This document shows, one piece after another, positions 1 through 58,618 of a stretch of 58,618 bases of DNA (within the stretch, counting starts at the first letter, position 1; every line of letters begins with the position of its first letter). The DNA comes from Phycisphaera sp. (lineage in GTDB: Bacteria; Planctomycetota; Phycisphaerae; Phycisphaerales; Zrk34): assembly GCA_016125285.1 (NCBI GenBank), contig WGMA01000013.1, positions 1-58,618 on the forward strand, in the 5' to 3' direction. The translations under genes and the position numbers were made by a program. The notes below the pieces were generated by a model, which saw only the letters and a program-made list of their open reading frames with translations, did not search any database and was not told the origin of the DNA.

Positions 1-10
1 TCCCTGCTCC

Positions 11-1705
11 GTGACCAGCGCCACCGCGCCGACCTTGAACGCCTTGCTGAATCGTCTGCGTACTCCGCTCATATCGAGGTCCTTTCCGTTCGGGGCCATC
101 TTACCGCCCCTCGCGCCCACCGTTCGTGGGGAACCTCATCCGAAGACGCAGACGTGGAGCAAGTGGCACCCGCGCTTCCAGCCGCACGACTTCGTGTGGC
201 CGCCGCAGTCCGCCGCGCCGTCCGCCGCTCCCGCGCCGCGTCCGGCCCCGATGCCGACCGGCATGGGCTACTACGCCAACGCCCACGACACGACCCGTGG
301 CATGGAGCGGGTTTACGCCGACACCAACCACGCGTCGCTGTACTACCCCGGCACCGCCTCGTCGCGCCTCGTCGTGCTCGAGAAGATCGTGCCCAAGGAA
401 GTGGCGATCGGCCAGAACTACACCTACGACATCAACGTCTTCAACCTCAGCGACACCACCGTCAAGGATGTGATGGTGACCGACGAACTGCCCGAGGGCT
501 TCACCCTCGCCAGCTCGTCGCCCAGCGGCAAGGCCGCCGACGGCAGCATCGCCTGGGACCTGGGCACGATGGCCGCCCACGAGACCAAGACGATCAAGGT
601 GACCGGCAAGGCCACCAAGGTCGGCACGATCAAGAGCTGTGCGTTCGTGACCTACACGCCGCTGGTCTGCGTGTCGACGGTCGTCGTTCAGCCTTCGCTG
701 AAGCTCGTGAAGTCGATGCCGTCTGAGGCGCTGCTCTGCGACACGATCCCGATCAAGCTGACCGTGACGAACAACGGCACGGGCATCGCTAAGGACGTGA
801 AGATCACGGATAACCTGCCGGCCGGCCTGATGTACACCGACGGCAAGCAGAACATGACGATCAACGCCGGCGACCTGAAGGGCGGCGAGTCGCGTACCTA
901 CGACCTGGTCGCCAAGGCCAGCAAGACCGGCAAGTTCGACAACAAGGCCTCGGCCGTGTCGGGCAGCCTCAGCGACGACGCCGCGGCGAGCATCACGATC
1001 CGCCAGCCGGTGTTCGCGATCTCGCAGGAGAGCCCGGAGAAGGTCTTCCTCGGACGCACCATCACCTACTGTGTCGACCTGTCGAACAAGGGCGACGCGA
1101 CCGCGGCGGACACCGTGCTCGTGGCTCAGCTCCCGGCCGGCGCGACCTTCGTCAGCGCCACCGAGGGCGGCACCTACGCCAACGGCCAGGTCACCTGGAA
1201 CGTCGGCGCTCTGGCCGCGAAGGGCGCCAAGAAGGGCTGCGTGACGATCAAGCCCAGCGCGATGGGCGACTACAAGGTCACCAGCTTCGTCAAGGGCAAG
1301 TGCGCCGAGAGCGCTCAGGCCATGTCGTCGACGAAGGTCATCGGCATCCCGGCGATCCTGCTCGAGGTGATCGACGTCGAGGACCCGATCGAAGTTGGCA
1401 AGGGTGTGGACTACGTCATCACCGTGACCAACCAGGGTTCGGCGGTCGGCAACAACATCACGATCGTCGCCGAGATGGAGGACTCGATGGAGTACGTGTC
1501 GTCCAGTGGTGCGACCAAGGGTTCGGTCGCGGGCAAGACGATCACGTTTGCTCCGCTGCCGACGCTGGCTCCGCAGCAGAAGGCAAGCTGGAAGGTCAAC
1601 ATCAAGGCCGTGAAAGCCGGCGACGTGCGGTTCAAGGTCAAGATGACCAGCGACGAACTGACGCGTTCGGTGGACGAGACCGAAGCCACGAACTTCTACA
1701 AGTAA
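11..1705 (+). CDS. DUF11-repeat cell-envelope protein, OmcB-like (5' end uncertain)
   Basis: From about residue 120 the protein is built of four beta-sandwich repeats of the DUF11/CARDB type. Each carries the pattern G-x-x-Y-x(3)-V-x-N-x-(G/S) followed by V-x-D-x-L-P-x-G, for example VTDELPEGF, ITDNLPAGL and VAQLPAGA. Six cysteines are spread over the repeats. Such repeats are typical of surface or periplasmic structural proteins; the closest known analogue by pattern is the chlamydial cysteine-rich envelope protein OmcB. The first 80 residues are proline- and alanine-rich and show no signal peptide. The reading frame is open to the window edge, so the GTG at 11 may not be the real start and the gene may begin upstream. 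A strong terminator follows the stop. A structural envelope role is inference; the repeat assignment is firm. Confidence 0.75.
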   Translation: MTSATAPTLNALLNRLRTPLISRSFPFGAILPPLAPTVRGEPHPKTQTWSKWHPRFQPHDFVWPPQSAAPSAAPAPRPAPMPTGMGYYANAHDTTRGMERVYADTNHASLYYPGTASSRLVVLEKIVPKEVAIGQNYTYDINVFNLSDTTVKDVMVTDELPEGFTLASSSPSGKAADGSIAWDLGTMAAHETKTIKVTGKATKVGTIKSCAFVTYTPLVCVSTVVVQPSLKLVKSMPSEALLCDTIPIKLTVTNNGTGIAKDVKITDNLPAGLMYTDGKQNMTINAGDLKGGESRTYDLVAKASKTGKFDNKASAVSGSLSDDAAASITIRQPVFAISQESPEKVFLGRTITYCVDLSNKGDATAADTVLVAQLPAGATFVSATEGGTYANGQVTWNVGALAAKGAKKGCVTIKPSAMGDYKVTSFVKGKCAESAQAMSSTKVIGIPAILLEVIDVEDPIEVGKGVDYVITVTNQGSAVGNNITIVAEMEDSMEYVSSSGATKGSVAGKTITFAPLPTLAPQQKASWKVNIKAVKAGDVRFKVKMTSDELTRSVDETEATNFYK

Positions 1706-1753
1706 TCGTGGTTGGATAGACAAACGACGAGGCTCGCCTCGTTGCGAATAACG

Positions 1754-1789
1754 GCTGGGCGGTGGGAAACCACCGCCCAGCTCTTTTTT
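1754..1789 (+). terminator. Intrinsic terminator of the DUF11 gene
   Basis: A 12-bp perfect GC-rich stem (1754-1765 with 1770-1781) is closed by a GAAA tetraloop and followed by TCTTTTTT. It lies 49 nt after the DUF11 stop codon. Confidence 0.9.
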
Positions 1790-1845
1790 CCGGGCCGTGT
1801 GACTCATACAATCGATTCACGCCGCTCAAGGTTTTCAGGAGTTTG

Positions 1846-2571
1846 ATGGTGATTCAGTCGGCTGGACATCTCGGTCGCGTCGGCCTGGTCGCTGTGATGT
1901 TGCTGGCGATCGGCGGATGCGCGTCGGATGTGAAGCGGGGCGGTCACGCGTCGGCGAAACCGGCGGCCACCACGCCCGCGCCGGTGGCGCAGGCCGACAC
2001 GCCCGAAGCGAAATCGACGACGGTCGCTGCGCCGGCTCCGACGAAGCCCGCCGAACCCGTGTCGTCCGCGGCGCCGACCGACGGTCGCCGCCGCGCCCCG
2101 GCGCTGATCGGGCTCGACGCCGACCTGAAGGACGTGGACCTGTCGCACTACCGCGGTCGGTGGGTCGTCGTGCACATCATTCCGGCCACGGACATCCCCA
2201 AGTGCGGCTGCCAGGCGACGGAGTTCACGCAACTGCTGGTCGACATGGCGGCCCTGCGTGCGACGGTGATCGCCGTGTGCGACGTCGACGACGAATCGCT
2301 GCAGATCGCCCGCTCGCTGCACGGCATCAATGCGCTGATGGTCGGCGACGTGGATCACAAGATCGCCCGCGACTGGGGCGCGTTGACGACCTCGAAGGTC
2401 GACGGGCAGACCATCGAGCAGCCGCGGCGCAAGTCGGTGCTGGTCGACCCCCACGGCTGGATCGCGGCCGAGTGGACCGTGGACACGGCGGCGGGGCACC
2501 TGGACCGCGTCGCCGCGGCGATCGCCGCCGGCAAAGCCGCCGAGCAGACGGCCAGCGCGGCCGGTCGGTGA
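1846..2571 (+). CDS. Lipoprotein with peroxiredoxin/AhpC-TSA-like thioredoxin fold
   Basis: This is a predicted lipoprotein of 241 aa. An N-terminal hydrophobic segment ends in a lipobox (IGGC, Cys25), followed by an Ala/Pro/Thr-rich linker to about residue 85. The rest is a thioredoxin-like domain. The stretch IPATDIPKCGCQATEF aligns with the peroxidatic motif of BCP-type peroxiredoxins, placing Cys120 at the peroxidatic position, with Cys122 two residues on. The conserved Thr of that motif is Ile here, so peroxidase activity is uncertain. The C-terminal part (RKSVLVDPHGWIAAEW) matches the late strands of this fold. I chose the ATG at 1846 because CAGGAG lies just upstream and the lipobox then sits at a normal distance. 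A -10-like TACAAT (1807-1812) lies upstream without a good -35. It may equally be a thiol-disulfide or scaffold protein. Confidence 0.65.
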   Translation: MVIQSAGHLGRVGLVAVMLLAIGGCASDVKRGGHASAKPAATTPAPVAQADTPEAKSTTVAAPAPTKPAEPVSSAAPTDGRRRAPALIGLDADLKDVDLSHYRGRWVVVHIIPATDIPKCGCQATEFTQLLVDMAALRATVIAVCDVDDESLQIARSLHGINALMVGDVDHKIARDWGALTTSKVDGQTIEQPRRKSVLVDPHGWIAAEWTVDTAAGHLDRVAAAIAAGKAAEQTASAAGR

Positions 2572-2601
2572 GCCTCCTGCCGGATCAACCCGAAACAAGC
2601 C

Positions 2602-2630
2602 TTGCTATCGTCGGGCCCGCTCGCTATCAT
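2602..2630 (+). promoter_or_regulatory. Sigma-70-like promoter of rplU
   Basis: TTGCTA (2602-2607) and TATCAT (2625-2630) are separated by 17 bp. Transcription would start near 2637, about 25 nt before the rplU ATG, leaving room for its ribosome binding site. Confidence 0.65.
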
Positions 2631-2661
2631 GCCCGGCTCGATTGAGACAGGAGATACGACT

Positions 2662-2976
2662 ATGTACGCGGTGATTGAAGACAGCGGCTGCCAGTTCAAG
2701 GTCGGCAAGGGCGACACCATCCGTGTCGATCTGCGCGATCTTCCCGACGATGCGGACACCATCGAGTTCGACAAGGTGCTGATGATCGGCGGCGGCGACG
2801 CCCCGAAGATCGGTCAGCCCTACGTCGAAGGCGCGAAGGTGACCGCCGACCTGATCGACGAAGTGAACGGTCAGAAGGTCACGATCATCAAGTTCCGCCG
2901 CCGCAAGAACTACCGCCGCAAGGCCGGTCACAAGCAGCCCTACCTGCAGATCAAGGTGACGGACATCGTCGGCTGA
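2662..2976 (+). CDS. rplU: 50S ribosomal protein L21
   Basis: The 104-aa protein has the size and sequence of bacterial L21. It starts MYAVIEDSGCQFKV and carries the basic C-terminal signature KFRRRKNYRRKAGHKQPY, which contacts 23S rRNA. The ATG at 2662 is preceded by ACAGGAG and by its own promoter. In most bacteria rplU is followed by rpmA (L27). Here an intrinsic terminator and then an MFS transporter follow, so L21 is transcribed alone and L27 must be encoded elsewhere. Confidence 0.96.
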   Translation: MYAVIEDSGCQFKVGKGDTIRVDLRDLPDDADTIEFDKVLMIGGGDAPKIGQPYVEGAKVTADLIDEVNGQKVTIIKFRRRKNYRRKAGHKQPYLQIKVTDIVG

Positions 2977-3017
2977 CCCGCCCCGGTGCGATTCGTTGCC
3001 CGAACAACGGTACTATG

Positions 3018-3046
3018 AGCCACCCCCGAGCGGGGTGGCTTTTTTT
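3018..3046 (+). terminator. Intrinsic terminator after rplU
   Basis: A 9-bp stem (AGCCACCCC 3018-3026 with GGGGTGGCT 3032-3040) has a 5-nt loop and runs into a T tract (3040-3046). It lies 41 nt after the rplU stop and immediately before the MFS gene. Confidence 0.88.
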
Positions 3047-3067
3047 ATGGATCGGAGCGCGGCTGCG

Positions 3068-4249
3068 ATGTGGCATGGCGCCAGCGTGCGAAAACTGAGC
3101 CTGCTGATCTTCGGCCCGATGCTCGTCGAGACGGTGCTCATGCTGCTGCTGTCGTGGATGAACATCACCGCGACCCGCATGGGCGTGCCGCCGCGCCAGC
3201 AGATGCTGATCTCCGTGGCGGGCGCCGCGGCGTACTGCGTCAGCTCGCTGATCGCCGGGCGCTGGGTGAAGGTGCGTTTTGCGCCGCTCTTGATGATCGT
3301 GATGCTGCCCGGGGCCGTGTGCGTCGGGCTCACGGCGGTGTGGTGGGGCGAGTTCTGGGCGTTCGTGATCGGCACGACGATGATGGGCACGATGATCGGT
3401 CACTACTACGTGCCGTTCCAGGTCAACATGTCGCACGTGCAGCCGTTCCGCACGCTGGCGTGGTCGATCGCGTGCTACAACGTGGCGTGGGGCACGGGCG
3501 GGTCGATCGGGCCGCTGGTCGGCGGGTGGTGTCGCACGAGCCCGTTCGGCGTGATCGTCGGCATCGTGATCGGGCTCGCGGTGCTGCACACGATCCTGCA
3601 ACTGATCGCGCGGACCGCGCCGCCCTCGGATCACGCGGTGAAACAGACGCACGCGTTCGCGTCGACGGCGGCGCAGCGCCGCATGGCGTGGGTCGGCGTG
3701 TTTGTCGCCGCGGTGCTGATCCGCGGGCTGTGGGCGACGCTCTGGCCCGCGCTCGCCGTGGAGCGCGGCTGGGACAAGGCGCAGGAAGCGATCGGCCTGA
3801 TGCTGATGTTCGTGCCGGTGCCGCTGGGCGCGCTGGCGCTGGCGCGGATGCGAAGGCTGCTGGTCAAGCCTTACGTGCTGATGGCCGGGATGGCGTGCGG
3901 CGGCATCGGATTCGGCCTGCTGCCGTTCGCGCCGACGTGGGGTCTGGCCGTGGTGTGCGCCGCGTGCGTCGGGCTCGGCGAGTCGGTCGCGGTGTTCCAC
4001 TCGCTGTACTACGCCAACGCGGACGAGCAGACGCGTGCGCGCAGCGTCGGCATCTCCGAGGCGTTGGCGGGGGCGAGTTTTCTCGTGGGGCCGATGCTGT
4101 TCGGCCTGATCGCGTGGAAGGACGGCTCGGCCCTCCGCGTGTACATCACCGGTGCGGCGATGATGGCGGCGACGCTGGTGTGGGTGATCTGGCAGTGGCG
4201 GAAAGAAGCGCCGCCCGTCGCGGAACCCGCGGCCGATCAGCCGCGATAG
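3068..4249 (+). CDS. MFS family membrane transporter
   Basis: This 393-aa polytopic protein has about 11-12 hydrophobic segments and an overall major facilitator layout. Its second half contains glycine-rich stretches such as LAGASFLVGPMLFGLIAW, typical of MFS helices. No substrate can be assigned. The in-frame ATG at 3047 overlaps the T tract of the rplU terminator and has no ribosome binding site. The ATG at 3068 has CGGAG about 11 nt upstream and is preferred. The gene converges on the queD-like gene: the coding regions overlap by about 13 bp (4237-4249) at their 3' ends. Confidence 0.72.
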   Translation: MWHGASVRKLSLLIFGPMLVETVLMLLLSWMNITATRMGVPPRQQMLISVAGAAAYCVSSLIAGRWVKVRFAPLLMIVMLPGAVCVGLTAVWWGEFWAFVIGTTMMGTMIGHYYVPFQVNMSHVQPFRTLAWSIACYNVAWGTGGSIGPLVGGWCRTSPFGVIVGIVIGLAVLHTILQLIARTAPPSDHAVKQTHAFASTAAQRRMAWVGVFVAAVLIRGLWATLWPALAVERGWDKAQEAIGLMLMFVPVPLGALALARMRRLLVKPYVLMAGMACGGIGFGLLPFAPTWGLAVVCAACVGLGESVAVFHSLYYANADEQTRARSVGISEALAGASFLVGPMLFGLIAWKDGSALRVYITGAAMMAATLVWVIWQWRKEAPPVAEPAADQPR

Positions 4250-5031
4250 GTGCATGCCGTTTTCGCCGTCTCCCACACACGCACCTGATCGAGCGGCATG
4301 CCCGCGGCGTCGGCGGCGTCGTGCAGCATCTCGTAGATCACCTTCGCGATGTTCTCCACCGACGAGTTCAACGCCGCGAACTGCGGCACGTCGATGTCGA
4401 GGTTCTTGTGATCCAGCTGCTCGATGACCGTCGCGTTGACCAGCGCGTCGAGGCGTTCGACGTCGGCGATCGCGCCCTCGGCGTCGACCGGGCAACGCAC
4501 GGTGACTTCGACGCGGTAGTTGTGACCGTGGCCCGCCGGGTTGTTGCACTTGCCGAACACCTCGACGTTCTGCTGCTCGCTGAGCTGCGGGGCGTGCAGG
4601 CGGTGGGCGGCGGCGAACTCGTATTGCTGGCTGAGCAGCACGTTCGACATGTCGGCCTCCTCGATGGTCAGCGTGTACGTGGGGGTCAGTCGGAGCGTGA
4701 CGGCGATCACCGCGTGATCGAGCCGGGCGTGCAGGCTCTCGAGCACGTCCCGCATGACCGAGCCCATACCCACGTCGCCGTCGGACATCCGCGCGGCGGT
4801 GGCGATGATGTGCAGGGCGGCGGCGCGGGTGGCGTGATCGATCCGCTTGATGTTCATGAAGTAGCCGGTCACGGCGTCGGCCTCGCCGCGACAGGTGACG
4901 TCGAGCTCGTAGTAACGCCCGAAGCCGCGCATCGGGGGCCAGGCCGCGAACGAGTTGTCCACCGGCACGTGATCGGCCAGCGACCCGTCGCCGTTCAAAC
5001 AAAACTTCACGGTGCGGGAGATTTCGAGCAT
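4237..5031 (-). CDS. Tandem PTPS/QueD-family protein (6-carboxytetrahydropterin synthase-like)
   Basis: The 264-aa protein is two fused 6-pyruvoyl-tetrahydropterin synthase domains. The C-terminal one (about 128-264) keeps all catalytic features of the family: zinc ligands His143, His168 and His170 (AAHRL and GHGHNY), catalytic Cys162 (FGKCNNPAG), the Asp207-His208 pair, and Glu254 (VWETAK). The N-terminal copy (about 1-125) has the same fold signature (RYYELDVTCRGEADAVTGY) but lacks the His and Cys residues and is probably catalytically dead. The family converts dihydroneopterin triphosphate in queuosine or pterin synthesis. No other queuosine gene is nearby. The ATG at 5031 has no clear ribosome binding site; a -10-like TAGGAT (minus strand, 5038-5043) lies exactly 6 nt upstream, suggesting a leaderless mRNA. 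Confidence 0.85.
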   Translation of the reverse strand: MLEISRTVKFCLNGDGSLADHVPVDNSFAAWPPMRGFGRYYELDVTCRGEADAVTGYFMNIKRIDHATRAAALHIIATAARMSDGDVGMGSVMRDVLESLHARLDHAVIAVTLRLTPTYTLTIEEADMSNVLLSQQYEFAAAHRLHAPQLSEQQNVEVFGKCNNPAGHGHNYRVEVTVRCPVDAEGAIADVERLDALVNATVIEQLDHKNLDIDVPQFAALNSSVENIAKVIYEMLHDAADAAGMPLDQVRVWETAKTACTYRG

Positions 5032-5084
5032 GGAGGCATCCTAATGGCAGGCGTCCGTGGCCACTAGTCGCTAGGATGCTCGTT

Positions 5085-5111
5085 GTTAGTGGTTGGTGAC
5101 CCGTGACTAAC
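5085..5111. repeat. Short inverted repeat between queD-like gene and rplK
   Basis: GTTAGT (5085-5090) and ACTAAC (5106-5111) form an inverted repeat with a 15-nt spacer in the divergent intergenic region. It could be an operator, but nothing identifies a binding protein. Confidence 0.3.
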
Positions 5112-5150
5112 GATCTGCCGACCGGGCCGAAAAAACGTCCCGAAAGGGGG

Positions 5151-5179
5151 TAGACGCCGCCGACGCCGGGTGTTAAACT
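5151..5179 (+). promoter_or_regulatory. Promoter of the rplKAJL operon
   Basis: TAGACG (5151-5156) and TAAACT (5174-5179) are separated by 17 bp, with an extended -10 TG at 5171-5172. Transcription would start near 5186, 29 nt before the rplK ATG. Confidence 0.55.
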
Positions 5180-5214
5180 ACTCGGCTCGTTGCTATTTGA
5201 GGAGCGATACGGTT

Positions 5215-5640
5215 ATGGCCAAGCAGATTACATCGCAGTTCAAGCTTCAGGCGCCCGGTGGTCAGGCGACCCCCGCGCCGCCGATCGGCCCCGCGCTGGG
5301 CCAGAACGGCGTCAACCCCGGTCAGTTCATCCAGCAGTTCAACGAGCGTACCCGCGAGTTGAACGGCAAGAAGGTGACGGTCGTGGTGACGGTGTACCAG
5401 GATCGCTCGTTCGAGTTCGAGGTCAAGAGCCCGCCGGCGGCGGTGCTGATCCTCGAGGCGGCGGGCGTGCCCAAGGGGTCGGGTGAGCCGAACAAGAACA
5501 AGGTCGGCAAGATCACCATGGCTCAGGTCGAGGCGATCGCCAAGGAGAAGCTCGAGGACCTCAACGCCGGTTCGCTGGAGGCCGCCTGCCGCACCATCAT
5601 GGGCGGCTGCCGCAGCATGGGCGTGGTCGTCGAGGGCTGA
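5215..5640 (+). CDS. rplK: 50S ribosomal protein L11
   Basis: The 141-aa protein matches L11 over its full length. It has the proline-rich N-terminal linker (PPIGPALGQNGVNPGQF), which is the thiostrepton-contact region, and the rRNA-binding C-terminal domain ending MGGCRSMGVVVEG. The ATG at 5215 follows GAGGAG at a good distance. It opens the rplK-rplA-rplJ-rplL block. The genes secE and nusG, which often precede it, are absent here. Confidence 0.97.
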   Translation: MAKQITSQFKLQAPGGQATPAPPIGPALGQNGVNPGQFIQQFNERTRELNGKKVTVVVTVYQDRSFEFEVKSPPAAVLILEAAGVPKGSGEPNKNKVGKITMAQVEAIAKEKLEDLNAGSLEAACRTIMGGCRSMGVVVEG

Positions 5641-5723
5641 TCAGGCAGAGACCGATTTAACAATCCAACAGAGCCACACCACGGGCCTACAACAGTGGGA
5701 GCCACTCAAAAGGAGCAGGCGTT

Positions 5724-6428
5724 ATGGCAAAACGGGGAAAACGATATCGTGACGACATGACCAAGGTCGACATCCAGCGGTCGTATCCGCTGGAGGAGGC
5801 GGTGGCGCTCGTCAAGGGCTTCTCGAAGGGGAAGTTCGACCAGACCGTGGACGTGGTGATGTTCCTGGGGGTCGACCCCAAGCACGCCGACCAGAACATC
5901 CGTGGATCGATCTCGCTGCCGCACGGCACGGGCAAGACCAAGCGGGTGATCGCGTTCTGCGGGCCGGACAAGGTTGAAGGTGCGACGGCGGCCGGCGCCG
6001 TTGCGGCGGGTGGTGAGGAGCTCGCGAAGAAGGTTGAGGAAGGGTTCATGGACTTCGACGTGGCGGTCGCCGAACCGGCCGCGATGAAGTACGTGGGCAA
6101 GCTCGGCAAGGTGCTCGGCCCGCGCGGCCTGATGCCTTCGCCGAAGGCCGGCACCGTGACCCCCGACGTGGCGAAGGCCGTCAGGGATTACGCCGCGGGC
6201 AAGATCGAGTACCGCAACGACAAGTTCGGCAACGTGCAGGCGCCGGTGGGCAAGATGTCCTTCTCGGCGGACCAGTTGCTGGAGAACGCCCGTTACTTCA
6301 TCGACGAGATCGTGCGTCGCAAGCCGTCGTCGGCGAAGGGGCAGTTCGTCAAGAGAGTGTGCCTCAGCGGCACGATGACCCCCGGCGTCCGCGTGGACAT
6401 CGCCAGCGGCGCTCCGGTTGAGGCCTGA
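5724..6428 (+). CDS. rplA: 50S ribosomal protein L1
   Basis: The 234-aa protein has the usual L1 length. It contains the conserved segment GKLGKVLGPRGLMPSPKAGT and a C-terminal domain with SAKGQFVKRVCLSGTMTPGV. L1 binds 23S rRNA at the L1 stalk and in many bacteria represses its own operon. AGGAG precedes the start, and the gene lies 83 nt after rplK in the same operon. Confidence 0.97.
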   Translation: MAKRGKRYRDDMTKVDIQRSYPLEEAVALVKGFSKGKFDQTVDVVMFLGVDPKHADQNIRGSISLPHGTGKTKRVIAFCGPDKVEGATAAGAVAAGGEELAKKVEEGFMDFDVAVAEPAAMKYVGKLGKVLGPRGLMPSPKAGTVTPDVAKAVRDYAAGKIEYRNDKFGNVQAPVGKMSFSADQLLENARYFIDEIVRRKPSSAKGQFVKRVCLSGTMTPGVRVDIASGAPVEA

Positions 6429-6479
6429 TTCGATAAAGACACGAACCCAGCACGGCCCGGCCGTGTATCGAGGTGAGCT

Positions 6480-7022
6480 ATGAGCAAACCCGTTAAGAAC
6501 ATGATTATCGAGATGTACCGCAAGCAGTTCGACGGCACGACCGACGCGCTGCTGGTGGACATCCGCGGCGTCAATTCCAAGGACACCCACGCCCTGCGTT
6601 CGGGCCTGGCCCAGAAGGCGATCCGCGTGACCGTGGTCAAGAACTCGCTGGCCAAGAAGGCCTTCGAGGGCACCGGCCTGGCGCCGATCAACGAGCTGAT
6701 CGACGGGCCGACGGCGGTGGTGTACGGCGGTGAGTCCGTCGTGAACGTCGCCCGCGAGATGATCGAGATCGCCAAGAAGCTCAAGACCGTCCAGCTGAAG
6801 GGCGCGGTCATGGAGGGCACGATCTTCGGGCCCGACGAGATCGAGCGTCTGAGCAAGTTCCCGACCCGCGAAGAGGCCCAGGCCGAGGTCATTCAACTGC
6901 TGCTGAGCCCGGCGGGCAACATCATCGGCGCGGCCGTCGGGGCCGGCAACGCGATCGCCAGCATCCTCAAGGCGATGGAAGAGAAGCTCGAAAAGGGCGA
7001 AACGATCGCGAAGGTTGGCTGA
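6480..7022 (+). CDS. rplJ: 50S ribosomal protein L10
   Basis: The 180-aa protein is the stalk base that anchors L7/L12 dimers. The N-terminal domain holds RVTVVKNSLAKKAFEGT, typical for L10, and the C-terminal helix (LKAMEEKLEKGET) is the L12 docking segment. A ribosome binding site (GAGGTGA) precedes the ATG. It lies 51 nt after rplA, with a small GC-rich hairpin between. Confidence 0.97.
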   Translation: MSKPVKNMIIEMYRKQFDGTTDALLVDIRGVNSKDTHALRSGLAQKAIRVTVVKNSLAKKAFEGTGLAPINELIDGPTAVVYGGESVVNVAREMIEIAKKLKTVQLKGAVMEGTIFGPDEIERLSKFPTREEAQAEVIQLLLSPAGNIIGAAVGAGNAIASILKAMEEKLEKGETIAKVG

Positions 7023-7164
7023 TGCGTAACCGGCGCGTGGGCGCCGGTGTCTAACCGTGACTGATTGAACATCCTGACTTGGTCCGCGACGGGCCCGCCT
7101 GGCGGGTTAAATGATCGATGGTCGATCGCCTCTCGCAGACAAGCTAACGGAATGGAGTGATACG
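7023..7164 (+). other. Hairpin-rich spacer between rplJ and rplL
   Basis: This 142-nt spacer contains several hairpins, including a GC-rich one near 7029-7046 and GATCGA-TGG-TCGATC at 7112-7126. None is followed by a T tract. Such spacers can carry processing sites that raise L7/L12 output over L10; that role is inference. Confidence 0.4.
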
Positions 7165-7575
7165 ATGTCTGATACCGCTGTTGAGACGAAGGAATTCGAC
7201 GCCGCCATCAAGGACCTCGGTGACAAGATCGCCGAGCTGACGCTGAAGCAGGCCGTCGACCTCAAGGACTACCTGAAGCAGGCCTACGGCCTGGAGCCGG
7301 CCGCGGGTGGCGCGGTCATGATGGCCGGTCCGGCCGCCGCTGCCGCCGAAGAGGTCGAAGAGAAGACCTCGTTCGACGTCGTGCTCACGGCCGCCGGCGA
7401 CAAGAAGATCCAGGTGATCAAGGCCGTCCGCGAGGCGACCGGCCTGGGTCTGAAGGAAGCCAAGGACCTGGTCGACGGCGCGCCCAAGCCGATCAAGGAA
7501 GGCGTGTCGAAGGACGAGGCCGAGGCTCTGAAGGCGAAGATCGAGGAGGCCGGCGGTACGGTCGAGCTCAAGTAA
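7165..7575 (+). CDS. rplL: 50S ribosomal protein L7/L12
   Basis: The 136-aa protein has the L12 layout: an N-terminal dimerisation helix, an Ala-rich hinge ([13 protein letters not shown]), and a C-terminal factor-binding domain with [20 protein letters not shown]. It recruits translational GTPases to the stalk. The ATG at 7165 is preceded by TGGAGTGA; the open frame begins 54 nt earlier without a better site. Confidence 0.97.
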
Positions 7576-7901
7576 CTCGATACCGACGGTTTCTGAATAC
7601 GAAAAACACAGCGGCGGGCCACCTGAACGGGTGGTCCGCCGCCGGTGTTGACCGACCGATCCGGAATAACGTCTTTTCGGACGGTGCGGCGACGGAGGCG
7701 TCAGCGGGGCGGAGCGGAGCATTGGACCACCCGGTCCGATGGCCCTTGCCCGAGGGCGCGGGATTTGCTACACTAACCCTCTTTTGAGGCGGGCTGATAG
7801 TGCGCAACATGTACAGCGGCTTGGCGTGGCAATCTCCCTTAATTCCGGTTACGCGGTAATCGATTGTTCCCTGTAGGCAGGTCGAACGAGAGGTGATCGA
7901 T
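7576..7901 (+). other. rplL-rpoB intergenic region with attenuator-like hairpin
   Basis: No gene is seen in this 326-nt stretch. A 13-bp hairpin with one G-U pair (7611-7623 with 7630-7642, 6-nt loop) lies 35 nt after rplL and lacks a T tract. It could act as an attenuator or RNase III processing site separating ribosomal-protein from polymerase output. A promoter for rpoB is at 7746-7774, leaving a leader of about 120 nt. Confidence 0.5.
7746..7774 (+). promoter_or_regulatory. Promoter of rpoBC
   Basis: TTGCCC (7746-7751) and TACACT (7769-7774) are separated by 17 bp, and TG precedes the -10 by one base (extended -10). It allows rpoBC transcription independent of the rplK promoter. Confidence 0.65.
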
Positions 7902-11687
<3,786 letters not shown>

Positions 11688-11793
11688 GTGTTTGCGAAAT
11701 GAATCCCGCGGAGCGACCCCCCGGGCGCAACGCGGCGTGTAACGATATTCCGGGAAGATCACGACACCATCAGCATCACGGAGCGAATACCCG

Positions 11794-16188
<4,395 letters not shown>

Positions 16189-16200
16189 GACAGCACGGTT

Positions 16201-16221
16201 TCCCTCCCTTTCAGGGAGGGA
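16201..16221. repeat. Small palindromic intergenic repeat
   Basis: TCCCTCCC (16201-16208) and GGGAGGGA (16214-16221) form a perfect hairpin directly after rpoC, and a further GGGAGGG follows. It resembles short REP-like palindromes of GC-rich genomes; a related element is at 58477-58497. Confidence 0.45.
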
Positions 16222-16270
16222 CCAAGGGAGGGTCGGCTTGATTCTCCCCTGTGCAAACATCAAACACCAC

Positions 16271-16301
16271 AACCGCCCGTCCTCGTGACGGGCGGTTTTT
16301 T
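16271..16301 (+). terminator. Intrinsic terminator of rpoBC
   Basis: An 11-bp stem (AACCGCCCGTC 16271-16281 with GACGGGCGGTT 16287-16297) has a 5-nt loop and runs into TTTTTT. It lies 83 nt after the rpoC stop. Confidence 0.92.
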
Positions 16302-16821
16302 ATTGTCGATGAATCGCGTACACCACGTGCGGCTCGCCGGTCGCGGCGTTCGTCGTTTCCTTCTCCAACGTCATGCCCACGCGCTCGGCGACGCGGCGGG
16401 ATGGCGTGTTGTTCGGGCCCATCCACGACACGAGTCGCGGCAGGTTCAGCACGTTGAACCCGTGGTCGCGCACGGCGCACGCCGCCTCGGTCGCGTAGCC
16501 CTTTCCCCAGAACTCGGGCAGCAACTGGTAACCGATTTCGTGCTCGCCGACGCCATCGATCTGCTGGATCGAGATGCCGCACACGCCGACGAATCGGCCG
16601 TCGTCGCGACGGATCATCACCCACCACCCGAATCCGTGCGCGTCGTACCGTCGCATGTTCTTCGTGGTCCACTCCGCAGCCTCACCGCGCGTGTAAACCT
16701 TCGGGAAGTGCCGCATCGCCCGCGCATCACCGAGGATGCCGAACCAGTGCTCCGCGTCCGCTGCGATCATCTCACGCAGGATCAATCGCTCGGTTTTGAG
16801 GATGACACGCGGATCGCTCAC
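16300..16821 (-). CDS. GNAT family N-acetyltransferase (RimJ/RimL-like)
   Basis: The 173-aa protein begins ILKTERLILREM, the usual start of the Acetyltransf_3/RimJ-L branch. It carries the acetyl-CoA binding stretch LLPEFWGKGYATEA (Q/R-x-x-G-x-G/A type loop) and ends with N-x-x-S-x-R-V-A-E-R-V-G. The acceptor cannot be told. It starts with GTG, overlapping the gpsA TGA by 4 nt (GTGA), so it is translationally coupled to gpsA. It converges on the rpoC terminator. Confidence 0.85.
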   Translation of the reverse strand: MSDPRVILKTERLILREMIAADAEHWFGILGDARAMRHFPKVYTRGEAAEWTTKNMRRYDAHGFGWWVMIRRDDGRFVGVCGISIQQIDGVGEHEIGYQLLPEFWGKGYATEAACAVRDHGFNVLNLPRLVSWMGPNNTPSRRVAERVGMTLEKETTNAATGEPHVVYAIHRQ

Positions 16822-17834
16822 CCCACGCGTTCCTCTTTCGGCTGGCGGCTCATCAGCCGCGCGATGGCGTCGATGGGGTCGAGGCCCTCGAACAGCACAT
16901 CATTCACCGCGGCGGTGATCGGCATCTCGACGTCGTATTTCGTGGCGAGCTGCATGACGGACTTGGTCGTCGCAACGCCCTCGACGATGCCGTGGATGCG
17001 CTCCTGCGCGTCTTTGAGCTTGATGCCCTTGCCGAGCAGTTCGCCGCAGGAGCGGTTGCGTCCCTCGGGGCAGAAGCACGTCGTGGCGAGGTCGCCGACG
17101 CCCGCGATGCCGAAGAACGTGTCGGGCTGGGCGCCCATGGCGGAGCCGAGGCGTGTGATCTCCGCGAGGCCGCGCCCGAGCAGGGCGGACTTGGCGTTGT
17201 ACCCGGCCTGGAGCCCGTCGATGATGCCCGCGGCGAGGGCGATGACGTTCTTCGTCGCGCCGGCGAGCTCGACGCCGAGCAGATCGGCGTTGGTGTACAC
17301 GCGGAACCAGTGCGTGGTGAACAGCTGCTGGATGTCGCGGATGAACGCGTCGTCGGGCCCGGCGACACAGACGGTCGCGGGCAGGCAGCGTGCCAGTTCG
17401 TTGGCGATGCTCGGGCCGCTGAGCGCCGCGATGGGTCGCTTGGGCGCGTCGAGCTCACCGAGCGCGTCGGCGATGACCTGCGTGGGGCGGAGCAACGTGT
17501 CGTTCTCGATGCCCTTGGCGACGGAGACGACGGGCGTGCCTTCGGCGATGTGCGGCCCGACGCGCTGCCACACGCCGCGGACGTACTGGGTGGGGATCGC
17601 GTTGACGACCAGGTCCGCGTTGGCCACGATGTCGTCATCGGCGCTGAGGTGCAGCGAGGGGGGCAGCGGGAAGTCCGGCATGTACTTTTCATTGACGCGC
17701 GACTGGCGTAGCGCGTCGATGTGCTCGGGGAACGGGCCCCAGATCGTCACGTGCTGGTCCTTGGAGTCGAGCAGCAGGGCGAGCACGGTCGCCATCGCGC
17801 CGTCGCCGAGTACGGTGATCCGTCGGGTGGACAT
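16818..17834 (-). CDS. gpsA: Glycerol-3-phosphate dehydrogenase [NAD(P)+]
   Basis: The 338-aa protein reduces dihydroxyacetone phosphate to sn-glycerol-3-phosphate for phospholipid synthesis. Its N-terminal Rossmann motif is VLGDGAMATVLALLL; SVAKGIE, LSGPSIANEL and GATKNVIALAAGIIDGL are family signatures, the last holding the catalytic lysine. The ATG at 17834 is preceded by AAGGAGG on the minus strand, which decides it over the longer frame. Its promoter lies at 17876-17904. Confidence 0.95.
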   Translation of the reverse strand: MSTRRITVLGDGAMATVLALLLDSKDQHVTIWGPFPEHIDALRQSRVNEKYMPDFPLPPSLHLSADDDIVANADLVVNAIPTQYVRGVWQRVGPHIAEGTPVVSVAKGIENDTLLRPTQVIADALGELDAPKRPIAALSGPSIANELARCLPATVCVAGPDDAFIRDIQQLFTTHWFRVYTNADLLGVELAGATKNVIALAAGIIDGLQAGYNAKSALLGRGLAEITRLGSAMGAQPDTFFGIAGVGDLATTCFCPEGRNRSCGELLGKGIKLKDAQERIHGIVEGVATTKSVMQLATKYDVEMPITAAVNDVLFEGLDPIDAIARLMSRQPKEERVG

Positions 17835-17875
17835 GTGGAACCTCCTTGCGTCGTTCACGCCTCGATGCCGCGTCA

Positions 17876-17904
17876 ATGGTACGGCCGCGCCGGGCGGGTG
17901 CCAA
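17876..17904 (-). promoter_or_regulatory. Promoter of gpsA-GNAT
   Basis: On the minus strand TTGGCA (17899-17904) and TACCAT (17876-17881) are separated by 17 bp. Transcription would start about 35 nt before the gpsA ATG. Confidence 0.6.
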
Positions 17905-17941
17905 CCTGCGGGACGGGGTCGCCGGCGGGCGGGGTGTTGCG

Positions 17942-17970
17942 GTGTCAACGATGCGTCGAAACGTTATACT
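17942..17970 (+). promoter_or_regulatory. Promoter of the MoxR ATPase gene
   Basis: GTGTCA (17942-17947) and TATACT (17965-17970) are separated by 17 bp. Transcription would start near 17977, 20 nt before the ATG. Confidence 0.6.
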
Positions 17971-17996
17971 ACGGGCTCACTTGGGAAAAGGGTCGC

Positions 17997-18923
17997 ATGG
18001 ATAAACTCGAGAGTCTTCGCAAGAACATCGCCGGCGTGTTCATGGGCAACAAGTCCGCCGTGGAGCGTGTGATCGTGTGCCTGCTGGCGCGCGGGCACGT
18101 GCTGATCGAGGACGTGCCGGGCGTCGGCAAGACGGTGCTCGCCCAGTCGCTGGCGCGCAGCATCGACTGCAGGTTCAACCGCCTGCAGCTGACGCCGGAC
18201 ATGCTGCCCGCCGACGTGCTCGGCGTGACGGTGTACTCCAAGGAGTCGGACAAGTTCGTGTTCAATCCCGGGCCGGTGTTCTCGAACGTGCTGCTGGCCG
18301 ACGAGATCAACCGCACGACGCCGCGCACACAGTCGGCGCTGCTCGAAGCGATGAACGAGGCGCAGGTGTCGGTGGACGGCCAGACGCGTCCGCTCGACCC
18401 GCCGTTCATGGTCATCGCCACGCAGAACCCCTTCGAGTTCGAGGGCACGTACTTCCTGCCCGAGTCGCAGCTCGACCGCTTCCTGATGCGGATCCACCTC
18501 GGCTACCCCAGCGCCGACGACGAGGCCCGCATCATCAACCAGCGGCCGTCGATCCACGCGCTCAAGGAGATCCAGCCGGTGATGACCGGCGACGACGTGA
18601 TCGACCTGCAGAAGCGCGTCGACGAGGTTCGCCTGGACGATTCGCTGATCGATTACATCGTCCGCATCGCCACGGCGACGCGCACGCACGACCAGTTGCA
18701 GATCGGCGTCTCGCCGCGCGGCACGCTGGCGCTGAGCCAGGCCGCCCGCGCCACCGCGCTGTTCAACGGACGCGACTACGTCGTGCCCGACGACATCATC
18801 TCCAACGTCATCCCCGTCTGCGCTCACCGCCTGATCGCCAAGACCTACATGCACGACGGCAGCCCGGTCACCACCAGCCGCCTGATGCAGCAGGTGATCG
18901 AGACGATCCCGTCACCGGCGTGA
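17997..18923 (+). CDS. MoxR-type AAA+ ATPase
   Basis: The 308-aa protein is a MoxR AAA+ ATPase: Walker A (EDVPGVGKTVLAQSLAR), Walker B (LLADEINRTTPRTQSALLEAM), sensor 1 (VIATQNPFEFEGTYFLPESQLDRF) and a C-terminal lid domain. These ATPases act as chaperones that load or activate partner proteins, usually VWA-domain proteins. The usual partners (DUF58 and VWA genes) are not adjacent, so its client is unknown. GGAAAAGGG precedes the ATG at 17997, and a good promoter lies upstream. Confidence 0.92.
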   Translation: MDKLESLRKNIAGVFMGNKSAVERVIVCLLARGHVLIEDVPGVGKTVLAQSLARSIDCRFNRLQLTPDMLPADVLGVTVYSKESDKFVFNPGPVFSNVLLADEINRTTPRTQSALLEAMNEAQVSVDGQTRPLDPPFMVIATQNPFEFEGTYFLPESQLDRFLMRIHLGYPSADDEARIINQRPSIHALKEIQPVMTGDDVIDLQKRVDEVRLDDSLIDYIVRIATATRTHDQLQIGVSPRGTLALSQAARATALFNGRDYVVPDDIISNVIPVCAHRLIAKTYMHDGSPVTTSRLMQQVIETIPSPA

Positions 18924-18927
18924 GGTC

Positions 18928-19073
18928 ATTTGGCGAAGTGGTGATTTGGTGATGTAACAGCCCAATGGTGGCTGCTGCCGCTTGTGAAAATCGATCGGCT
19001 CGGTGTTGCTGAGATGGGTGTCGCTGCGTTCGTTCACGCCGCGACACATCACCAAATCACCACTTCACCAAAT
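18928..19073. repeat. Long imperfect palindrome: 28-bp inverted repeats around a 90-nt core
   Basis: The left arm (18928-18955) and right arm (19046-19073) are reverse complements at 27 of 28 positions. Each arm is built of repeats of GGTGATTTGGTGA-like units. The element fills the gap between the convergent moxR and bPH2 genes. It has no long T tract. It may be a bidirectional transcription barrier or a small non-autonomous repeat element. Confidence 0.75.
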
Positions 19074-19084
19074 CACCAAATAAC

Positions 19085-19711
19085 TCACCTTCCGTACCGC
19101 TGCATCGTCTCGAGAATGACGCGGTGTGTCTGATTCGGGCGGCGGACCATGAGCCAGTACGCCGACGGAAAGACCGCGCGATGCGTGGTGAAGCTGATCG
19201 TGCCGAGGCCGAAGAGGCGCTCGCGGACGGAGTACAGCAGCGCGGGCCGCTCGAGTTCCGTCAGCTGCGCCTGAAAGATTTCGATCTGCAGCACCCCCTT
19301 GATCCGGATGATGCGGCGGTCGGTCAGCACGTACGTCCGGCTGAACCACTCGAAGGCCTGCCAGAACAGGCGGACGAGCGCGAGGGCGGCGGCGAGCGAG
19401 ACCATGCCGTCGGTGCTGTACTCGGCCAGTCCGTAGCGACCGTTGATCAACAATCCGACGCCGCACAGCACGCCGATGAGGATCAGCGTGTTGAGCGAGC
19501 CGAGCAGGATGTACCACGGGCTGGGCTTGATCAGGAGGATGATCGCCTCGTCGCCCTGGATCAGGTCGGCGGGCAGCGCGGCGGCGGCGGGCGCAAGCGC
19601 CGGATCGATCGGCTCGAGCGCGTCCTCGGGCGAGTCGGCCTGCCACGTCGCGCCGGTGCGGCGCAAGTGCAGCGGCTTGTCCGGCGTCGCGATCTCACGG
19701 GGTGCGATCAC
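19085..19711 (-). CDS. Bacterial PH domain (bPH2) membrane protein
   Basis: The 208-aa protein has two transmembrane helices (about 66-92 and 101-120) followed by the bPH2/DUF304 signature SRTYVLTDRRIIRIKGVL and the rest of a PH-like domain. The function of the family is unknown. The GTG at 19711 overlaps the hpt stop (GTGA), so it is coupled to hpt in one transcript. Confidence 0.8.
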   Translation of the reverse strand: MIAPREIATPDKPLHLRRTGATWQADSPEDALEPIDPALAPAAAALPADLIQGDEAIILLIKPSPWYILLGSLNTLILIGVLCGVGLLINGRYGLAEYSTDGMVSLAAALALVRLFWQAFEWFSRTYVLTDRRIIRIKGVLQIEIFQAQLTELERPALLYSVRERLFGLGTISFTTHRAVFPSAYWLMVRRPNQTHRVILETMQRYGR

Positions 19712-20265
19712 TTGAGCGCCTCGCGCTTGAGGGTGACGACGTCGGGCAGATTGCGGTAGTAGCCGTCGAAGTCGAGGCCGTAGCCGACGACGAACTCGTC
19801 GGGGACGTCGAAGCCGACGTACTCGACGTGCGTCTCGCGGGCCGGCTCGGTGTCCTTGCGGAGGAACATGACGGTGCGGACCGACGCGGGGTTGCGCTCG
19901 GCGAGCAGGTCGCGCACGAGCGTGATGGTCTGGCCGGAGTCGAGGATGTCGTCGACGATCAGCACGTGCTGGCCGGTCAGGTCGTCGGGCAGGCGGCCCT
20001 CGATCTCGGCGGGCTGGCTCGTCATCGACTTGCCGGGGTACGAGCGCACCGTGATCATCCGCAGCCGGAGCATCAGCGGCATGTTGCGGATCAGGTCGGC
20101 CAGGAAGATCAGCGACCCGGTGAGGATCGATACGATGGTCAGTTCCGGCGGCTCGTCTCCGCCGGATTCGTCGCGGAAGTCGTTGGCGATCTGTGCGGCG
20201 AGTTCGCGCACGCGGACGTCGATCTGGTCGCGCGGGATCAGGACTCGCTCGACGTTCTTGTGCAT
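19708..20265 (-). CDS. hpt: Hypoxanthine phosphoribosyltransferase
   Basis: The 185-aa protein salvages hypoxanthine/guanine with PRPP to give IMP/GMP. It has the PRPP-binding motif VLIVDDILDSGQTI, the early loop SILTGSLIFLADL, and the C-terminal VVGYGLDFDGYYRNLPDV typical of Hpt. An extended -10 (TGG-TATCAT on the minus strand, hexamer at 20272-20277) lies exactly 6 nt before the ATG and no ribosome binding site is present, so the mRNA is probably leaderless. Confidence 0.93.
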   Translation of the reverse strand: MHKNVERVLIPRDQIDVRVRELAAQIANDFRDESGGDEPPELTIVSILTGSLIFLADLIRNMPLMLRLRMITVRSYPGKSMTSQPAEIEGRLPDDLTGQHVLIVDDILDSGQTITLVRDLLAERNPASVRTVMFLRKDTEPARETHVEYVGFDVPDEFVVGYGLDFDGYYRNLPDVVTLKREALK

Positions 20266-20271
20266 GCCGGC

Positions 20272-20280
20272 ATGATACCA
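20272..20280 (-). promoter_or_regulatory. Extended -10 promoter of hpt (leaderless start)
   Basis: The minus strand reads TGG-TATCAT, then 6 nt, then ATG. The expected +1 coincides with the A of the start codon. No good -35 is visible. Confidence 0.5.
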
Positions 20281-20367
20281 CGAGCGATGGCGAATGCGTG
20301 CGGGTCGTGATACGCTATATCGGAGCGGCGGTGCTCATAAGCGTCGCTGCTCTTCAGGAGATCATTC

Positions 20368-22275
20368 ATGCGGGCACGAGTGGTTGCGTCAGCGATGTGG
20401 GTGTGTTCCTTCGCGGTTGTCTGCGCGACGAGCGCGGCTTGCGCGGCGCCGAACGACGCGGTGTTTTACGTGGGCGGCGATGGCGATCAACAGTTGCGCT
20501 GTGTGTACGGGCTGTCGGACGGTTCGTTCCTCATCGGCGGCGGGGCGAGCGATCTGGCGTGGCTGCCGGCGTCGACGCCGCGTATCGAACTCGGCGGGGC
20601 ACATCCGAAAAGCGATCCGACGGGCATGACGCCGTTCATCCTGCATCTCTCGGCCGACCTCAAGCCGCTGCGTGTGGTGACGCTGCCGAAGGACTCGGCG
20701 CAGGACGTGAAGTTCATCAAGGCAACCAGCGTGCCGGGCGCGAAGACGGGTGATCTCTACATCTCCGGCACGCGTGACGGCAAGGATCGCGACGGCGGCT
20801 ACTTCGTCGCGCGGCTCGACGGCAACTTCGTCGACGCGCCACCGACGAAACTGACGTGGTGCGTCGACGTCGGCGCGACCGGTCCGCTGCGCGATGATCA
20901 GGCGTGGGACGTGGGGTCCGACGGCAAGGTTGTCTACGCGACGGGCGAGCCGTACAGCTACAACTGGATGGCGGTGCATCGGCTCAAGGCCGACGGCGAG
21001 ATGGACGTCGTGGAGCACTGGCGGACGCACTGGACGGGCGACGGCGAGTGGGCGGGAACGCCCGCGTCGGCCGCGCCGTCGCCGGTGACGTACTCGGGCA
21101 TCGTGCTGAAGATCTGGAAGCGGGGCGACTTTCGGTCGTGGACACGCGAGGACTTTCTCGCGAAGAGCAGCGACGGCAACGGCGGCGAGAAGCAGGGACG
21201 CTGGCCGTTCGACGCGATGTTCCCCGGCTATTACGACCCGGCAAGCAAGGAAACCGTCGACGTCACCGGCACGAAGAAGGGGTACTACGGCTACCGCTGG
21301 GGCACGACGCCCAGCGCCCACGTTGGGACGATCGCGATCGATCGGCGCGACAACCGCATGTACCTCGGCGGCAATAACAAGTCGAAGCTGCCGGACGGCA
21401 AGCCGGACTTCGAGCCGTGGGTGATCGCGATGGATAAGGACGGCCAACTGCTGTGGTGGCAGCGGCTCTATCCGGAGTCGAAGGGCGTGTCGACGCCGGA
21501 TCAGTTCGTCGACGCGCTGACGATCGACTATACCTACCCGTCGAAGTCGGCCGGTTCGCTGGTCGCCGTCGCCCGCGCGCACGGCAACAACGTCAACAAC
21601 TACTGGCAGGGCGACGCGATCAAGCACCCCGACAACCCCGGCAAAGCGTTTCAGAACCAGTTCACCGGCACGCACGGCAACATGCACTTCTCGTGGATCG
21701 GCCGCATGACGCTCGACACCGGCACGATGCTCCACGCGACGTACTTCGCGGAGTTCGGCGAGGGCAACAAGTTCCAGGACAAGCGATTCAGCGACCCGTT
21801 GCTCAAGCGATGGCCGCACTTCCTGGCGGGCTGGCCTGAGCTGAACAGCACGCGTGTCGAGCCGACGGTTCGCACCGACGCGGCGGGCAACGTGTATGTC
21901 GTGGCGAACGGGCGGCGGGTGATCACGACGTCCAACGCCTATCAGCAGATGCCCAGCCCGCTGGAGGACAAGGACGCCAAGGGCGTGTGGTCCGACTTCG
22001 TCCGCGTGTACCGCCCGGACCTGACCGGCCTGTCGTACAGCTCGCTGCTCGTGGGCAAGTGGGACTGGGCGACCGGCGAGGGCGCCAGCCAGGTCGATCT
22101 GACGGGCGTATACCCGACGCCGACCGGCGTGATTGTCGTGGGCACGGCCCCGGTGGACAAGAAGGCCGGCGCCGTGACGGGCAACGATATGCCGACGCAG
22201 AATGTCCCGGACTGGGGCAAAGCGACGCGCACCGGAGCGATGGGCGTGATCGGCGTGTTGAACTTCGCGAAGTAA
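20368..22275 (+). CDS. Secreted protein of unknown function, beta-propeller-like
   Basis: The 635-aa protein starts with a signal peptide (MRARVVASAMWVCSFAVVCA, likely cleaved after ACA). The mature part contains repeated short strands with Gly/Asp turns (LYISGTRDGKDRDGG, MYLGGNNKSKLPDG, NVYVVANGRRVITTSNAYQQ), as in WD/SBBP-type beta-propellers. I do not recognise a catalytic motif. CAGGAG precedes the ATG. The gene stands alone between hpt (divergent) and the purA leader. Confidence 0.6.
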   Translation: MRARVVASAMWVCSFAVVCATSAACAAPNDAVFYVGGDGDQQLRCVYGLSDGSFLIGGGASDLAWLPASTPRIELGGAHPKSDPTGMTPFILHLSADLKPLRVVTLPKDSAQDVKFIKATSVPGAKTGDLYISGTRDGKDRDGGYFVARLDGNFVDAPPTKLTWCVDVGATGPLRDDQAWDVGSDGKVVYATGEPYSYNWMAVHRLKADGEMDVVEHWRTHWTGDGEWAGTPASAAPSPVTYSGIVLKIWKRGDFRSWTREDFLAKSSDGNGGEKQGRWPFDAMFPGYYDPASKETVDVTGTKKGYYGYRWGTTPSAHVGTIAIDRRDNRMYLGGNNKSKLPDGKPDFEPWVIAMDKDGQLLWWQRLYPESKGVSTPDQFVDALTIDYTYPSKSAGSLVAVARAHGNNVNNYWQGDAIKHPDNPGKAFQNQFTGTHGNMHFSWIGRMTLDTGTMLHATYFAEFGEGNKFQDKRFSDPLLKRWPHFLAGWPELNSTRVEPTVRTDAAGNVYVVANGRRVITTSNAYQQMPSPLEDKDAKGVWSDFVRVYRPDLTGLSYSSLLVGKWDWATGEGASQVDLTGVYPTPTGVIVVGTAPVDKKAGAVTGNDMPTQNVPDWGKATRTGAMGVIGVLNFAK

Positions 22276-22297
22276 TACGCGATGCGCCGAAACGACC

Positions 22298-22327
22298 TTG
22301 ATGCGTCGTCGGGCTAGTCGCTATAAT
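22298..22327 (+). promoter_or_regulatory. Promoter of the purA leader
   Basis: TTGATG (22298-22303) and a consensus TATAAT (22322-22327) are separated by 18 bp. Transcription would start near 22334, giving a leader of about 139 nt before purA. Confidence 0.75.
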
Positions 22328-22333
22328 CGACGC

Positions 22334-22472
22334 GAAAATGCGGCAATCATTCCGCGGCGAGTCTTCCCGGCGAAAGTCGGGTGCGGATCACCCCCGTCTG
22401 GGGTAAAAGGCAAAACTCGCCCTCAGCTTCGGCTGAGGGTTTTTTCATGTTTGCGTAAGGAACGGTACTCCG
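22334..22472 (+). promoter_or_regulatory. Structured purA leader RNA, candidate attenuator or riboswitch
   Basis: The leader can fold into a three-way junction. P1 is GGCGAGT (22356-22362) with ACTCGCC (22415-22421). P2 is CCCGGC-GAAA-GTCGGG (22366-22381). P3 is ACCCC-CGTCT-GGGGT (22390-22404). The joining strand J3/1 is A-rich. The last two bases of P1 overlap the first two of a terminator stem (22420-22439). This layout, a compact aptamer-like domain touching an expression platform, is that of a transcriptional riboswitch or attenuator. It does not match any riboswitch consensus I can recall. Confidence 0.5.
22420..22445 (+). terminator. Intrinsic terminator inside the purA leader
   Basis: An 8-bp perfect stem (22420-22427 with 22432-22439) has a TTCG tetraloop and is followed by six T. 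It lies only 27 nt before the purA ATG and after the only visible promoter, so purA expression requires read-through. Confidence 0.88.
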
Positions 22473-23786
<1,314 letters not shown>

Positions 23787-23873
23787 AATGATTGGACGTG
23801 TTCGGCGATTTCGCCGCGTGCGAAACGGTCGACGGATGCAACGCCGGTGGTTCGGTCGGCATACGACTCAGCG

Positions 23874-24680
23874 ATGAACAAGCCCACGGACATCCCGACG
23901 GTCGCCCAGGCGCAGGCGGAAGCCGCGACGGTGGACGTCGCCACGGCGTCGTCGCCGGCGACGCCGGAGCCCGCGCGGCTACCGCGGCACGTGGCGATCA
24001 TCATGGACGGCAACGGCCGCTGGGCCCAGCAGCGCGGCGAGCCGCGCGTGTTCGGCCACAAGCACGGCGCGCAGGTCGTGCACCCGGTCGTCACCCGCTG
24101 CGCCCAGCGCGGCGTCGAGGCGCTGACGCTCTACTCGTTCAGCATGGAGAACTGGAAGCGGCCGGACACCGAGGTCGATTTCCTCATGAGCCTCTGCCGC
24201 CAGTACCTCGAGATCGAGCGGCAGACGATGATGGACAACAACATCCAGTTCGCCCACGTCGGTCGGCGCGACGGGCTGCCGCAGTCCGTGCTCGACATGC
24301 TCGACGAGACCGTCGACGTCACCGCGTCGAACACCGGCATGACGCTCGCCCTCGCGCTGAACTACGGCGCCCGCGCCGAGCTGACCGACGCCGTGCGCGC
24401 GATCGCGCGTGACGTCGCCGCGGGCCGCCTCGACCCCGATGCGATCAACGAGGCCGCGATCGAGCAGCACCTCTACACCGCGGGCCTGCCCGATCCGGAC
24501 TTGCTGATCCGCACGGCGGGTGAGATGCGCGTCAGCAACTTCCTGCTCTGGCAGATCAGCTACGCCGAACTCTGGGTGACCGACACGCTCTGGCCGGACT
24601 TCACGATCGATCATCTCGAGCGGGCGTTCGAGTCGTTCGCCAACCGGCAGCGCCGCTTCGGCGCGATCGCGCCGAAGTAA
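23874..24680 (+). CDS. uppS: (2Z,6E)-polyprenyl diphosphate (undecaprenyl diphosphate) synthase
   Basis: The 268-aa protein elongates FPP to undecaprenyl diphosphate, the lipid carrier of cell-wall synthesis. The catalytic start IIMDGNGRWA (Asp45), SMENWKRP and the C-terminal LIRTAGEMRVSNFLLWQ are cis-prenyltransferase signatures. An Ala/Thr-rich extension of about 37 residues precedes the domain. The start is uncertain: ATG 23874 has only a weak ribosome binding site, and a GTG 27 nt upstream is also open. A TAGAAT at the end of purA may be its -10. Confidence 0.93.
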   Translation: MNKPTDIPTVAQAQAEAATVDVATASSPATPEPARLPRHVAIIMDGNGRWAQQRGEPRVFGHKHGAQVVHPVVTRCAQRGVEALTLYSFSMENWKRPDTEVDFLMSLCRQYLEIERQTMMDNNIQFAHVGRRDGLPQSVLDMLDETVDVTASNTGMTLALALNYGARAELTDAVRAIARDVAAGRLDPDAINEAAIEQHLYTAGLPDPDLLIRTAGEMRVSNFLLWQISYAELWVTDTLWPDFTIDHLERAFESFANRQRRFGAIAPK

Positions 24681-24728
24681 TCACGCCTTCCATTCCTATC
24701 ATCGAAGCCGGGTCGTCGCACGCCGCCC

Positions 24729-25937
24729 TTACACGCCCGTGGCGATCTCGTCGTCAGTCAGGTAGCAGCCGGGGTCCGGCGCCCAGGTCTCGCCGGTCAC
24801 CACCTCGGCACGCGCACGCAGCGAGCCGCCGCACATCGTCTTGAACCGGCAGTCTGCGCACCGCCCGGTGAGGCGCGGCAGGCGATCCTTCAGCCCGGCC
24901 ATCACGTCGTTGGTCGTGTCCTGCCAGATCTCGCTGAACTTGCGTTCCTTGACGTTGCCGAACGTGCGGAACATCGAGAACTGGTCGGCGTGGACGTTGC
25001 CGAGGAAGTCGATGTTGGAGATGCCCACGCCGCTGGAGTAGCGGGCGCCGCCGTTCCACTCGAGCATCTCCCGCACCTGCTCGGCGCGCGGGTGCTTCTC
25101 ACGCAGCATCTTGAGGTACAGGTAGGGCCCATCGCACGCGTTGTCGACGGTGAGGATCTCGGTGCGGCAGCCTCGGGCGTTCAGCGCGTCGGAGCGTTCG
25201 ATGATGGTGTCGATCGCGGCCCGGGTCTGCTCGTGCGTGGGGGCGTGCACGTCGACGCCGCGCCCGGCGGGGCACAGGTGGTAGAAGCACACGCGGTTGA
25301 TGCCCTCGCGCTCGATCAGGTCGAACAGCAGGTCGATGTCGCGGGCGGTCTGCTTCGTGAGCGTCAGGCGGAGGCCGACCTTCTGGCCGACGCCGATGCA
25401 GTGCCGAATGCCACGCAGCGTGCGTTCGAACGCGCCCTCGACGCCGCGGAACTTGTCGTGCACCTCCGCGAGCGCCGAGTCGAGGCTGATGCCGATGTAC
25501 GCGAACTTCAGCTCGACGAATCGATCGGCGGTGGCGCGGTTGATCAGCGTGCCGTTGGTCGACAGCACGACGTGCAGCCCCAGCGAACGCGCGTACGCCG
25601 CGAGCTCGAACAGGTCGGGTCGCACCAGCGGCTCGCCCCCGCTGAACAGCACGGCGGGGACCTGGAACGCCGCGAGGTCGTCGAGCACCGCCTTGCACTG
25701 CTCGGTGGTCAACTCACCGGGGTACTTCTTCGCCTCGCTGTTGGTGTAGCAATGCACGCACTTGAGGTTGCACGTCCGCGTGAGGTTCCACACGACGATC
25801 GGGCGTCGCTCGGCGGCGCTGCGGGCGACCTTCATCCGCTGGTGCTCCGGCGGGTCGATCTGCGTGATCGCCCGCCCGTAGCGGTGGGGCGTCGACGGGG
25901 TTTCCAGTCCGCTGTACAGCACGCTGACGTCAAGCAT
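24729..25937 (-). CDS. ahbC: Radical SAM/SPASM enzyme, AhbC-like (didecarboxysiroheme deacetylase)
   Basis: The 402-aa protein binds a SAM iron-sulfur cluster through Cys56, Cys60 and Cys63 (CNLKCVHCY). It continues with FSGGEPLVRPDL and a C-terminal cysteine cluster (CADCRFKTMCGG and DPGCYLTDDE), a SPASM-like site. Its start (LDVSVLYSGLETPSTPHRYGR), ILTVDNACDGPYLYLKML, GVGISNIDFLGNVHADQFS and FSEIWQDTTNDVMAGLKDR follow the layout of AhbC/NirJ enzymes of the siroheme-dependent heme route. The ATG at 25937 follows AAAGGAG. No other heme gene is adjacent. NirJ or another peptide-modifying radical SAM enzyme remains possible. Confidence 0.72.
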   Translation of the reverse strand: MLDVSVLYSGLETPSTPHRYGRAITQIDPPEHQRMKVARSAAERRPIVVWNLTRTCNLKCVHCYTNSEAKKYPGELTTEQCKAVLDDLAAFQVPAVLFSGGEPLVRPDLFELAAYARSLGLHVVLSTNGTLINRATADRFVELKFAYIGISLDSALAEVHDKFRGVEGAFERTLRGIRHCIGVGQKVGLRLTLTKQTARDIDLLFDLIEREGINRVCFYHLCPAGRGVDVHAPTHEQTRAAIDTIIERSDALNARGCRTEILTVDNACDGPYLYLKMLREKHPRAEQVREMLEWNGGARYSSGVGISNIDFLGNVHADQFSMFRTFGNVKERKFSEIWQDTTNDVMAGLKDRLPRLTGRCADCRFKTMCGGSLRARAEVVTGETWAPDPGCYLTDDEIATGV

Positions 25938-26084
25938 CGGCGACTCCTTTGTCCGCACCCATTGTCCCGGCGTGCGCGACCGATCCGGAATGGGTGAAAC
26001 CCTGAACGGGCCGACCCGGCAAACCCGACGTCCGCCCCGCGCGGCCGACTTGCAACACGCGTCGCGCCCCTCGACACTACGCCC

Positions 26085-27032
26085 ATGCTCAAGTACCGCT
26101 TGATCTTCGGACCGCTGCTGCTGGTGACGATCGCGTTGTTGTTCTGGCTCGACAGCTGGCTGGCGACGGTGCCGCTGTCGGGGTTCTGGCAGGACGTGTT
26201 CATGGGGCGTCCGACGCCGCCGCCGGGCATCGTGCTGCTGGCGCTGCTGACGGTGATCATCATCCTCGCGTCGCGCGAGCTGGCGACGATCTGCAAGGCC
26301 AACGACATCCACACGCGAGCGTGGCTGATCGCGACCTGTTCGATCGCGGGCGCCGTGGCCGTGTATTCCACGCCGATGTCGCTTTCGGCGCCCACCGGCA
26401 TCACCATCATCGCGACCGTGCTGGCGATCTCGTTCGTCGGCACGATCATCTGGCACTCGAAGGACGCTCAGATCCAGGGCGTCGTCGCCGCGGTCGGCGC
26501 GACGATGATGGCCGTGACCTACCTCGGCGTGATGGGCGGCTTTTTCCTGGCGATCCGGCGGTGGCACTCGGCGTGGGTCGTCCTGGCGATCATCTTCATC
26601 ACGAAGTCCGGCGACATCGGCGCGTACTTCACCGGCCGCGCGATCGGCAAGCATAAGCTCATCCCGTGGCTCAGCCCCGGCAAGACGTGGGAAGGCCTCG
26701 GCGGCGCGGTCGTGTTCAGCACGCTGGTCGCGCTCGGGTTCGCCTGGCTCAGCCAGCAGCCGTGGGGCGTGGCCGACACGTGGCGCACGCAGGGCGACGA
26801 GCTCGTCGTCGCCCACCGCAGCTACACGCTCGGCTGGGCCGCGATCACCGGCGTCCTGCTCGCCCTCATCGGCCACGCGGGCGACCTGACCATGTCCCTG
26901 TTCAAACGCGACGCCGGTCTCAAGGATTCGTCGACGCTCATCCCCGGCATGGGCGGCATCCTCGACGTCATCGACTCGCCCATGCTGATCGCCCCGTTCG
27001 CCTACTGGCTGCTCGAAGCGGCGGCGAAATAG
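26085..27032 (+). CDS. cdsA: Phosphatidate cytidylyltransferase
   Basis: The 315-aa membrane protein makes CDP-diacylglycerol from CTP and phosphatidate. About eight hydrophobic segments are visible. The signature S-x-x-K-R-x(4)-K-D-x-S-x-x-x-P-G-x-G-G is present (SLFKRDAGLKDSSTLIPGMGG), but the usual H-G-G is M-G-G and D-R-x-D is D-V-I-D. KSGDIGAYFTGRAIGKHKL and SPGKTWEG are also typical. The upstream -10-like GACACT ends 6 nt before the ATG with TTGCAA 17 bp further up, and no ribosome binding site is visible, so the mRNA may be leaderless. Confidence 0.9.
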   Translation: MLKYRLIFGPLLLVTIALLFWLDSWLATVPLSGFWQDVFMGRPTPPPGIVLLALLTVIIILASRELATICKANDIHTRAWLIATCSIAGAVAVYSTPMSLSAPTGITIIATVLAISFVGTIIWHSKDAQIQGVVAAVGATMMAVTYLGVMGGFFLAIRRWHSAWVVLAIIFITKSGDIGAYFTGRAIGKHKLIPWLSPGKTWEGLGGAVVFSTLVALGFAWLSQQPWGVADTWRTQGDELVVAHRSYTLGWAAITGVLLALIGHAGDLTMSLFKRDAGLKDSSTLIPGMGGILDVIDSPMLIAPFAYWLLEAAAK

Positions 27033-27045
27033 GTCTGATCGCGCA

Positions 27046-27076
27046 TGAAAAAACCCACGGACCGAAGCCCGTGGGT
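27046..27076 (-). terminator. Intrinsic terminator of rpsD
   Basis: On the minus strand a 10-bp stem with one G-U pair (27067-27076 with 27053-27062) is closed by TTCG and followed by six T (27048-27053). It also sits just after the cdsA stop, but lacks a T run in that direction. Confidence 0.88.
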
Positions 27077-27107
27077 CTTGTTGATTCGTGTGAAAGTCCG
27101 CCGTGGA

Positions 27108-27707
27108 TTAACGGTAGAATTCGACGATCAGGTTCATATTCACGTCGAAGGGCACCTGGTCGGTGGTCGGCTCGGCGACGACGGACGCGGTGAGGTCCGA
27201 CGGGGCGAAGCTCAGCCACGACGGGACTTCGTGGCCCGGCAGCGACTCGAGGTTCTCGCGGACGAGCTCGCGGACCTTGTCCTTCTTGATGGAGATCTGA
27301 TCGCCGACGGACACCGAGAAGCTCGGGCGGTCGGTCTTGACGCCGTTGACCAGGATGTGGCCGTGGGCGACCATCTGGCGCGCGGCCCAGATGGTGCGGG
27401 CGTAGCCGAGGCGGCGGATGACGTTGTCGAGGCGGCGCTCCAGCAGCGTCAGCAGCACCTCGCCGGTGTTGCCCTTCGCGTGGCTGGCCTTCTCGAGGTA
27501 GTGACGGAACTGGCGCTCCAGCACGTTGTAGTGGTAGCGGAGCTTCTGCTTCTCGTTGAGGCGGACGCCGTAGTCACGCAGCCGACGGCCGCGATACCCG
27601 TGCATGCCCGGCGGCGTCAGCTGACGCGAGGTGTGCTTCGGGTTGTCCGCGATCGGAACACCGACGCGGCGGGACAGCTTCACTTTGGGGCCTGTGTAGT
27701 TGGCCAT
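27108..27707 (-). CDS. rpsD: 30S ribosomal protein S4
   Basis: The 199-aa protein has the S4 core: GYRGRRLRDYGVRLNEKQKLR and an S4 RNA-binding domain (LERRLDNVIRRLGYARTIWAARQMVAHGHI, split over two helices). It starts MANYTGPKVKLSRRVGVPI and lacks the zinc-binding cysteines, so it is the C-minus form. ATG 27707 is preferred over a TTG two codons upstream, as CGGAG is better spaced. It is not in an rpsM-rpsK-rpoA cluster here. Confidence 0.96.
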   Translation of the reverse strand: MANYTGPKVKLSRRVGVPIADNPKHTSRQLTPPGMHGYRGRRLRDYGVRLNEKQKLRYHYNVLERQFRHYLEKASHAKGNTGEVLLTLLERRLDNVIRRLGYARTIWAARQMVAHGHILVNGVKTDRPSFSVSVGDQISIKKDKVRELVRENLESLPGHEVPSWLSFAPSDLTASVVAEPTTDQVPFDVNMNLIVEFYR

Positions 27708-27758
27708 ATCCAAGCAACTCCGTAAGTACTGAAGGACCTCAATCCGGTAAAGCCCACC

Positions 27759-27787
27759 ATTTTGCCCGTCCTTGTCGGTCCGGTCAA
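27759..27787 (-). promoter_or_regulatory. Promoter of rpsD
   Basis: On the minus strand TTGACC (27782-27787) and CAAAAT (27759-27764) are separated by 17 bp. Transcription would start about 45 nt before the ATG. Confidence 0.55.
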
Positions 27788-27864
27788 GTCAGCTCCGGCA
27801 CAATCTTCACATTAATTTTGCGGCTGGAAACGGGCGGTTTGCACGCCCGGCGGCGGAGTGGCCC

Positions 27865-28791
27865 TCACTTGAGCTCTTCGAGGGCGCCTTCCAGGGCGGA
27901 AATCGTCTCGGGGTAGTCGTCGTAGCGGTCGTCCTTGTCCTGCGCCATCATCAGCTGCAGCACGCGGGAGGTCCGCTCGGACACCGCGGAATTGTACTTC
28001 CTTACGTCCGGCGGCGGCTCCTTCAGACGCTTGACCACCAGGTCCTTGATCTTCTCGCCATCGAACGGCGGGGTGCCGGAGATGATGTGGAACAGCGAGG
28101 CGCCGAGGCTGTAGATGTCGGCCCGGACGTCGGGCGTTTCCTGCCGGACGAGTTCGGGGGCGACGTAGTACGGTGTGCCGAGGATCTCGGACGGCTTATC
28201 GTCGACGTCGACGCCGGCGTAGCCGAAGTCGAGGATCTTGGGGATGCCGCCCTTGTCGAACATGATGTTGCCGGGCTTGACGTCGAGGTGGAGCAGGCCG
28301 TGCTCGTGAGCCTCGTGGAGCCCCCGGCAGATCTGGATGCCGATGTCGACGGCCTCTTTTTCGGGGATCGAGCCCTCTTCCTTGAAGCGCTCCTTGAGGG
28401 AGCCGCCGCGGAGGACTTCCATGATGATGCACGGCTGCCCGCGTCGCGTGTCGATCGCGTGGACCTTCACGACGTTGGGGTGGTCGAGCATCAGCAGCGA
28501 GCGGGCTTCCTGTAGGTTGTCCTGCTTGCCGAGGTTGTCCTTGCGCTGCTTCATGACCTTGACGGCCACGGGCTGTCCGAGCACGCGGTCGAACGCTTCA
28601 TAAACGATCGAGCCGGTGCCTTCGCCGATGAGCGTGTGGATGTACATGGCGCCGAGCTTGGCGGGGACGGGCACCTGCGTGCCGCAGTTGGGGCAGGGCA
28701 CACGCGTCAGCGGCTTGTAGGCCGAGACGTCCATGTGATAGCCACACTTCGGGCAATCGGTGTCCTTCACTCGCTTGACGGCGAAACTCAT
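27865..28791 (-). CDS. Ser/Thr protein kinase with N-terminal zinc ribbon (non-RD)
   Basis: The 308-aa soluble protein has a zinc ribbon (Cys13, Cys16, Cys33, Cys36) followed by a full kinase domain. It has the glycine loop GEGTGSIVYEA, Lys78 (VAVKVM), the catalytic loop H168-L-D170-V-K-P-G-N175, and D188-F-G190. The residue before the catalytic Asp is Leu, not Arg, so this is a non-RD kinase that probably does not need activation-loop phosphorylation. It has no transmembrane segment or sensor domain. It is divergent from a PP2C phosphatase gene, suggesting an opposing pair on shared substrates (inference). Confidence 0.93.
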   Translation of the reverse strand: MSFAVKRVKDTDCPKCGYHMDVSAYKPLTRVPCPNCGTQVPVPAKLGAMYIHTLIGEGTGSIVYEAFDRVLGQPVAVKVMKQRKDNLGKQDNLQEARSLLMLDHPNVVKVHAIDTRRGQPCIIMEVLRGGSLKERFKEEGSIPEKEAVDIGIQICRGLHEAHEHGLLHLDVKPGNIMFDKGGIPKILDFGYAGVDVDDKPSEILGTPYYVAPELVRQETPDVRADIYSLGASLFHIISGTPPFDGEKIKDLVVKRLKEPPPDVRKYNSAVSERTSRVLQLMMAQDKDDRYDDYPETISALEGALEELK

Positions 28792-28910
28792 ATGGATTCC
28801 ACGGTGCTACGTGCTTGCCCTGGCGGCGGTGCTGAGTGCGCAGTGGGGGATGACCAGCTCCGATGCGATCAACCCGGTGGGTCGCGGCTGGGGGCCCCTT
28901 CGCGTGTGCA

Positions 28911-28940
28911 AGTATAGCCGCATTCTACAAGTGCAAACAA
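28911..28940 (-). promoter_or_regulatory. Promoter of the Ser/Thr kinase gene
   Basis: On the minus strand TTGTTT (28935-28940) and TATACT (28911-28916) are separated by 18 bp, about 113 nt upstream of the kinase ATG. Confidence 0.45.
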
Positions 28941-29016
28941 TACCCTTGCAGCGGTTTACTGGCAAGCCGGATCGCCGGTCGGTGTGCGTTGCGGGATGGG
29001 CTGCTCATGCCGAGGG

Positions 29017-29045
29017 TTGCGCACAGCCGATGCGTATCGTAGAAT
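29017..29045 (+). promoter_or_regulatory. Promoter of the PP2C-cNMP gene
   Basis: TTGCGC (29017-29022) and TAGAAT (29040-29045) are separated by 17 bp. Transcription would start near 29052, 86 nt before the ATG. Confidence 0.6.
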
Positions 29046-29137
29046 ACTCCGCGTCCCGCCTCGTGGGCCGGGCCGCTCCGACGTGGATGGAACCCGGCCG
29101 CGGCTCGCCGCACGCCCCCCGAAACACCGGTCCTCAA

Positions 29138-30445
29138 ATGAGTCACGCGTCTCACGGGTACAGCCAGATCGGCGTCAACAAGGACGTCAACGAGGACGCC
29201 TACCTCATCGACGCGGAACTCGGGCTCTTCGTGGTCTGCGACGGCGTGGGCGGGAACGTCGGCGGTGACGAAGCGGCCCAGCTCGCCTGCAGGACGATTC
29301 ACGATCACCTGGTCAACAACCGCGCCGAGCTGGACAAGCTCGCCGAGCAGATGGACCGCGATTCCGCCATCAAGCTGCTGGCCAACGCCGTGCGCGTCGC
29401 CAACACGCGTGTACACAACCGCTCCAAGGAAGAGGACTCCCGGAAGGGCATGGCGTGCACGGTCGTGGCGGTGATGACGTTCAAGAAGCACGCCGTGGTC
29501 GCGCACGCCGGTGACTCACGCGCGTACCTCATCCGCCGCGGCGAGGTCGTCCAACTTACCGAAGACCACACCGCGCTGAACTACCAGCTCAAGACCGGCC
29601 AGATCTCCGCCGCCGAGGCCAAGGAGATGACGGGCAAGAAGTCGCCCATCATCCGCGCCCTCGGGCACAAGGAGTTCCTGGAGATCGACACGCTGTTCCT
29701 CGAGCTGATGTCGGGCGACAAGTTCATCCTCGCGTCCGACGGCGTCTGCGGCGCGTTCAACGACGGCGAACTGCTCAAGTACACCGATAACCTCTCTGAA
29801 GACCAGATCCCCGAGCACATGGTCGCACTCGCCAAGGAACGCGGCAGCCACGACGACTGCACCGCCATGATCCTGACCATCGAGAGCGTCGGCGCGGAGA
29901 ACGACGCGAACCTCGCGCAGAAGGTCGAGGTCCTCCGCAAGATCCCGCTGTTCCACAGCCTCAACTACAAGGAAGTGGTCAAGATCCTCAACATCGCCGA
30001 GGTCCGGAAGTACGACGAGAAGGACCTGATGATCAAGGAGGGCGGCACCGACGCCAACCTCTACGTCCTGCTCAGCGGCGAGGCCGAGGTCGTCAAGAAG
30101 GGCGATGCGCTGGCGACCATGCGGGCGGGCGACTTCTTCGGCGAGATGTCGCTGCTCGACAAGGCGCCGCGCTCCGCCGACGTCCGTGTCACACGCAAGG
30201 CCCGCGCCCTCGTGGTCGACCGCACCAAGCTGGTGAACCTGCTGACCATCGAGCCGGCGATGGGCCTCAAGGTTGTGTGGATGATCGCACGCGTGCTCAA
30301 CCTCCGCCTGCGCAACACCTCCGACGAGCTGTCCTTCTTCAAGGAATCCATCCCCGACGCGTCGGAGTCGATCCCCTCGCTCACCGAAGCCGACCTCGCC
30401 CTCCTCGGCGAAGACGACGACCTCGAGTACAAGCTCGAGTCCTGA
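29138..30445 (+). CDS. PP2C-type protein phosphatase fused to a cyclic-nucleotide-binding domain
   Basis: The 435-aa protein joins two domains. Residues 1-250 are a PP2C/PPM phosphatase with the metal-binding aspartates in NEDAYL (Asp20), CDGVGG (Asp35), ASDGVCG (Asp201) and SHDDCTAM (Asp239/240), plus AGDSRAYLIR. Residues about 260-385 are a cNMP-binding domain with cassette FFGEMSLLDKAPRSADV, keeping Glu336 and Arg345 that bind the cyclic phosphate ring. An acidic tail follows. The fusion implies dephosphorylation gated by a small ligand or by membrane/protein docking; the ligand is unknown. Start choice: ATG 29138 is where the PP2C domain begins, but no strong ribosome binding site is seen. 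Confidence 0.92.
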   Translation: MSHASHGYSQIGVNKDVNEDAYLIDAELGLFVVCDGVGGNVGGDEAAQLACRTIHDHLVNNRAELDKLAEQMDRDSAIKLLANAVRVANTRVHNRSKEEDSRKGMACTVVAVMTFKKHAVVAHAGDSRAYLIRRGEVVQLTEDHTALNYQLKTGQISAAEAKEMTGKKSPIIRALGHKEFLEIDTLFLELMSGDKFILASDGVCGAFNDGELLKYTDNLSEDQIPEHMVALAKERGSHDDCTAMILTIESVGAENDANLAQKVEVLRKIPLFHSLNYKEVVKILNIAEVRKYDEKDLMIKEGGTDANLYVLLSGEAEVVKKGDALATMRAGDFFGEMSLLDKAPRSADVRVTRKARALVVDRTKLVNLLTIEPAMGLKVVWMIARVLNLRLRNTSDELSFFKESIPDASESIPSLTEADLALLGEDDDLEYKLES

Positions 30446-30543
30446 CCCGCCCGTGAACCATCGCCCGGCCCGCGCGTCTAACCCGATACCCGCGACGCAA
30501 AACGCGACCGATCGAACCCCGTGTCGTGACGGAGGCGCGATCC

Positions 30544-30987
30544 ATGCGCACGACCAGAGCGAAGGGGACCGGGAAGATCGACCTCAACCTCACGTCCATG
30601 CTCGACGTGGTGTTTCAGCTGATCGTGTTCTTCCTGCTGGTGACCAACTTCACCACGACGGAACTGCCGGAGCTCGACCCGCCGCAGCCCGACGGGTATC
30701 GCATCGACGGCAGCCAGCATGCGCGGGTCGTGGTGAACGTGCTGCCGGACGGGCCGGGCACGCACATCAGGGAGATCCAGACGGACTACCAGCGGTACGA
30801 GCCGGACCAGCTCGGCGCGATGACCGTGGCGCTGCGGCGGAAGCTGGAGGAACAGCCTTATCTGAAGGTCGACCTCCGCGCGGACCAGGGCATCGACTAC
30901 CGCGAGATGCATCGCGTGATGCACGCGATCAACGCCGCGGGCGTGCAACACGTCAGGATCGTGGCGCGCGAGCCGGACGAGCGTTAA
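30544..30987 (+). CDS. ExbD/TolR family protein, orphan
   Basis: The 147-aa protein has the ExbD/TolR architecture: a short cytoplasmic tail, one transmembrane helix (about 23-40, MLDVVFQLIVFFLLVT) with the conserved proton-channel Asp (NLTSMLDVVF), and a periplasmic domain. It normally works with an ExbB/TolQ proton channel, which is not adjacent. ATG 30544 is chosen because GGAGG lies 8 nt upstream. Its TAA overlaps the stop of the convergent gene within the tetranucleotide TTAA (30984-30987). Confidence 0.88.
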   Translation: MRTTRAKGTGKIDLNLTSMLDVVFQLIVFFLLVTNFTTTELPELDPPQPDGYRIDGSQHARVVVNVLPDGPGTHIREIQTDYQRYEPDQLGAMTVALRRKLEEQPYLKVDLRADQGIDYREMHRVMHAINAAGVQHVRIVAREPDER

Positions 30988-31433
30988 TCCTTGTCTTCGA
31001 GCTCGTTGATTGCGCGGCGCATATCGCGCCAGAGTCGCTCGACAATCTTCCATGGCTCGGCACGTGCCGCGTTCTGGAGCACGAGGTCGCCGAGCCATCG
31101 CAGGACGGGCCGCATGTCGTACGAGTTGTCGGAATCCTTGTGTAGTGCCCATGCTTCTTCGAGCACCGCCATCATCAACAGAGCGTTGGCTGGGTCGCGC
31201 AGCCAGATCGCCTCGGCGCACAGGAACCGGTCGACCGCGGTGTCGGGTAGCTGTGACAACTCACTCGGCCTTATTGGGTGGCCGCCCGCGCCGCGTCGTT
31301 CGACGGCCGTGCGATACGCTGCCTCATGGATGATGAGGTAGTTCGGGTCGCGCCGCAGGCGGTCGACGAAGCGGTCGAGTTGCAAGTCAAGCTCGACAAT
31401 GGCGTCGTGGTCAGAACTGAATGTGCCGTCCAT
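30984..31433 (-). CDS. Hypothetical protein
   Basis: The 149-aa predicted soluble, mostly helical protein has no signal peptide, cysteine motif or recognisable domain. Tryptophans and a repeated L-x-W pattern occur in the C-terminal half (LEEAWALHKDSDN, PVLRWLGDLVLQN). Codon use is less GC-rich than in neighbours. It lies 51 nt downstream of the sulfatase on the same strand and shares its stop region with exbD. Confidence 0.55.
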   Translation of the reverse strand: MDGTFSSDHDAIVELDLQLDRFVDRLRRDPNYLIIHEAAYRTAVERRGAGGHPIRPSELSQLPDTAVDRFLCAEAIWLRDPANALLMMAVLEEAWALHKDSDNSYDMRPVLRWLGDLVLQNAARAEPWKIVERLWRDMRRAINELEDKD

Positions 31434-31484
31434 GTCACATTGTTCTCCGGCAACATCGGTGTGTCACCTGTTTCGCACCGATCG

Positions 31485-32990
31485 CTATTTCTTGCTCTTC
31501 ACCGGCGTGTCGACGCCCGGCAGCGGGAAGTCGGTCGACTTGCTGTGCTGTGCTTCCATCAGGTTTGTCAGCCGCTTGACGATGTCGGGGTGATCGGCGG
31601 ACACGTCGTACATCTCGCTGGGGTCGGCGGCGAGGTTGTAGAGCTCGACGTGCATGTTGCCGTGGGCCATGTGCTGGCGGATGGCTTTCCAGTCGCCCAC
31701 GCGGATGAACTGCTGGGCGCCGTAGCCGGTGAACTCACGGTAGAAGAACGGGCGCGGCTCCTGCGCCTTGCCCGTCAGCGTCGGGACGATCGAGACGCCG
31801 TCGGTGTCGGCGGGGATCGCGTCTTTGCCTCCGGCGATCTCCATCAGCGTGGGCGTCCAGTCTTCGAAGCCGCTGACGTAGTCGCTGACCGTCCCCGCGG
31901 GCGTGCGACCCGGCCAGCGGACGATCGTCGGTTCGCGGATGCCGCCCTCGTAGAGCGAACCCTTGAGCCCGCGCAGCTCGCCGACGCTGTTGAAGAAGAC
32001 CTCGTCGACCTCGTCGTGCAGGTGCGTCGTGCCGTTGTCGGAGGTGAAGATCACGATGGTGTTATCGGCGAGGCCGAGCTCGTCGAGCAGGCTGAGCAGG
32101 TTGCCGATGTAGCGGTCCATGCGCGTGATCATCGCGGCGTAGGCGGCGCGCGGCGTGTAGTGCGGCGTGTAGCCTCGGCCACCCACGTACGGCGGGTCGT
32201 TCCAGCCCAACGCGAGATACGGCTTGAGCTCTTCGTCGGGCACGTGCAGCGCCACGTGCGGGATGATCGTCGGGTAGTACAGGAAAAACGGCTTGTCCTT
32301 GTTCGCCTTGACGAACTCGAGCATCTGTTCGCTGATGCGGTCGGGGGCGTAGTCCGCACCCTTGAACGCGTCGTAGCTGTGCGGGTCGCTCGGGTCGGCG
32401 CCCTTCGGCAGACGTCCGCCGCCGGGCACGGGCGGGTGGTTGTCGAGCATCACCTTTTCTTTGTTCGACCACAGGTACTCCGGGTAGTAGCTGTGCGCGA
32501 GGCGCTGGCAGTTGTAGCCGTAGAACCTGTCGAAGCCCTGGTCGATCGGATCACCGGTGGAGCCGGGCCCGCCGAGACCCCACTTCCCGAATGCGCCGGT
32601 GACGTAGCCCAGCTTCTGCAAACGCTCGCCGATCGTGACCTCCTCGGCGGGGATCGGGTGCTGACCCTCCGGCTTCATCTCGCGGTTGTCGCGCACGAAG
32701 GCGTGGCCCGGGTGCTTGCCGGTCATCAACACGCAGCGCGACGGGGCGCACACGGCGTTGCCCGCGTAGTGCTGTGTCAGACGCATGCCCTGCTGGGCGA
32801 GCTTGTCGAGGTACGGTGTCTTGATGAGTTTCTGGCCGAAGCAGCCGAGCTCGCGATAGCCCAGATCGTCGGCCAGGATGAACACGATGTTGGGCTTGCG
32901 GTCCGCGGCGGTGACGACACGCGGTACAGACACCGCGGTCGTCGCGGCGAGCGCCACGACGACGAACAGACGAATCATTGGGTTACGCAT
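31485..32990 (-). CDS. Secreted sulfatase (arylsulfatase family)
   Basis: The 501-aa protein has a signal peptide (cleaved near TAADRK). It shows the sulfatase alkaline-phosphatase fold: NIVFILADDLGYRELGCFG with calcium-binding Asp41/Asp42, the formylglycine motif C81-A-P-S-R, and DNGTTHLHDE late in the chain. Cys81 must be oxidised to formylglycine by a maturase not present here. Substrates of such planctomycete enzymes are usually sulfated polysaccharides; the exact one cannot be inferred. AGGGAA precedes the ATG. Confidence 0.94.
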   Translation of the reverse strand: MRNPMIRLFVVVALAATTAVSVPRVVTAADRKPNIVFILADDLGYRELGCFGQKLIKTPYLDKLAQQGMRLTQHYAGNAVCAPSRCVLMTGKHPGHAFVRDNREMKPEGQHPIPAEEVTIGERLQKLGYVTGAFGKWGLGGPGSTGDPIDQGFDRFYGYNCQRLAHSYYPEYLWSNKEKVMLDNHPPVPGGGRLPKGADPSDPHSYDAFKGADYAPDRISEQMLEFVKANKDKPFFLYYPTIIPHVALHVPDEELKPYLALGWNDPPYVGGRGYTPHYTPRAAYAAMITRMDRYIGNLLSLLDELGLADNTIVIFTSDNGTTHLHDEVDEVFFNSVGELRGLKGSLYEGGIREPTIVRWPGRTPAGTVSDYVSGFEDWTPTLMEIAGGKDAIPADTDGVSIVPTLTGKAQEPRPFFYREFTGYGAQQFIRVGDWKAIRQHMAHGNMHVELYNLAADPSEMYDVSADHPDIVKRLTNLMEAQHSKSTDFPLPGVDTPVKSKK

Positions 32991-33252
32991 GGTTCCCTAA
33001 GGCTCCCAGGTGCTCCGGGGGTTAAGCTCGTCGCATTATTGCGGCGCCGATCAGCCGAGTCACGCGGACGTCGAAACGCGAGGCGTCACGTCCGTGGCGA
33101 TGCGTGTGTCGGGGATCAGTGGACGAATCGATTCATTTGTTAGACGATGCCGGGCGTACGGGTTACGCACCGCGTGTCGACCGTCCGCCAGTGGGTGACA
33201 CGCCTTGAACGGCGCGTAGCAGGGTATGCGTAAATTTGCATAATATATATCC

Positions 33253-34212
33253 ATGAGCGATAAGACGATTGACTGTGTCGTGTGCGGGTCGTGCGTGGTG
33301 GACATGCTGGTCAAGCCGGTGCCGCTGGAGTCGGCGATCGGCGGCGGGCGGCTGATCCACGTCGATCCCATCCAGATCTCCACCGGCGGCATCGTGTCTA
33401 ACTCCGGCATCGCGATGACGCGACTGGACATGCGCACCGCGGCGTTTACTTACGTGGGCAACGACGCGTGGGGCCCGATGCTGCGCCAGCGTTACAGCGA
33501 GGAAGGCATGGACGCCTCGCGTGTCATGACCCACCCGACCGGCGCCACAAGCACCACCGCCGTGCTGATCGATCCGTCCGGCGAACGCAGCTTCGCTCAC
33601 TGCGTCGGCGCGACGAAGCTGATGAATAAACAGCTTTACCTCGACAATCTCGACCTGTTCGCCAGGTCGCGCATGACGCTGATCGGGTACTACTCGATGA
33701 TGCCGAACCTGCAGGACGACCTGGCGGAGGTATTGGCGGCGATCCGCGGCGTGGGGTGTCAGACGGCGCTGGACGCGGCGGGAGACGGCGGAGGGATGCA
33801 GCCGCTGGATCGGATCTTGCCGCACCTGGATGTGTACTGCCCTTCGCACGGCGAGGCGGAGCACCAGACGGGTGAATCGGACCCGAAGAAGATCATCGAC
33901 GCGTTCCGCGCGTGCGGAGCGCCGGGGCTGGTCGGCGTGAAGCTCGGGTCGGACGGCGCGATGCTCAGCCCGGCGGCGGAGCGGTACATCAAGATCGACG
34001 CGATCAAGCCGCCCGGCGACGTGCTGGACACGACCGGGGCGGGCGACAGCTTCTACGCGGGGCTGCTGACGGGGCTGCTGCGCGGCATGGACGCGGCGGA
34101 GGCGGGGCGGCTGGCGGCGGCGACCGGATCCTGCTGCGTGACGGGTTTTGGTGCGACGGCGGGACTCCGCGGCTACAATGAAACCGCGCAACTGGCTGGG
34201 ATTGCGGGCTGA
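33253..34212 (+). CDS. PfkB/ribokinase family carbohydrate kinase
   Basis: The 319-aa protein has the ribokinase fold with the N-terminal CGSCVVDMLVK, a substrate loop STGGIVSNSGIAMTRL and the C-terminal PfkB signature DTTGAGDSFYAGLLTGLL, where the Asp is the catalytic base. The sugar is unknown. An AT-rich -10 (CATAAT, 33239-33244) ends 8 nt before the ATG and no ribosome binding site is seen, so the transcript may be nearly leaderless. It is divergent from the sulfatase gene; a shared role in polysaccharide use is possible but unproven. Confidence 0.88.
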   Translation: MSDKTIDCVVCGSCVVDMLVKPVPLESAIGGGRLIHVDPIQISTGGIVSNSGIAMTRLDMRTAAFTYVGNDAWGPMLRQRYSEEGMDASRVMTHPTGATSTTAVLIDPSGERSFAHCVGATKLMNKQLYLDNLDLFARSRMTLIGYYSMMPNLQDDLAEVLAAIRGVGCQTALDAAGDGGGMQPLDRILPHLDVYCPSHGEAEHQTGESDPKKIIDAFRACGAPGLVGVKLGSDGAMLSPAAERYIKIDAIKPPGDVLDTTGAGDSFYAGLLTGLLRGMDAAEAGRLAAATGSCCVTGFGATAGLRGYNETAQLAGIAG

Positions 34213-34332
34213 GCGTGCGTCGCCGTTCGACGGACCCGCCGCAATGATCTTTCGCCACGGCTGGAACCGCGGGGCCGGTCCGGGCGTCGGTAAACCCTAC
34301 AGCGCCTTGCAGCGCTACACGTTGCGCCGCCC

Positions 34333-36246
34333 ATGAAGCCCGATCCGAAGATGAGAACGTACATGTCCAATAGATCGCCGATGTTCCGGTTCGTCCATCA
34401 CGCCTGCCTCGCCGCAATGCTCGCCGCGTTGCTGCCGATCGTCGGCTGCACCAAGACCGCGGAGGTCACGCCCGCGCCGGCGCCGCCGCCGACCTTCAGC
34501 GGCCCCGATTTCCTGCGCACGACGATCGCGTCGGTCGCGACGCTCGACGGCTATCAGCCGGTGCTGGTCAGCGGGTACGGGCTGGTGGTCAATCTCGATG
34601 GCACGGGCTCGCCCGACTGTCCGCCGGCGCTGCGTGCGCTGATGCTCGACGAACTGGGCAAGCGCGGCTTCGGGCGTCACTCCACCGGCTACGAGCACCT
34701 GTCGCCGGTGCAGGTGCTGGCGTCGGATCGTACGGCGGTGGTGCGTGTGGACGGGATCATCCCGCCCGGCGCGTCGGAGGGCGACCGCTTCGACCTGCTC
34801 ATCTCGACGCTGCCGAACACGTCAACGACGAGCCTCGAGGGCGGCACGCTGTACACGATGGATTTGGCGATCGGTGGCGCGAACCTCACACCGTCGGCCG
34901 TCACGCCGATCGCGCGCGGCCGAGGGGCGGTGTTCGTCAACCCGTTCCTGATCAAGAAGGGCGACACGCCGCCGGAAGATCACAAGATGGGCCGCATCCT
35001 CGGCGGCGGCGTCATCACCGCGCCGCCCGTGATCGAGCTGATCACCAACGAGCCGAGCTACCGCCTGACGCGCCAGATCGCCGACCGCATCAACGGCCGG
35101 TTCCCGCAGTCGCCCGACGACCCGTACCCGCTGGCCGTGCCGAAGTCCGACACGCGGATCGCGCTGAATCTGCTCAAGACGTTCGAGGACAACCCGCAGC
35201 GCATGCTCGACCTGGTCAGCCACCTCTACCTCAATCCGACCGTCGGTTTCAACCGCGAGAAGGCCGCGGAGTTGATGAAGCTCGTCCAGACGCCGGGCAA
35301 CGCCATCTACGCCAACGACATGGCGTACACGTGGGAGGCGATGGGCCCGTACGTGCAGCCGGTCATCGAGGAGCTGTACGACAACGCCGATCCGGGCATC
35401 CGCGTGGCCGCGTTGCAGGCGGGGGCGCATCTGCAGGACACCAAGGCGATCGATCCGCTGATCGCGCTGGCGTCGGCCGGTGAAGGGCAGGTCAGCGAGC
35501 GTGCGACCAAGCTGCTCGGCGTGCTGCTGAAGCGCAACCCCGCGAACCCGAAGATGGTCGGGGCGATGCGTCAGCTGCTCGACAGCGACGACACGCTGGT
35601 GCGGCTCGCGGCGTACGAGTGCCTCGCGGGCGTCGACGATCCGTCGATCCGCCGCTTCGCCTTCGACGACAAGCTCGAACTGGCGCAGGTGCAGTGTCAG
35701 AAGCCGATGGTGTACGTCGCCCGGACGGGGCGGCCGCGCGTGATCGTGTTCAACGATTCGATCGGCTTCAACAAGCCGCTGATGGTTTCGATGTGGAACG
35801 ACAAGCTGATGCTCCGCGCGACCGAGAACAGCAACCTCGTCGACGTGTTCATGAAGAAGGCGGGCGGCAAGTCGATGACGGAGAAGATCCCCGACAACGT
35901 GCCGTACCTCGCGGGCGTGATGGCGTTTCATCCGACGGACGACTCCAAGACGCCCGGCTTCGACCTGACCTACTCGGAGATCGTCACGGTGCTTTATCGC
36001 CTCACGTCACAGCGCCACATCGACGCGCCGCTCGTGCTCGAAGGCAGCGACCTCGAGGCGCGCATCGCGACGATGAAGACCGCCGAGATGTTCGAGGCCG
36101 CTCGTCCGGACACCGAAGCCGGCGCGACCCGCCCCGACAGCGAAGGCGGCGCGGCCCGTCCCGACGCGGCGCCCAAGGAAGAGAAGAAGAGCAAGGGCTT
36201 CTTCAACTTCTTCGGCGGCTCGGACGACAAGAAGACCGACAAGTAG
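34333..36246 (+). CDS. FlgI-like lipoprotein with HEAT repeats
   Basis: The protein is up to 637 aa. A lipobox (LLPIVGC) follows an N-terminal hydrophobic segment. Residues about 60-270 resemble the flagellar P-ring protein FlgI (LVSGYGLVVNLDGTGSPD, then ISTLPNTSTTSLEGGTLY, then a late RLTRQIADRINGRF). Residues about 330-450 form HEAT-like alpha repeats (DPGIRVAALQAGAHL, DTLVRLAAYECLAGV). An extra domain (about 450-590) and a charged tail end it; the usual FlgI C-terminus is missing. No flagellar gene is nearby, so it is probably an envelope protein rather than a flagellar ring. ATGs at 34351 and 34363 are also possible starts; none has a good ribosome binding site. Confidence 0.75.
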   Translation: MKPDPKMRTYMSNRSPMFRFVHHACLAAMLAALLPIVGCTKTAEVTPAPAPPPTFSGPDFLRTTIASVATLDGYQPVLVSGYGLVVNLDGTGSPDCPPALRALMLDELGKRGFGRHSTGYEHLSPVQVLASDRTAVVRVDGIIPPGASEGDRFDLLISTLPNTSTTSLEGGTLYTMDLAIGGANLTPSAVTPIARGRGAVFVNPFLIKKGDTPPEDHKMGRILGGGVITAPPVIELITNEPSYRLTRQIADRINGRFPQSPDDPYPLAVPKSDTRIALNLLKTFEDNPQRMLDLVSHLYLNPTVGFNREKAAELMKLVQTPGNAIYANDMAYTWEAMGPYVQPVIEELYDNADPGIRVAALQAGAHLQDTKAIDPLIALASAGEGQVSERATKLLGVLLKRNPANPKMVGAMRQLLDSDDTLVRLAAYECLAGVDDPSIRRFAFDDKLELAQVQCQKPMVYVARTGRPRVIVFNDSIGFNKPLMVSMWNDKLMLRATENSNLVDVFMKKAGGKSMTEKIPDNVPYLAGVMAFHPTDDSKTPGFDLTYSEIVTVLYRLTSQRHIDAPLVLEGSDLEARIATMKTAEMFEAARPDTEAGATRPDSEGGAARPDAAPKEEKKSKGFFNFFGGSDDKKTDK

Positions 36247-36278
36247 CGGGGCGGTTCCGTCGCGTGTCGAAGCCGCGT

Positions 36279-38648
36279 TCAGGGCTTCGCGGCGATCACC
36301 GGGACCGATCCGAACTGCCGGCCCTCCGCATCAATCAATCGCACGACGTCGCGCAGCGGCTCGATGTCTGCGTCGTCCGCCGCGATCACAAGCTCGACTT
36401 GTTGCGGCTTGTCGAGCGAGATCGGGGCGGTCGACACGCCGGTGTCGGCGTCGCCGATCCGGATGACGAGCGATCCCGATGTGTCGCGGCTGTCGTAGCG
36501 GGCGGGGCGATCGAGCGGGCCGATCGTGACCGCGGCCAACTGTTTTGACATCTTCGGTAGACGCAGGATCAGCCGTCGCGCCGCCGCGGGCTTTGTCGTG
36601 TTCGCGCCGTCGGTCGACGTCCACACCGCCTGCCAGGTCAGCACCGGGTCGGGGTCCGCCGGGCGTCGTCGCAACTCGTAGTTCTGGTACGCGGCGACCG
36701 GTTTCAAGTCGCGCAGGATGTAGCGACCGATCTCGGTGTCTTCGGCGTTGACGTCGGGCCAGCGGCTGATCTGCCCGTTGTCGACATACGCGAGCAGGCG
36801 GTCCGCGGCGTTCCACTCCGAGACGATCTGGCGTTGCTCGTCGGGCGTGATCCACCGCCAGAACACGCCGCCGAAGTGTCGATCGCCGAAGACGGGCCGC
36901 GGCGCTTTGACGCCGGACCAGTAGCGGATGCTCGGTTGTCCGGGCACGCCAGCCAGAACGCTGGAGTGTTCGCGGAGGTTGTAGACGAGCCACTGCGTCG
37001 CGGCGACACGCGACTCCGGCAGGCGCATCGGGCCTGAGCCGGGCAGCGCGACGGGGTACGACGCGGCGTATTGCGAAGCCTTGTCGCGTGTGAAGTCGAC
37101 GACGAGCAGGCCGGTCGTGAGCACCAGCAGCAGCGGGATCGCGTAGCGGGCGGGTGTCGAACCGGGTCGGGCGGCGATCATCACGCGGCAGGCGTCGTGC
37201 AGCAGCACGGCGGCGATGACGATGAACAGCAGCGTGGAGAAATACGTCTGTGCGCCGGCGACGGGGTAGAGGTACAGCGTGTTGAAGATCGCCATCGCGG
37301 CGAGGAACACGCGGGCGGGAACGGCGGACCATGTCGGCGGCGGGACGTCGATGGTCTCGTCGGAGTCGTGGTGTTCGGCGGTGTCGCTCGGCGTGCCGGC
37401 GCGGCCGGTCATCGTGGGCGAGAGCAAAAGCCAGCTCAGCGGCCCGATGCACAACGACAGCATCAGCAACCCGCCCGGCGGATAGGCGTCCATGCGCCAG
37501 AACCACCGAAACGCCTCGGGCAGCCGCCACCACTGAATCAGCGGCCAGCAGACGTAGATCGCGACCATCGTCACCAGCGCCAGACGAACGATCTGCAGCA
37601 GCCAGAGCCCCGCGCGTCGTTCAAGCGCGCCCTTGTGTCCCGCGATCCAAAGCCCGCCGGAGACCAGGCCCGCGGCGACCGGGACGATCACGCTGGCCTG
37701 TTCCGCGGCGGGGGGCAGCCAGAACCAACTCGCGACCATGCGCTGCGGCGCGATGACGTTGAGCAGCGGCCCGACCGGGCTGACGCCGAACCAGAACCAC
37801 GCGGTCAGCAGGATCGCTGCGATCGCCGCAAGGAACGCGCCGATCCCGGTCGTCAATATCCGCAAGGCTGTGGCGTCACCGGCCGCCGCACGCCAGGTCG
37901 ACACGCCCAGCAGCAGCACGCCGCCCATGGTGGCGACCGTCAGCGGCAGGTGCATCGTGAGGTGCGGTCGCATCAGCACCACCGGCAGCGCTGCGCCAAA
38001 CGCAGTTGTCAGCAGCAGTAACGTCGATCGGGCCCGCCCCGCACGCATCATCGCGGCGAACGTCAAGCCCAGCGCGAGGATTACAAACACGCCGGAGTTG
38101 ATCTTGCACATGACCAGGATCGCTGCGCACAAACCCGCCCACCCCGTCGCGGATCGGGCGCGACCGCCGACGGCGATGAGCATCACGGCGATGGTGAGAA
38201 AGACGAACCCCTGGACGTGGCCGGGCTCGTGCACAGAGCACTCCAGTTGGACAAAACACAGCAGCGTCGCGCCGAGCGCGATCGTCATCCGATCGGTCAG
38301 CCGAAACACGCCCCAGCCGAGCAGGCCCGCAGTGATCACCCACTGAAAGATCGTCAGCCAGCGAAGGCCGGCGTGCGTGACAGGCATGCCCAGCGCGTGA
38401 CAGGATCCCTCCCAGATGAACAGCATCGGCCCGTAGAGCAGTCGCATCGGTCCGGCGTACAGGTCTTCGCCGTGCAGCGTCGCGTCGAGCATCTCCAACT
38501 GGTGGCCTTCGTCGTCGTAACCGTTGAACGTGGAGAACGCTTCGTAGTACGCGCCGGGCAGGCACGCCAGCGTCACGACGACCAGCACGACGCCCGCCGC
38601 GAGCGGGCGTTTGAGCGATGCGTGAGCCGGCATGAGAAGTTGATTCAT
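36279..38648 (-). CDS. Large polytopic membrane protein, GT-C glycosyltransferase-like
   Basis: The 789-aa protein has about 12 hydrophobic helices in residues 10-540 and a soluble C-terminal domain of about 200 residues. After the first helix comes an acidic loop (FSTFNGYDDEGHQLE), which recalls the D-D/D-E motif of lipid-linked GT-C glycosyltransferases (PMT/ArnT/GT39 type). That is a weak pattern match. The C-terminal domain is beta-rich (RLILRLPKMSKQLAAVTIG). ATG 38648 is the first codon giving a normal membrane N-terminus. Confidence 0.6.
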   Translation of the reverse strand: MNQLLMPAHASLKRPLAAGVVLVVVTLACLPGAYYEAFSTFNGYDDEGHQLEMLDATLHGEDLYAGPMRLLYGPMLFIWEGSCHALGMPVTHAGLRWLTIFQWVITAGLLGWGVFRLTDRMTIALGATLLCFVQLECSVHEPGHVQGFVFLTIAVMLIAVGGRARSATGWAGLCAAILVMCKINSGVFVILALGLTFAAMMRAGRARSTLLLLTTAFGAALPVVLMRPHLTMHLPLTVATMGGVLLLGVSTWRAAAGDATALRILTTGIGAFLAAIAAILLTAWFWFGVSPVGPLLNVIAPQRMVASWFWLPPAAEQASVIVPVAAGLVSGGLWIAGHKGALERRAGLWLLQIVRLALVTMVAIYVCWPLIQWWRLPEAFRWFWRMDAYPPGGLLMLSLCIGPLSWLLLSPTMTGRAGTPSDTAEHHDSDETIDVPPPTWSAVPARVFLAAMAIFNTLYLYPVAGAQTYFSTLLFIVIAAVLLHDACRVMIAARPGSTPARYAIPLLLVLTTGLLVVDFTRDKASQYAASYPVALPGSGPMRLPESRVAATQWLVYNLREHSSVLAGVPGQPSIRYWSGVKAPRPVFGDRHFGGVFWRWITPDEQRQIVSEWNAADRLLAYVDNGQISRWPDVNAEDTEIGRYILRDLKPVAAYQNYELRRRPADPDPVLTWQAVWTSTDGANTTKPAAARRLILRLPKMSKQLAAVTIGPLDRPARYDSRDTSGSLVIRIGDADTGVSTAPISLDKPQQVELVIAADDADIEPLRDVVRLIDAEGRQFGSVPVIAAKP

Positions 38649-39027
38649 ATCGTGACCCAGGTGCGGGACTTGACGACATTGAGCGTGGTATACGATCACG
38701 CAGCCCGCATGGTCGATGCTCCGGCCATAATAGCGATATTCGGCGCGTCGGCTGCTTCGGCATCACGAGATGTTTATGCGATCGCGGTTCGGCGTAGTAC
38801 AATGTTGGGCGTCGCGGAATCGTCGACCGTCAACCAAGGCGGTGGGGGCACGCAAGTGTCGCCACCACAACCGACAACCACAAAAAAGTGTTTGCCTGTG
38901 ACCTGTAAACTGGTGATAATCCGCCCCGCTGGCCGATAGCGGTTGATACGGCTAGGTTTGCGATCAGCGGGGACGCGACGCTCCACGGAAGGAGCCACGC
39001 CGCACGACAGGAGGTCGGCACACGCCC
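38649..39027. other. Divergent intergenic region before smc
   Basis: No gene is supported in these 379 nt. It holds the smc promoter (38892-38920), a small hairpin (GCTCC-acggaa-GGAGC, 38980-38995), an isolated TACAAT (38798-38803) without a clear -35, and a minus-strand GTATACC near 38688 that may serve the membrane-protein gene. Confidence 0.45.
38892..38920 (+). promoter_or_regulatory. Promoter of smc
   Basis: TTGCCT (38892-38897) and GATAAT (38915-38920) are separated by 17 bp. The leader to the smc ATG is about 100 nt. Confidence 0.65.
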
Positions 39028-42000
39028 ATGCGTCTATCCAAGCTCACTTTATCTGGATTTAAGTCGTTCGCGGACAAGACCGAGGTGGCCTTTCCGGCGC
39101 CGATGGTCGGCATTGTCGGTCCCAACGGCTGCGGCAAGTCCAACGTCGTCGACGCCATCAAGTGGGTCCTCGGCGAACAGTCCGCCAAGTCGCTCCGCGG
39201 CGGGGCCATGCTCGACGTGATCTTCAACGGCTCGTCGACCCGCAAGCCCGCGGGCCTGGCGTCCGTGACGCTGCACTTCGAGAACCCCAAGACGTCGGAC
39301 GGCTCGCGCAAGCTGCCCGTCGACGCCGACGAGGTCGCGGTCACCCGCCGCCTGTTCCGCGACGGCACCAGCGAATACCTGATCAACCAGGCCAAGGCCC
39401 GCCTCCGCGACATCCGCTCGCTGTTCTTCGACACCGGCATCGGCACCAACGCGTACTGCATCATCGAGCAGGGCAAGGTCGACGCGATGCTCGTGTCGAA
39501 CCCGCAGGAACGCCGCGTCATCTTCGAAGAGGCGGCCGGCATCGCGAAGTTCAAGCAGCAGAAGAAGGAATCGCTGCGCAAGCTCGACCGGACCGAGCAG
39601 AACCTGCTCCGCTGCCGCGACAAGCTGGAGAGCGTCCAGCGTCGCCTCCGCAGCGTCAAGATCCAGGCGACCCGCGCCCGCAATTTCCAGGAATACTCCG
39701 GCCGGCTGCGTGAACTGCGACTGGAGTACTCGCTGGCCGAGTATCACAAGCTGCACGTCGAGCTCGAAGCCGTGGCGATCAAGCTCGACGAGGCGGAGAC
39801 CAACCGCCGCCGGGCCGTGGCGCAGCTCACCGCGGCTGAAGATCAGCGCAACGCCGCTGAGCAGGAACGCCAGCGGCTGCTCGGTGAGCAGCGTCAGATC
39901 GAACAGACGAAGATGGAGCTGTCGAATCAGCGCGACCAGGCCGCGCAACGGCGCCAGTTCGCCGAGACGACGCTCAAGGACATCGACGAGCAGATCACCA
40001 GCGAGCTCGAGCAGCAGGAGGACCTGCGCGGTCGCGTCGAGTGGCTTGAGGCGCAGGTCACCGAGCACGAGGCGATCGTCGACGAGCTCAAGAAGCGTGC
40101 CGAGTCGATGCAGGATTCGATCCGCCAGGCGCAGGAAGACCACCGCCAGCGGCAGCACGACCTCAACGACGCGCAGGCGCAGCTCGAGGACGAGAAGGCC
40201 GGCATCGTGTCGCTGCTGCACCGCACGACCGATCTGCACAACCAGATCTCGTCGCTGACACAGCAGGAGCAGAACCTGCTCGGTCACCGCGAGCGACTCA
40301 GCAGCAAGGCCGACGAACTGTCCGGCGAACTGTCGGGACTGCTCACGCAGCGCGATGACTCGCAGAAGCGGCTCGACGAAGCGGTCAAGCTCATCACGAC
40401 CGAGAAGGCCCGCCTCGAAGAGCAGCGTGACGCCGCCGCGGACCTGTCCGACGCGCAGCGCCGCATCACCGAGCGCCTCGCCACCGCGAAGGAAAAACGT
40501 TCGGCGCTCGACAGCCGCCGGTCGACGCTGCAGGAGCTCGAAGACTCGCAGACCGGCGTCGACGAGGCGGTGAAGACCGTGCTCGCCCGCCGCGCATCCG
40601 GAGACGAATTCGCCTACGTCACCGGCCTGCTCGCGGAGATGATCGACGCGGATGTCGAGCACGCGGCGCTGGTCGAAGCCGCGCTCGGCCCGGCCGCGCA
40701 GTCGCTGGTCGTCGATAAGCTCGTCGACCTGCACGAGCACGCCGACGAGGTCGCGAGCCTCGGCGGGCGTGTCACGTTCCTCGCCGTCGACCAGACCCCG
40801 CCGATCCGCCAGGACGCCGACCCGCGCATCGCCGCGCTGCCGCGTGTGATCGACCTCGTGCGCTTCGACGCGACGATCGGCCGCATCATGTGGCGCCTGC
40901 TCGGCAACACGATCGTCGTCGACAACCTCGCCGCCGCCGGTGAGCTGCGTCGCACGCTGCCCGACGGTTACCGCTTCATCACGACCGACGGCCGCGTGCT
41001 CGAAGCCGACGGCCGCGTCATCGCCGGCCCGCCCAGCGAGGCGTCGGGCAACGGCCTGATCAGCCGTCGGTCGGAGCTGGCCGACCTTGAAGTCAAGCTC
41101 ACCGATCTCGACGACGCGATCACCGCCGACCAGACCCACCTCGCGCAGCTGTCCGACCGCGCCGCTCACATCGAGCGCGTGCAGCAGGAACTGCGTCAGG
41201 CGATCTACGAGGCGTCAACGATGCAGGTCGAGCTGAACAGCAAGATCGAGCAGCTCGGCGACCGCATCCACCGCATCGAGACCGAGCAACCGGTGATCGC
41301 GCAGGAGGTCGAGCAGGTGCACGCGCAGCTCCGCAGCGCCGCCCAGCAGCGCGAGCAGCGTAAGCGTGACGCCGCGGCGCTCGAGCAGCAGCAGGCCGAG
41401 TCGAAGACCCGCGCCGAGCAGCTCGAGCAGAAGATCACGGACCTGAAGGTCGCCGCGGAGGAGTCCGCCGAGGCCGTCACCGCCGCGCGCATCGAGGCGT
41501 CGAAGATCACCGAGCAGCTGGCGTCCGCCGCGAAGCAGCACCGCCAGCTCGAGCTCGCCCGCACCGACGCCCAGCGGCAGGTGCAGGCGATCGACCAGCG
41601 TGTCGAGTCGCAGCGGGCCCGCATCGCCGATCTGCAGAAGACGCGCGAGCAGGCCGAGGCGCAGATCAACCAGTCCGAGTACCGCATCGCCGAGCTCGCC
41701 CAGCGGCTCACCGGGTTCACCGAGCGGCTCGAAGCGCTCGCGACCTCCGTCGGCAAGCTCAACGAGGCCGTCCGCGAGAACCGCCAGACCGCCGAGGCGC
41801 TCGACCAGGAGCTGCATCGCTACGAGGTCGCCCGCCGCGAACTCGAGGTCCGCACCGACGCCGTCAGCGAGCGCGCCGCCGAGCAACTCAACCTCAACAT
41901 CGCCCAGGCCTACGACGACTACCAGGCGCAGGACATCGACTGGGACGCGGTCGAGACCGAGATCGCCGAGCTCAAGCAGAAGCTCGAACGCCTCGGCAAC

Positions 42001-42747
42001 GTCAACCTCGACGCGATCAACGAGCTCGACGAGCTCGAGCAGCGTGAGACCGGCCTCGCCGAGCAGATCAACGACGTCGAGACCGCACGCGAGGAGCTCA
42101 AGACGCTCATCGGCCGCCTCGACGACGAGTCGCGCACGCGGTTTCAGGAGGCGTTCGAAACGATCCGCGAGAACTTCGCCGGGCCGAGCGGGCTGTTCCG
42201 CAAGCTGTTCGGCGGCGGCCGCGCCGACGTCATGCTCACGCCCGATGAGAACGGCGACGTCGACTGGCTCGAGTCCGGCATCGACATCATCGCCAAGCCG
42301 CCGGGCAAGGAGCCGCAGTCCATCCGCCTGCTGTCGGGCGGCGAACGCACCATGGTCGCCGTCGCGCTGCTGCTGTCGATCTTCCGCTCGAAGCCCAGCC
42401 CGTTCTGCGTGCTGGACGAAGTCGATGCCGCGCTCGACGAGGCGAACGTCGAGCGCTTCAGCAACGTGATCCGCTCGTTCCTCGACACGTCGCACTTCAT
42501 CGTCATCACGCACCACAAGCGCACGATGCAGGCCGCGGACCTGCTCTACGGCGTGACCATGCCGATCCGCGGCGTGTCCAAGCCCGTCACCGTCAAGTTC
42601 GACCAGGTCGGCGCCTCCGGCAACCTCGACTCCGAAGCCATGGCCCGCGCCCAGGCCCAGGTCGGCCTCGACACCGGCCGCAAGGACGATGACACCTCCG
42701 CGCCCCACACCAACCGCATCCAGGAACACGCCGACGCGAAGACGTGA
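39028..42747 (+). CDS. smc: Chromosome segregation protein SMC
   Basis: The 1239-aa protein has the whole SMC layout: N-terminal ATPase half with Walker [10 protein letters not shown] (31-39) and the Q-loop, long coiled coils rich in Q/E/R, a central hinge (about residues 520-680, with [12 protein letters not shown] and [10 protein letters not shown]), a second coil, and a C-terminal half with the signature [15 protein letters not shown] and Walker [13 protein letters not shown]. It compacts and segregates chromosomes, normally with ScpA and ScpB, whose genes are not here. AGGAGG precedes the ATG. Confidence 0.97.
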
Positions 42748-42773
42748 TCGGCGGGACAACTCATTCAACAACT

Positions 42774-42804
42774 AAAGCCCGGGGACGGTGTTCCCCGGGC
42801 TTTT
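42774..42804 (+). terminator. Intrinsic terminator of smc
   Basis: A 12-bp stem (AAAGCCCGGGGA 42774-42785 with its complement 42792-42803) has a 6-nt loop and ends in TTTT. Confidence 0.85.
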
Positions 42805-42814
42805 CTCATGGTTG

Positions 42815-42820
42815 TATAAT
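42815..42820 (+). promoter_or_regulatory. -10 element upstream of the TPR gene
   Basis: A consensus TATAAT lies 35 nt before the TPR-protein ATG and directly after the smc terminator. TTCCCC at 42791-42796 is a poor -35 with an 18-bp spacer. Confidence 0.45.
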
Positions 42821-42855
42821 CCCGGTCGACGCCGTTCCATACCGGGGCCCACACG

Positions 42856-44004
42856 ATGCCGGAGTTTCTGATCACGTCGACCGACCGCGATGGTTGTCGC
42901 ATCACCGACATCTGTGAAGCAGATTGGGCGCACGACGCCGCCGCAATGCTTGAAGCAGCGGGCCATACCGACATCGACCTTCTGACGGAGGACACGATGG
43001 CGGCATCGAACAGCGCAAACTATTTGTCTCAGCAAATGAAGAGGCTCGGCGGACGCGTCACGCCGAGTGATCTTGCGCTTCTATACGGCAAATCCGAGTT
43101 GAAACGGGACCTCTGGCTGACACGCCTGATCGTCAAGTCGTTTTGGTACGTTTACGCAGTTGCAATTCCACTGCTCGTGTTGAACCACCTGAGGGACCAT
43201 CCGTGGTACTGGGCAACGGCAATACTCGTTATTGCGATGCTCGGCGTTCCGGTTTGGGCATTTCTCACGTTGCGCACCGGTTCGAGAGTCGAACTGACTC
43301 GACTTGCGCGTGCGATCGTTTGGCGTCGTCCCGATGAGGCATCCGCAGGACTCGAACGGTTACGCCATCTCATTTCGGAGGAAAGAGCCACGTTCTACGC
43401 TGCACGCATCGCCGCACTCCGTGGCGAAATCGATCGTGGGGTCAGGATTCTTGCGCCGCTCGCGAACGACCCCCACGTGCCCGATTGGCATTATTTCAAC
43501 ATGTTGTCCATGGTTTATCTTGATGCGAGCGAATGGCAGCACGGAATCGAGACGGGTGATCAAGCGGTTGCACTGGCCCCGCGCAACGCGGCCACGATTC
43601 TGGGGCAAGCCAATCTTCTGCTCCTGCACAGTCGCGATGTTGAGCGAGCCAAGGCGATGTTCGAACAGGCGATACATTTGCACATGCATCCGTTGTCAAA
43701 ACCTTACGTTACTTATGGACGCGCATTGGTTGCTCTCAGGTCTGGCGATCCACGAGCAGCGATCGACGCATGTAACGATGCGCTGGAACAATTCCGGTCT
43801 CTGCCCCAGATAAAGGATGGCGCAGATGAGTTGATGGATGCCGTGGTCCACGGCGTGCTCTGCGTTGCAAACGCAAACATCAACAACATCGATGAGGCAC
43901 GACGCTGCTTTGAAGTTGCGTTGCCGCTGCTGGAGGCCCGTGGAAGGAGCCCCATCTACGACGAAATGAAAGCGTCATTGGCGCGGTCTGCGCCCGCGAG
44001 TTGA
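42856..44004 (+). CDS. Membrane protein with TPR-like repeats
   Basis: The 382-aa protein has a small N-terminal domain (1-48) with W-A-H-D-A-A-A-M-L-E-A-A-G-H-T-D-I-D-L-L-T-E-D, a soluble module that I associate with planctomycete membrane proteins. Two transmembrane helices (about 91-110 and 118-138) and a helical TPR-like region (about 150-370) follow. Function unknown; TPRs suggest protein binding on the cytoplasmic side. Base use is clearly less GC-rich than in smc or purC. No good ribosome binding site precedes the ATG. Confidence 0.65.
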   Translation: MPEFLITSTDRDGCRITDICEADWAHDAAAMLEAAGHTDIDLLTEDTMAASNSANYLSQQMKRLGGRVTPSDLALLYGKSELKRDLWLTRLIVKSFWYVYAVAIPLLVLNHLRDHPWYWATAILVIAMLGVPVWAFLTLRTGSRVELTRLARAIVWRRPDEASAGLERLRHLISEERATFYAARIAALRGEIDRGVRILAPLANDPHVPDWHYFNMLSMVYLDASEWQHGIETGDQAVALAPRNAATILGQANLLLLHSRDVERAKAMFEQAIHLHMHPLSKPYVTYGRALVALRSGDPRAAIDACNDALEQFRSLPQIKDGADELMDAVVHGVLCVANANINNIDEARRCFEVALPLLEARGRSPIYDEMKASLARSAPAS

Positions 44005-44007
44005 TCT

Positions 44008-44928
44008 CTAGTTGCGCTTCCGGCTCTCCACCGCCTTGCGTTTGATCTCCTCCCCCAGCTTCACCAATCGCTCCGGCCATTTGAACGTCGGGGCCTTTGA
44101 CGGGTCGTAGTCGGCGAGGTGATCACGAAGGCGTGTGGTTGGCTTGGTGTATTTCAGCTCGGTATCGCCGAAGACTTCCTCGCACATCTTGGCCAGGCCG
44201 GGGTCGTACTCTTTGAGCTCGACGCGCGTGTCGACGAAGTTGTGGTCGTGGTCCGGCGGGCGGTTGTTGTCGAACCACGACTGCACGCCCTCGGCAAAGT
44301 ACTCGTGGTGATTGGTCGACGCGTACTTGCCCTTCCACAGCCCCTTCGCCATCGCGTCGTCGTAGGTCTTCTTGAGGCGGGCGTCGAAGGTCGGGTCGAC
44401 GTTGACCATCCCGCGGAGATGGATGTTGTGCGCGAACTCGTGGATGAGGATGTTTTCCTGGTAGTACGGATCGCCGGGGAACGCGAGCAGGTTTTCCTCG
44501 GCCGTGCAGCAGACAGGGTCGGTCTCGGAGCCGCCGAGGCCGCGGGCGCGGCGGTCCCAGAAATCCTTCGGCTTGAAGTTCGCGTACTCGGGCATGTCGG
44601 TGGTGTACTGGTCGTACGCCATGATGACCATGTACGAGCCGCTCTTGATCATCGCCTCGCGGACGTCGGGCCGCTTGGCGAGCATCATGTTGATGAGGTA
44701 CGCCGCCTCGTAGAGCGCGTGGTCATCGACCTTCGCGGAGGCGACGATGGGGTAGCCGTTGGCGCTGACGTACTTGGTGTAGAACGGGTCGACCTTGAGG
44801 CTCAGCGGCGGGGCGGCGACGGCGAGTTTGGCGATCGCCTGCGCGGGCGGATCGGCCGCGAACAGCGGGGCGGTGAGGGCGAAGCCGACCAGCAGCGTGA
44901 CGATGAGCAGCTTTGGTGTGCGTGTCAT
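44008..44928 (-). CDS. Secreted zinc metallopeptidase-like protein
   Basis: The 306-aa protein has a signal peptide (cleaved near FAADPP) and the zincin motif H163-E-F-A-H167, followed by NHHEYFAEGVQSWF (Glu209 and Glu213), a plausible gluzincin third ligand about 42 residues on. A vicinal Cys140-Cys141 pair lies before the motif. Substrate unknown. On the minus strand an extended -10 (TGC-TAGATT, hexamer 44935-44940) ends exactly 6 nt before the ATG and no ribosome binding site is seen, so translation is probably leaderless. It converges with the TPR gene with 3 nt between the stops. Confidence 0.78.
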   Translation of the reverse strand: MTRTPKLLIVTLLVGFALTAPLFAADPPAQAIAKLAVAAPPLSLKVDPFYTKYVSANGYPIVASAKVDDHALYEAAYLINMMLAKRPDVREAMIKSGSYMVIMAYDQYTTDMPEYANFKPKDFWDRRARGLGGSETDPVCCTAEENLLAFPGDPYYQENILIHEFAHNIHLRGMVNVDPTFDARLKKTYDDAMAKGLWKGKYASTNHHEYFAEGVQSWFDNNRPPDHDHNFVDTRVELKEYDPGLAKMCEEVFGDTELKYTKPTTRLRDHLADYDPSKAPTFKWPERLVKLGEEIKRKAVESRKRN

Positions 44929-44934
44929 GCCGAC

Positions 44935-44943
44935 AATCTAGCA
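44935..44943 (-). promoter_or_regulatory. Extended -10 promoter of the zincin gene (leaderless start)
   Basis: The minus strand reads TGC-TAGATT, then 6 nt, then ATG, so the predicted +1 is the start codon itself. Confidence 0.5.
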
Positions 44944-45018
44944 TTACTTCGCACACAAAATAACATTCTTCGAAAAATACCAGCCCGGCTGAAATCGTTG
45001 TTCGCGCGGCGTGTTGGT

Positions 45019-45957
45019 TCAGAGTTCGAGGGCCTGGCCGGTGAGTCGTTTGTACGCGTCGAGGTACTTGTCGAGCGTGCCGTTGACCACGTCGTCGGGC
45101 AGCGTCGGGCCGGGCGGGGTCTTGTCCCACGCGCCGCTCTTGACCAGCGTCTCGAGGTAGTTGCGGACGAACTGCTTGTCGAGCGAGTTCTGCTCCTTGC
45201 CCGCCTCGTACAGATCGGCGAGCCAGAACCGCGAGGAGTCCGGCGTGAGGACCTCGTCGATGAGGATCGGGCCCTTGTCCGCGGCGTCGACCGGGATGCC
45301 GAACTCGAACTTCGTGTCGGCGATGATGATGCCGCGCTCGGCCGCGTATTCGCGCGCCTCGGAGTAGATCTGGATCGACAGGTCACGCAGGCGTGTCATC
45401 GTGCCCTCGCCGACGATCTCCGCGGCGCGCTCGAAGCTGACGTTGATGTCGTGGCCGGACTCTTCCTTCGTGGCGGGCGTGAAGATCGGCTCTTCGATCT
45501 TCTGTGAGTTGACCATGCCCGCGGGCAGCTTGATGCCGCAGACGGCGCCGGTGGCCTTGTAATCCTTGAAGCCCGAGCCGGTGAGGTAGCCGCGCACGAC
45601 GCACTCGATCGGCACGACGTTGGTCTTGCGGCAGATCATCACGCGGCCCCGGAGCGCCTCACGCTGCTCGTCGTCGAGGTCCGGCAGGTCGTTCGAGTCG
45701 GTCGAGATCAGGTGGTGATGCACGCGGTCGGCGAAATAGTCGAACCAGAATCGGGAGATCTGCGTGAGCACCACGCCCTTGCCGGGCACGCCGTTGGACA
45801 TCACGACGTCGAAAGCGGAGATGCGATCGGACGCGACGATGAGCAGCGCATCGGTTCCGTCGGGCATCGTTAACTCATAGATGTCGCGGACCTTGCCTTG
45901 TCTGCGGTTGGCGTAGGGCAGGTCGGTGCTCATCACGGCGTTGGCTGAGGTGGTCAT
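45019..45957 (-). CDS. purC: Phosphoribosylaminoimidazole-succinocarboxamide synthase (SAICAR synthetase)
   Basis: The 312-aa protein catalyses ATP-dependent joining of CAIR and aspartate in purine synthesis. It begins with RRQGKVRDIYEL and shows ASDRISAFDVVM, VVRGYLTGSGFKDY, the SAICAR signature around IADTKFEFGI, and LIDEVLTPDSSRFW. This is the longer, single-domain form. GGAGGAG lies at a good distance before the ATG. A candidate -10 (TAGACT, minus strand 45997-46002) lies about 40 nt upstream. Confidence 0.96.
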   Translation of the reverse strand: MTTSANAVMSTDLPYANRRQGKVRDIYELTMPDGTDALLIVASDRISAFDVVMSNGVPGKGVVLTQISRFWFDYFADRVHHHLISTDSNDLPDLDDEQREALRGRVMICRKTNVVPIECVVRGYLTGSGFKDYKATGAVCGIKLPAGMVNSQKIEEPIFTPATKEESGHDINVSFERAAEIVGEGTMTRLRDLSIQIYSEAREYAAERGIIIADTKFEFGIPVDAADKGPILIDEVLTPDSSRFWLADLYEAGKEQNSLDKQFVRNYLETLVKSGAWDKTPPGPTLPDDVVNGTLDKYLDAYKRLTGQALEL

Positions 45958-46371
45958 GTCGAAATCTCCTCCGTGGCGGGGTCAATGAAGGCGGGCAGTC
46001 TAACGGATCGGGCGTCGAGCGGCTACGCGTTGTCGGGTTTGAAATTGGGGTTGTGTTTTTGGCAGAATTTGTCAGAATGTGGCTCTCCGTAACCCGCGTA
46101 GCGACATGAGTTGCGGACCCGTGGCCTCGCCTGTTCCGGGTCGACGGGAATGGGAATCAAACCCCATAGCCGTTGGGGCCTGGCCGGAGTATTCTGTGAG
46201 GATCTGGCAACCTCTTGCCACAGTCTCGAAGAGAGGAGTGATTCGGAAGTCCGCATGCCGGGAAGTGTTGTAAGGCGCGACGGACCGATCATACGCCAGC
46301 CTGTAGACGCACCGGATCTCCGGAATCATACATACCTGCTTCATTGAGGTGCCGTCCACGGCCAGGGTGCT
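45958..46371. other. Intergenic region of lower GC between purC and the GH10-like gene
   Basis: No gene is supported in these 414 nt. Short open frames exist on both strands but lack ribosome binding sites and resemble nothing. The stretch contains the purC promoter, a hairpin TGGCAA-CCTC-TTGCCA (46205-46220), and a TGG-GAA-TCA-AAC-CCC stretch near 46150 that mimics the complement of a tRNA T-arm but without an acceptor stem. Confidence 0.45.
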
Positions 46372-47868
46372 ATGCTGAAGTTTTTGCTCTTTAATAACGG
46401 GGAACGTGCGACGGAATGGCGGTCGTCAGACGCCTATCTCGTCGGCGCCGATGACGTTGCGGTCAAGGCGAACATCGCCTTCGCCGATGGTGTGATCTCC
46501 TGCGAGAAGAACACCGTCGGACCGGCGGCGTTGTCGCTTCCATACTCGCTCGACGAAACCGGCGAACTGATGCTGCAGACCTGTCTGCTGCCCGAGCGTG
46601 ATGATCCGTACATGCTCACCGTCGAGCTCGCCCGCCATCGCCTGATGAAGGTGATCTCCAAGCAGGAAGACTGGGGCCTGTACGACCTCGAAGACGACCA
46701 CCCCGCGGCGATGCGCATCCGTGTCGCCACGCAGAAATTCGTCGAGGCCCTTTCACTGATCGACAAGCCCGCCGAGGCCGACAAGCTGGCCCGCCAGGCG
46801 CTGGCCCTCGGCATCGACGCCTCCGAAGAACTCGCCCTCGCCCAGGCCGAGCGGCAGCTGTCCAAGCGGCTGGAGAAGGGCAACCTCACGCGTCACGCCT
46901 TCGGCTGCGGCATCAGCCTCAAGCAGGACCTCGAGGCGCTGACCCCCACGCTGCTGAAGAACTTCGACTACGTCCGCCTGCCCACGCCGTGGCGCGAGCT
47001 GGAGCCCAACGAGCAGGAGTACAACCTCAAGCCGCTGGACCGCTGGTGCCACTGGGCGTACACGAACCGCATCCCGATCGTCGCCGGGCCGATCGTCAGC
47101 TTCGCGCCGCACGTCGTGCCCGACTGGCTGTACATCTGGCAGCACGATTACGACACCGTCCGCGACCTGCTCTACGAACACGTCGAGCGCGTCGTCCGCC
47201 GCTACGGCAAGGTCGTGTCGCTGTGGAACGTCGTGTCGGGCCTGCACGTCAACGACAACTTCAGCTTCAACTTCGAGCAGCTGATGGACCTGACGCGCAT
47301 GGCCGTCATGCTCACCAAGAAGGCCCAGCCGAACGCCAAGACGCTCATCGAGATCACGCACCCGTTCGGCGAGTACTACGCCAACAACACGCAGTCGATC
47401 CCGCCGCTGATGTACGCCGAGATGGTCCTGCAGTCCGGCATCCCGTTCGACGGCTTCGGGCTCAAGGTCCTGATGGGCCAGCCGAAGTCCGGCCAGTTCA
47501 CACGCGACCTCATGCAGCTCAGCGCGCTGCTCGACCGCTTCCACGGACTCGGCAAGCCGATGTACGTCACCGCGGTCGGCGTCCCGTCGAAGCTCGTGGA
47601 GATCGAGCCGACCGAGGACAACGGCACGCCGCTCCGCAGCGGGTACTGGCGCAAGCCGTGGTCCGGCGTCGTGCAGGGTAAGTGGCTCGAGGCGTTTTAC
47701 AACGTCTGCCTCTCGAAAACCTTCGTCGAGTCTGTCGCCTGGCTGGACCTCGCTGACCACGCCGACTCGGAGATGCCCGACGCCGGCCTGATCAAGGGCG
47801 ACATGCAGCCGAAGCGCGCCCTGTCTCACCTCGCGACGATGCGCTCGTCGCTCTACGAGGATGCCTGA
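46372..47868 (+). CDS. GH10-like TIM-barrel protein lacking catalytic glutamates
   Basis: The 498-aa cytoplasm-type protein (no signal peptide) has an N-terminal beta domain (1-130), a helical linker, and a C-terminal GH10 xylanase-like barrel (about 160-490). Strand motifs are recognisable: FGCGISLKQDLEALTPTLLKNFDYVRLP, VSLWNVVSGLHV and KPMYVTAVGVPSK. In active GH10 enzymes these last two hold the acid/base and nucleophile glutamates (WDVVNE and ITELD). Here they are Gly290 and Ala401. It is thus probably a non-hydrolytic homologue, perhaps carbohydrate-binding or structural. The start is supported by the conserved MLKF...F start; no ribosome binding site is visible. Confidence 0.72.
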   Translation: MLKFLLFNNGERATEWRSSDAYLVGADDVAVKANIAFADGVISCEKNTVGPAALSLPYSLDETGELMLQTCLLPERDDPYMLTVELARHRLMKVISKQEDWGLYDLEDDHPAAMRIRVATQKFVEALSLIDKPAEADKLARQALALGIDASEELALAQAERQLSKRLEKGNLTRHAFGCGISLKQDLEALTPTLLKNFDYVRLPTPWRELEPNEQEYNLKPLDRWCHWAYTNRIPIVAGPIVSFAPHVVPDWLYIWQHDYDTVRDLLYEHVERVVRRYGKVVSLWNVVSGLHVNDNFSFNFEQLMDLTRMAVMLTKKAQPNAKTLIEITHPFGEYYANNTQSIPPLMYAEMVLQSGIPFDGFGLKVLMGQPKSGQFTRDLMQLSALLDRFHGLGKPMYVTAVGVPSKLVEIEPTEDNGTPLRSGYWRKPWSGVVQGKWLEAFYNVCLSKTFVESVAWLDLADHADSEMPDAGLIKGDMQPKRALSHLATMRSSLYEDA

Positions 47869-48217
47869 TCCAACCGACGATTCGACGACGATCGCCCGCG
47901 CCCGTGACGGCGCCCGCGCGTTCTTCGTCGTCGCCTGTCTGTTGCTCTGTGTGGTGATCGGCACGGTCGCCTACGGCCACGTCCAGCGCGGCGGCGACGA
48001 CACGCCGCTCAACCCCGCTATCCGCATCAACGTCAACACCGCCGACGCCCCGACGCTGCAACTGCTGCCCGGCATCGGCCCCGTCCTCGCCGAACGCGTC
48101 CTCGCCGACCGCGCCGCGCGCGGTCCGTACCGCGACACGGATGATCTTCAACGTGTCAAAGGCATCGCCGACAGGCTCGCATCGCGCATGGCGCCACACG
48201 TGCGATTCAGGGACTGA
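47861..48217 (+). CDS. Membrane-anchored ComEA-like helix-hairpin-helix protein
   Basis: The 118-aa protein has one transmembrane helix (about 20-40) and a C-terminal ComEA domain with tandem HhH motifs (INVNTADAPTLQLLPGIGPVLAERVL). HhH motifs bind DNA backbone; ComEA proteins pull DNA through the envelope in transformation. No other competence gene is here. Its start overlaps the end of the GH10-like gene by 8 nt, so they are co-transcribed. Confidence 0.85.
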   Translation: MPDPTDDSTTIARARDGARAFFVVACLLLCVVIGTVAYGHVQRGGDDTPLNPAIRINVNTADAPTLQLLPGIGPVLAERVLADRAARGPYRDTDDLQRVKGIADRLASRMAPHVRFRD

Positions 48218-48229
48218 CGCCGCACGGTT

Positions 48230-50314
48230 CTACCGCATCGTCTTCTTCTTGCGTTTTTTCTTCGGACGTGTCCCCGGGGCGCCGGGTTTGGCGTCGGCCT
48301 CTTCGATCTCGCTCGCCTTGACCTTGCCCATCTGCGGCGCGGCTTCGAGTTCGCCGATGCGGTCGCGCAGGGCCGCGGCCTTCTCGAACTCCAGGTTCTT
48401 CGCCGCCTCGAGCATCTGCTCCTCGAGCATCGTGATCAGTTCCGTCGCCTCGTACTCGGTCTCGTCCGCCTGGATCGCTTCGCGTGCGGTCTTGCGGGCG
48501 CGGACCTCCATCTCCAGGCCCGAGCGGATCGCCTTCTGGATCGTCTGCGGCGTGATGCCATGTTCCTCGTTGTACGCCAGCTGCAGCTTGCGCCGGTTCT
48601 CCGTGACGTCGATCGCCTTCTGCATCGCCGGGGTCACGCTGTCGGCGTAGAGCACGACCAGCGCGTTGATGTTGCGCGCCGCGCGGCCCATCTGCTGGAT
48701 CATGCTCGTCTCGCTCCGCAGGAACCCCGCCTTGTCCGCGTCCATGATCGCCACGAACGAGACCTCCGGCAGGTCCAGGCCCTCACGCAGCAGGTTTACG
48801 CCGACCAGCACGTCGAACTCACCGGCGCGCAGCTCGCGCAGGATCTGCACGCGGTCCATCGTGTCGACCTCGCTGTGCAGGTAGCGACACTTGACCTTCT
48901 GCTCGGCGAAGTACGACGCCAGGTCCTCGGCCATGCGCTTGGTCAGCGTGTTGACCAGCACGCGCTCGCCCGCGGCGGTGCGCTGGCGGATCGATTCCAG
49001 CAGGTCGGGCACCTGGCCCTGCGCCGAGCGGACCTCGATGACCGGGTCGACCAGGCCGGTGGGGCGGATGACCTGCTCGACGATCTCGCCGCCGGTCTTC
49101 TCCAGCTCGTACGGGCCCGGCGTGGCGCTGACGAAGATCGTCTGCGGCATCGCGTCCTCGAACTCGTCGAACTTCAGCGGGCGGTTGTCCATCGCCGAGG
49201 GCAGGCGGAAGCCGTGGTCGACCAGCACCTGCTTGCGGTTCTTGTCGCCGTTGAACATCGCGCGGATCTGCGGGATCGTCGCGTGCGACTCGTCGATGAT
49301 CAGCAGCCAGTCGCCCGCGTCGGGGAAGTAGTCGATCAGCGTGTAGGGCTTCGAGCCGGGCGCGCGTCCGTCGAGGTGACGCGAGTAGTTCTCGATGCCA
49401 GAGCAGTAGCCGACCTCCTGCATCATTTCGAGGTCGTACTTCGTGCGCGCCAGCAGCCGCTGGGCTTCGAGCAGCTTGCCGTGGTGGCGCAGGTGCATGA
49501 CCTGTTCGTCGAGCTCCTCCTGGATGGAGTGCACGGCGTGCTCGAGCTGGTCTTCGGGCATGACGTAGTGCACGGCCGGGAAGATGAACAGCGTGCGGTC
49601 GTTCGACAGCACCTCGCCGGTGACGGGGTTGAGGAACTGCAGCGCGTCGATCTCGTCGCCGAAGAACTCGATGCGGTAGGCGAACTCCTCGTAGGCGGGG
49701 TGGAGCTCGACGACGTCGCCGCGCACGCGGAACGTGCCGCGCTTGAACTCGACGTCGTTGCGGTTGTACTGCAGGTCGTTGAGCTGGCGGAGCAGGTCCT
49801 GTCGGTCGATGGACTGGCCGACGTCGAGGCGGATGACCTGGCGCTTGTATTCGTCGGGGCTGCCGAGGCCGAAGATGCAGGAGACGGACGCGACGACGAT
49901 CGCGTCGCGTCGCGACACGAGGTTGGTGGTCGTGGCGAGGCGTAGGCGGTCGAGGTCGTCGTTGCGTGACGCGTCCTTCTCTATGTAGATGTCGCGCTGC
50001 GGGATGTAGGCTTCGGGCTGGTAGTAGTCGTAGTAGCTGACGAAGTACGACACGGCGTTGTGGGGGAACAGCTCGGCGAACTCTTCGTAGAGCTGCGCGG
50101 CGAGGGTCTTGTTGTGGCTGATGACGAGGGTGGGTTTTTTGACGTTGCGGATGACGTTGGCCATCGTGAACGTCTTGCCGGAGCCGGTGACGCCGAGGAG
50201 GGTCTGATAACGCTCGCCGCGTGTGATCGCGTCGGTGAGCTGAGCGATGGCCTTGGGCTGATCGCCCGCGGGCTGCATGTCGCTGACGATCTGGAAGTCT
50301 CGAGGTTCAGGCAT
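48230..50314 (-). CDS. uvrB: Excinuclease ABC subunit B
   Basis: The 694-aa protein is the damage-verifying helicase of nucleotide excision repair. It has Walker A GVTGSGKTF (41-49), the beta-hairpin region SYYDYYQPEAYIP, the DEAD-like LLIIDESHATIPQ, helicase motif VI (QQMGRAARN) and a C-terminal UVR motif (LEEQMLEAAKNLEFEKAAALRDRI over two helices). It ends in a basic tail. ATG 50314 fits the family start; an in-frame ATG lies 4 codons upstream. A minus-strand -10 TACAAT ends 10 nt before the start and no ribosome binding site is seen. Confidence 0.96.
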   Translation of the reverse strand: MPEPRDFQIVSDMQPAGDQPKAIAQLTDAITRGERYQTLLGVTGSGKTFTMANVIRNVKKPTLVISHNKTLAAQLYEEFAELFPHNAVSYFVSYYDYYQPEAYIPQRDIYIEKDASRNDDLDRLRLATTTNLVSRRDAIVVASVSCIFGLGSPDEYKRQVIRLDVGQSIDRQDLLRQLNDLQYNRNDVEFKRGTFRVRGDVVELHPAYEEFAYRIEFFGDEIDALQFLNPVTGEVLSNDRTLFIFPAVHYVMPEDQLEHAVHSIQEELDEQVMHLRHHGKLLEAQRLLARTKYDLEMMQEVGYCSGIENYSRHLDGRAPGSKPYTLIDYFPDAGDWLLIIDESHATIPQIRAMFNGDKNRKQVLVDHGFRLPSAMDNRPLKFDEFEDAMPQTIFVSATPGPYELEKTGGEIVEQVIRPTGLVDPVIEVRSAQGQVPDLLESIRQRTAAGERVLVNTLTKRMAEDLASYFAEQKVKCRYLHSEVDTMDRVQILRELRAGEFDVLVGVNLLREGLDLPEVSFVAIMDADKAGFLRSETSMIQQMGRAARNINALVVLYADSVTPAMQKAIDVTENRRKLQLAYNEEHGITPQTIQKAIRSGLEMEVRARKTAREAIQADETEYEATELITMLEEQMLEAAKNLEFEKAAALRDRIGELEAAPQMGKVKASEIEEADAKPGAPGTRPKKKRKKKTMR

Positions 50315-50450
50315 GAAGCCCGGCATTGTAACACGCTGTAGGGGCAGTGTGCGGCGGGGTTTCGAGCTTTTTGCGGGGTCGGGTTGAGCGGTCGGCTTGC
50401 GCGCAACTTGTGCATTATTGGTCACTGGCGTATGGTACTGACTAATAATT

Positions 50451-50486
50451 GGGCACCGCCGGACAAACTCCGGATTCGCCGTGCCC
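50451..50486. repeat. Nested inverted repeat upstream of glnII
   Basis: The outer arms GGGCAC/GTGCCC and inner arms CCGGA/TCCGG are nested, about 100 bp upstream of the sigma-54 promoter. It could be an enhancer site or RNA hairpin. Confidence 0.4.
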
Positions 50487-50588
50487 GATTTATCAGCGAC
50501 GGTTGGGTAAGCAACCTGCTGACTGTCCGTATCTAACAAGATGTTGACGTTTCCGTCAGCGATATGGGTACGATCCGAGCTCGTGCGA

Positions 50589-50604
50589 TGGCACGAGATT
50601 TGCA
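50589..50604 (+). promoter_or_regulatory. Sigma-54 (-24/-12) promoter of glnII
   Basis: TGGCACG-A-GAT-TTGCA matches the sigma-54 consensus TGGCACG-R-N3-TTGCW at every defined position, with GG at 50590-50591 and GC at 50602-50603. Transcription would start near 50615. Glutamine synthetase genes are classic sigma-54/NtrC targets. Confidence 0.85.
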
Positions 50605-50745
50605 AAAGCTTGGGCTTCGGGGAGGAATTCTGTCGACGTTCAGCTTCCCTGTTCCAAAAAAACAGGTAAAGGACGGCGGGAGGTTGAACGAAGAATTCCT
50701 CCAGGGTTTCATTCTGTATCTCACGACGATGAGGAGTTGAAGAAC

Positions 50746-51777
50746 ATGAGCAAGGCAAAGCTTGAGTACATCTGGCTCGACGGCTACAAGCCCACGCAGA
50801 GCCTCCGCAGCAAGACGAAGATCGAGAGGGACTTCGACGGGACGCTGGAAAGCTGCCCGGTGTGGTCGTTCGACGGTTCGTCGACCGAGCAGGCCTCGGG
50901 CCACAGCTCGGACCTGCTGCTGAAGCCCGTGGCGCTGTTCCCGGACCCGGACCGCAAGCACGGTTGGCTGGTGATGACCGAGGTGCTCAACGCCGACGGC
51001 ACGCCGCACGAGTCGAACGGCCGCGCGACGATCGACGATGACGACGACGATTTCTGGTTCGGCTTCGAGCAGGAATACACGCTGTGGAACACGGACACGG
51101 ACCGTCCGCTGGGCTTCCCGAAGGACGGCTACCCGCGTCCGCAGGGCCCGTACTACTGCTCGGTCGGCGCGACGAACGCCATCGGCCGTGACATCATCGA
51201 GGAGCACCTGGACCAGTGCCTCGAGGCCGGCATCAACGTCGAAGGCATCAACGCCGAGGTGATGATGGGCCAGTGGGAGTTCCAGGTGTTCGCGAAGGGC
51301 GCGCAGCAGGCTGGTGACCAGGTCTGGGTGGCGCGTTACCTGCTGGAGCGTGTCGGCGAGAAGTACGGTGTGTCGATCAACTGGCACTGCAAGCCGGTCA
51401 AGGGCGACTGGAACGGCTCGGGCATGCACGCGAACTTCTCGAACAGCCTGCTGCGTGAGGCCGGTACGAAGGACGTGTACGACAAGATCTGCAGCGCGTT
51501 CGAGCCGGTCATCCGCGAGCACATCGAGGTGTACGGCGCCGACAACCACCAGCGTCTGACGGGTCTGCACGAGACGCAGTCGATCGACAAGTTCAGCTAC
51601 GGCGTGTCGGACCGCGGCGCGTCGATCCGCATCCCGGTCGCGACGGTCGAGTCCGGCTGGAAGGGCTGGCTGGAGGATCGCCGCCCGGCGTCCAACGGCG
51701 ACCCCTACAAGATCGCCGGTCGGATCATCAAGACGGTCAAGAAGGCCAGCGAGGCCCTGACCGCCGCCGCGAAGTGA
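50746..51777 (+). CDS. glnII: Glutamine synthetase, type II (eukaryote-like)
   Basis: The 343-aa protein has the short GSII layout: beta-grasp start KLEYIWLDGYKPTQSLRSK, PVWSFDGSSTEQASG, FGFEQEYTL with metal-binding glutamates, NAEVMMGQWEFQV, WNGSGMHANFSN and DRGASIRIP. It joins glutamate and ammonia. GAGGAG lies 9 nt before ATG 50746; a TTG three codons upstream overlaps it. A sigma-54 promoter lies upstream, indicating nitrogen control, and a terminator lies downstream before the type III enzyme. Confidence 0.95.
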   Translation: MSKAKLEYIWLDGYKPTQSLRSKTKIERDFDGTLESCPVWSFDGSSTEQASGHSSDLLLKPVALFPDPDRKHGWLVMTEVLNADGTPHESNGRATIDDDDDDFWFGFEQEYTLWNTDTDRPLGFPKDGYPRPQGPYYCSVGATNAIGRDIIEEHLDQCLEAGINVEGINAEVMMGQWEFQVFAKGAQQAGDQVWVARYLLERVGEKYGVSINWHCKPVKGDWNGSGMHANFSNSLLREAGTKDVYDKICSAFEPVIREHIEVYGADNHQRLTGLHETQSIDKFSYGVSDRGASIRIPVATVESGWKGWLEDRRPASNGDPYKIAGRIIKTVKKASEALTAAAK

Positions 51778-51818
51778 TCCGTGGCCGGCATTCCGGCCCC
51801 CTGATCCGAGAATTGACG

Positions 51819-51854
51819 CAACGCCCGGTCGTTTCGGCCGGGCGTTGTTCTTTT
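51819..51854 (+). terminator. Intrinsic terminator of glnII
   Basis: A 10-bp stem (CAACGCCCGG 51819-51828 with CCGGGCGTTG 51838-51847) has a 9-nt loop and is followed by TTCTTTT. It separates the two glutamine synthetase transcripts. Confidence 0.8.
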
Positions 51855-51878
51855 GTGGACCGGCTCGGAAAAAGACCC

Positions 51879-51907
51879 TTGCTTGTTACCGGACACATCG
51901 GTAAAAA
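51879..51907 (+). promoter_or_regulatory. Possible promoter of glnN
   Basis: TTGCTT (51879-51884) and TAAAAA (51902-51907) are separated by 17 bp. No second sigma-54 site is seen in this gap. A GATTC-AATC-GAATC palindrome (52014-52027) touches the ribosome binding site. Confidence 0.35.
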
Positions 51908-52039
51908 CAGTTCTCTTTGGGCGTGGTCGAACACGCCCGACGGATTCGGTGAGCGGCGGCGGTGGGGCGTGCCTGCGGCCGATGACTCAACCGCTTCGCC
52001 GATGTCCATCTGTGATTCAATCGAATCAGGAGCAGCCCG

Positions 52040-54223
52040 ATGAGTGGCAGCACAGCGCGTACGCAGGCGATCTCCGCGGTCACCAACTACAAGCCCATCT
52101 CCGAACCGCTCAACTTCGCCGACACCGCCGCGAAGGATCTGTTCGGCGTCAACGTCTTCAGCAACGCGGTGATGCGGGACCGCCTGCCGAAGGACGTCTA
52201 CAAGAAGGTGGCTAAGACGATCGAGGACGGCGCGAAGCTCGACGCCACGATCGCCGACGTCGTCGCCGCCGCGATGCGCGACTGGGCCATCGAGAAGGGC
52301 GCCACGCACTACGCCCACGTGTTCTACCCGCTGACCGGCCTGACCGCCGAGAAGCACGACTCGTTCCTCTCGCCCGAAGCCGACGGCAGCGCCATCGCCG
52401 AGTTCAGCGGCGCGCAGCTCATCCAGGGTGAGCCCGACGCCTCGTCGTTCCCGTCCGGCGGTCTCCGCGCCACGTTCGAGGCGCGCGGCTACACCGCGTG
52501 GGACGTCACCAGCCCCGCCTACATCCTCGAGAACCCCAACGGCACCACGCTGTGCATCCCCACCGCGTTCGTGTCGTGGACCGGCGAGGCGCTCGACAAG
52601 AAGACGCCCGTGCTCCGATCCATGCAGGCGCTGGACACGCAGGCCCGCCGCATCCTTGCGCTGTTCGGCCACGCCCGGATCGCGCGCGTCACCGCGACGG
52701 CCGGGCCCGAGCAGGAGTACTTCCTGATCGACCGCAACTTCTTCTTCGCGCGGCCCGACCTGATCAACGCCGGGCGCACGCTCTTCGGCAAGCAGCCGCC
52801 GAAGGGCCAGGAGCTCGAGGACCAGTACTTCGGCGCCATCCCCGAGCGCGTGCTCGCGTGTATGCTCGAGACCGAGCGTGAGTTGTACAAGCTCGGCGTG
52901 CCGGTCAAGACGCGTCACAACGAGGTCGCGCCCAGCCAGTACGAGATCGCGCCGATGTACGAGAACGCCAACGTGGCGACCGACCATCAGCAGACCATCA
53001 TGACGATGCTCAAGCGCGTCGCGGGCAAGTACGGCCTGGAGTGCCTGCTGCACGAGAAGCCCTTCGCGGGGATCAACGGCTCGGGCAAGCACGTCAACTG
53101 GTCGCTGGGTAACAGCACGCAGGGCAACCTGCTCGAGCCGGGCGACACGCCGCACGACAACGCGCAGTTCCTCGTGTTCTGCGCCGCGGTGATCCGCGCC
53201 GTCGACAAGTTCGCGCCGCTGCTGCGTGCGGTCGTCGCTCACGCGGGCAACGATCACCGCCTCGGCGCCAACGAGGCCCCGCCGGCGATCATCTCCGTGT
53301 TCCTCGGTGACCAGCTGGCCGACATCTTCCAGCAGATCGCCAAGGGCGGCGTGAAGTCGGCGAAGAAGGCGGGCACGATGAACATCGGCGTCGACACGCT
53401 GCCGCCGCTGCCGAAGCACGCCGGGGACCGCAACCGCACCTCGCCGTTCGCGTTCACGGGCAACAAGTTCGAGTTCCGCGCGGTCGGCAGCGCCCAGTCG
53501 ATCGCCGGCCCGCTGACGGCGCTGAACACCATCGTCGCCGACTCGCTGGACTTCGTCGCCACCGAGCTGGAGAAGGCCACGAAGGGCGATCCGAAGAAGC
53601 TCAACGCGGCGATCCAGAAGGTCGTGGCGGACATCGTCAAGTCGCACGGCCGCGTGCTGTTCAACGGCGACGGCTACTCCGAGGCGTGGCACAAGGAGGC
53701 CGAGAAACGCGGCCTGCCCAACAACCGCAACACGGTCGCCGCGCTCGGCGCGATCACCGACGCCGAGGTCGTGTCGATCTTCAAGAAGTTCAACGTGCTG
53801 TCCAAGCGTGAGCTGGAGAGCCGCAAGGAGATCTACTTCGAGCAGTACGTCAAGGCCGTGCGCATCGAGGCGCTGCTGACGACGCAGATCGCCAAGACGA
53901 AGATCTTCCCGGCGGCGATCCGCTACCAGAGCGAGCTGGCGGTGACGTGTGCGAACCTCAAGGCGGTCGGCTACACGTTCGACACCGACACGCTCGACAA
54001 GATCACCGCGTTGGTCAAGCAGCTGCAGGACGCGATCGCGGGGCTCGAGGCGGCGATGGGCAAGGTCCCGCACAAGGGCGTCGAGGCCGAGGCGAAGTAC
54101 TACAGCGACACGATCTGCCCGGCGATGCTGACGGTGCGCGAGGCCGCGGACGAGCTCGAGGGCGTCGTCGCCGACGACCTGTGGCCGCTGCCGACGTACC
54201 AGGAGATGCTGTTCATCAAGTAA
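52040..54223 (+). CDS. glnN: Glutamine synthetase, type III
   Basis: The 727-aa length is typical of GSIII. Recognisable segments include [18 protein letters not shown] at the N-terminus, [18 protein letters not shown] (metal-binding glutamates), [32 protein letters not shown] and [22 protein letters not shown] forms double-stacked hexamers and is common in planctomycetes and Bacteroidetes. AGGAG precedes the ATG. It follows glnII but has its own transcription unit. Confidence 0.96.
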
Positions 54224-54263
54224 CCCGATCGCGGCCCGGCCGCGCATCGAACGATCGACACGA

Positions 54264-54297
54264 GACGGTCGCCCCGACGGGCGGCCGTCTTTTTTTT
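54264..54297 (+). terminator. Intrinsic terminator of glnN
   Basis: An 11-bp stem with one T-G pair (54264-54274 with 54279-54289) has a CGAC loop and is followed by eight T. Confidence 0.92.
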
Positions 54298-54422
54298 GCG
54301 CATCCGGCCCGGTGGCTTTTCTCGCCGCGCTGCGTAATTCGATCCGGCGCTTGCGTGATGTTGGTGAATGCCGGCGGCGGGGCCGGGGAAGAAAACCTTC
54401 AACACGAAACGGAGAAACAGCG

Positions 54423-55208
54423 ATGGAATCGAAGCTATGGCGTGCGCTTGTCGCATGGTGTGTCGCCCTGACGGGCGCGGCGGGACTGAACACGAACCTC
54501 AACGCGGCCGAGCCGGTCGTGAGCGACGTGCAGGTCGAGAGCAGCGTCGTCATTCAATCTTCGGACGGCGACGACGGCGGCGTGGTGGTCGAGGTCGACG
54601 GCGATCCGTCCGTGCTCAGCGGCCTGGAGGTGATCGGCCCGGAGGTGCAGGCGCGCATCAGCGAGAAGCTCGCCGAGCGGCTGGGGCCCGAGGCCGCGGC
54701 GAAGATCCAGCAGCGGATGAACGACGCGTACCTCAAGCAGTACGACCGCGACGGTGACGGCAAGGTGTCCGACGCCGAGCGTCAGGCCGTGCAGCAGGAG
54801 TGGCGTGACAAGTTCGACCAGGCCCGCAGGGACGCCGAGGCGCGCCGCGACCTGCGTGAGTGGGACAAGGACCACGACGGCATCCTGTCCGACAGCGAGA
54901 AGAAGGCGAAGGAGGACGCCGAGAAGGCGCGGGCCGAGAAGCTCGCGAAGGAGAACGCGTCGATCATCGAGAAGTACGACGCCGACAAGGACGGCAAGCT
55001 CAGCGGCGACGAGGTGTCGGTGATGAACGCGAAGCTGGGCGAGATGCTCGAGCAGGTCCGCCTCATCGAGCAGCTGGCCACGACCGGCGATAACCGCCAG
55101 AGCCTGACGTATTCGCCCATCCGCGAGACGCTCCGCTCGGCCCGCATGCAGCAGTTCCGCCGAATGGGCCCGGCGAACATGATTACCCCGAACTTTTTCC
55201 AGCAGTGA
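54423..55208 (+). CDS. Secreted EF-hand calcium-binding protein
   Basis: The 261-aa protein has a signal peptide (cleaved near LNAAEP) and three canonical EF-hand loops with aspartates at positions 1, 3 and 5 and Glu at 12: residues 108-119 (DRDGDGKVSDAE), 148-159 (DKDHDGILSDSE) and 186-197 (DADKDGKLSGDE). A charged coiled-coil-like helix links loops 2 and 3. ATG 54423 has CGGAG upstream; the longer open frame adds an arginine-rich non-signal stretch and is rejected. Calcium buffering or envelope stabilisation is likely; no partner is evident. Confidence 0.83.
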   Translation: MESKLWRALVAWCVALTGAAGLNTNLNAAEPVVSDVQVESSVVIQSSDGDDGGVVVEVDGDPSVLSGLEVIGPEVQARISEKLAERLGPEAAAKIQQRMNDAYLKQYDRDGDGKVSDAERQAVQQEWRDKFDQARRDAEARRDLREWDKDHDGILSDSEKKAKEDAEKARAEKLAKENASIIEKYDADKDGKLSGDEVSVMNAKLGEMLEQVRLIEQLATTGDNRQSLTYSPIRETLRSARMQQFRRMGPANMITPNFFQQ

Positions 55209-55243
55209 CGCGTCTCATACAAAGACGAACTTCGCCATCACAC

Positions 55244-55289
55244 GACGAGCGACGCGCTGACTCCGGTCACGCGTCGCTCGTCTCTTTTA
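55244..55289. terminator. Bidirectional terminator between EF-hand gene and HAD gene
   Basis: A 13-bp perfect stem (55244-55256 with 55270-55282) contains an inner TGAC-TCCG-GTCA hairpin and is followed by TCTCTTTT on the plus strand. It sits in the convergent gap. Confidence 0.82.
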
Positions 55290-56138
55290 CCACTCGCCGC
55301 TCAGCAGCCGGTCGATCGCGAACGCCACGCCGTGGTTGTCGTTGGTCTCGGTGACGCGGTCGGCCACGGCCTTGACCGAGTCGACGGCGTTGCCCATCGC
55401 GATGCCGCACGCCGCGTGCTTGATCATGTCGATGTCGTTGATGTGATCGCCGATCGCCGCGATCTGTGTCGGGTCGACGCCGTGCTGCTCCGCGAGCCAC
55501 ACCAGCCCGCGCCACTTGTTCACGCCCGCGGCGAACACCTCGAGGATGTGCAGCTCTTCCTCCTTCTCCTTCACCGCCGAGAAGTGGTGCGAGACGATCC
55601 GCTGGCCGTACTGCCGGTCGAGCTCGGCCTTGATCGCGGGCATCACCTCGGGCGGGCCGACGATGCCGATCCGCAGCGCGTGCGCCAGGTCCTCCGCGGC
55701 GAAGTCCTCGAGGTGCCGCACCCGCGCGTCCCACTTGCCGAACCACCACTTCGTGTTCGCCGTCATGTTGTGGCCCGCGACGACCAGGTAGTCGTGGCCC
55801 GTCTGCTCGGGGTCCGGCAGGATCAGCACGGCGTGCTCGTCGTGGTCGAACACGTGGATCAGGTCGTGCGCCAGCTGGGCGTCGATCGGGAATTTCTGCA
55901 GCGTTTTGCCCGTTTTGGGGTCCGCCACGCACGCCCCGCACGCCAGCACGACCGGCCCGTCGTGACGCAACGTCTCGATCACCATCCGCGACTCGCTCAG
56001 CCCGCGGCCCGTGCACAGCACGACCAGCATCCCCTGCTCGCGGGCCTGATCGATCGCTTCAATATTCTCCAACGACACCTGTCCGGACGTGTCCAGCAGC
56101 GTGCCGTCGATGTCGATCGCAAGCATGTGGTACTTCAT
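55287..56138 (-). CDS. Cof-type HAD-superfamily hydrolase
   Basis: The 283-aa protein has HAD motif I (IDIDGTLLD, Asp9 and Asp11), motif II in LCTGRG, motif III Lys in NKWRGL and motif IV (AIGDHINDIDMI), with the large C2-type cap of the Cof/SPP subfamily. Such enzymes dephosphorylate sugar phosphates or flavin nucleotides; substrate unknown. The minus-strand extended -10 (TGG-TATAAA) ends 9 nt before the ATG and no ribosome binding site is seen, so the leader is at most a few nt. Confidence 0.9.
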   Translation of the reverse strand: MKYHMLAIDIDGTLLDTSGQVSLENIEAIDQAREQGMLVVLCTGRGLSESRMVIETLRHDGPVVLACGACVADPKTGKTLQKFPIDAQLAHDLIHVFDHDEHAVLILPDPEQTGHDYLVVAGHNMTANTKWWFGKWDARVRHLEDFAAEDLAHALRIGIVGPPEVMPAIKAELDRQYGQRIVSHHFSAVKEKEEELHILEVFAAGVNKWRGLVWLAEQHGVDPTQIAAIGDHINDIDMIKHAACGIAMGNAVDSVKAVADRVTETNDNHGVAFAIDRLLSGEW

Positions 56139-56147
56139 GGAAGGAAG

Positions 56148-56156
56148 TTTATACCA
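56148..56156 (-). promoter_or_regulatory. Extended -10 promoter of the HAD gene
   Basis: The minus strand reads TGG-TATAAA with the hexamer at 56148-56153. The ATG follows 9 nt later, so the 5' leader would be about 3 nt. Confidence 0.5.
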
Positions 56157-56227
56157 GAACTGTTAACCTGCCGATGAACGATAGGTGGCAGGTCCGATTC
56201 CGCAGATTTGACGCGCAGGGTTCAAGG

Positions 56228-57370
56228 ATGAACGACGCACGACCGACCATTCTCTTCGCCGGCGGTGGCACCGGCGGTCACCTCTTCCCGTGCATCGCCG
56301 TCGCCGAGCGGCTCGCCGAACGCGCCGGTGACGGTGGGGCCGACGCGCCCGCCGTGCACTTCGTCGCCAGCCAGCGCGACATCGACCGCCGCATCCTCAC
56401 CGACGCCGGCGTCGACTTCACGCCGCTGCCCGTCCAGCCGCTGCCCGGCCTCCGCAAACCGTGGCGCGCGCTGCCGTTCCTACGCGCCTACGCCCGCGCC
56501 AAACGACAGGCCCTCCAACTCATCCGCGACCGCAACGTCCGCCTGATCATCTCCACCGGCGGGTTCGTCAGCGCGCCGCCCGTCGCCGTCGCCAGGCGGG
56601 CCGGCGTCCCGGTCATGCTCGTCAACCTCGACGCCGTGCCCGGCAAGGCCAACCGCTGGCTCATCCCCAAAGCCACCGAACACTTCAGCGTCTATCCCAG
56701 CAACCAGATGCCCGCTGACACGCGGATCATCGCGCTGCCCGTGCGACGCAGTTGCATCGGCCCCGACGACCCCGCCGAGGCCCGCCGCGCGCTCGGACTC
56801 GACCCCGACAAGCCCGTGCTCTTCGTCACCGGCGCCAGCCAGGGCGCTCAGTCCATCAACCAGGCGATGATCGAGCTGACGAAGCGCGACGCGTTCCGCA
56901 AGGCGATCGACGGCTGGCAGGTCTATCACCTCGCGGGCAACAACGACGAGGCGGGCAAGCTGCTGGCGATGTACGGCGGGACGGGCATCCCCGCGACCTG
57001 CGTCGACTTCTGCAACACGATGGGCCTGGCGTGGGGCGCGGCCGACGTGACCATCAGCCGCGCCGGCGCGGGCTCGGTCGCCGAGATCGCCGTCAACGCC
57101 GTGCCCGCCATCTTCCTGCCGTACCCGTTCCACCGCGACCAGCACCAGAAGCTCAACGCCCAGCCCCTCGTCGACGCCGGCGGGGCCGTCATGCTCGACG
57201 ACGCCGTCGACCCCGTCGCCAACGCCGACCGCATGCTCACGCCGCTCTGCGAACTGCTCACCGACGCCACGAAACGCCAGTCCATGCGCGACGCCCTCCG
57301 CAGCGACGACAACACCGACGGCGCCGCTGTCCTCGCCCAACGCGCCCTCGAATTGCTCGCCGCCGTTTAG
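56228..57370 (+). CDS. murG: UDP-N-acetylglucosamine transferase (MurG)
   Basis: The 380-aa protein adds GlcNAc to lipid I to give lipid II at the inner membrane face. It is a GT-B glycosyltransferase with the G-loop GGGTGGH (12-18), STGGFVSAPPVAVA, VTGASQGAQSINQAM and the nucleotide-binding ISRAGAGSVAEIA. It stands apart from any mur/fts cluster. ATG 56228 fits the family start; a longer frame from 56174 adds an unlikely basic stretch. Its stop codon lies inside a 29-bp repeat that recurs after ispA. Confidence 0.93.
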   Translation: MNDARPTILFAGGGTGGHLFPCIAVAERLAERAGDGGADAPAVHFVASQRDIDRRILTDAGVDFTPLPVQPLPGLRKPWRALPFLRAYARAKRQALQLIRDRNVRLIISTGGFVSAPPVAVARRAGVPVMLVNLDAVPGKANRWLIPKATEHFSVYPSNQMPADTRIIALPVRRSCIGPDDPAEARRALGLDPDKPVLFVTGASQGAQSINQAMIELTKRDAFRKAIDGWQVYHLAGNNDEAGKLLAMYGGTGIPATCVDFCNTMGLAWGAADVTISRAGAGSVAEIAVNAVPAIFLPYPFHRDQHQKLNAQPLVDAGGAVMLDDAVDPVANADRMLTPLCELLTDATKRQSMRDALRSDDNTDGAAVLAQRALELLAAV

Positions 57371-57391
57371 CGACGCCCCGCAGGGGCGTGC
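57363..57391. repeat. 29-bp direct repeat, copy 1
   Basis: CCGTTTAG followed by CGACGCCCCGCAGGGGCGTGC is identical to 58403-58431, one copy on each side of ispA. It contains the palindrome ACGCCCC-GCA-GGGGCGT. Its GTTTAG forms the last codon and stop of murG. Confidence 0.85.
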
Positions 57392-57471
57392 TCCGTTTCA
57401 TTTCATCCGTGCTGAAATGCAGACAACTCGGTGACGCTGCGCCTCTGTGGTTCCATCCCCGGATTTGCCGC

Positions 57472-57477
57472 TATAAT
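57472..57477 (+). promoter_or_regulatory. -10 element of ispA
   Basis: A consensus TATAAT ends 9 nt before the ispA ATG. The -35 (GTTCCA, 16 bp upstream) is weak. The mRNA leader would be about 3 nt. Confidence 0.55.
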
Positions 57478-57486
57478 CGCCACCCC

Positions 57487-58377
57487 ATGACCAGCCCAAC
57501 ACAGATCGACAAGGCGGCCCTCACCGCCCCCGCGGCGCTCGTCGAGCCCTACATGAAGGCGTTCCTCGAGTCGCGCACCATGCCCGACAACCTCCGCAAC
57601 GCGATCGCCTACTCGCTGCTCGGCGATGGCAAACGCATGCGGCCCATCCTCACGATCCGCGCCTGCGAAGCGGTGGGGGGCGACGCCTCCGCGGCGCTCC
57701 CGCCCGCCGCTGCGATCGAGATGATCCACTGCTTCAGCCTCATCCACGACGACCTGCCCGCGATGGACGACGACGACCTCCGCCGCGGTCGCCCCACGCT
57801 GCACAAGCACACCAACGAGGCGATGGCCATCCTCGCCGGCGACGCGCTCACGTCGCTCGCCTTCGAGATCATCGTCGAGAAGGTCACCCCCGCCGACCGC
57901 GCCGTCCGCATCGTCACCGAACTCGCCCGCGGCACCAACGACATGATCTCCGGCCAGGTCTACGACACGCTGCCGCACTGGGACCCGAACACCCCCGACG
58001 CCCAGCGCCTCGAAACGATCCACCTCAACAAGACCGGCGCGCTGCTGCGCGCCTCGGTCCGCATGGGCGCGATCATGGGCGACGCCGACGACGCCGCCCT
58101 TGACAACCTGACCACCTACGCCAACGCCATCGGCCTGATGTTCCAGGTCGTCGACGACCTGCTCGACGTCACCCAGACCACCGAACAACTCGGCAAGACC
58201 GCCGGTAAAGACGTCGAACAGGACAAGCTGACGTACCCCGCCGTGCACGGCATCGAGGCGTCCCAGGCCGAGGTCGAACGCCTCCGCACCGAAGCCCACG
58301 ACGCCCTCACCTCGTTCGGCGCCAACGCCAAACACCTGCATGACCTGTGCGACTACCTCGCCACCCGCAAAAAGTAA
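57487..58377 (+). CDS. ispA: Farnesyl diphosphate synthase (polyprenyl synthetase)
   Basis: The 296-aa protein condenses IPP with DMAPP/GPP. The first aspartate-rich motif is DDLPAMD (88-94) in the context CFSLIHDDLPAMDDDDLRRG, matching bacterial FPP synthase IspA; a second DDLLD lies in the C-terminal half and GKR at 48-50. FPP would feed UppS, encoded 33 kb away. No ribosome binding site is seen, and a TATAAT ends 9 nt before the ATG. GGPP as product cannot be excluded. Confidence 0.93.
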   Translation: MTSPTQIDKAALTAPAALVEPYMKAFLESRTMPDNLRNAIAYSLLGDGKRMRPILTIRACEAVGGDASAALPPAAAIEMIHCFSLIHDDLPAMDDDDLRRGRPTLHKHTNEAMAILAGDALTSLAFEIIVEKVTPADRAVRIVTELARGTNDMISGQVYDTLPHWDPNTPDAQRLETIHLNKTGALLRASVRMGAIMGDADDAALDNLTTYANAIGLMFQVVDDLLDVTQTTEQLGKTAGKDVEQDKLTYPAVHGIEASQAEVERLRTEAHDALTSFGANAKHLHDLCDYLATRKK

Positions 58378-58402
58378 CCCGCCCCGCATCACGCCATTGA
58401 CC

Positions 58403-58431
58403 CCGTTTAGCGACGCCCCGCAGGGGCGTGC
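58403..58431. repeat. 29-bp direct repeat, copy 2
   Basis: Identical to 57363-57391. This copy lies 25 nt after the ispA stop. Confidence 0.85.
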
Positions 58432-58476
58432 GCCACTCGGTGCCGGATGCTGAATATATGCCCCGTCGCGCCGCTC

Positions 58477-58497
58477 CCCTCTCCCGCCGGGAGAGGG
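58477..58497. repeat. REP-like palindrome
   Basis: CCCTCTCCC-GCC-GGGAGAGGG is a perfect 9-bp stem followed by a G-rich tail. It lies 13 nt from the stop of the partial minus-strand gene and could act as its terminator or be a dispersed repeat. Confidence 0.5.
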
Positions 58498-58510
58498 CGA
58501 GGGTGAGGGA

Positions 58511-58618
58511 TCAACCCTCGAAACCTCGAAACACGCCCTCCGCGTCGACGTGATCGGCGAAGTCCTCCCAGTCCATGTTGCAGATCGACAGATTGCTGTC
58601 GATCGCCCACACCTCCGA
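58511..58618 (-). CDS. Partial gene, C-terminal 35 residues, function unknown
   Basis: The minus-strand frame is open from the window edge to a TGA at 58511-58513 and encodes a C-terminus rich in acidic and aromatic residues (WAIDSNLSICNMDWEDFADH, then a short tail ending FRGFEG). Codon use is typical of the genome. The 5' part is outside the window, so no family can be named. Confidence 0.5.
   Translation of the reverse strand, partial: SEVWAIDSNLSICNMDWEDFADHVDAEGVFRGFEG

Follow-up and report, generated by a model that had tools for sequence, protein, structure and literature searches.

Does the DNA in front of purA in this planctomycete encode a regulatory RNA and, if so, of what kind? 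The window, i.e. the whole stretch of DNA that was analysed, comprises 58,618 nt of a Phycisphaera sp. genome (contig WGMA01000013.1); within it the ORF preceding purA ends at 22275 and purA starts at 22473, with the leader lying between them. The first-pass annotation had proposed a new riboswitch or attenuator controlling purA here, and sequence comparison supports the proposal, as the fold is conserved and covarying, is matched by no Rfam family and has a promoter upstream. We conclude that the leader is very probably a structured cis-regulatory RNA of purA, and one that appears to be rare and so far uncatalogued. Its elements are as follows.

22298..22303, + strand: -35 element TTGATG (4 of 6 consensus matches, 18-nt spacer)
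22322..22327, + strand: -10 element TATAAT (together with the -35 element 10 of 12 matches, spacer 18)
22349..22356, + strand: 5' flank ATTCCGCG, complementary to the conserved GCGGA, possible alternative helix
22356..22362, + strand: P1 5' arm GGCGAGT (4 of 7 P1 pairs with two-sided changes)
22366..22381, + strand: P2 hairpin with GAAA loop (arms 22366-22371/22376-22381; two-sided changes in 4 of 5 pairs; loop not conserved)
22382..22384, + strand: P3a 5' arm TGC, pairing with 22410-22412 (UA changed to CG in 2 of 9 members)
22385..22389, + strand: 5' side of the internal loop, GGATC (identical in 11 of 11 members, two of which, OFTM155 and G795, were found with a pattern requiring GGAUC)
22390..22404, + strand: P3b hairpin ACCCC-CGTCT-GGGGT (arms 22390-22394/22400-22404)
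22405..22409, + strand: 3' side of the internal loop, AAAAG (second base varies: A, G or U)
22410..22412, + strand: P3a 3' arm GCA, pairing with 22382-22384
22415..22421, + strand: P1 3' arm ACTCGCC (last 2-3 nt can alternatively form the terminator base)
22419..22440, + strand: terminator hairpin in its full form, including nucleotides shared with P1 (stem with UUCG loop)
22422-22437, + strand: terminator core CTCAGC-TTCG-GCTGAG, directly 3' of P1
22440..22445, + strand: T6 tract of the terminator, followed by CATG, 27 nt before the purA ATG
22473..23786, + strand: purA, adenylosuccinate synthetase (ORF; PF00709 at 573.8 bits)

The consensus promoter claimed earlier is present, and this sigma-70-type site is the sole promoter-like site found in 21500-24500 (shuffle mean 0.2). 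As it lies upstream of the element, a purA transcription start downstream of the terminator, named at the outset as a possible refutation, is not indicated by the sequence. Promoter sites with at least 9 of 12 matches are located 24-34 nt 5' of P1 in 6 of the 11 members (the window and five others).

The leader RNA proper (22356-22445, about 90 nt) consists of P1, P2 and P3, the last of these with a 5x5 internal loop GGAUC/AAAAG, followed by the terminator with its UUCG loop. The seven-pair P1 (22356-22362/22415-22421) and the P2 with a GAAA tetraloop (22366-22381) had both been described correctly. P3 also exists, but its anatomy had been partly misread: the helix has two parts, P3a (TGC/GCA) and P3b (ACCCC/GGGGT), and the supposed A-rich joining strand AAAAG is the 3' side of the P3 internal loop, facing GGATC. 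Two joining A residues separate P3a from the P1 3' arm, and the terminator begins directly after P1. Among members the strand opposite GGAUC reads AAAAG, AGAAG or AUAAG, the P2 and P3b loops differ in both length and sequence, and the first pair of P3b is AU, UA, CG or GU across the alignment of nine and GC in G795. Folding energy by itself is unremarkable (z -1.74; 8 of 200 shuffles fold equally well) and alone would not have revealed the fold, which is established by conservation and covariation.

In an alignment that was fitted to model R2 and so leans towards it (nine copies; CSMAG_2820, below the cut, and G795, found later, are outside the count), 96.7% of 212 pair cells are standard pairs and 13 of 24 pairs show two-sided changes, compared with 4.8 (sd 1.5) in shuffles, 0 of 500 of which reached as high. 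All five helices take part in these changes, and the covariation score is 0.353 vs 0.137 in shuffles and 0.019-0.064 with partners slid by 1-3 columns. In the unfitted first MAFFT alignment, 14 of 28 predicted pairs already had a two-sided change, and the first seven family leaders can be aligned over their whole length, compensatory changes being visible on the initial consensus fold. The covariation of P1-P3 in relatives that had been put forward as a check is present, and the RNA has what is expected of a riboswitch aptamer: a conserved fold, covarying helices and conserved unpaired bases.

Eleven loci were accepted as members: eight from the window's family, the Anaerolineae MAG OFTM155 (= G757), G795 from the same order, and the Planctomycetia MAG CSMAG_2820 (= G254). 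All 11 precede purA, so that the RNA lies, as is typical of riboswitches, in the 5' leader of a gene with related metabolism. Nine of the 41 genomes covered by a DNA search had matches, the window's own genome among them; six further loci (L002-L007) are directly before purA in the same family, and three matches (L008-L010) have no purA. The covariance model added an eighth family member, G007, bringing the leader to 8 of the 9 genomes examined of this family. The ninth, G005 (98% complete), has no leader RNA at its purA in an unfiltered covariance-model scan; at that locus (L113) purA has a different, unrelated leader that carries a ribosome site of its own. Model R3 found the RNA at 0 of the purA loci from 52 genomes of other families of the order (best 11.7 bits; a family member included as positive control scored 87.6 bits), and it is thus no general purA leader in the wider group.

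Scanning one genome per species across 84,980 species with a pattern returned 24 stretches, five of them before purA; the window, G002, G001, G007 and G795 do not match this pattern, so divergent members elsewhere may be missed. Three of the five belong to the family (Planctomycetaceae bacterium ARS64, Phycisphaeraceae bacterium PL25a_bin.124 and Planctomycetales bacterium ZRK34), and the other two are CSMAG_2820, first found with model R1 in genomes of the phylum, and OFTM155. With R1 the three family members scored 118.7, 111.7 and 111.5 bits, OFTM155 61.7 and CSMAG_2820 26.2, and the other 19 stretches at most 17.0 bits. R1 matched 14 of 392 phylum genomes and 6 of 397 class genomes, with only 8 candidates scored per genome, so weak members can be lost. 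Apart from family members and CSMAG_2820, the 11 other matches in these two R1 searches (L014, L015, L017-L025) are without purA and reach at most 17.5 bits with R3; one of them, L014, has 31 bits with R1, above CSMAG_2820. With R3, CSMAG_2820 and G795, neither of which was used in that model, scored 33.0 and 34.5 bits (OFTM155, which was used, 64.4), and compared with the 17.5 bits or less of those 11 candidates this separates homologs without recourse to the purA criterion. A weak R1 match at L125 (14.0 bits, E 0.049) was not repeated by R3.

Pattern searches gave 45 matches, all checked, in 39 of 392 phylum genomes, three of them before purA (G001, G004, G254); 19 matches, all checked, in 249 genomes of the class of OFTM155, two of them before purA (OFTM155 and G795); and 5 matches in 382 class genomes, comprising two family leaders and three stretches without purA. 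The patterns do not match the window's own leader (0 in its genome), hence some true members are missed by these counts. One of the 45 phylum matches, L233, was dropped as its purA is on the other strand. The pattern matches 2 of the 7 genomes examined of the OFTM155 order, and in G795 the leader is about 190 nt before the PF00709 match.

The PurA tree, midpoint-rooted, was built on 78 proteins from 88 loci (seven had no usable protein, two were duplicates and the short G007 was left out, as were the short upstream stretches L141-L169). In the class of OFTM155, 18 of 21 rows form their own branch; OFTM155, G795 and G827 sit within the clade of the window's order (36 rows, support 100/100), and the leader-linked PurA of CSMAG_2820 groups with G003 (support 90/96). 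The leader label requires 4 changes on this tree, against 9.5 in shuffles (0 of 500 as low). The placement of the OFTM155, G795 and CSMAG_2820 copies suggests that purA and its leader moved together. As OFTM155 and G795 are two genomes of one order, binning error is unlikely there. In CSMAG_2820 the leader-linked purA is on the 3.2-kb contig C406 (L200) and another purA on contig C25 (L190); the former groups with the window's family and not with the purA of its own family, and by this placement it is best read as acquired or a contaminant. G827, of the OFTM155 order, has a transferred-type purA after a thioredoxin-like gene (L213), with no leader RNA found there (R3 at most 13.7 bits). Because every homolog falls in one purA lineage, the association with purA is accounted for equally well by descent from a single origin with linked inheritance and by ligand logic.

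The terminator announced as perfect is present as described, with its UUCG loop and six T, 27 nt before purA. Structurally it has the features of an intrinsic terminator, a G+C-rich stem followed by a T tract, of which shuffles of the region contain 1.5 on average. A terminator-like hairpin follows P1-P3 in 9 of 11 loci, with a tract of at least 6 T in all eight family members and an imperfect one in OFTM155 (CTTTGTGTTG). CSMAG_2820 and G795 keep P1-P3 without a U-tract after P1, which indicates that the sensor part is conserved apart from the output. The closing stem had been said to share bases with the terminator; this holds, the terminator in the window being able to take 2-3 nt of P1, and in 9 of 9 loci with such a hairpin the hairpin base can draw on 1-3 nt of the P1 3' arm. 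In constrained folds of these nine loci the P1-complete and terminator-complete states differ by no more than 1.2 kcal/mol; the unconstrained fold of OFTM155 is 8.5 kcal/mol below either aptamer state. G007 has AU for GC at one P1 pair and A for G at the terminator base; by these coupled changes, a triple change that counts as one event, the shared base still pairs in both exclusive states. The whole-leader fold of the window contains P1 (0.97) together with a shortened six-pair terminator. Given the short shared stretch and this predicted coexistence, switching between P1 and the terminator may be weak.

The sequence GG-T6-CATG, found in the window at 22438-22449 (+) and 27044-27055 (-), recurs in family genomes (7 times in the window's own genome, 10 in G001, 27 in G004 and 20 in G006; reversed control 0), with 0 and 1 occurrences in two genomes of other families. 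Among 41 inspected sites (6 of 7 in the window's genome, 20 of 20 in G006 and 15 of 27 in G004) a compact hairpin precedes 36, vs 27 of 205 random positions, and 20 continue as CATGCGC. To judge from these counts it looks like a family-specific terminator tail extending beyond the U-tract, and the purA leader terminator has the tail usual for the window's family. In G007 (L170) the terminator and purA are about 200 nt apart, and this interval holds inverted repeats of the AAGGCACCAAGG / CCTTGGTGCCTTGG type as well as a second ribosome site.

Complementarity of the 5' flank to GCGGA, with P1 boundaries set by hand, was equalled in the window by 18 of 2000 shuffles. It beats most shuffles in 7 of the 8 family members (1 to 56 of 2000 as good), is near chance in G003 (858 of 2000), CSMAG_2820 (646) and G795 (376), and is weak in OFTM155 (119). 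Unconstrained folds of 4 of 9 leaders (the window, G002, G007 and OFTM155) pair the flank with GCGGA in a third structure, and a longer 5' end returns the window fold to P1 (0.97). In partial transcripts ending after GCGGATC, folded from assumed start sites, the flank helix dominates in 5 of 8 leaders. The helix is not dominant in the window, G002 and G003, and the complementarity is at chance in G003; a universal OFF state formed by the flank and GCGGAUC is therefore no more than suggestive.

We suggest that the leader is probably a cis-acting, riboswitch-type transcription attenuator of purA working in the following way. The GGAUC/ANAAG internal loop and the junction would create a binding pocket for some small molecule from the IMP-AMP-GMP node. 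In the ligand-free RNA, the terminator would form at full length and transcription would stop before purA; in most family members, pairing of the 5' flank with the conserved GCGGAUC may hold this state. When ligand is bound, P1 would stay closed, depriving the terminator of the base that adjoins the U-tract, and RNA polymerase would read through. The competing P1 and terminator-base states lie no more than 1.2 kcal/mol apart, and by the logic applied to pfl RNAs in the main text of PMC2864571 such competition would give more read-through when the RNA is held folded; by this analogy we give the ON direction about an even chance. The ligand is a guess among IMP, GTP and adenylates, and our further guess is that an ON switch goes better with a signal of substrate or balance, such as IMP or GTP, than with end-product repression. 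It is conceivable, if somewhat less than an even prospect, that the RNA represents a new riboswitch class tied to purA, binding a nucleotide of the IMP branch point (at a guess IMP, GTP, AMP/ATP or adenylosuccinate) in the GGAUC/ANAAG loop and moving between phyla with purA.

The main rival to small-molecule sensing is a protein partner: the leader could be the binding site of PurA itself or of another RNA-binding regulator, driving the same choice at the terminator with no direct sensing of a small molecule. The conserved internal loop beside the junction would suit recognition by a protein as well, and the purA linkage with its apparent co-transfer fits autogenous control; at the same time, variation of the P2 and P3b loops, in sequence as in length, leaves only a small site, and we regard this explanation as rather unlikely. 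An OFF switch, in which P1-P3 would coexist with the shortened terminator, ligand binding would cause termination and another pairing would give read-through, is suggested by the whole-leader window folds with P1 (0.97) and the six-pair terminator. End-product repression by adenylates is the textbook logic for purA, and an OFF switch agrees with it. However, P1 and the terminator base are mutually exclusive in 9 of 9 loci and no conserved antiterminator pairing was noticed on reading the alignment by eye; we regard this direction as unlikely.

The same hairpin could act on translation, since its 3' arm contains GAGGG, a Shine-Dalgarno sequence 7 nt before an AUG that the hairpin would hide. 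In 5 of 8 family leaders (ZRK34, G004, G002, G008 and G001) this AUG, located 3' of the U-tract, begins a reading frame that continues into purA, and ZRK34 is without another evident purA start; but the frame stops before purA in the window, G003 and G007, and an additional ribosome site with an ATG follows downstream in the window, G003, G001, G008, G002 and G007. As GG-T6-CATG recurs as a general terminator tail across the family, the AUG is demoted as a purA start, and translational control is improbable. That the leader is conserved without a regulatory role, serving RNA stability or as a promoter-proximal terminator setting a fixed level, would fit its rarity, its absence in G005 and folds only modestly more stable than shuffles. 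The unpaired loop bases conserved in 11 of 11 members, combined with covarying helices, point instead to specific recognition and render this last explanation very improbable.

The riboswitch-type attenuator that we favour would act at the IMP branch point, which sets the balance of adenylates and guanylates. With about 90 nt and a covarying fold it is small enough to be probed at once, and it also seems to be a regulatory leader that travelled with purA out of the planctomycetes into genomes whose records are titled Anaerolineae, one of which retains it with a different output part. According to a 2022 ligand review (main text of PMC9971707), riboswitches exist for guanine, adenine, ZTP, PRPP, PRA and xanthine, while one for ATP is still to be found; an RNA with purA as its only known target offers a direct handle on that question. 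Neither purA nor adenylosuccinate occurs in the main texts of PMC9971707, PMC11109978, PMC8632094, PMC2864571 and PMC5912903. None of the literature matches listed describes an RNA or riboswitch in the purA leader; for the 2017 list of 224 candidate RNAs the comparison was made via Rfam only. A weak candidate RNA precedes the gene for FGAM synthase, another purine step (main text of PMC11109978), and the ligands or targets of the PRPP, ppGpp, guanidine-I (ykkC) and PRA (purF motif) riboswitches also lie around purine synthesis (main texts of PMC5912903 and PMC9971707).

The earlier impression that the leader is not a known class agrees with Rfam 15, in which no family reaches its gathering threshold in the window or in nine homologous loci. 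A permissive scan of 22290-22480 to E 10 listed three families at chance level. The best of these sub-threshold matches, the anti-hemB sRNA (RF02837), resembles the leader in having stems and then a terminator; at 14.5 bits against a threshold of 49.5 (E 0.36), and aligned mainly on the terminator, it reads as chance. In the same scan none of the purine (guanine/adenine, RF00167), ZTP (pfl motif, RF01750), PRPP, ppGpp and guanidine-I riboswitches matched, and PRA (purF motif) was absent from the families listed.

Purine riboswitches are three-way junctions closed by P1, as is the purA leader. The two differ in that the conserved bases of the purA leader lie in the P3 internal loop; its P2 and P3 loops vary, so no kissing loops are apparent, unlike in purine riboswitches. 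Adenine riboswitches can activate by disrupting a terminator, according to a title cited in PMC9971707. The ZTP (pfl) riboswitch shares with the purA leader both control of the purine pathway and a terminator overlapping the 3' end of the aptamer; the discoverers of pfl RNAs interpreted terminators with this overlap as ON switches (main text of PMC2864571).
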